Shown one piece after another: positions 1-29,564 of a stretch of DNA of 29,564 nucleotides (positions are counted from its first letter, which is position 1; every line of letters starts with the position of its first letter). Source of the DNA: a virus; IMG/VR virus record IMGVR_UViG_3300009159_003884, positions 1-29,564 of that record. One strand, given 5' to 3'. Made by a program: the position numbers and the translations under genes. The notes under the pieces were generated by a model that saw nothing but the letters and a program-made list of their open reading frames with translations, was not told the origin of the DNA and made no database searches.

Positions 1-205
1 CGATTTTGAATTAATCTGTTTTGACTTAGTTTCTTCTCCATCAACACCAGGAGCGTATCTTTTCTTAAATAAAGAAGATAAAGGTAATTTTGAAGAGAAC
101 ATTGAAGAAGAAAAAAGAATGTCTGTAGAAAGACATGTTGGAGAATCAGGAAACAAATCGCTTGACTTAATGAAGAAATTGAACGATTATTTAGGAAACA
201 GATAA
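1..205 (+). CDS. Prohead core protease, C-terminal fragment (T4 gp21-like)
   Basis: The reading frame is open from base 2 to the TAA at 203-205 and gives 67 residues, so the gene begins outside the window. The stretch FDLVSSPSTPGAYLF matches the region near the end of phage prohead proteases, where a V/L-[ST]-x-PSTPGA segment is typical. T4 gp21 is a serine protease that matures inside the prohead and cuts scaffold, capsid and internal proteins after (I/L)xE. The position immediately before a small protein, an acidic scaffold and a gp23-like capsid protein copies the T4 21-22-23 order. The catalytic residues lie upstream and cannot be inspected. The call rests on one motif plus strong context. 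Confidence 0.72.
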   Translation, partial: DFELICFDLVSSPSTPGAYLFLNKEDKGNFEENIEEEKRMSVERHVGESGNKSLDLMKKLNDYLGNR

Positions 206-219
206 AAAAATTATTAAAC

Positions 220-435
220 ATGGAACAAGGAGAAATTTATTTCGTAGCAAAAATTACAACCGATTCAGTTGATTCAGAATCAGGTAAAGTAAAAAAAGTA
301 AAAGAAGAAAAATTAGTAAAAGGATTCACCCCAACTGATATTGAGGCGAAAATAACTAAGATTTTCGAGTCGTATACCCAAGATTGGAGAATTACGGCAA
401 TTGTTGAAAGTAAAATTAATGAAGTAATAGAGTAA
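220..435 (+). CDS. Small DUF4494-like protein between protease and scaffold
   Basis: This 71-residue protein begins with an aromatic-rich strand (EIYFVAKI), then a lysine-rich turn (SGKVKKVKEEKLVKGF), a helix and a final strand-like end (WRITAIVESKINEVIE). The pattern resembles one half of the DUF4494 family found in Bacteroidota and their phages, where the usual protein is about twice this length. By position it takes the place of the small T4 prohead core proteins gp67/gp68, but I see no sequence reason to equate them. It starts 14 bases after the protease stop and is followed by a strong terminator, so it probably closes the portal/protease transcript. The family call is from memory of the pattern; the role is unknown. 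Confidence 0.6.
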   Translation: MEQGEIYFVAKITTDSVDSESGKVKKVKEEKLVKGFTPTDIEAKITKIFESYTQDWRITAIVESKINEVIE

Positions 436-456
436 ATTAAATTTCAATAATAAATT

Positions 457-485
457 AAAAGGAGACCCAAAAGGTCTCCTTTTTT
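457..485 (+). terminator. Intrinsic terminator after the small prohead gene
   Basis: AAAAGGAGACC (457-467), loop CAAAA, then GGTCTCCTTTT (473-483) form a perfect 11-bp stem running into further T residues. It separates the protease/small-protein transcript from the scaffold/capsid transcript. Confidence 0.9.
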
Positions 486-504
486 ATTTTTTGTCAAATG
501 GGGG

Positions 505-512
505 ATATTTAT
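505..512 (+). promoter_or_regulatory. Late-promoter-like box ATATTTAT (distal, scaffold gene)
   Basis: GATATTTAT lies just after the terminator and 88 bases before the scaffold ATG. It matches the box seen before many virion genes here. A second copy lies closer to the gene (571-578), so the scaffold and capsid genes may have tandem promoters. Confidence 0.45.
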
Positions 513-570
513 TAAGTAATAAATAAACCGATTGGAATTAGGTTAAGTTAAACTTTTTTCACAATTGGTA

Positions 571-578
571 ATATTTAT
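571..578 (+). promoter_or_regulatory. Late-promoter-like box ATATTTAT (proximal, scaffold gene)
   Basis: AATATTTATATA ends 22 bases before the ATG at 601. The box overlaps the beginning of the longer possible reading frame starting at 565, which is one reason to prefer the start at 601. Confidence 0.55.
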
Positions 579-600
579 ATATAAAAATATAAAACTCACA

Positions 601-2058
601 ATGGCAAAAGAAAAATCATTAGTAGAAGATGCAATCATTCAAATGAAAAATTTGGAAGAAGCGGTTGCCGAAAACGCAAAAGGAATACTTGCTTCAACAA
701 TGTCGCAAGAAATCAAAGAATTGGTAAAAGAATCTCTATTTGAACAAGAATCAGATGACGAGGTTGAAGACGATGCTGATATGGACATGGGTAACATGGA
801 CGTAGATGCTGATAACCAAGATACAGACGTTGAAGACGATGACATGGAAGATGACATGGCAGATGATGACATGGCAGATGATGACATGGCAGATGATGAC
901 ATGGCAGATGATGACATGGCAGATGATGACATGGCAGAACCTATCGACTTAACTAACAAATCAGACGAAGAAGTTCTTCGTGTATTCCAATTGATGGGAC
1001 CTGATGATAATATCGTAGTAACGAAAGACGCTGGCGGTAATATTAATCTTAAGGACAATCAAGCAAACAAAGAATATATGATTGTTGGTGAAGGAATTGA
1101 AGACATGTATGACGATGAAGATGAGTATTACGAATCTGATTCTAATATTGATGACATCGTTGAAAAAGTTTTTGGCGAGGACGACTCCAAAGACATGGAT
1201 TTTAACATGGACGATGACCTTATGGAAGATGATGACATGGAAGATGATGACATGGAAGAAGGTATTGTTTACGAAATCGAATTTGATGAAGACGAAGAAG
1301 ACATGGAAGATGATGAATTCATGGAAAACAACATGTACGAATCTAAATCAGGTAAGAAAACTATCAAACCAAAAGGGGTCGGAATGGGAAAAGGTCCTAA
1401 CGTAAAAGTTTACTCTAAAAATCCAAATCAAGGAACAGGTTTCAAAACAAAAATGAAACAAGGTCCTAAATCGATTGGAACGGGTAAAGCAAAATTTGAA
1501 TATAAGGAACAATCTAAACCTGGAACAAACAAACAAGTTCCTGTGAAAAAAGCGGAAACCAAAGAAGGTGTACGTACATTAGGTGTAGGTAGTATTGCGG
1601 GTAGAAAAGGTGGTTTACCAAAACCAAGAGCTCACTCATCATTTAACACGGCACTTAAAGAAAGTAACACAAAAGAAGTACAAGTTCTTAGAGAAAAGAA
1701 TGAAGAATACAGAAAAGCATTAAACATCTTCAGAAATAAATTGAATGAGGTTGCGGTATTCAACTCAAACTTAGCATACGCTACACGTTTGTTCACTGAA
1801 CACTCAACATCAAAACAAGAAAAAATCAATATATTAAGAAGATTTGATGGTGTAGAATCAATCAAAGAATCTAAAGGATTGTACAAAACAATTAAAGACG
1901 AACTTTCACCTACAACAAGTCAGTCAATGAATGAATCATTTGAGCGTAAAATTGAAAACGCACCAACGACAGGTTCAGCGATTAACTTAATTGAGAACAA
2001 AACTTATGAAAATCCTCAATTCCTTAGAATGAAAGACTTAATGTCTAAAATGAAATAA
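601..2058 (+). CDS. Acidic prohead scaffold protein (T4 gp22 position)
   Basis: The 485-residue protein starts MAKEKSLVED with a helical N-terminus. It then carries long Asp/Glu/Met runs (roughly residues 45-125 and 175-255), a basic Gly/Lys/Pro segment (about 255-345) and a C-terminal helical region ending LMSKMK. Extreme acidity and helical ends fit the scaffolding core that T4 builds from gp22 and then degrades with the prohead protease; several possible (I/L)xE sites are visible. It lies directly before the capsid gene, 42 bases away with no terminator between, so the two are probably cotranscribed. It is much longer than T4 gp22 (about 270 residues), mainly through the acidic repeats. 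I chose the start at 601 because an upstream ATG at 565 would overlap the promoter box. Role from position and composition, not from a catalytic motif. Confidence 0.7.
   Translation: MAKEKSLVEDAIIQMKNLEEAVAENAKGILASTMSQEIKELVKESLFEQESDDEVEDDADMDMGNMDVDADNQDTDVEDDDMEDDMADDDMADDDMADDDMADDDMADDDMAEPIDLTNKSDEEVLRVFQLMGPDDNIVVTKDAGGNINLKDNQANKEYMIVGEGIEDMYDDEDEYYESDSNIDDIVEKVFGEDDSKDMDFNMDDDLMEDDDMEDDDMEEGIVYEIEFDEDEEDMEDDEFMENNMYESKSGKKTIKPKGVGMGKGPNVKVYSKNPNQGTGFKTKMKQGPKSIGTGKAKFEYKEQSKPGTNKQVPVKKAETKEGVRTLGVGSIAGRKGGLPKPRAHSSFNTALKESNTKEVQVLREKNEEYRKALNIFRNKLNEVAVFNSNLAYATRLFTEHSTSKQEKINILRRFDGVESIKESKGLYKTIKDELSPTTSQSMNESFERKIENAPTTGSAINLIENKTYENPQFLRMKDLMSKMK
862..936 (+). repeat. Five perfect copies of a 15-bp in-frame tandem repeat
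   Basis: GATGATGACATGGCA occurs five times without a mismatch at 862-876, 877-891, 892-906, 907-921 and 922-936, coding (DDDMA)n within the scaffold gene. A related pair ending in GAA instead of GCA lies near 1226-1258. The unit length keeps the frame, so slippage would alter length without breaking the gene. Confidence 0.95.
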
Positions 2059-2100
2059 AAAATAAAAATAAACTAAAACAAAACAAAAAAAAATACTAAA

Positions 2101-3999
2101 ATGGGAGCATTATTAGAATCAGGTCTTGTTGGTAATATCGGGTTAAAACACCTTAAAGTTATCAAAGAAGATACAATTAACAAATGGGATAAATTAGGAT
2201 TCCTAGAAGGCCTTAAAGGTCACCTAAAAGAGAACGTAGCTCAGTTATATGAGAATCAAGCGTCTCACTTAATAAACGAAGCTACTTCAGAAGGTTCTTC
2301 AGGTTCATTTGAAACTGTTGTATTCCCTATCGTTAGACGTGTATTCTCTAAATTATTAGCGAATGATATCGTTTCTGTACAAGCTATGAACTTACCAATC
2401 GGTAAATTATTCTACTTTGTACCTAAAATTCAAGGGTATGATGGAGGAACTGCTCAAACACCAGATAACAAATACGATGGTACATCAGGTCAACACTACG
2501 GTCCAGTTGGAGCGGTTAGTGGTTTAACTGCGGCACAAGCACAAGCAGGTGAAGGTTATGGTACATCATCTACTTACGGTAAGAAAAATCTTTATGATTT
2601 ATTCTACGAAGGAAATGAAGGACAATTAGACCCTCCAGGTTTATTCGATTACTCTAAAGGACAATGGTCAGCGATTACTCGGCCTACAGAAATCCAAGTT
2701 TGGAGTAACGGAGCATTAACTGACTTAGGAACGGGAACAACGTTAAACGGTCAAAACGTTAGAAAAGTAATTGTTTCTATGTGTGGATTTGCCGATACAG
2801 GTTCAGGAAAATTAATCGGACCTGATGGTAACGAATATGATTCTGAAACTTTCTTAGCGGATTTAAGAATTTTTGCTAACACTTCTTATACTTCAGGACC
2901 ATGGTCTGCAAGTACTGCATCAACAGAATGTCAAAACGTTTTTGATTCTGCTCATAACCCTAAATCATTATTGTTCAGAGTTGTTACTCAACAATACGGT
3001 CAAGGAATTGTATCAGGATTAAACAGTATGCAATCAGCACCATGGCCAACTGAAGGTAATGGTGGTCGATATAATAACATCTGTTCACCAAATGGTTGTA
3101 TCTATTTAGAAGTTGATTTATCATGTCCTGCATGTGCAACTTGTGGTTCAGATACTTTAGATGGTTACACAGGAACTACTATTGGTGTTATTGGAGATGG
3201 AGGTAACGTATTCAGTGCAGTATTCAGACGTTACAAAGAAATGGAATTTGAAGACAAAATCGGAGAAGTTTCTTTCGAATTGGATTCTGTTACAGTTTCT
3301 GTTTCTGAAAGAAAATTAAGAGCACAATGGTCTCCTGAGTTAGCTCAAGACGTTGCGGCTTTCCACAACATCGATGCTGAAGCTGAATTAACGGCTTTAT
3401 TATCTGAACAAGTTGCGGCTGAAATCGACCGTGAAATCCTTAGAGATTTACGTAAAGGTGCGGCATGGAACTTACGTTGGGATTACAACGGTTGGAGAAG
3501 AATTTCTGCAACAACTAACTACACTCAAAAAGACTGGAACCAAACATTAATCACTGCGATTAATCAGTTGTCAGCACAAATTCACAAATCTACTTTAAGA
3601 GGTGGAGCTAACTGGATTGTTGTTTCTTCTGAAGTTTCTGCGATTTTTGATGATTTAGAATACTTCCACGTATCTAACGCGTCTCCTGAGCAAGACCAAT
3701 ACAACATGGGTATTGAAAGAGTTGGTACATTAGCTGGTCGTTACCAAGTTTACCGTGACCCTTACTTCCCACCAAACCAAGTTTTGATTGGACACAAAGG
3801 AACGTCATTGTTAGACACAGGTTACATCTACGCACCATACGTACCATTACAATTAACACCTACAATGTACAATCCGTTCAACTTTACACCGATAAAAGGT
3901 ATTATGACCCGTTACGCAAAAAAGATGGTGAATAATAGATTTTACGGCAGAATTACTGTTGATGGTGTTCGTACATTCGATTTAAGAGAATTGAGATAA
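2101..3999 (+). CDS. Major capsid protein (T4 gp23-like)
   Basis: The 632-residue product builds the head shell (HK97 fold in this family). The N-terminal part holds FPIVRRVFSKLLANDIVSVQ and MNLPIGKLFYF, equivalent to the gp23 segment with VQPMNSPTG. The C-terminal half holds KLRAQWSPELAQDVAAFHN, DAEAELTALL, EIDREIL and GYIYAPYVPL, all close to gp23. A likely prohead-protease site, LINE|A, ends at residue 60, near the T4 cut at 65. Residues about 120-370 form a Gly/Ser-rich insertion, with four cysteines in CSPNGC and CPACATC near 328-348, so the protein is longer than gp23 (521). A strong terminator follows. Transcription probably comes from the boxes before the scaffold gene. Confidence 0.95.
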   Translation: MGALLESGLVGNIGLKHLKVIKEDTINKWDKLGFLEGLKGHLKENVAQLYENQASHLINEATSEGSSGSFETVVFPIVRRVFSKLLANDIVSVQAMNLPIGKLFYFVPKIQGYDGGTAQTPDNKYDGTSGQHYGPVGAVSGLTAAQAQAGEGYGTSSTYGKKNLYDLFYEGNEGQLDPPGLFDYSKGQWSAITRPTEIQVWSNGALTDLGTGTTLNGQNVRKVIVSMCGFADTGSGKLIGPDGNEYDSETFLADLRIFANTSYTSGPWSASTASTECQNVFDSAHNPKSLLFRVVTQQYGQGIVSGLNSMQSAPWPTEGNGGRYNNICSPNGCIYLEVDLSCPACATCGSDTLDGYTGTTIGVIGDGGNVFSAVFRRYKEMEFEDKIGEVSFELDSVTVSVSERKLRAQWSPELAQDVAAFHNIDAEAELTALLSEQVAAEIDREILRDLRKGAAWNLRWDYNGWRRISATTNYTQKDWNQTLITAINQLSAQIHKSTLRGGANWIVVSSEVSAIFDDLEYFHVSNASPEQDQYNMGIERVGTLAGRYQVYRDPYFPPNQVLIGHKGTSLLDTGYIYAPYVPLQLTPTMYNPFNFTPIKGIMTRYAKKMVNNRFYGRITVDGVRTFDLRELR

Positions 4000-4020
4000 T
4001 CAAAATCTTAAAAAATAATA

Positions 4021-4050
4021 AAAAAGGTCAGAGAAATCTGACCTTTTTTT
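4021..4050 (+). terminator. Intrinsic terminator after the capsid gene
   Basis: AAAAAGGTCAGA (4021-4032), a GAAA tetraloop and TCTGACCTTTTT (4037-4048) make a perfect 12-bp stem with a T-tract. It should end the highly expressed capsid transcript. Confidence 0.93.
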
Positions 4051-4082
4051 ATATATATTTGTAAACAATCAATTTTATGGTT

Positions 4083-4090
4083 GTATTTAT
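4083..4090 (+). promoter_or_regulatory. Late-promoter-like box GTATTTAT before the HNH gene
   Basis: GTATTTATAATAT ends five bases before the ATG at 4096, which would give a very short or leaderless message. A separate TATATTTG at 4054-4061 fits the host -7 element, but has no good -33 partner. Confidence 0.4.
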
Positions 4091-4095
4091 AATAT

Positions 4096-4776
4096 ATGAA
4101 GAAAATAGTATTAGAAAAATCAGTTGTTGATGAAATTTTAAGATTATATAATGATGAGATGTTAGGTTCACCATCTATATCTGAAAAATTAAATATTACC
4201 AAACAAGTGGTGTTAAGGACGCTAAAAGAAAACGGTGCAGTCATTGGACCTTCTGGTAGAAAATTTAAAGGGGGTAAATCAGAATCTGATAAAAGACATT
4301 ATATAAAAAATAGAGAAAAACGATTAGAATATTTTGCGATGTGGCAAAAAAACAATCAAGAACATCGTAAAGAATACCACAAGGAATGGAGGACTGAAAA
4401 TGTTGATAAGTGGAGAAAAACCAAACGTGATTACGAAAGAAATCGTAAAGCGAAAGACCCCATCTATAAACTAATCAGTAATTTCAGGACCGCAATCTAC
4501 ACCGTATTAAAAGAAAGTAATGTGGACAAATATGGTCATTACTTTGATATATTACAATACACACCTGAAGAACTAATAAAACATTTAGAATTACAATTTA
4601 AGGATGATATGATATGGGGAAATTATGGCGAATGGCACGTTGACCACATTAAACCAATCTCGTCTTTTAACATTGTTGAGATGGGTGATGAGGAGTTTAT
4701 GAAATGTTGGTCATTGGGCAATCTTCAACCTATGTGGGGTGAGGAGAATATAAGAAAATCAAATAAAATTATTTAA
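4096..4776 (+). CDS. HNH homing-type endonuclease with N-terminal helix-turn-helix
   Basis: The 226-residue protein has an N-terminal helix-turn-helix (ISEKLNITKQVVLRTLKENG, about residues 28-47), a long basic helical linker rich in Lys/Arg/Glu, and a C-terminal HNH nuclease. The nuclease shows WHVDHIKPISSF (about 180-191), then NLQPMWGEENIRKSNK near the end; the paired His, Asp and Asn residues are those of HNH nucleases found in phage mobile genes. These enzymes nick or cut DNA and spread their own gene between related phages. It sits alone between the capsid terminator and the next promoter, as expected for a free-standing homing gene next to a conserved target such as the capsid gene. Which site it cuts is unknown. 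Confidence 0.85.
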   Translation: MKKIVLEKSVVDEILRLYNDEMLGSPSISEKLNITKQVVLRTLKENGAVIGPSGRKFKGGKSESDKRHYIKNREKRLEYFAMWQKNNQEHRKEYHKEWRTENVDKWRKTKRDYERNRKAKDPIYKLISNFRTAIYTVLKESNVDKYGHYFDILQYTPEELIKHLELQFKDDMIWGNYGEWHVDHIKPISSFNIVEMGDEEFMKCWSLGNLQPMWGEENIRKSNKII

Positions 4777-4863
4777 AAAAATGTTTTCTTTATGTATGAT
4801 AATTAAATCATATGGTTTATTCATCATAACTCATTTATCCAATGTATATATAATTTTTGTTGT

Positions 4864-4871
4864 ATATTTAT
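4864..4871 (+). promoter_or_regulatory. Late-promoter-like box ATATTTAT before the secreted protein gene
   Basis: TATATTTATAATAA ends 15 bases before the ATG at 4887. This position argues for 4887 rather than the in-frame ATG at 4857, which lies upstream of the box. Confidence 0.5.
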
Positions 4872-4886
4872 AATAAACCATTAATC

Positions 4887-5954
4887 ATGAAAAATATATT
4901 ATTAAGTTTATTAGTTTTATTAACAAACATATCCGTTTCTCAAACATTATATAAATATGATTATGTTGAGACTTATAGTCTTGATTGGTCAGGAATATGG
5001 TGGACGCCAGCACCAACTGCGGGATATTACACTAACGCATCTGTTAGTCCAAGTGCAAGTGCGGCACTTTATGGTTTGGGTGGTGGAACATCGGGATATG
5101 AGTCAGATTGGTATTCGTTTCCAAATTTAGTTGTCAACCCATATAACGATTATTATTTCACATTTAGATTGGCGTCGTATAGATTTACCTCAACTAACGC
5201 TACAAGGGGTGTGGACGTTGGTGACTATATTATCGTTCAATTAAGTACTAATGGTGGTACAGTATATAATAACGAATTACAAATTACAGGTAATAATAAT
5301 GCGTATTGGAACTATAACACAAATGCTACTTATACTAAAACCGCAAATGGTGTGTTAACAACAATTGGTCCGTCTGCGGGTGGAGATAGGACTTCTACAG
5401 GTGACGGGTATTCTGTCATAAGATTAAATATCCCACCGAACACTTCTAATATTGCCATAGACATCTTTACAAGGTCCAACGCTTTAGGGGAAGAATGGTG
5501 GATGGATAATTTTCAATTATATGAGACAGTAAACAGTCCCCTACCAATTGAATTGTTATATTTTAATGGTGTATCGTACCCTAAATATAATGTATTACAA
5601 TGGTCCACCGCATCTGAAATTAACTCAAGTCATTATATTATTGAAAGAAGTCTTGATGGGATAAATTGGTCACAGGTGGGTAAAGTAAATGCGTCAGGTA
5701 ACTCAACAAGTGTGTTAGATTACAGTTATGTTGATTTATTTACAGAGTATACGATTAATTACTATAGATTGATACAGTTCGATTATGACGGTAAATCAAA
5801 AAAATATGATATTATTGGTTTAGATAATAGAACTAAACCAAAGACAATAGTTAAATATTTTAACTTATTGGGTCAAGAAATTAATGAATCAGACGCATTA
5901 GGTGTAATAATTGTCGTTTATAGTGACGGGACAACTCAAAGAATAATAAAATAA
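4887..5954 (+). CDS. Secreted beta-sandwich protein with T9SS-type sorting domain
   Basis: The 355-residue product begins with a clear signal peptide (Met-Lys, then a Leu-rich core, likely cut after residue 18 at SVS|Q). Residues about 20-215 look like a Trp/Tyr/Asn-rich beta-sandwich ending EEWWMDNFQLYE, as in carbohydrate-binding or adhesin jelly rolls. Residues from about 218 (PLPIELLYFNG, then SEINSSHYIIERS and YYRLIQFDYDG) are the Ig/Fn3-like linker common in Bacteroidota surface proteins. The last 35 residues (KYFNLLGQEI, then GVIIVVYSDGTTQRIIK) match the type A T9SS C-terminal sorting domain that directs export across the outer membrane. It is flanked by phage genes and has a phage-type promoter box, so it is a phage gene of host style, probably acquired from a host. 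Target and purpose (surface masking, adhesion, receptor change) are unknown. Confidence 0.82.
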   Translation: MKNILLSLLVLLTNISVSQTLYKYDYVETYSLDWSGIWWTPAPTAGYYTNASVSPSASAALYGLGGGTSGYESDWYSFPNLVVNPYNDYYFTFRLASYRFTSTNATRGVDVGDYIIVQLSTNGGTVYNNELQITGNNNAYWNYNTNATYTKTANGVLTTIGPSAGGDRTSTGDGYSVIRLNIPPNTSNIAIDIFTRSNALGEEWWMDNFQLYETVNSPLPIELLYFNGVSYPKYNVLQWSTASEINSSHYIIERSLDGINWSQVGKVNASGNSTSVLDYSYVDLFTEYTINYYRLIQFDYDGKSKKYDIIGLDNRTKPKTIVKYFNLLGQEINESDALGVIIVVYSDGTTQRIIK

Positions 5955-5956
5955 GA

Positions 5957-5964
5957 GTATTTAT
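5957..5964 (+). promoter_or_regulatory. Late-promoter-like box GTATTTAT
   Basis: GAGTATTTATATTAT begins right after the stop of the secreted protein gene and ends five bases before the ATG at 5970. Spacing resembles that before the HNH gene. Confidence 0.42.
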
Positions 5965-5969
5965 ATTAT

Positions 5970-6386
5970 ATGAATGCTTTAAGAGAATTAATTAAGGAGA
6001 ATCTATTATTAGAGAAAAGAATTGCTCAAATTGTACATGAGATACAAACTCAGTTCAATTTTGAGGTTTCAAGAACAACCCATTCTTCTGATAGGTCAAC
6101 AAGACCTGAATTAAACGATACGTATAACCAACGAGAAATTACTAATTTAGAGGTAAAAGAATTTGTTGCACTATTCATTAGGGAGATTGCGGAAAGAATT
6201 GTTTACCGTGAAATTAATGACGGTGACGCTTTTGTAATTAAATCAAACAAGTGGGAATTGGCTCTACCAATCATACCGATTCATAATGGGGGTTCAAGTT
6301 GGACCTTATTATTTAGTACTGCCTTTAGAGAGTCTCAAAGTAATCCGTTTAGAGTTGGTAAAAATCAATTGGTTTTGTGGAGATAA
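5970..6386 (+). CDS. Unknown 138-residue protein with helical charged leader
   Basis: I do not recognise a family. The start MNALRELIKENLLLEKR is an amphipathic helix with possible prohead-protease sites (LIKE|N, LLLE|K). The middle is charged and helical (EVKEFVALFIREIAERIVY), and the C-terminal third is strand-like (WELALPIIPI, SWTLLFSTAF, NQLVLWR). It has no signal peptide, membrane segment or cysteine. It carries its own promoter box and its stop overlaps the poly-A/U-tract of an oppositely oriented candidate RNA, so the two transcripts converge. The leader resembles those of nearby accessory proteins, which suggests the same destination, perhaps the virion interior, but this is inference. 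Confidence 0.7.
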   Translation: MNALRELIKENLLLEKRIAQIVHEIQTQFNFEVSRTTHSSDRSTRPELNDTYNQREITNLEVKEFVALFIREIAERIVYREINDGDAFVIKSNKWELALPIIPIHNGGSSWTLLFSTAFRESQSNPFRVGKNQLVLWR

Positions 6387-6498
6387 AAAAGGGGTGGACG
6401 TTGTATCTGAATCGTCTTCCATTCCACCCGATAAGTTAGGATTGTTTCGTTCTAACTCGTTGTGATTAACTGTATCTTAATCGTTTCCCTTAATCACA
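6385..6498 (-). ncRNA. Candidate small RNA with three hairpins and U-tract
   Basis: Reading the minus strand from about 6498 there are three hairpins. Hairpin 1 has stem GTGATTAA (6497-6490) with TTAATCAC (6469-6462). Hairpin 2 has stem AGTTAG (6457-6452) with CTAACT (6439-6434). Hairpin 3 has stem GGGTGGA (6429-6423) with TCCACCC (6398-6392), followed by C and six T (6390-6385). The loops of hairpins 1 and 3 share GGAA, then CGATT(A/C)AGATACA. A good host-type promoter lies just upstream (6502-6532). No reading frame of note exists here. It could be a regulator RNA made early by the host polymerase; no known RNA family is recognised. Confidence 0.6.
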
Positions 6499-6501
6499 TT
6501 A

Positions 6502-6532
6502 CAAAGATAAGCAAATATATTGATTCCACAAA
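6502..6532 (-). promoter_or_regulatory. Bacteroidota housekeeping-type promoter (TTTG-N19-TATCTTTG)
   Basis: On the minus strand TTTG (6532-6529) is separated by 19 bases from TATCTTTG (6509-6502). This is the full -33/-7 consensus of the primary sigma factor of Bacteroidota. It points at the candidate small RNA and differs from the phage box used by the virion genes, so early expression is likely. Confidence 0.75.
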
Positions 6533-6552
6533 TTTTTTTTTTGAAAAAACAG

Positions 6553-6560
6553 ATATTTAT
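6553..6560 (+). promoter_or_regulatory. Late-promoter-like box ATATTTAT
   Basis: AGATATTTATATATT ends 19 bases before the ATG at 6580 and would serve the two-gene unit 6580-7857. It is divergent from the host-type promoter at 6502-6532, so the two signals share one intergenic region. Confidence 0.55.
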
Positions 6561-6579
6561 ATATTAAACAGAAATAAGT

Positions 6580-7344
6580 ATGAAAAAATTATATTTTTTA
6601 AATGAAGAAGAATCTGATAGGATTTTAAATCTTCATAAAGATGCCACTAAAAAACAATATCTTACTGAGAACAATAAAAAGTTAATTACTGAAGGGACAG
6701 GGACTAAAGATGACCCATTCACTGATGCCGATTTAACACCAGATGTTAATACTTTGGTTAATGCGATGGATGGTTGGGTAGACGGTGAGGACATCACAGA
6801 GGTTTATGGTGTGATAACAAAATATTTAACTTCATTTGCCATCAATGATGATGACCTAAGTGCTACAACAGTTGAACCGGCTATTAAAAGAATTACTACA
6901 TTATATAGTCTTGATGAAAATGGTGATAGTCTCGTTAATGACATTACTGGTGTTGGTACGACAACATTAGATAATGCAACAATTAAAAGGAAAAACCAAA
7001 TCGTTCAGATGATAAATAAAGGTCTTGCAACCGTAACTCCTGTCGCATCATCAGGAACTACATCAGGAACTACCGATACGTCCGAAATGGAAAAATGGAA
7101 AAATTTTCCTTGCGTCCCAAAACACCCAAAGGCAAAACAAGAAAAATTGAGTGACAGTAGTTTTACGTACTCAATTGATGGGATTTACTACTACAGTAAT
7201 GGTAGAAAACAATTGACTGATGGTACTACGGTTAATTATACATGTAACGACCCTGAATTTAAACCAACAAGAAGTGGCTCAACAGTTAAACAATTAACAA
7301 CACCTTCAGACGCAGAGTTAGATGCGGTTTTAGGTAAATTATAA
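6580..7344 (+). CDS. Unknown 254-residue accessory protein with (I/L)xE leader
   Basis: The family is not recognised. The N-terminus (FLNEEESDRILNLHK) is a charged helix related to that of the next gene, followed by two candidate prohead-protease sites, YLTE|N at about residue 30 and LITE|G at about 38. The body is Asp/Thr-rich, with a Ser/Gly/Thr linker (about 155-167) and a C-terminal domain holding two cysteines (FPCVPKHPK and NYTCNDPEF), perhaps forming a disulphide or binding a metal. There is no signal peptide or membrane segment. It is followed after six bases by 7351-7857, so the pair forms an operon with shared leader design. Virion packaging is a hypothesis. Confidence 0.75.
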   Translation: MKKLYFLNEEESDRILNLHKDATKKQYLTENNKKLITEGTGTKDDPFTDADLTPDVNTLVNAMDGWVDGEDITEVYGVITKYLTSFAINDDDLSATTVEPAIKRITTLYSLDENGDSLVNDITGVGTTTLDNATIKRKNQIVQMINKGLATVTPVASSGTTSGTTDTSEMEKWKNFPCVPKHPKAKQEKLSDSSFTYSIDGIYYYSNGRKQLTDGTTVNYTCNDPEFKPTRSGSTVKQLTTPSDAELDAVLGKL

Positions 7345-7350
7345 AAAAAT

Positions 7351-7857
7351 ATGAAAATGAACAAACGTATAATAATTTCTGAATCAGAAAGACAAAGTAT
7401 TTTAAACTTACATACTTCGTATAAAAATAAGTTAAATGAAGAAACACCTCTTGACACTAAAGATAATGCGACTCCATTTAGTCAAGCCACATTAGATAAA
7501 ACTAAAGAACTATCACAAAAAATAAGTAACATTAAACCTAGTGATAGTACACCAGCACCTGTAACAGATAGAAAAGTTGATTGTACGTCAACTAAAAATT
7601 CTGCAAGATGTAAACAAAAAGTTTTAGACGTACAAGTTAAAATCAATGACAAATGTAAAACAATAACACAAAAACTTGTAGAGGATGGGATTTTTGGGAA
7701 TAATACTTACAACTCAATTAAAACTTGTACAGGAATGGATTTATCGAGTGCTGGTAGAGCTGCGGCAATAAAGGCCGCAACACCTGCGGGAGACAATGCA
7801 CCCGCAACAACTACAACAACTACAATCGCAACAAAAGAGGTAAATCCAGAAGATTAA
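7351..7857 (+). CDS. Accessory protein with leader and peptidoglycan-binding-like domain
   Basis: The 168-residue product starts MKMNKRIIISESERQSILNL, closely matching the leader of the preceding gene, with a possible cut at KLNE|E near residue 30. Residues about 85-130 (KVLDVQVKI, then LVEDGIFGNNTYNSIKTC) resemble the PG_binding_1 repeat, in which a short helix with VxxxQ precedes a DGxFGxxT turn. Four cysteines flank this region. The end is an Ala/Thr-rich low-complexity tail. If the domain call is right the protein would touch the host cell wall, as in entry or lysis, but there is no catalytic domain. An alternative start is the ATG at 7357. It ends just before a strong bidirectional terminator. 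Confidence 0.72.
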   Translation: MKMNKRIIISESERQSILNLHTSYKNKLNEETPLDTKDNATPFSQATLDKTKELSQKISNIKPSDSTPAPVTDRKVDCTSTKNSARCKQKVLDVQVKINDKCKTITQKLVEDGIFGNNTYNSIKTCTGMDLSSAGRAAAIKAATPAGDNAPATTTTTTIATKEVNPED

Positions 7858-7884
7858 ATTACATAGACGATAAAAATAATAAAC

Positions 7885-7918
7885 AAAAGTCGATGAAGAT
7901 AAAACCTCATCGACTTTT
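7885..7918. terminator. Bidirectional terminator between convergent genes
   Basis: AAAAGTCGATGA (7885-7896) and TCATCGACTTTT (7907-7918) form a perfect 12-bp stem around a 10-base loop. A-tracts and T-tracts flank it on both sides, so it can stop the + transcript of 6580-7857 and the - transcript of 7919-8152. Confidence 0.9.
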
Positions 7919-8152
7919 TTATTTCTCATCTTCAGTAGTTTCTTCTATTTTTGATAATGTTCTAATACACTTAGATATTACTTCAGATTCACCCAAAGAG
8001 TATGTTCCCGATTCATGAGCGTATTTAACCGCCTGAATTAGAACGTATATTGAGTTGTCTCTATCCATTGTTTGTAACAAGACATCCAAATGGTCCTCAT
8101 TTAATAGAGGTATGGTGTTAAATAATTTTCCAAATAGTTTTTGTTCTTCCAT
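7919..8152 (-). CDS. Unknown 77-residue acidic helical protein
   Basis: The product is mostly helical (LNEDHLDVLLQTMDRDNSIY, then VLIQAVKYAHESG and SEVISKCIRTLSKIEE) with an acidic tail. I recognise no family, and nothing suggests DNA binding, membrane insertion or secretion. It is a lone minus-strand gene between two plus-strand genes and is divergent from 8198-8860. The box at 8167-8174 between them reads ATATTTAT toward the plus gene and TATAAATA-like toward this one. Its stop codon abuts the shared terminator. It looks real because of its fit between start, stop and terminator. Confidence 0.65.
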   Translation of the reverse strand: MEEQKLFGKLFNTIPLLNEDHLDVLLQTMDRDNSIYVLIQAVKYAHESGTYSLGESEVISKCIRTLSKIEETTEDEK

Positions 8153-8166
8153 TTTAATAGTATAAG

Positions 8167-8174
8167 ATATTTAT
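8167..8174 (+). promoter_or_regulatory. Late-promoter-like box ATATTTAT
   Basis: AGATATTTATAAG ends 23 bases before the ATG at 8198. The minus strand reads CTTATAAATAT here, which is T4-late-like and faces the gene ending at 7919, so the box might work in either direction. Confidence 0.5.
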
Positions 8175-8197
8175 AAGTATAAGTAATAATTTTCAGA

Positions 8198-8860
8198 ATG
8201 TTAAGAGATATTTTAAATAAGGTAAAACGAGAAATTATCAAAGAGGCAACAGGTGATAGTGGTAGTAGAGGGTCATACGTTGGTCCTATGCAACCCGGAA
8301 CAAAGGAGTTTGATAAAACTGCCTTACAACCCTTTAATGTCCCTGTATCGAAGTATAATGACGCAATGTTGGCTTATGATAGTTACGATGGTAAGATGAG
8401 TCTACCTAAGAAACAAATCTCTAAGATTGAACGTAAAGCTAAGAAAGAATCTGACTATCTTAAGAAACATCCTAACTTAACATTGAGTGATGATGATGGT
8501 AATAATATTAATCAAACACCAGGTAAAGGGGTTAAAATGGTACCAATTAAAGAGGCGGGAACAACAGTAACCTCAGGATTATATAATGGTCCTATGGAGA
8601 TTGGATTAAAAAAATGGAAGAAGGAACATTTAGGACCATTCCAAGAGTTTGCCAACACCGAATTTAACCATAAAAAAAAACAAAAAACATTAAAAAACAA
8701 TATTAAAAAAGTTGTTGGTGTTTGGGAAAAAAATCCTGACGGGTCTTATCATACTCCTGAACACGATGTTCACACTGTTAATGAATGGATTGAAATACTG
8801 CCTGTTGATGAAAATCCGTTAAGGAATTTTATCAAGGGTGTTTTGAGGGAATCCCTCTGA
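8198..8860 (+). CDS. Duplicated-domain accessory protein with IKE|A leader
   Basis: The family is unknown. The 220-residue protein starts with a basic amphipathic helix (MLRDILNKVKREIIKE) ending in IKE|A at residue 16, a possible prohead-protease site like LINE|A in the capsid protein. The body holds two diverged copies of a module: YVGPMQPGTKEFDKTALQPF (27-46) and YNGPMEIGLKKWKKEHLGPF (129-148), each ending near an Asn some eight residues later. The second copy is again preceded by IKEAG (117-121), so the leader-to-module unit may have been duplicated. The rest is Lys-rich and basic. The C-terminus (LRNFIKGVLRESL) is another amphipathic helix. It overlaps the end of the convergent gene 8819-9259 by 42 bases. 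Confidence 0.75.
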   Translation: MLRDILNKVKREIIKEATGDSGSRGSYVGPMQPGTKEFDKTALQPFNVPVSKYNDAMLAYDSYDGKMSLPKKQISKIERKAKKESDYLKKHPNLTLSDDDGNNINQTPGKGVKMVPIKEAGTTVTSGLYNGPMEIGLKKWKKEHLGPFQEFANTEFNHKKKQKTLKNNIKKVVGVWEKNPDGSYHTPEHDVHTVNEWIEILPVDENPLRNFIKGVLRESL

Positions 8861-9259
8861 AGATTCTATTTTATCTAAAATGGTGCGTAAAGAATGTTTA
8901 ATTTGAGATTTAACTTCCTCTTTATATTGTTGTCGTATAACTTCTGTCTTATTATCATACATTTTTATTAGTCTATCCCACTCTCTGTCATACAATGAAA
9001 CATCATAATGGTACACATGATTTGTGACACTAACACGTCTATCGTCAAGAATAACAAATAATCCTAATTCGGAGTTTTTAATATAACGTTCTCCTGATAA
9101 CGGAGCGATAAGGAATTTTGAATTTGGGTGGTTTATTAAAGACCGGCAAATCCCCAAACAAATTTTTTGGCTATCGGTTAATTTTTCAATAGGTTTTAGA
9201 CCTGTATATCGCGTCCAAATTGACCATCTGACATATAACCGTTTAAATATTTTTTTCAT
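8819..9259 (-). CDS. Unknown 146-residue basic protein
   Basis: No family is recognised. The N-terminus (MKKIFKRLYVRWSIWTRY) is very basic and aromatic. A central part with alternating strands follows (KFLIAPLSGERYIKN, LGLFVILDDRRVSV), then a helical charged C-terminus (YKEEVKSQIKHSLRTILDKI). The central pattern could be a small sensor-like or ferredoxin-like fold, but that is a guess. It is convergent with and overlaps 8198-8860 by 42 bases. A TATCTTTG element at 9285-9278 lies 19 bases upstream, so expression by host polymerase is possible, unlike its neighbours. Confidence 0.68.
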   Translation of the reverse strand: MKKIFKRLYVRWSIWTRYTGLKPIEKLTDSQKICLGICRSLINHPNSKFLIAPLSGERYIKNSELGLFVILDDRRVSVTNHVYHYDVSLYDREWDRLIKMYDNKTEVIRQQYKEEVKSQIKHSLRTILDKIESSEGFPQNTLDKIP

Positions 9260-9277
9260 AGTTCATTTTACTATTAA

Positions 9278-9285
9278 CAAAGATA
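9278..9285 (-). promoter_or_regulatory. Possible host-type -7 element TATCTTTG
   Basis: The minus strand reads TATCTTTG, matching the Bacteroidota -7 consensus TAnnTTTG, 18 bases before the ATG at 9259. No TTTG is found at the expected 17-23 base distance, so this is weaker than the promoter at 6502-6532. Confidence 0.35.
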
Positions 9286-9316
9286 TACAAAAAATATCAA
9301 TTATAAAAGTATATGG

Positions 9317-9628
9317 TTAAAAATCGAACTTATTATTTTTCATGTATGCGTTATCGGCATACCTCAAAAAATCTTTACCATATATTACGGACAGTCTGTC
9401 CATAACCAATTGAGGATTTTTTCTCATATAACGTAAGATATCTGCAGGAATTTGGTCACTATATCTCCCGAATAACCCTTCGATATCTTTTTCTCTTGGG
9501 GTCATTTTTATATGTGGTTCTACCGTAAATTTAGGTTTACCTATTTCATCATCGAATGATTGTTCGTTAATGATTCTTTTAACAAGTCTGTTTAAATCGG
9601 ACTCAGTTAGTTTAAATATTTTTTTCAT
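9317..9628 (-). CDS. Small protein with LTESDLxR leader and INE|Q site
   Basis: The 103-residue product begins MKKIFKLTESDLNRLVKRII, a leader type shared in form with 6580 and 7351 (hydrophobic, Ser/Thr-Glu-Ser, acidic, Arg, Ile/Leu). RIINE|QSF at about residue 22 fits (I/L)xE cleavage. The remaining 80 residues are charged and helical (DIEGLFGRYSDQIPADILRY, then MDRLSVIYGKDFLRYADNAY) and match no family I know. It lies five bases downstream of 9634-10233 in the same direction, so it is probably cotranscribed with the Cys-rich virion protein, which would fit a late, head-packaged protein. Confidence 0.7.
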   Translation of the reverse strand: MKKIFKLTESDLNRLVKRIINEQSFDDEIGKPKFTVEPHIKMTPREKDIEGLFGRYSDQIPADILRYMRKNPQLVMDRLSVIYGKDFLRYADNAYMKNNKFDF

Positions 9629-9633
9629 ATTGT

Positions 9634-9801
9634 TTAATTATTTAATCCGTTTATTCCTCCTAATACTATAGCATCTAACAGAACTACCGCATGACCTTGT
9701 TCGTTTGTCCAAGTAGGGTGTGGAGGAGTTATCGATACTGTATTACCACTACAATCGATAACACATACGTTATATTCAGTTCCCGCACTTATTGGTGGTG
9801 G
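9634..9801 (-). repeat. Copy 1 of a 168-bp repeated C-terminal module
   Basis: This segment codes 55 residues plus stop and matches 10263-10430. More than ten base differences are visible but nearly all are at third codon positions, leaving one amino acid change. That pattern points to selection on the protein rather than a very recent copy. Confidence 0.92.
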
Positions 9802-10233
9802 GTTTTCACAATCTTCACAACTTAAAAAGGGTCCTGAAACGTATGAATAATTTGTTACTCCCCTTGATGTTAACCCTGTAAAAGTAGCACAAAATGGGGT
9901 ATCTGAATCAAATTGTATTTCATAAATCATACCTATTGTAGGGGCACCATAGCCAGTACAAAAGTCATCGGATTCTATATCAATTTCATCTAATGTACCA
10001 CATCGTATAAATTTAAAATTTAAAGACTCTGTAAGACCACTCAAACACACACAACAATCTGTACGTAGTGAAATAAAGGATATATTTAGAGTTTCACCGC
10101 TCGATGTTTCTGAACCAACAGTACCACAGAATCTTTCCTCGCTAATATCGAACTCTACTGTAGTTCCTGGAGTTACTCCAGAAAGAATGTATACATCATT
10201 AGTCAAACATTCATTTATAATATAATTTGCCAT
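9634..10233 (-). CDS. Short Cys-rich virion-type protein sharing C-terminal module
   Basis: The 199-residue protein is beta-rich and built of short units, each closing in a CxxC pair followed by a further Cys (TDCCVC, SCEDC). It has no signal peptide. Its last 55 residues (from PPPISAGTEYN to GGINGLNN) are almost identical to the end of the neighbouring 584-residue protein; only one residue differs (His here, Arg there). It therefore looks like a short paralogue, perhaps born by duplication and internal loss. Position beside baseplate and structural genes suggests a tail fibre, spike or decoration protein; the shared tail may be an attachment or trimerisation module. It has its own promoter box at 10250-10257. 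Confidence 0.72.
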   Translation of the reverse strand: MANYIINECLTNDVYILSGVTPGTTVEFDISEERFCGTVGSETSSGETLNISFISLRTDCCVCLSGLTESLNFKFIRCGTLDEIDIESDDFCTGYGAPTIGMIYEIQFDSDTPFCATFTGLTSRGVTNYSYVSGPFLSCEDCENPPPISAGTEYNVCVIDCSGNTVSITPPHPTWTNEQGHAVVLLDAIVLGGINGLNN

Positions 10234-10249
10234 TTTAATTTGTTTTTAT

Positions 10250-10257
10250 ATAAATAT
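10250..10257 (-). promoter_or_regulatory. Late-promoter-like box ATATTTAT
   Basis: The minus strand reads GAGATATTTATATAAAAACA, ending 16 bases before the ATG at 10233. It sits in the 29-base gap between the two Cys-rich genes, so the shorter paralogue can be expressed on its own. Confidence 0.55.
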
Positions 10258-10262
10258 CTCGT

Positions 10263-10430
10263 TTAGTTATTTAATCCGTTTATTCCTCCTAATACTATTG
10301 CATCTAACAGAACTACCGCTCTACCTTGTTCATTTGTCCAAGTAGGGTGTGGAGGTGTTATAGACACAGTGTTACCACTACAATCTATAACACATACATT
10401 ATATTCAGTTCCCGCACTTATTGGTGGTGG
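10263..10430 (-). repeat. Copy 2 of the 168-bp repeated C-terminal module
   Basis: Equivalent of 9634-9801, at the end of the 584-residue Cys-rich protein. One additional Pro codon precedes the module here. The two copies lie about 630 bases apart in the same direction and could recombine, deleting the shorter gene. Confidence 0.92.
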
Positions 10431-12017
10431 TGGGTCAGGTGTACATTCAAAACAAATATCATAATAATTTGTTATTATTGGGGTAATTCCTGTAGGTTCT
10501 TGTGGACACGGATTCGCAATGAAATAACACTCTCCATTAGTTTTAAAAACATAAAATTCTCTTGGTTTAGAGTAATAATGTCTAACATAATCCTCTTGAG
10601 TCAAATTAAAAATATTATAGACTCCTGTTGAACAATTAATTGCTCTAACACCAATATTAATAGAGGAACAGTCTTCGCATGTAATTTCATCATCTGAAGT
10701 AAAATATTCCCCCGTTTCCAATCCTTCTCCGACAGGTTCAGTTAGTGTGACACAAATAAATGGAACACTACCCCAAGATAATTGATAAGTATCACCAGAA
10801 GTTGCGGTTGGCGGAACTGAAACATTAAATACATAAGTGGTTGCTGAAGTACATGCGGTCGCAGCATATAAAACCCTACTGAGGGTTCCTAGACAGTCAG
10901 GACAATCGACAAAAGTTTCAAAATTATATACATAATCACTTCCATTGTTCCCTTGACTAACACCAGTAACTTCTATACAACCATAGAAAGGATGATAAAG
11001 AATATCTCCCACACTAACAAATTGATAGGATGTTGTTACCCCATTAATTGAGGAAGATTCACAAGATTGCCATGATATAGTAAACCCATTACATTCAATA
11101 CATTCTTGACATGTCGGTGTTGGGTCAAAATTTAAATAATAATTTATTGTAACAGTTTCGCCAGTTGGCCCAACAACTGTAAAACATCCTAAGTCAGTTG
11201 ACAAACTAGATACCTCACCATTATTATATAACGCTGATGCCCAAACGACTTCGGTAATTTCAGGTTTTAAACAATCACTAAGTAATAATTTTGTATTACC
11301 TGATGATAAACATTCCTCACATAATCCTCTTTCATTAATTCCAAAATCACTTATAAATGTGTATACAAAAGAACAAGGGGATGGTGATACTCCTTGCACT
11401 ACACCACAATATAAATTTATACCATCTGAGTACGAAATTAAGTTGCCGACTAATGCAGACTGGAAACCAATAAGACCGACACAATCTATGATTTCATCAG
11501 TACATCTTATAACGTCATAGGATACGGTACTACCCGTTAAACAATCAGTACATCCTGTATAAACGGTATTTAAAGTGGTAATAGTACCAAGTTTTTCAGA
11601 TAATAATTGAGCGTTATATTCCCCTTCACTATATTGAATTATATCATCAATTGTGAAACACGAAGATATTGGTTTCCCTTCAACTGATATTGACCCATTA
11701 AATACTTCTCCTATTATCGGTACACCTGTAAAACTATCATAAGTAACAAAATATATACGATTCCCAATACAATCAGATATTCTAATGACCCCATAATTGT
11801 CTATTAAACAATCATCGCAAGTTTCGTATAGTGTTTGTGCGGAAATGGTACTACTGAGGTCATTGGTTAATGAGGTTATTTCATAACAATAATTAATTCC
11901 TCTAGTTGTTAGGTCATTAGTTGCCGACCAAATTTGACCAATAAGCGGGGAAAAAGAATTAAAGTTAATAGAAGATGATATACCATTTATACATAATGTT
12001 GAGTTAGGAGTTGCCAT
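10263..12017 (-). CDS. Long Cys-rich repeat protein, probable tail fibre or spike
   Basis: The 584-residue protein consists of about seven beta-rich units of 65-90 residues, each ending in CxxC with a third Cys some 10-15 residues later: CDDC, CTDC, CEEC, CQEC, CPDC, CEDC and CFEC. Between them recur Gly/Ser/Thr-rich strands, often with Tyr or Phe after a Cys. The pairs might bind metal or form disulphides outside the cell; neither can be decided here. The C-terminal 55 residues are shared with the shorter paralogue. It lies one base downstream of 12019-13494 (TAATATG), so the two are translated together. A receptor-binding or decoration role is inferred from repeats and context only. Confidence 0.75.
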   Translation of the reverse strand: MATPNSTLCINGISSSINFNSFSPLIGQIWSATNDLTTRGINYCYEITSLTNDLSSTISAQTLYETCDDCLIDNYGVIRISDCIGNRIYFVTYDSFTGVPIIGEVFNGSISVEGKPISSCFTIDDIIQYSEGEYNAQLLSEKLGTITTLNTVYTGCTDCLTGSTVSYDVIRCTDEIIDCVGLIGFQSALVGNLISYSDGINLYCGVVQGVSPSPCSFVYTFISDFGINERGLCEECLSSGNTKLLLSDCLKPEITEVVWASALYNNGEVSSLSTDLGCFTVVGPTGETVTINYYLNFDPTPTCQECIECNGFTISWQSCESSSINGVTTSYQFVSVGDILYHPFYGCIEVTGVSQGNNGSDYVYNFETFVDCPDCLGTLSRVLYAATACTSATTYVFNVSVPPTATSGDTYQLSWGSVPFICVTLTEPVGEGLETGEYFTSDDEITCEDCSSINIGVRAINCSTGVYNIFNLTQEDYVRHYYSKPREFYVFKTNGECYFIANPCPQEPTGITPIITNYYDICFECTPDPPPPISAGTEYNVCVIDCSGNTVSITPPHPTWTNEQGRAVVLLDAIVLGGINGLNN

Positions 12018-12018
12018 A

Positions 12019-13494
12019 TTATTTAGTATTTACTATCTGAAACTTTATTTGTCTTTTATAAGTATTTACCTCACCTGAACTTTCGACTTTAATATCAACA
12101 AAATATTCGTTAGGTATTTTATCTCTTGTATCAAAAATGAAATAATATTCATTTGGAGTTCTATTAATTTTTGTCCAATCTTGTACTTGTACTTCAGTCT
12201 GACCTTCTCTAACATAAACTCTATATGAAGCGTCAACTTTCTGTAATAATTTATTTGTACTGTAAGCTTGTTTGATTATTACACCAACTTTTCTAATGTC
12301 GGTATTTAAGATTTTTTCATCTTGTTTAATACCATAAAAATCAAATCCGTATAATTTAGGGTCAACCGAAGTCGTTCCTATTTGGATTGAGTTTTTATAT
12401 GGGTATAATGTAAAGTCATTAGTTATTGGTGGAATTGGGAATCCGTTTAAACTTAAGTTATACCATTTATCTGAGAAAGTACAAGGTGTTTTATAACCTG
12501 ATAATGGAGGTATTACAACTTCGTAAACCCCTTTGGTTTTTTGACAAGTTGTTAATCCTGTTAATCCAGGTATTTCACTACCTGACGCATCCAATATATT
12601 CACACTTGGTAAGTAATCCAAATTAACAGGTTGACCATTATCATATAGATAAAGGTAAAGTCTGTTAACGTGACCTAATGTGAATAAATTTCTATCATCA
12701 TCAATTAAGTCATTATAGTTAGTCTCTAAAAAGGGTTCGTAGAATGTTTGGGTATGTCTTGTGAAGAATTGTGTTTCATACGCATCAGTTAATCCGATTA
12801 GGTTTTCGACCTGAGGTTTATACGCGATACCCCATCCTGATACGTTAGTCAACGTACCATCTAAGATTGCGTTTATCTCATTGGTCATATCAAAATTAAC
12901 GTTCTCATTACCAAACTCAAAATGTTGTACGTCAACAATAGTTATCGCCGAATAATTAACTCCAGTCCCTGTTGCGGTATTTGTGTTGTCATATATTCCT
13001 GGCTCAGTCCACACTCCAATAGTGGTCGTTTGAACCCAATTAGATGGTCTGTCAGAGAAGTTCTTATCAAAGTTACTATAATCATAGATTAAGTCCGCAA
13101 AGTCATAACCAACCCCTTCATCCCACACTTGTGGTGTTGACTCGTCATCATTAATGTACGGAATTCTAAATAAGATTAGGTCAAATGAAGTTGCCCTCAT
13201 TCTTGCCTGAGACGTTTTAGTGTTCAACAAGTCAACATTAAACCATGACGTATTAGTCATTCTTAACGTATGTTTAGTTGTGTCGGGACAAGTGGTACTG
13301 ATAGTACCATCAAAAACCTTTTCCATTAATAATGAAAGGTCTAAGTCAAAAATAAAACGACTATACCCATTTGGAAACTGAGATGTTGCCAAAGAGCCGT
13401 AAAATAATTCTGTCACAGGGTTTCTCCCCGTGTTGGTAAAACTATTAGATACTATCGTGTTATTTTTACTGAAATACGAATTGTTAATTGACAT
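12019..13494 (-). CDS. Large beta-rich virion protein, DNRLRE-like N-terminal half
   Basis: The 491-residue product begins MSINNSYFSKNNTIVSNSFT. The first half has the pattern of DNRLRE-type beta-sandwich domains: TNTGRNPVTELFYG, then a strand SRFIFDLDL, a WDEGVGYDF turn, two Trp segments and a closing VNFDMTNEINAILDG with GWGIAYK. The second half is beta-rich with Ig-like strands (KGVYEVVIPPLSGY, YFVDIKVESSGEVNTYKRQI). I prefer the ATG at 13494 because the longer frame would need a TTG start at 13509 inside the promoter box. Between a baseplate gene and fibre-like genes, a neck, whisker or baseplate-attached structural role is plausible. The domain resemblance is by eye. Confidence 0.7.
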   Translation of the reverse strand: MSINNSYFSKNNTIVSNSFTNTGRNPVTELFYGSLATSQFPNGYSRFIFDLDLSLLMEKVFDGTISTTCPDTTKHTLRMTNTSWFNVDLLNTKTSQARMRATSFDLILFRIPYINDDESTPQVWDEGVGYDFADLIYDYSNFDKNFSDRPSNWVQTTTIGVWTEPGIYDNTNTATGTGVNYSAITIVDVQHFEFGNENVNFDMTNEINAILDGTLTNVSGWGIAYKPQVENLIGLTDAYETQFFTRHTQTFYEPFLETNYNDLIDDDRNLFTLGHVNRLYLYLYDNGQPVNLDYLPSVNILDASGSEIPGLTGLTTCQKTKGVYEVVIPPLSGYKTPCTFSDKWYNLSLNGFPIPPITNDFTLYPYKNSIQIGTTSVDPKLYGFDFYGIKQDEKILNTDIRKVGVIIKQAYSTNKLLQKVDASYRVYVREGQTEVQVQDWTKINRTPNEYYFIFDTRDKIPNEYFVDIKVESSGEVNTYKRQIKFQIVNTK

Positions 13495-13508
13495 TGAATC
13501 TTTATTCA

Positions 13509-13516
13509 ATAAATAT
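13509..13516 (-). promoter_or_regulatory. Late-promoter-like box ATATTTAT
   Basis: The minus strand reads TTGATATTTATTGAATAA, ending 14 bases before the ATG at 13494. It overlaps the stop codon of the upstream baseplate gene and gives the downstream structural genes their own start of transcription. Confidence 0.5.
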
Positions 13517-15087
13517 CAATTAATTCGGATATTTTGATTTAAGATTGAATTTTCAGCATCTGCAAGTATTTGGTCAATCTCTGTTGTGGTCTGGCCATTA
13601 CCTGCTGCAACAGGAATAGGTGGTACTGTTGCAATTGCATGAACATGTCCTTTAACAAAGGAAAATATTTTTCTAAGTAGAATCATTAACTCATCGCCTC
13701 TTACAGTAGGATAAGTTATATTTGAAAGACTTTTTTCGTCCCCAATAAATTTGTCCTGAGGAATACCGTATAAAGTTTGTCGTAAACTAATCTGTCCTTT
13801 AGGTCCCGTTGAGTCTTGCGATAATAAATAAACTCGTTGAGCCCCTAACACTCCATAAGTAATTGATGATGGGGTAAATTCTGCGGGCGTATATGTTTCC
13901 TTTTTAATCTTGGATTGTGGGCCTATTAATGGTTTACCATTCTTATTCTCCGACACCAAGAAAAATCCACTAGTCACTTTACCTGTAGATAATTTTATTT
14001 TAGAATAAAATCTAACATAATTACCTAATTCCACCACATCATTTACCGTTGAGGAATTTGAAAATTTAATTCCCGTCTCATACGTTAATTTTGATGGTGT
14101 TACAATAAATGGAAACGAATCGTTAGAAAAGTTTTGTTGATTATTAATAGTATATCCCGTAATATCTAAGTTACCTTCAAACAACCCTATTACAAATTTA
14201 TTGATTAAATAAACCGCATCATCAAACGAGACATTAGTAAATTTAAACTCCTCTAATGGTCCTGTATAGTTAGTTCCGATACTTAATTTAGTTATGGTGT
14301 CAGGTTTAAAGTTCTGAGTGTTCACTATATCAGATGTCGGTAATACGTTATATAGACCCACGGTTCCATTAAAAACGTTTTGGGAATTCTCAAGATTATC
14401 GATATTCCATATGACCATTTTTTTAACGACTTTGACAATTTCTTGTAATTTAGTTTCGGTTTGAGGCTCCCCTAAAACTTTTGTTTGGGTAAAGTTAGAT
14501 AATTGTAAAAACGACCTAAATTGATTCCCAATAGGGAGTTTATCCTTAGACAAGTTTTTAGTTTTTCCCGCCCTTATTAAAACTTCGTTCTCTTTTATCA
14601 CAACATCGGCACTTCCTCTACCTAAAAGAGAATTATCCCCAGGTTCGGGAAAAACACCGTAACTATTTATGTCTCGATAAGTACCATCAATATTTTTAAT
14701 ACTTCGACCCTCTTTGATTCTATCACCTGCGGAAAGAAATTTCTTGGCTCCTTGGTAATTTTCAAAAGGGGTTGTCATTGGTGATGAGAATGGCCCTTGA
14801 ATATAAAATTGGTTTTGGAAAACAAAATTTTTATCCTGATAAATTATATGAACATATTCATTTTTTTTTGGGGTTTGGCTGATGTAAAATGGTAATAATG
14901 GTAAAAATACAATAGGGTCTTTGGTAGTCCATATGTCCTTTTCTTCATCCCAATCAGGCACTGCCTTAATAATCGATGCGTAGTCTTTTGTTTCGGGTAT
15001 AACACGAATTCTACCCAACATCATTGGGTCTTGGTCGTCATAGACAATACCAGGAAATATTATTTGGTCTCTGTTAATTACGTCCAT
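13516..15087 (-). CDS. Baseplate hub protein with gp5-like OB-fold
   Basis: The 523-residue protein opens with [20 protein letters not shown] (about residues 9-28), the hallmark of the OB-fold at the start of T4 gp5 and related spike proteins, where a V-x-D-xxDPxxLGRV pattern is typical. Further on, [20 protein letters not shown] (about 158-177) is typical of the phage baseplate OB/beta part. No lysozyme domain follows, unlike T4 gp5. Near the end is [19 protein letters not shown] (about 480-500), a His- and Pro-rich stretch that could sit near a metal-binding needle tip. It overlaps 15074-15295 by 14 bases, so translation is likely coupled. Assembly into the tail hub is the expected role; lack of lysozyme means another protein must open the wall. 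Confidence 0.78.
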
Positions 15088-15295
15088 TCTTAGTTCTTGA
15101 TTCGAATTCTTTTAATATTAGGTCGTAAGTTGATTCTAACTTATCAATATGATGAGTTAACTTAAGTAATGTTTCTTTAGTTACATTAAAGTCTTTTTGA
15201 ATAATGTCCATAGCAAAGATTAAATCTTTGTTTGATTGTGTTTTATATTCTTTAATAATGTTTAAAGCTTTTTCGGAGGTTTCTTTCTTTGTCAT
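15074..15295 (-). CDS. Small coiled-coil protein in the baseplate operon
   Basis: The 73-residue product is almost entirely helical with heptad-like spacing ([39 protein letters not shown]). No family is recognised. It lies two bases after the 636-residue structural gene and overlaps the start of the gp5-like gene by 14 bases, so its translation appears tied to both. It might be a chaperone or minor baseplate part, but nothing in the sequence decides this. Confidence 0.72.
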
Positions 15296-15297
15296 AA

Positions 15298-17208
15298 TTA
15301 TGATTTTTTACCGTAAGCACTTGCGGGTATTGTCATACCTGCGGGTGTTGTACTTAATGCTCCAATGGCAATTTGTACTTTACCATTTTCGGCCTCTTCA
15401 TTCGCCATGGCTTTCATTTGAGCAAATTTACTTAAAACTTCTAAGTTAGGACTACCATCAGGCATTGCCCCTGTTGGAATACCTAATTTTTGCATCTCCT
15501 CGATTGCCCCAAGAAACGCTCTTGATTCTGAATATCCGCTCATTAATTGTGAGGCAAATAATAAAGGTAAAGGTATATCTTGACCTCCACCAAATCCTGA
15601 GGTAGCGATTTTCAATAAAGACAGTAACTCATCAACAACACTTTTACATTTCCTCAAATCATTAATAAATTGTATGATGATTAATAACAATTGAATTAAT
15701 TTTAAAATCATTGTGATTCTCTTATCACCTTGTTCTTTGGCAACATCCATAATGACCTGTTGGATTAGGTTTTTAATGTCTTTCTTAATTAATTCGAATA
15801 TCTCTTTAACAAATAATGCCCCTATTTTGGAGACTAAATTAATGACAAAACTTTTGAATTTTTTGGCGAAGTCGACAAAAGAATTAATTTGGTCAGTAAC
15901 AGTATTCCCCAAAGATTTTAACATAGTGAAAATTGGAAGGAGAATTTTCGGTGATAGAATTGCGGTCACTAACCCTTGAGCAAGTAGTTTCACAAAATTT
16001 AAATTTACCGCGGCGTTAATATTGCCCGAAATCGCCAATCCCGACCAATCAGGGTTGTCTGTTAAAGATTGTGTTAGTGCGTCAGCGGCATTTACTAAGT
16101 CACTATCAGGAACAAATAATAAATTATTTAACGAATCTAACACCGCACCAGAATCGACAGGTAATTTAATGTTATCACAATTTTCATATTCGACAACACC
16201 ATTTTTAATGTTGTTTACTTTTAAATCGATATTCCTTAAATCTATTTCAGTAAATTCAAAAAATGAATCGTCAACACCATCTAATTCCGCAACTTTTGCA
16301 ACACCACTAACATCAATTTCTTTTTTATTATCAAAACAAAGACCTAATATTCTTTGTAATATTAACTCAAATTTTGTGGCGTCTCCGGCTTGTACTAACC
16401 CAACATTTGCCTGTATTGAGATTGCTCCTGATAATGAGTTCATTATTGATGCCATTATGTTATGATAATCAACTATTTTAATTGTTTTATAGTAGTCAAC
16501 CATAAATTCACCAACCTTATTAATGTTATTAACCCTATTGACTAAAGTGACTTTATACCAAGGGCCTGTTTGTCCTAAGTTATCGGTTTCAACATACTGA
16601 ATGTCAAAAAGGTCTTGACCTGATTGACCTATGTATAATTGACCATTATCGACTGAGTATGGTTGACCACTCTCAATTCGTTTATAAAGTTCTTTATTTA
16701 AAGAAAATGGATATTGTTGGACTTGTATTGGGTCTTTTTCATATAACACCTTACCAATAGGTTCCGTTGGGTCCTTTTTCAGAATACCCCCAAGGTCAAT
16801 TGATGACACTTTTATATAAAGTATTTGACCATTAAACATTTGTTGTTGGTCACAACCAACGGCATTTAACGCCTCCTCATTAAGAATTTCTGAAATTTTT
16901 GGTTCAATATTTTTTAGAGTTTGAAGTAACAGTTTTTTAACGTATTTAATTGAATTACTCCCTTTACCTCCAGTAATATTATTAATATCTAATAATTGTT
17001 CAAATTGAGATTTAATTTGTTTTTCGTAACGCTTAGTTTGTTCTTTTACCTTATTAAGGCTTTGGGTTACATCCGATTTTTTATCGTCAAAACTTTCACC
17101 CGCCTTTTTTTTCGCATCACTATATTGTTTCTTTAAATTAGTGTACGATTTAGTTGCGGAAACTTTATCTTGTACTTTTGTATAATCGGCGTTAAGGTCT
17201 AAACTCAT
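15298..17208 (-). CDS. 636-residue structural protein with coiled-coil and hydrophobic helices
   Basis: Residues about 1-75 are a charged coiled coil (KVQDKVSATKSYTNLKKQYS, then VTQSLNKVKEQTKRYEKQIK). Residues about 115-260 are mixed beta (GQILYIKVSSIDLGG, GPWYKVTLVNRVNN). From about 400 to 530 runs a long series of amphipathic and very hydrophobic helices (FVKLLAQGLVTAILSPKILL, IGALFVKEIFELIKKD, MILKLIQLLLIIIQFINDL). The end is Ala/Gly/Pro-rich. No enzyme motif is seen. The layout could suit a baseplate hub or tape-measure-like component that inserts into the host membrane on ejection; size is small for a myovirus tape measure. It heads the operon with the small coiled-coil and gp5-like genes. 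Confidence 0.7.
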   Translation of the reverse strand: MSLDLNADYTKVQDKVSATKSYTNLKKQYSDAKKKAGESFDDKKSDVTQSLNKVKEQTKRYEKQIKSQFEQLLDINNITGGKGSNSIKYVKKLLLQTLKNIEPKISEILNEEALNAVGCDQQQMFNGQILYIKVSSIDLGGILKKDPTEPIGKVLYEKDPIQVQQYPFSLNKELYKRIESGQPYSVDNGQLYIGQSGQDLFDIQYVETDNLGQTGPWYKVTLVNRVNNINKVGEFMVDYYKTIKIVDYHNIMASIMNSLSGAISIQANVGLVQAGDATKFELILQRILGLCFDNKKEIDVSGVAKVAELDGVDDSFFEFTEIDLRNIDLKVNNIKNGVVEYENCDNIKLPVDSGAVLDSLNNLLFVPDSDLVNAADALTQSLTDNPDWSGLAISGNINAAVNLNFVKLLAQGLVTAILSPKILLPIFTMLKSLGNTVTDQINSFVDFAKKFKSFVINLVSKIGALFVKEIFELIKKDIKNLIQQVIMDVAKEQGDKRITMILKLIQLLLIIIQFINDLRKCKSVVDELLSLLKIATSGFGGGQDIPLPLLFASQLMSGYSESRAFLGAIEEMQKLGIPTGAMPDGSPNLEVLSKFAQMKAMANEEAENGKVQIAIGALSTTPAGMTIPASAYGKKS

Positions 17209-17210
17209 GA

Positions 17211-17582
17211 TTATTTTTTCATTTTATATGTATCTCCTTTAGCGATATCTTTCTCAATTAAATTTTGGATGACATCATCATCAATATTTAAATCTGATAT
17301 TGAGAATGATTCTACTGTTGAGTTTGATTTTTCCCAAATTGATGATTGTAATTTAGATAAAGATAATTTTTTCTCAACGCAATCGTTAATTATTTTTTGT
17401 TGTTTTTCGATTACAGGACCAATAAGAGTCATGTCTTCAGGTTCTTTCATCATCGCCAACATTTTATTTTGGATTCTTATCGCAGTATTACGTTGTTCTA
17501 CAAGTTCATTGTAGATTTCCTGTAATAAAGAAAGAATTGATTCCTTCGTTAAGTTAATTTCTTTTTTTTGTGGCCTTCCCAT
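17211..17582 (-). CDS. Unknown 123-residue coiled-coil protein
   Basis: The product starts MGRPQKKEINLTKESI, with a short basic GRPQKK segment, then two long helices (ILSLLQEIYNELVEQRNTAI and VIEKQQKIINDCVEKKLSLS) and an acidic end (DLNIDDDVIQNLIEKDIAKG). I do not recognise a family. It begins four bases after a promoter box and ends two bases before the 636-residue structural gene, so it is the first gene of the baseplate transcript. A tail chaperone or scaffold role would fit. Its place beside the sigma factor invites comparison with T4 gp33, but no clamp-binding DFL motif is visible, so I do not make that call. Confidence 0.7.
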   Translation of the reverse strand: MGRPQKKEINLTKESILSLLQEIYNELVEQRNTAIRIQNKMLAMMKEPEDMTLIGPVIEKQQKIINDCVEKKLSLSKLQSSIWEKSNSTVESFSISDLNIDDDVIQNLIEKDIAKGDTYKMKK

Positions 17583-17586
17583 TACA

Positions 17587-17594
17587 ATAAATAT
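17587..17594 (-). promoter_or_regulatory. Late-promoter-like box ATATTTAT
   Basis: The minus strand reads AGTAATATTTATTGTAATG, so the box ends four bases before the ATG at 17582. It lies in the 27-base gap after the sigma gene and starts the baseplate operon. Confidence 0.5.
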
Positions 17595-17609
17595 TACTCC
17601 CTTACTTTT

Positions 17610-18359
17610 TTACTGAGACATCTTTTCAACTAGATTAAGATAAATTATTCTATATTTTTTCATAGAACTACGTATCTCTTTTGTCGATAAATTTGTCATT
17701 TCTCTCAGGGACAAGAGTATTATGTTTTTATTAAATTTGTTATTTGATGCCCCAACAAAAATGTTTTCATAATCATTAAATAAATCGTACAATGCGTGAC
17801 CTAATTTAATTTCATTTTCATTTAACGTTTCCTCGCTTAAAAATTTGTCTAATTCCTTTAAGAAATTTTTAATTATTTGTTCCGAGTCAACGACATCTAC
17901 TTCCATTAGATACGAGAATTCGGGACTATTTTCGATACTTGATGATATATCTTCATATGAAATTTTTCGATTAGTTTCTTTTTGGTCTTTAATTATCTGA
18001 CCCATTAGATAATTCTTACAAATAGTTCCAAAATACGAATAAGCCTTTTTTTCCTTTGCAGGTTTAAACTTATCTATTTTTGTCATTAGAAAAGAATGTG
18101 TGTCAGTATGGATTTCTATGAAGTCCATATCTTTACGATACAATTTATATCTCCTAATAATTGAGGAAATCATCTTGTCCAAAGGGTGTCTTAAAAACTC
18201 ATTGTAGATTTTATTCTTTTCTTCTGAGGATTCGGTTGATAAAAATCTTACCACGGCCATTTCTTCTCGGACATCAAAATAATTTGCTTGTTTTGGTTTT
18301 CTTCCTTTTTTCTTTAAGTCTGTATCTGTCGCACCTGATAAAATTATTATTTCGCTCAT
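17610..18359 (-). CDS. Late-transcription sigma factor (T4 gp55-like)
   Basis: The 249-residue protein redirects host RNA polymerase to late phage promoters. After a basic start (LKKKGRKPKQ), the part around residues 60-130 follows the gp55 region-2 pattern: DKMISSIIRRY, then IEIHTDTHSFLMTKIDKFKP, AYSYFGTICKNYLMGQIIKD and KETNRKISYED, matching gp55 IEASIKGLHNFD, AYITQACFNAFVQRI and the KKE-R-E linker. The C-terminal 60 residues (NIILLSLREMTNLSTKEIRS) look like an extra helix-turn-helix such as sigma region 4, absent from the shorter T4 gp55 (185). Its start overlaps the preceding stop in TAATG. Boxes reading RTATTTAT before virion genes are its likely targets. Similarity is by eye; a host-like alternative sigma is the main rival. 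Confidence 0.75.
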   Translation of the reverse strand: MSEIIILSGATDTDLKKKGRKPKQANYFDVREEMAVVRFLSTESSEEKNKIYNEFLRHPLDKMISSIIRRYKLYRKDMDFIEIHTDTHSFLMTKIDKFKPAKEKKAYSYFGTICKNYLMGQIIKDQKETNRKISYEDISSSIENSPEFSYLMEVDVVDSEQIIKNFLKELDKFLSEETLNENEIKLGHALYDLFNDYENIFVGASNNKFNKNIILLSLREMTNLSTKEIRSSMKKYRIIYLNLVEKMSQ

Positions 18360-19162
18360 TAAACTGTTTGTGAGGTATATTTTATGGCTCTATCATTGAT
18401 AAAGAAATATTCTTTTTTCGCTGACTCCACCCAAAATCTAACTTCTTCATCAGTTAGATTGTCATCACCATTCTTATAGTTCCAAAAAATCGACCCTTCA
18501 CGTAAATTAATATGTTTATAACCAATTTTAGGTATAGACATTATTTTTACTGAGTTATTTGTCATCCTTAAAAAGAATTCATAACCAAACGTTAATTTAA
18601 AAGACGGTTTCAATAAACCAAAATCAACAAATGATGATTTTTTAATAACCATTCCTGAGATTTGAAAGTTTTGATATGTTTGAAGTGTTTCATTACTTAA
18701 GATTCCCATTTCCGCAGCAATATTTAATGCAAAAGTTGCCTCATTTGTAAATCCTGCAAATTGACCTTTTTCGTCCGTATCAATAACAATAGGTAAGAAT
18801 GCGTCAACTTCAGGATGAGCGATTGAGTACTTCTCAACATTTTTAAACCAAATGTTTGAATATTCATCATCAAATTCAAATAATGAAACCCATTTAGATT
18901 CTGATGACCTAACACCGTGATTCACTTGTTCTGAGAAATTAGGGTCCTTAGTCCAAACAATTTTATTTACTTTTAAATCCCCAAAATCAAAACTTCCTAA
19001 AAACTCAACTAATGATGTTTCATCAGTATGAACAATTATTAGTTCGTTAATTTTTTTTGTTTGGTTTTTAAGAGAAGTAATGGCTTTTTCGAAATATTCC
19101 GCAAATCCATTTGTTTTAGACGATTTAATTGGTAATATTACCGATACATCAAATTTTTCCAT
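18359..19162 (-). CDS. Glycosyltransferase, GT2-like (GT-A fold)
   Basis: The 267-residue product starts DVSVILPIKSSKTNGFAEYF, the family 2 nucleotide-binding strand, with INELIIVHTDE after the second strand and WVSLFEFDDEYSN carrying the acidic DxD-type site at about residue 97. A C-terminal acceptor region includes GMVIKKSSFVDFG, as in many GT2 enzymes. It should move a sugar from a nucleotide donor to an unknown acceptor in the cytoplasm. Its stop overlaps the sigma start (TAATG), tying sugar transfer and late sigma in one transcript. It starts 21 bases after the next glycosyltransferase. Donor and product cannot be read from sequence. Confidence 0.82.
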   Translation of the reverse strand: MEKFDVSVILPIKSSKTNGFAEYFEKAITSLKNQTKKINELIIVHTDETSLVEFLGSFDFGDLKVNKIVWTKDPNFSEQVNHGVRSSESKWVSLFEFDDEYSNIWFKNVEKYSIAHPEVDAFLPIVIDTDEKGQFAGFTNEATFALNIAAEMGILSNETLQTYQNFQISGMVIKKSSFVDFGLLKPSFKLTFGYEFFLRMTNNSVKIMSIPKIGYKHINLREGSIFWNYKNGDDNLTDEEVRFWVESAKKEYFFINDRAIKYTSQTV

Positions 19163-19183
19163 AGTATATATTTTTATTTTTTT

Positions 19184-20242
19184 TTATTCTGTTGGTTCTA
19201 GTTTATTTAATTGTTCTTCAAAAGAGTTTAATCTTGTTTGGAGAAATCCGTCAAAAAGAGAAATCACATTTTTTTCAAAATCAGTTTTTGTGCTCGATTC
19301 ATTTACGGTTATTAACATTGATTCGTACATTTTTTCATTAACGTTATCTTCTAACCAATTTTGTAAAAAGTCCGCAACAAAATCTACTATTTGATTTTTA
19401 TTATTAATCCAAAGACCATTATCTTCGTTCATCCATGATGGTACAAGATTAGGTACTAATCCTAATACAGGAACATTTGATTTCATTGACTCAAGAGGGA
19501 AGGTACCAAAAGAACTTGTCTCGTCTACCCACACAGAAAGAAAACAGTCTTGTAGAGCATCAGCAAATTGTTTTTCGGTTAATCCTCTCATATCTCTAAA
19601 CGTAATCCATCTATATTGAGGAAATTTAATATAAAAGTTTTTAATAATGTTTGCGGTATCTCTTTGTTCTCTAGAGTGAATCGCAATCATCGGTTTTGGT
19701 GGTAATGATTGTAATCTAAAATTTTCAGAAATATATGGTGGAATAATATCGATAGATACTCCTCTCATAACATTTGAGATGTATTCTTTTTGGGTTTCAG
19801 AAGTTGTGATACATTTGTAAAACCCTAATTGTGCCCAAGTTTGACCTGGTTGTAATGTTTCTAACATATGGTCATATGATTGACATAACACAATTTTACC
19901 ACAAGGTAATTTTGTGATTTGACCCATAACGAAACCGTAAAGTTCGGGAACGATTATAAAGTCCTCAGGTGAAACCTCTAAGTTTTGACCTTCAATTGGT
20001 TGATGAGGTAATTCCATGTATTCACTACCTAACCATTCCGAAACACCTGTATAATCTGATTTTTCATGTAACATAACCATATTATATCCTTGTTTTGATA
20101 GTGTCATACCTAAACGGTAACTATAAGCAATCGACGCTTTGGCGTGGCCTTTAGTGTCTTGAACTAAAAGATAGATTTTTGATTTCTTATCTTTCATGTT
20201 CTGAATTGATTTTTCTACTTTTTTAATTTGTTCTTGATTCAT
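19184..20242 (-). CDS. Glycosyltransferase, GT-B fold (GT4-like)
   Basis: The 352-residue protein has a basic N-terminus, then KIYLLVQDTKGHAKASIAYS and SYRLGMTLSKQGYNMVMLHE, typical of an N-terminal GT-B Rossmann half. The C-terminal half has MIAIHSREQRDTANII, the strand FLSVWVDETSSFGTFPLES and NVPVLGLVPNLVPSWM, which contains the family GT4 motif (here ETSSFGTFPLE in place of ExEGFGLPxxE) and closes with NGLWI. It is a cytosolic sugar transferase with unknown donor. The end is a charged helix that may hold partners. It lies four bases upstream of nothing else in frame and follows the small 89-residue gene by four bases. Confidence 0.8.
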   Translation of the reverse strand: MNQEQIKKVEKSIQNMKDKKSKIYLLVQDTKGHAKASIAYSYRLGMTLSKQGYNMVMLHEKSDYTGVSEWLGSEYMELPHQPIEGQNLEVSPEDFIIVPELYGFVMGQITKLPCGKIVLCQSYDHMLETLQPGQTWAQLGFYKCITTSETQKEYISNVMRGVSIDIIPPYISENFRLQSLPPKPMIAIHSREQRDTANIIKNFYIKFPQYRWITFRDMRGLTEKQFADALQDCFLSVWVDETSSFGTFPLESMKSNVPVLGLVPNLVPSWMNEDNGLWINNKNQIVDFVADFLQNWLEDNVNEKMYESMLITVNESSTKTDFEKNVISLFDGFLQTRLNSFEEQLNKLEPTE

Positions 20243-20246
20243 ATTT

Positions 20247-20516
20247 TTAGTATTTGTTTATTAATTTTTTATTAATCAAACTGTTAAATGCCAGTCTAAA
20301 GGGTATTGATGCCTCATTACTTTTCATACCCATTTTCTCATCAATCGGTTCATTTTCGGTCATTAAAATTTCAATGAGTAATTTAACCATATCGTACTTA
20401 ACCACACTTATGTGGTTTTCAGAAACCCCCGTAAAGTTTTCTGGTGGGGCCGCGTTTGTGAACTCTTCAATTTTATCCAAATCTAAGTAATAGTGTTCTC
20501 CTAATATTTTTAACAT
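20247..20516 (-). CDS. Unknown 89-residue protein overlapping the HAD-like gene
   Basis: The product begins MLKILGEHYYLDLDKIEEFT, continues with GVSENHISVVKYDMVKLLIE and ends in a basic helical tail (RLAFNSLINKKLINKY). No family is recognised. The start lies inside the last seven bases of the preceding gene, and four bases separate its stop from the glycosyltransferase, so it is tightly coupled within the operon. The composition is ordinary for this genome, with no secretion or membrane signal. It might be a small regulator or partner of a neighbouring enzyme; nothing settles it. Confidence 0.65.
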   Translation of the reverse strand: MLKILGEHYYLDLDKIEEFTNAAPPENFTGVSENHISVVKYDMVKLLIEILMTENEPIDEKMGMKSNEASIPFRLAFNSLINKKLINKY

Positions 20517-21112
20517 GATATTATCTCTTTTAATTTGTCTTCCAATTCCTTAAGTGACTTAATATTATGGGAAGTTTTTATGTTTTTATTATAGTCAGTT
20601 TCATATTTAATTAATATTTTATCTGACGGATGTTCTAATAATAAAGCAGGATTTGCCGTAAGTAAAAGGTCAATTTCATCCCACATGGAATTAATTGTGT
20701 AATTACTATAAAATTTTATTTTTTCTAACTGACACCCAAACTTAGATATAAAAAATAAAGAGGCCGGTTTAGATTTACCAATTTCATCTGAAACAATAAT
20801 TAAATCATGGTTATCTCGTAAATTAACATATACCTCATTTAAATCGTTAAATGTCGAGTATTCTGAAGACTGAGAGTGTCCAAAAATTTCCATCGGGAAT
20901 TCCTCATATAAAAATGAGAATAACTCCTCATCATTTTGGAATTTAAAATGGTCCTTCATGACTAAACTATCAACGGGTAATCTCATACCATATTCAAACG
21001 ATTCCTCGTTCTCAATACCATCAGTTTTGTCAATTAAATATTTTTGATATGTTTGCTCAATCTTCCCGATTGTATTTCTCAGAACACCATTTATTTCAAT
21101 ACCAATTCTCAT
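20510..21112 (-). CDS. HAD-like protein with degenerate catalytic motif
   Basis: The 200-residue protein starts RIGIEINGVLRNT, which has the spacing of the HAD motif I (DxDGxxxxT), but the nucleophile Asp is Glu and the second Asp is Asn. DLIIVSDE (about residues 103-110) fits motif II, KPASLFFISKFG motif III, and MWDEIDLLLTANPALL the place of motif IV, where the acidic pair is spread out. The fold call is reasonable; phosphatase or nucleotidase activity is doubtful. T4-like phages often carry HAD enzymes for nucleotide or end repair, so this may be a binding or regulatory remnant. It overlaps the PhoH stop in TAATG, tying the two. Confidence 0.6.
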   Translation of the reverse strand: MRIGIEINGVLRNTIGKIEQTYQKYLIDKTDGIENEESFEYGMRLPVDSLVMKDHFKFQNDEELFSFLYEEFPMEIFGHSQSSEYSTFNDLNEVYVNLRDNHDLIIVSDEIGKSKPASLFFISKFGCQLEKIKFYSNYTINSMWDEIDLLLTANPALLLEHPSDKILIKYETDYNKNIKTSHNIKSLKELEDKLKEIISC

Positions 21113-21846
21113 TATTCTTCGTATTTTTCTAAAATTTTGCTTATCAACTTATTTCTGACAATATCGTTCTTATCTTTAAATTCAAAAACGGATATGTCTC
21201 CACTACCTCTAAATTTTTCGATTGCGTCCCATAATCCGCTCTGAGTTTTATTTTTGTATTTGTCAGATTGTTCAACATCCCCTGAAATAAAGAATTTACT
21301 ATTAAAACCTATTCGAGTTAGTAGTAATTTCATTTGACTTGGTGATGCGTTCTGACCCTCCTCAAAAATAAGGATTGAATTATCAATATTCATTCCTCTC
21401 ATGTAAGCTAATGCAAACACCTCAATTACATCAATTTCTTTTAATTTTTCTCGAGCCTCTTTACCAATAATTTTATTTAATAAATAATATGACGGAAAGA
21501 TATACGGGTCCAACTTTTCCTCAACGTTTCCTGGTAACGAACCTAATTTTTCTTCGGCCTCAACTGCGGGTCTAACAATAATAATTTTTTCATAAGGTGT
21601 TAATGGGTCGGCAATTAAATCAATTGCCGCTTTCATGGTTATATAACTTTTACCAACACCTGCAGGTCCTGAACAAACAGTTATTTCACTTGAGATTAAT
21701 GTGTCGTAAAATTTTTTTTGATTGGCGGTTAAAAATTTTTCTTTAGTTTTTTTCTTAACAATTTCCGAAATCAACTCCTTACTATTTAATTGTCTTTTTG
21801 ACTCGTCAGATGATTGATTTTTATTTGGTTTATTTTTTTGTGTCAT
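21112..21846 (-). CDS. phoH: PhoH-family ATPase
   Basis: The 244-residue product is a PhoH-type P-loop ATPase of superfamily 1 related to helicases. Walker A is GPAGVGKSY (about residues 60-68); IIIVRPAVEAEEKLGSLPG (88-106) is the conserved PhoH segment; Walker B is ILIFEEGQNASPSQMKLLL (158-176), with Glu in the place of the usual first Asp; FFISGDVEQSD (185-195) is the next conserved motif. PhoH is common in T4-like phages; RNA-related and phosphate-linked roles have been proposed. A disordered basic N-terminus (about 1-35) precedes the domain. The upstream gap of 57 bases holds AT-rich sequence without the phage box. It is the only housekeeping-type enzyme within the sugar gene run, together with the HAD-like gene. 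Confidence 0.92.
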   Translation of the reverse strand: MTQKNKPNKNQSSDESKRQLNSKELISEIVKKKTKEKFLTANQKKFYDTLISSEITVCSGPAGVGKSYITMKAAIDLIADPLTPYEKIIIVRPAVEAEEKLGSLPGNVEEKLDPYIFPSYYLLNKIIGKEAREKLKEIDVIEVFALAYMRGMNIDNSILIFEEGQNASPSQMKLLLTRIGFNSKFFISGDVEQSDKYKNKTQSGLWDAIEKFRGSGDISVFEFKDKNDIVRNKLISKILEKYEE

Positions 21847-21903
21847 AAACTTTTTTACTTTAAATTTATACTAAATTAATTTAATGTAAACTAATTTGAT
21901 TTT

Positions 21904-23412
21904 TTAGGCGGAGATAATGTAGTTCTTCAGTTTATCTAAATGTTTTACAACAAATGGGAGTAAATTTTTTTGATAGTCCTGAGTCATCTTATTTATTATC
22001 TCAGGGTCTTCCATTCTCGTTTGACTTTCATAGTGATAAGAGACCAAACTACCGTCATAATAATTATTATAACCTAATAAAATACATTTTAAATTTAACT
22101 CAACATCCTCAAAACAACTATCGTAGTTTTCATTAAAAAAATCACATTTTTCAAATACCGATTTTCGAATCATTAACAACGCTCCTGTACTACCAACAAG
22201 TTTTTTAGTGTGTAAGGTATATGAGTAGTAGCATCGTAAGTTTAAATGGGAAATTTTGAAGGATTGATTTTTATCTACAAATGTGACTATACCGTCATGT
22301 TGTACTGTATTATCTTCAAAGTGAAGTCTACAACCAACGGTTCCTGTTCTAGGGTTATCTTTAAATATTTTTAACATCCCATAAACAACATTATTTAATA
22401 TTTTAATGTCATTATTACAGAATAAAACAAACTCGTAATCTTTGGTAATATGGTTTTTTACCACATCATTATTTATCTTAGCAAAATTATAATAATCGTA
22501 TTCTAATAATTTAATATTACCAAAGGGTAATACTTTATTTTTAATCCACTCTTTTTCAGAGTCTGATGACCCAGTATCGGCAATAAAAATATCAAATAGG
22601 TCTTTGTTACAATGTTCATAGAACGAAGATACACAATCAAATAAAAGATTAACTTTTCCTTTTGTTGGAATAATAATGGCGACTTTACCAATATTTTTTA
22701 ATGGTTTTTCTTTAATCTCAGGAATATATACCTTGGTAGGTTTTAAATCTAATGGTAGTTTATGTTTCCATTTTTCTAAGAACTTAATTTTACTATCAAA
22801 AAATTCTTGATTTGGTTGACCAACTGATTGGTGGGTAATTTCAAAAGAAGACGTTACACCAATTTTAACACCATCTAAATAATTTGGAAGACAAAAGGAG
22901 TGGTCATAAAAATGGAATTTACCAATCGTTTCGTCAAAGTTATGTTTTATCTTAGTTTTATCAAACGATATAAAAAGACCATCGATTGTTACGACAGGTA
23001 TTAAGTGAGGTAGTTTTGCCGAATAGTTATTCACCCATTTTTTACTTCCTTCAGGATGGTGATAGACTTGACCAACCATGGTTTGACCCATCCTCTCCCA
23101 ATACACACCTGATTCGGGAAAATAACAAGAACCCGCCTTACCAATAATTCCATAGTCGTCATTGGAAATAAAATCTAATAATAATTTTTTACCCCAACCT
23201 TTCTCTAACTTAATGTCATTATGACAACATACAACAATATTGTATATTGATTCTGAAATACCTTTATTGTAAAGTTCCGATAATGAATGTTCATTATGGT
23301 TAATATATTCTAATATTTGTGCATCTTTAAAACCAACAGTTTGTAACAAATGTTGTCTAAATTTGTCATTATATTCGGAATCTTTATGTGTTGAGTAAAT
23401 TATTGTTATCAT
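21904..23412 (-). CDS. Two-domain glycosyltransferase (tandem GT2)
   Basis: The 502-residue protein holds two GT-A domains. The first (about 1-215) begins MITIIYSTHKDSEYNDKFRQ and has NIVVCCHNDIKLEKGWGKKL, close to Glyco_tranf_2_5-type enzymes. The second (about 240-500) begins GKVAIIIPTKGKVNLLFDCV with FDIFIADTGSSDSE, an NND site in FVLFCNNDIKIL, GSTGALLMIRKSVFEK and FEDVELNLKCILLGY, the ED-x-[DE] motif of family 2. Its end resembles rhamnosyl- or galactosyl-type enzymes (SYHYESQTR). A single polypeptide could add two sugars in succession. It overlaps the next gene upstream by 29 bases, so the pair is coupled. Confidence 0.86.
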   Translation of the reverse strand: MITIIYSTHKDSEYNDKFRQHLLQTVGFKDAQILEYINHNEHSLSELYNKGISESIYNIVVCCHNDIKLEKGWGKKLLLDFISNDDYGIIGKAGSCYFPESGVYWERMGQTMVGQVYHHPEGSKKWVNNYSAKLPHLIPVVTIDGLFISFDKTKIKHNFDETIGKFHFYDHSFCLPNYLDGVKIGVTSSFEITHQSVGQPNQEFFDSKIKFLEKWKHKLPLDLKPTKVYIPEIKEKPLKNIGKVAIIIPTKGKVNLLFDCVSSFYEHCNKDLFDIFIADTGSSDSEKEWIKNKVLPFGNIKLLEYDYYNFAKINNDVVKNHITKDYEFVLFCNNDIKILNNVVYGMLKIFKDNPRTGTVGCRLHFEDNTVQHDGIVTFVDKNQSFKISHLNLRCYYSYTLHTKKLVGSTGALLMIRKSVFEKCDFFNENYDSCFEDVELNLKCILLGYNNYYDGSLVSYHYESQTRMEDPEIINKMTQDYQKNLLPFVVKHLDKLKNYIISA

Positions 23413-24130
23413 ATAAAAAATTCATCGCGGTTAAATCTTCAACCTCGTTAAAATTATGGTTATTAAAATCATTCATTGTTCTTTTGTGTCTCTCTTCTAA
23501 TGGTGTATCGGCTCTACCACGATTACACTTTTCAATAAATTCTTCTTCGGTTTTACAAAAATAATGATTTAATTGTTCAACATTATCGTCACCAAAGTTA
23601 TTAAAAGGTCCGATAAATGTTTTGTTATTGGTGTCACAAGTCAAAATATATGGAGGGTTATGAACACACATTGTCACAATACCAGATAGTTTTACGATAG
23701 ATTTAATGTGAAGATTTGTCGAACTCTGGCGTTTAGTAAATCTTTTTAAAACACTTGTGTCATGACCTATTTTAGAATACCCGTTATTACCAAATAAAAC
23801 CCAATTAATACCAATTGATAAAAATTGAGAATAATCGGAAATAAAATCTTTAACGTTCCTGTGTTTTTTAAGTACTAAAAATTCGTCAACATCAAAAAAA
23901 GCGACCCAATCATACTCATCATGTTTAGTCTTAATAAAATGATTATAAGCTTCTCTTTGTTTGTTAACACCGTCAAACTCTATTTTAACTATGTTAGGGT
24001 CTTCAAGGTCACACCTCCAATCATTTTGGTAAATAAAAATTTTATCAAACCCTAATTTTTTATGATAATTAACCCATTCTTGGATATACCTATCTTCATT
24101 TTTTGCAATACAAACTAACGCAATCTTCAT
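23384..24130 (-). CDS. Glycosyltransferase of Glyco_tranf_2_4 / GT92 type
   Basis: I place the start at the ATG at 24130, giving 248 residues that begin MKIALVCIAKNEDRYIQEWV, the hallmark start of this family (AxxKNE-x-YIxEWVxYH). A further ATG 14 codons upstream would add an odd leader that runs through a hairpin-forming stretch. KIFIYQNDW, REAYNHFIK and DWVAFFDVDEFLVL (DxD site) follow in the usual order, then a His-Asn-Pro segment (VHNPPYIL) and a late His/Asp-rich region with FCKTEEEFIEKCNRG. It transfers a sugar, probably in the cytoplasm, to an unknown acceptor. It is coupled to the tandem GT2 enzyme by a 29-base overlap. Confidence 0.86.
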   Translation of the reverse strand: MKIALVCIAKNEDRYIQEWVNYHKKLGFDKIFIYQNDWRCDLEDPNIVKIEFDGVNKQREAYNHFIKTKHDEYDWVAFFDVDEFLVLKKHRNVKDFISDYSQFLSIGINWVLFGNNGYSKIGHDTSVLKRFTKRQSSTNLHIKSIVKLSGIVTMCVHNPPYILTCDTNNKTFIGPFNNFGDDNVEQLNHYFCKTEEEFIEKCNRGRADTPLEERHKRTMNDFNNHNFNEVEDLTAMNFLYDNNNLLNT

Positions 24131-24224
24131 AATATTATAATTTAACCCACCATTGTTGTCCACCAACAACATTTACTTTATTTGTTTGAGTTCCGGTTGG
24201 GGGGGAAATTTATTATTTTCCCCT

Positions 24225-24716
24225 TTATTTTTCACCAAAAATCATAAAAGAATTAAACAGGTCGACCCCTGAAAAGAAAACATTTTTATATGATTTATGT
24301 AACATATAATCTTTAATTATTTCGGGAGTAAAAATGTTTTTATGTTTTGTATTATTCCACGGTCTCCAGTAGACCTGAGAGTAATCAGGTAAATAAAGAA
24401 AAAGTGTGCCACCTATTTTAAGGTGGTCATACCAATAATCCATTACATCAACCCAATCTGTTATATGTTCTAAACAATGACTTGAAAAGATGTAATCAAC
24501 ATCTTTTTTTGGTAAATTTGTGGCGTGATATCCATCGTTAAATGACGTATCAATTGCGATTGAACCGGGGAATGACCATTCTTTTTTCATACATCCGATA
24601 TCATACCCTTCCCCTATACAAACTTGTTTTGCAAAAGGAATCGCATATTGAGAAGCGTTTCCCTTAGTTTGGAATAAGGGGTATATTTTATTTTTATACT
24701 CTATTGTTTCTATCAT
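24225..24716 (-). CDS. SAM-dependent methyltransferase (class I)
   Basis: The 163-residue protein shows a shortened class I fold: GEGYDIGCMKKEW (motif I, about 35-47), SIAIDTS (acidic loop after strand 2), VDYIFSSHCLEHITDWVDVM (motif with CLEHI typical of Methyltransf_11) and LKIGGTLFLYLPDYSQVYWR. It is smaller than usual (about 200-250). Targets are probably sugar or lipid-linked intermediates given the surrounding glycosyltransferases, but the substrate is not visible. It lies six bases from the next gene upstream and 94 bases from the next downstream; that gap holds only small hairpins. Confidence 0.83.
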   Translation of the reverse strand: MIETIEYKNKIYPLFQTKGNASQYAIPFAKQVCIGEGYDIGCMKKEWSFPGSIAIDTSFNDGYHATNLPKKDVDYIFSSHCLEHITDWVDVMDYWYDHLKIGGTLFLYLPDYSQVYWRPWNNTKHKNIFTPEIIKDYMLHKSYKNVFFSGVDLFNSFMIFGEK

Positions 24717-24722
24717 GTTAAA

Positions 24723-25319
24723 TTATTTTTTAATTGGTTTACAAATTATATATCCTTCATGTCTATAATCCTTGTCAATGGTATGAGTCGTATTTAATAA
24801 ATCGTCAATAAATTTAGTACCATAAACCGAATTTTCATTTTTTAAATACCCGTCCCAATTACCATGTTGAAAATTTCCTTTTTCATAAATTCTTAAATCG
24901 TCAATTATAAAAATGTCATTTTCTATATTTTTAATTTTTTTAATTATTTTTATTTCTTCTTTTAAGGGAATAAATAAATTTTCATTTTTGGTGTAATGAG
25001 AATCAAAACTTTTATCGTAAAAATCCGGTAGATGGGCGTCTAACCAAAACAGACATTTTTTTTGTGAGATATTATTTAGTAATGATTCTAACCCATCTAT
25101 AGAATTATTTTTTATTAAATGTATGTTTTTTCTTGATTTGAATCTTTCTACACACTTCAAGAAAAATATATCCAACAATTCAATACTATATAATTCATCA
25201 AAATTAAATTGGGTTGCGTAATCTAAGCTATCCCCCAAATAAGTTCCAGTCTCAACAAAAGTATCGATTTTGTATTCGTCAATATAATTTTTAATATCAA
25301 AAAGTTTAAGTGTTCCCAT
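24723..25319 (-). CDS. SAM-dependent methyltransferase-like protein
   Basis: The 198-residue product has TFVETGTYLGDSLDYAT (motif I with E-x-G-x-x-x-G), DELYSIELL (strand 2 acidic), NIHLIKNNSIDGLESLL and KCLFWLDAHLPDFYD (strand 4, with Asp and His), then FIIDDLRIYEKG. This order is that of class I methyltransferases acting on sugars or small molecules. The rest is Lys/Asn/Ile-rich. Within the glycan block it may methylate a sugar or a linker. The gene is visibly richer in A/T than the PhoH region. Confidence 0.75.
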   Translation of the reverse strand: MGTLKLFDIKNYIDEYKIDTFVETGTYLGDSLDYATQFNFDELYSIELLDIFFLKCVERFKSRKNIHLIKNNSIDGLESLLNNISQKKCLFWLDAHLPDFYDKSFDSHYTKNENLFIPLKEEIKIIKKIKNIENDIFIIDDLRIYEKGNFQHGNWDGYLKNENSVYGTKFIDDLLNTTHTIDKDYRHEGYIICKPIKK

Positions 25320-25320
25320 T

Positions 25321-25941
25321 TTATAATTTTTTAAAAATTGCGGTTAATATATTTTCTTCTTTTTTATTATTATTCCTAATAATATCTTCAACGTTAGTTA
25401 AGTTAATATTTTCATATCCATTCTCTGACATAAAAGATATTAATGATTTTTTTGAGAAATGAAATATATGTTCATTTGGTCTTAGATGCTTCCAATTTTT
25501 GAACCATTCATCAGAAAAATAATGACACCAAGGTACTGATATGACAATATATTTACAATTCAAATTTTTTACAAAATTGATATCTTCAAAATGTTCCAAC
25601 GAGTCAAAAAATGTTATAACATCAACTTCAATATTTATATTTTCAGTTAAAGTACAATTTTTAGGAATTTCGTATCCTGAAACGTCATGTCCATAACACT
25701 TATCTATAGTTTCACTACAAACTGATAAAAAATCACCATTACCATACCCCACATCTAATATGGATTTCGGTATAAATCCTAATGCTCCGATAATAAAACC
25801 GTATCTCAAATAAGACATTCTTTTACCTAGTTCACCGTAAGAATCGTAACTTTTAACAATATATTCTGTATTATATGTTTTAGGAATTACGTCAATTTGT
25901 TTTATAACTCCATTCGATAATTTAAGATAGTTATTTATCAT
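25321..25941 (-). CDS. SAM-dependent methyltransferase (UbiG-like)
   Basis: The 206-residue protein carries SILDVGYGNGDFLSVCSE (motif I, about 60-77), a hinge with YGHDVSGYEI, DVITFFDSLEHFEDINFV (motif with LEH) and KYIVISVPWCHYF, followed by WKHLRPNEHIFHFSKKSLIS, a segment seen in SAM methyltransferases near sugar transferases. The end is helical and Lys-rich. The fold is clear; the substrate is unknown. It lies one base from the next gene downstream and three from the next upstream, inside the operon. Confidence 0.84.
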   Translation of the reverse strand: MINNYLKLSNGVIKQIDVIPKTYNTEYIVKSYDSYGELGKRMSYLRYGFIIGALGFIPKSILDVGYGNGDFLSVCSETIDKCYGHDVSGYEIPKNCTLTENINIEVDVITFFDSLEHFEDINFVKNLNCKYIVISVPWCHYFSDEWFKNWKHLRPNEHIFHFSKKSLISFMSENGYENINLTNVEDIIRNNNKKEENILTAIFKKL

Positions 25942-25944
25942 TTT

Positions 25945-26631
25945 TTAATCAATTAAATTCCATTTATTTTTAGATTGTGCAAAATCTCTACTTGGTCTAC
26001 AATAAGTATGAAAAAATAAATTTTTATCCATAGGATATGAATCTATCATCATTCTGAAAGACGAATCCATACAATGAATCTCGTTGGCGTTTTCGATAAT
26101 TGTTAAATAATCAAAAATGTTGTTTGTAAAACCTATAACAGGTCTTACAACTTTTTTGTTTTTTAAATAATCATTTTTAATATTATATCCTCGGTTAGAA
26201 TCATCATGAACGAATATATAATCAACCCCATTTAAATCCATTTTTTCATATAATTTTTTTTCTGACTCATAATCACGTTCACATTTAAAATTATCCCATC
26301 TGTAATTAAATGGAATAGATTTACTCAAATAAAAATTTTCATCAAAACTTTTGGAAATAATGTTCTTATCCAAAGTAATCCTTATGAGATTTTCAACATT
26401 TATATTATTTGATTTTATGTAATTAATAACAAAATTGTCCTTTGGAGTGTAGTCCTCATTTCCAATTATATATTTTATATTTTTCAAATCTTTGAACATA
26501 AAATCAACGCTTTCATAATTTTTTTTATGAACAAAAATAGAATACTCTTCTTGAGTTTTTATTAATTTTCTTATTAATCCATTACATATAAGAAAATCAC
26601 CCATCCCCATGTGTGGATAAATATATTTCAT
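25945..26631 (-). CDS. GT-B-like glycosyltransferase, GT9-like
   Basis: The 228-residue product begins KYIYPHMGMGDFLICNGLIR, the glycine-rich loop of ADP-heptose-type (GT9) transferases, and near the end has NIFDYLTIIENANEIHCMDS followed by SFRMMIDSYP, like the donor-site segment where GT9 members show (S/T)-x-x-x-H. Between them lie basic/acidic strands (YIFVHDDSNRGYNI). It is shorter than the usual GT9 enzymes (about 330), so either a compact relative or a reduced copy. The call is by pattern; sugar donor and acceptor unknown. Confidence 0.65.
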   Translation of the reverse strand: MKYIYPHMGMGDFLICNGLIRKLIKTQEEYSIFVHKKNYESVDFMFKDLKNIKYIIGNEDYTPKDNFVINYIKSNNINVENLIRITLDKNIISKSFDENFYLSKSIPFNYRWDNFKCERDYESEKKLYEKMDLNGVDYIFVHDDSNRGYNIKNDYLKNKKVVRPVIGFTNNIFDYLTIIENANEIHCMDSSFRMMIDSYPMDKNLFFHTYCRPSRDFAQSKNKWNLID

Positions 26632-26640
26632 TTTTTGGTT

Positions 26641-27177
26641 TTATTTTTTAATAATACAAAATGATGGACATCCATCTTTAGTTAAAAACTCAATAGTTAA
26701 ATTCATTTCTTTACAGAAATCATTAACCGCCTTTTCAGCTTGAGTTCTTGGTACATAATCATGACCGCAAATATATCCACCCTTTTTAACTTTAGTGTAA
26801 GATAATTTTAAATCATTCAATACTGAATTATAGTTATGGTCGGCGTCAATGTAAACCATGTCTAAATATTCGTCATCAATTCCAGATAAAAATTCTACCG
26901 TTGAATTTTTAATTACCTCAACGTTTTCATCATCTTTAAAATAATTAATGATTTTTATCATTTCATCTTCTAATTGTACGTAATGATAATTTTTTCCATC
27001 TTTATCTCCTGAACCAAAATTTCCATGAAACAAATCAACTAAAAATAATTTTTTAGGTTCACATATTTGTTTTATTCTTTTTGAGAATTCCCCCTCAAAA
27101 ACGCCTAATTCAGCAATTATTAAATTTTTATCAAACACTTTCATCATGTCGTCTCTATTTTCAAATATTTTTTTCAT
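26641..27177 (-). CDS. SAM-dependent methyltransferase (Methyltransf_24-like)
   Basis: The 178-residue protein has LIIAELGVFEGEFSKRIKQI (motif I, about 19-38), KKLFLVDLFHGNFGSGDKDG (acidic end of strand 2), YLDMVYIDADHNYNSVLNDL (strand 4, DADH, typical of this family) and KKGGYICGHDYVP. These residues fit class I methyltransferases of the TylF/Methyltransf_24 group, several of which act on sugars of antibiotics or glycans. It is nine bases downstream of nothing in frame and one base from the gene upstream. Function in glycan methylation is inferred from the block. Confidence 0.85.
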   Translation of the reverse strand: MKKIFENRDDMMKVFDKNLIIAELGVFEGEFSKRIKQICEPKKLFLVDLFHGNFGSGDKDGKNYHYVQLEDEMIKIINYFKDDENVEVIKNSTVEFLSGIDDEYLDMVYIDADHNYNSVLNDLKLSYTKVKKGGYICGHDYVPRTQAEKAVNDFCKEMNLTIEFLTKDGCPSFCIIKK

Positions 27178-27178
27178 T

Positions 27179-27862
27179 TTAATAAATTTTTGGTTGATTG
27201 TAATTATATTTTATCTTATCAGTATTAAATCTATGACTAATTAGTTTGTTTTTTATAAACAAATTAGTCAATATACTTTGGTCATATCTATGTTCTCTAA
27301 AATTATTTATATTTGGAAGATTACAAATATTTGGTAGTTCAGTTAATATATTTTTATTTTTCGTATATTCAAACCACTCTTGGACTAATCGTTTATTAAA
27401 ATCATTTTTTTTTAATCCGACTACTCCCGCCTCTAATTGTACATGGTTATAGTATTCTTCATTATCACAATTCATTAATACGAAAGTGTCTCTTTTTGTC
27501 CATTGTCCATGATTGTAACCTCTATTAACAAAAAAATATTCTATCTCGTTGAAATTTTTTATCACATCATCAAAAAAAGATTTTTCGGGCAAATCTGTGG
27601 AGTCGATGTATAATAATATCTCGTCATCATTAATTAATTTTAACTCCTCCAAAATAATATATGGTTTCCATATACAATATCCATAACCTCTCTTCAATTT
27701 TAAAATTTCGTCATATTCAGTTAAAAACTCTTTTGGTAAATCTTTGTCGGTAATATGTTTTTGGTTTTTTATTCCAATAGAATCTAAATGTTTTTTTAAC
27801 TTATTTTGAGATTCTATGAAATTACCTTTGGCAAAAGTTAATATTTTGATTTTATCAAACAT
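27179..27862 (-). CDS. GT-A-type glycosyltransferase-like protein
   Basis: The 227-residue product carries LKRGYGYCIWKPYIILEELK (about 55-74) and DDEILLYIDSTDLPEKSFFD (DST in the DxD position), a pair seen in capsular or nucleotide-sugar transferases. RGYNHGQWTKRDTFVLMNCD and QLEAGVVGLKKNDFNKRLVQ, then EHRYDQSILTNLFIKN, follow in the order expected for acceptor and C-terminal motifs. The fold call is likely; the donor sugar is unknown. It is four bases from the gene upstream and one base from that downstream. Confidence 0.75.
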   Translation of the reverse strand: MFDKIKILTFAKGNFIESQNKLKKHLDSIGIKNQKHITDKDLPKEFLTEYDEILKLKRGYGYCIWKPYIILEELKLINDDEILLYIDSTDLPEKSFFDDVIKNFNEIEYFFVNRGYNHGQWTKRDTFVLMNCDNEEYYNHVQLEAGVVGLKKNDFNKRLVQEWFEYTKNKNILTELPNICNLPNINNFREHRYDQSILTNLFIKNKLISHRFNTDKIKYNYNQPKIY

Positions 27863-27866
27863 AAAT

Positions 27867-28607
27867 TTATTTTAATAATTTATTATAGTTATTTTTAAAT
27901 TTATCTTGACTAATATTTTGAGTCCCATGACTATTAAATTGGAAATGTGTTAATATATTACCAATCAGATTGTAGTTTAAATTATTAATTAAATAAAATA
28001 AACTAATTGACCTTTCAACCTGATGTCCAGATAATTCAGAGTATTTTATATCATCAATCAATGGATTAACCCACTTCATATAATCTTCAAAACTTTTCTT
28101 ACTAAATGTATGATTTGATGTAACGCTACATTCTTTATTAAAAGGTAACGTATTTATAAATTCATGAACATTAATATTATAATTTTTATGAATTGATGTT
28201 ATTAAATCTTCGGACCAAGGTTCATGTTTCGCAAAATTATTGTGATGAACATTAAATGGTTTATATCCAATAACGTCAAAATTTAAACTTTCTTTAACTA
28301 TTTTATCAAAATTATCCGTTAAGTTAACATCGTATTCTAATAAATTTAAATAATCTGAAGAATCGTATAAACCGTTTTTCCATATAGCATACCATCCTGT
28401 GTACGATGTTAATTTAGGGTATTGTTCAAGATTAAATGGTAATTTATTACAAATAATCACGTCAGGGTTAGATTCAATCATTGAAGTGTCTTTACCCCCC
28501 ACAAATACGTATTTTACATTATCTAATTGTTTAAATTTTTGGCATTTTATAAAATCTAAAATAATTGATTGGTCGTGAACAAAAATAAAGGTCGATACTG
28601 TTTTCAT
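27867..28607 (-). CDS. Putative glycosyltransferase, unassigned family
   Basis: The 246-residue protein starts TVSTFIFVHDQSIILDFIKC and has KYVFVGGKD, then YPKLTSYTGWYAIWKNGLYD and YLNLLEYDVNLTDNFDKIVK. The last segment (LLEYDV) resembles the acidic site of GT-A enzymes. Later parts (SGHQVERSISLFYLINNL) could be the acceptor half. I do not assign a named family. The block of neighbours makes a sugar transferase most likely. It is nine bases downstream of the dUTPase stop. Confidence 0.6.
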   Translation of the reverse strand: MKTVSTFIFVHDQSIILDFIKCQKFKQLDNVKYVFVGGKDTSMIESNPDVIICNKLPFNLEQYPKLTSYTGWYAIWKNGLYDSSDYLNLLEYDVNLTDNFDKIVKESLNFDVIGYKPFNVHHNNFAKHEPWSEDLITSIHKNYNINVHEFINTLPFNKECSVTSNHTFSKKSFEDYMKWVNPLIDDIKYSELSGHQVERSISLFYLINNLNYNLIGNILTHFQFNSHGTQNISQDKFKNNYNKLLK

Positions 28608-28616
28608 TATTTGTAA

Positions 28617-29207
28617 TTATATTCCAGTTGAGCCAAACCCTTTATCTGCTCGGTCTTTTTCTGTTACTTTATTTTGTTGAACCAAATTAACCCACTTACC
28701 ATTAACAACAGGACAAAGGACCGCTTGACCTATTTTCATACCTTTGGTTATTGTTACAGGGTGATTATTAGTGTTAAAAATGATTCCTTTAACTTCACCT
28801 GTGTATCCATTGTCAACGGTGCCTGGAGAGTTTAATATCATTAATCCTTGATTAATTGCCAACCCACTTTTAGACCTAACTTGAATTTCATATCCATCTT
28901 TAATATCGAATGATAATCCTGTTGGGATTAACGCTCTACCAAAAGCGGGTATTTCCACCTCCTCAACTGAGTGTAAATCAAACCCCGAATCAGTTTCATA
29001 GTTATACTTTGGGTCAAAAGCGTCAGGATGTAATTTAACATACCCCAAGTCTAACTTTGGTGCGTAATTACCCATTTCGTCTTCTAATGATTTAACATCA
29101 AGACCATACTCTTGTAAAATCATATCATAATCTATTTCGGTGTCATCATGCTGATTTAAAAACTCTTGTAATTTATCAGACTGTTCTTTTAGTGAATTTA
29201 AATCCAT
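28617..29207 (-). CDS. dut: dUTPase with N-terminal extension
   Basis: The enzyme hydrolyses dUTP to dUMP and pyrophosphate, keeping uracil out of DNA and feeding dTMP synthesis. All five trimeric dUTPase motifs are seen: ETDSGFDLHS (71-80), RSKSGLAI (111-118), GTVDNGYTGEVKG with catalytic Asp and Tyr (129-141), TKGMKIGQAVLCPV (about 154-167) and RADKGFGSTGI (186-196). I chose the ATG at 29207, which overlaps the upstream stop (TAATG) and gives 196 residues; a longer frame would begin inside the exonuclease gene. Residues 1-55 form an acidic helical extension absent from most dUTPases (about 150 residues). It might dock the coupled exonuclease or another protein. Confidence 0.93.
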   Translation of the reverse strand: MDLNSLKEQSDKLQEFLNQHDDTEIDYDMILQEYGLDVKSLEDEMGNYAPKLDLGYVKLHPDAFDPKYNYETDSGFDLHSVEEVEIPAFGRALIPTGLSFDIKDGYEIQVRSKSGLAINQGLMILNSPGTVDNGYTGEVKGIIFNTNNHPVTITKGMKIGQAVLCPVVNGKWVNLVQQNKVTEKDRADKGFGSTGI

Positions 29208-29564
29208 TATTCTAATTCTTTTAATTTTTTTATTACATCGATTAATACTTGAACATCTCTTTCGCAATATTCTGATATTTCTTTTAACATATTTTTATTC
29301 CAATATGAGTCATGTACCTTATCTCCAGTTACCTCACCGTCTTTTGGTGAAGGAACATCCATACAAGTACACATTAAATCCAATGACCCAATTGATGTAT
29401 ACGAACCGTATTGCCAAATTTCTTTAGTATCAATAGCCTTTATCTCCCATGGTTTAGTATCGTATGACGGAAGTATTGATGGTGGTAGTAAATTATTAAC
29501 AATCATACGTTTCGCCAACATAGGAATGTCAAAGTTTTTTAAATTATGACCACATAAGAAGAAG
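29207..29564 (-). CDS. PolB-type 3'-5' exonuclease, C-terminal part
   Basis: The frame continues beyond the window edge, so the true start is missing. Visible are FLCGHNLKNFDIPMLAKRM (exonuclease motif II, with N-x-x-x-FD), VNNLLPPSILPSYDTKPWEI, IDTKEIWQYG, SLDLMCTCMDVPSPKDGEVT and YCERDVQVLIDVIKKL (motif III with the acidic D). The order matches the DNA_pol_B_exo2 family of stand-alone 3'-5' exonucleases, which resemble the proofreading domain of B-family polymerases. It should trim DNA ends or proofread. The stop overlaps the dUTPase start in TAATG, so the two replication enzymes are made together. Motif I (DxE) is outside the window. Confidence 0.85.
   Translation of the reverse strand, partial: FFLCGHNLKNFDIPMLAKRMIVNNLLPPSILPSYDTKPWEIKAIDTKEIWQYGSYTSIGSLDLMCTCMDVPSPKDGEVTGDKVHDSYWNKNMLKEISEYCERDVQVLIDVIKKLKELE

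Follow-up and report, generated by a model that had tools for sequence, protein, structure and literature searches.

A small C-terminal module shared by unrelated proteins, and also encoded alone, in a fixed gene slot of uncultured T4-like phages

Two neighbouring genes of an uncultured virus encode proteins of very different length that end in nearly the same 55 residues, which raises the question of what role such a shared ending (the tail) could play. Both genes lie in a stretch of 29,564 nucleotides, positions 1 to 29,564 of IMG/VR record IMGVR_UViG_3300009159_003884, referred to here as the window. By its gp23-type major capsid gene at positions 2101-3999 (phrog_138 major head protein, E 1e-68), the window belongs to a T4-like phage, and the closest isolates by this gene are Microcystis phage Mel-JY01 and Flavobacterium phage immuto. 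The original prediction, made from the letters alone, proposed that the tail was a socket for interchangeable fibres, a trimerisation cap or a cleavable chaperone. The features of the locus are collected in Table 1.

Table 1. Tail genes of the window and the genes that bound them
Feature	Position	Strand	Basis or remark
Short gene, 199 aa	9634..10233	-	Two CxxC-closed beta units and 55-residue tail
Tail module of the short gene, 55 aa	9637..9801	-	Near-identity to the copy in the long gene
Body of the short gene, two CxxC units	9802..10233	-	Fast evolving: dN/dS 0.82-1.11 against L003/L005/L006 orthologues
Long gene, 584 aa	10263..12017	-	Seven CxxC units and tail
Tail module of the long gene, 55 aa	10266..10430	-	Near-identity to the copy in the short gene
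Body of the long gene, seven CxxC units	10431..12017	-	Fast evolving: dN/dS 0.45-0.69 against L003/L004/L005 orthologues
496-aa protein, nearly frozen upstream neighbour, candidate tail partner	12019..13509	-	Tail gene downstream in 37/37 loci; dN/dS 0.03-0.11
523-aa baseplate hub / central spike (gp5)-like protein, weak assignment	13516..15087	-	phrog_430; T4 gp5 N-terminus
103-aa gene, downstream bound of the slot	9317..9628	-	Synteny

Both open reading frames were found where they had been placed, on the minus strand. The last 55 residues of their products (PPPISAGTEYNV...LGGINGLNN) differ at a single His/Arg position, where the codons CAT and AGA are unlike at all three bases. CxxC motifs number 2 in the 199-aa protein and 7 in the 584-aa protein, plus one overlapping at 306, in agreement with the two and about seven units originally counted; the cysteines amount to 12 and 34, respectively. 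Identical bases per 30 nt between the two genes reach 25-29 within the tail and 21 at its 5´ edge, against 6-14 upstream and 12 past the stop. The identity changes sharply at both borders of the tail, which confines the shared unit to ~165 nt at the 3´ end.

Synonymous differences between the two window tails do exist, with "many" standing for about ten: 10 were counted over 54 aligned codons. The resulting dN of 0.020 and dS of 0.325 (NG86, Nei-Gojobori) give a dN/dS of about 0.06. This ratio supports the protein-level selection that had been read from these sites, but selection is only part of the argument, since the likeness of the two tails is also maintained by gene conversion or module exchange.

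IMG/VR was scanned with the tail and with two tail profiles, and overlaps were removed, which left 83 loci including the window (labelled here by L numbers); their 115 tail ORFs encode 109 distinct proteins. The tail forms the extreme C-terminus in 114 of the 115 ORFs, the exception being a truncated copy in L153. Tail-ended proteins span 53-1374 aa across this locus set and a second one: body-less proteins of 54-61 aa and a largest protein of 1188 aa occur in the first, and proteins of up to 1374 aa in the second. The bodies comprise one, two, several or seven CxxC units, DUF5122/delta-60 propellers (E 1e-279 and 2e-44), a leucine-rich repeat body (E 3e-25), CxxC units interrupted by a YncE-like propeller, a Thr/Pro linker, and a 256-aa protein without family assignment (L088). 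In many phages, a complete gene for 53-62 aa consists of the tail alone. The tail is thus a module on unrelated bodies in proteins of different length, which fits the proposed "socket for interchangeable fibres", and it is not confined to full-length homologues of the two window proteins, so the refuting condition named with the original prediction fails.

Each of 20 records of 92-322 kb carries one or two tails. The further suggestion that the module may be a "general tag" holds for an uncultured T4-like group with a few relatives and fails for phages in general: three different tail queries gave no significant tblastn match in the 50,697 records of INPHARED. The 584-aa protein likewise gave nothing significant in INPHARED by tblastn, and a Synechococcus phage match to a tail/long-protein query (E 9) was dropped, as it fell inside a giant protein. 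In GTDB genome contigs, no relative was found with the tail and 496-aa profiles.

Some individual loci add variations to this picture. In L044, L045, L091, L164 and L175, propeller-like domains lie between the CxxC units of tail proteins of 918-939 aa; only that of L164 matches a known family (YncE-like), the rest having been judged by eye. In L153 (5346-6141), the first tail lacks its 3´ end in comparison with L152, which fits a deletion of ~57 bp between tandem tail genes and represents either a natural mutant or an assembly error. In L158 and L159 (1542-6189), tail genes of 79 and 130 aa flank two genes, one encoding a 980-aa protein with GN.FY.N.IGN repeats and the other a 335-aa fibre-like protein.

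Upstream of the tail genes, the slot in the window is preceded by the 496-aa gene, the gp5-like hub gene and further conserved genes. The 496-aa protein has no Pfam or PHROG family, and the assignment of the 523-aa family is weak, as phrog_430 was matched in 5 of 17 members (best E 7.5e-4) and the T4 gp5 N-terminus at E 0.14. A second selection, by the 496-aa family in IMG/VR, returned at least 581 relatives, of which the best 80 were taken; 37 did not overlap with the earlier loci. In all 37 new loci (from the best 80 of at least 581), a tail gene lies 2-111 bp downstream of the 496-aa gene, and in 14 of these 37 a bare tail of 53-62 aa stands alone in the slot; small conserved genes come next, after 2-141 bp, and an adhesin is absent. 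The minimal state is therefore the bare tail, to which a body may be added at the N-terminus, and in this respect above all the picture departs from the first reading of the two window genes. Supply of the adhesin in trans was considered and rejected: DUF5122, the sole body type searched for, occurs elsewhere in just 2 of 12 records.

The slot is not the only neighbourhood of the tail. No 496-aa homologue was detected in the 153-kb record of L094, where the tail gene comes after a tail-sheath gene; docking may thus involve another partner there, or one of a more general kind. In L060-L062, the tail lies away from the 496-aa gene, near terminase and portal genes. These neighbourhoods fit a virion role without pointing to one site. 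Within L094:3-6156, the tail-sheath gene itself has a Thr/Pro-rich N-terminal extension.

A different arrangement is found in L012 and L015, where the slot holds a tail-less adhesin of 1490 and 1244 aa followed by a tail protein of 71 and 73 aa. The L012 adhesin carries DUF5122 and a LamG-like domain, and the partial contig L010 shows the same split arrangement. The two genes are separated by 15-26 bp and lie in different frames with stops between them, on which grounds joining by readthrough or frameshift was rejected. By eye, the N-terminus of the small tail protein resembles the last strand of the final unit in fused homologues. This resemblance suggests gene fission, and the adhesin and the tail protein may be physically associated.

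The comparison of evolutionary rates separates the parts of the locus. In comparisons of the window with its close relatives, bodies have a dN/dS of 0.45-1.11, tails one of 0.07-0.21 and the 496-aa protein one of 0.03-0.11; other body pairs gave 1.26 (L049/L053) and 0.25 (L055/L140). Host-facing modules on a fixed mount should show just such fast bodies, a slow tail and a frozen neighbour, though besides adaptation, recombination or relaxed constraint can also produce a high dN/dS in bodies. The 254-aa family encoded elsewhere in the window (6580-7344, +) has a dN/dS of 0.33-1.2 between close genomes, like the adhesin bodies, in poor alignments.

Bodies and tails also differ in their histories. 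Bodies are 94% identical against 64% for the tails in L049/L053, 87% against 64% in L055/L140, and 86% against 40% in L008/L146. The tail of the window 199-aa protein is 100% identical in protein sequence to the tail of the L003 584-aa protein, and their bodies have no similarity. Bodies and tails have therefore been re-paired during evolution. At the DNA level, the tail of the window 199-aa gene is 95% identical to the 584-type tail of L003 and 90% to its short-type tail, and the similarity of the two window tails would in part be concerted evolution.

Nine other two-copy genomes were tested and have a similarly sharp homology border, though in one of them, L088, the shared stretch is shorter. 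Among 32 two-tail genomes, mean within-genome tail identity was 0.73 versus 0.53 when shuffled (0/10,000; phylogeny not corrected), but few genomes (L144, L055, L103 and L175) have the partner tail as the clear nearest relative. Tail identity is correlated with 496-aa identity over 1,891 locus pairs (rho 0.38; Mantel 0/500), and rho is 0.32 among pairs without detectable body similarity.

The tail can be searched for with the tag SA[GN]TE...C..xC.G...PPHP.[WY]...LGG.NGLN. Among 142 distinct tails, a Gly-Gly and a Gly are fixed, while Cys, Cys, Pro and His exceed 90%, and no Ser or Lys, nor any Ser/Lys pair, is invariant. Pfam and PHROG scans gave nothing significant for the 199-aa and 584-aa proteins, for 38 tails, or for 10 stand-alone or short tails. 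A literature search on the 55-residue module found no paper describing it. Within the literature and databases searched, the module family, its C-terminal placement, its bare-gene form and its range of bodies appear undescribed.

The AlphaFold2 monomer model of the 199-aa protein (mean pLDDT 89, pTM 0.70) predicts two beta units of five strands; after each comes a short helix in which the CxxC lies. The tail is modelled as short strands (pLDDT about 80, and 66 over the last ten residues). Foldseek found no match to this model below E 0.8 in the PDB, and the best match in BFVD (E 6e-3) was to an unnamed protein. VIA-align gave a best Z of 5.8 (PriA, Tudor domains) over residues 70-147; this is within the range of common arrangements, so "SH3/Tudor-like" is only a loose description of the CxxC units. 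The AlphaFold2 model of the 496-aa protein has a pLDDT of 53 and no usable fold. PDB profile searches with the 199-aa, 496-aa, 523-aa and 636-aa families gave nothing usable except the weak gp5 hint, and WD40 matches of the 496-aa family were rejected, as they span just 35 residues.

Taken together, these data somewhat favour, at a little better than an even chance, an explanation in which the tail is an obligatory small particle protein, produced from a fixed slot, that docks optional and swappable N-terminal adhesin bodies. The tail would be a self-sufficient part of the particle in this phage group; it is made from one gene slot directly 3´ of the 496-aa gene, with a protein of 53-62 aa as its minimal form. 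CxxC-closed small beta units, beta-propellers, leucine-rich repeats and linkers are its optional N-terminal bodies, all of an adhesin type. Perhaps as a cap or adaptor, the tail would attach the protein to the particle, the 496-aa protein or a baseplate/tail structure being the likeliest site, and the body would project outwards to bind the host surface or particles. Bodies are gained, lost and exchanged, with the tail and its neighbour constant. Where tail genes occur in tandem, gene conversion or homologous exchange would keep the tails alike, and both products could use one docking site.

The swapping of receptor-binding bodies on a conserved anchor is already known, usually with an N-terminal anchor on a trimeric fibre. 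In Klebsiella Przondovirus tailspikes, N-terminal anchors carry interchangeable receptor-binding bodies, and such anchor/adapter tailspikes and fibres resemble the present case in that the terminal module is constant and the bodies recombine against it (PMC12692247). In contrast to them, the tail is C-terminal, about 55 aa long, without a known family and a complete gene in many phages. The proposed arrangement also recalls the Ig-like domains that phage structural proteins may carry as surface-binding additions. There the core is a large capsid or tail protein, whereas here the core would be a 55-aa protein and the additions would include propellers, leucine-rich repeats and CxxC units.

An unlikely alternative is that the tail helps the fibre-like body, and perhaps the 496-aa protein, to fold or trimerise, either in the manner of a foldon or as a chaperone in cis or in trans, with docking located elsewhere. 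Conserved C-terminal domains on varied fibres are often folding modules, such as the S74-type chaperones and the T4 fibritin foldon. Moreover, a stand-alone tail beside the 496-aa gene could be the separate chaperone of that protein, and L012/L015 encode the tail separately, next to an adhesin that lacks it. However, the slot contains a tail with neither body nor adhesin in 14 of the 37 loci (from the best 80 of at least 581). The Pfam scan of tails gave no match to the S74 profile and, in 38 tails, none to a foldon/fibritin family; the residues that are fixed are the Gly-Gly and Gly, not a Ser/Lys pair suited to self-cleavage. The bare genes, the missing pair and the lack of an S74 or other family match speak against the cleavable intramolecular chaperone proposed originally. 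Endosialidase-type S74 chaperones do share with the tail the placement of a conserved C-terminal domain on unrelated fibre and spike bodies, but the S74 domain is much larger and the tail occurs body-less. Similarly, the fibritin foldon is a very small beta module at the C-terminus of a protein from a T4-like phage, as the tail is predicted to be; the tail differs in being twice as long and a stand-alone gene. A PAAR-like cap closing the tip of the gp5-like spike, with the bodies as optional tip extensions, is less probable still. By analogy, the tail resembles the PAAR tips of T6SS/eCIS and T4 gp5.4 in being a small domain encoded near a spike gene (the slot is two genes from the gp5-like gene), alone or partnered; PAAR proteins are small obligatory domains with optional fused or adjacent partners ("clips") and C-terminal toxin extensions (PMC8651086). 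In addition, no PAAR-motif gene was found across 12 large whole records in which controls were detected, so that the spike tip would otherwise be vacant. Against this, PAAR (PF05488) was absent from the Pfam scan of 38 tails, listing up to E 5, the tail directly adjoins the 496-aa gene rather than the gp5-like gene, and the bodies are N-terminal and adhesin-like, not toxins.

Two further explanations place the emphasis on the DNA. The shared 165 nt could mainly be a recombination handle for body exchange, with the function of the tail protein secondary, as the sharp DNA borders, the patchy near-identity of tandem copies and the re-pairing of bodies and tails would suggest. This is very improbable: tails show many synonymous and few non-synonymous differences (dN/dS 0.07-0.21), their motifs are still recognisable between distant phages at about 40-55% protein identity, and single-copy stand-alone tails persist. 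Such protein-level constraint makes a pure recombination handle insufficient. It is even harder to credit that the window simply holds two ordinary fast-evolving paralogues with a recently converted C-terminus and no special role; gene conversion is visible in the window, but the idea is contradicted by the >100 loci in which one conserved slot holds the module, either on unrelated bodies or as a gene of its own.

The docking explanation remains the preferred one. By sequence comparison the tail is a conserved terminal module on exchangeable, fast-evolving bodies, a trait of modular receptor-binding proteins with a terminal anchor, to which the window proteins may belong. The broader proposal, that a virion protein family of ~55 aa is obligatory and serves as a universal C-terminal display socket, bare or body-fused, in a large uncultured T4-like group, is evenly balanced. 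If true, adsorption modules would change through replacement of whatever lies N-terminal to the cap, and the particle itself would not change. Because the tail is a complete gene in many relatives, core and optional decoration are separable from sequence alone. With the tail tag, candidate adhesins could also be found across a large uncultured phage group, and the tail itself is a compact candidate display scaffold.

Finally, other genes of the window deserve mention. An amphipathic tag such as MKKIFKLTESDLNRLVKRIINE starts unrelated small proteins at 9317-9628 (-), 6580-7344 (+) and 7351-7857 (+), and a similar N-terminal tag is present on genes after the slot in many loci. By analogy with T4 internal head proteins, it could be a capsid-targeting sequence, cleaved after NE. 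The gp23-like capsid protein (2101-3999, +) has a Cys-rich insert, SCPACATCGSD, reminiscent of the CxxC units. A 365-aa protein (4857-5954, +), without an NCBIfam match, begins with what looks like a signal peptide and has a C-terminus that recalls the T9SS sorting domains of Bacteroidota; its size varies between relatives, and it may be a phage protein exported by the host.
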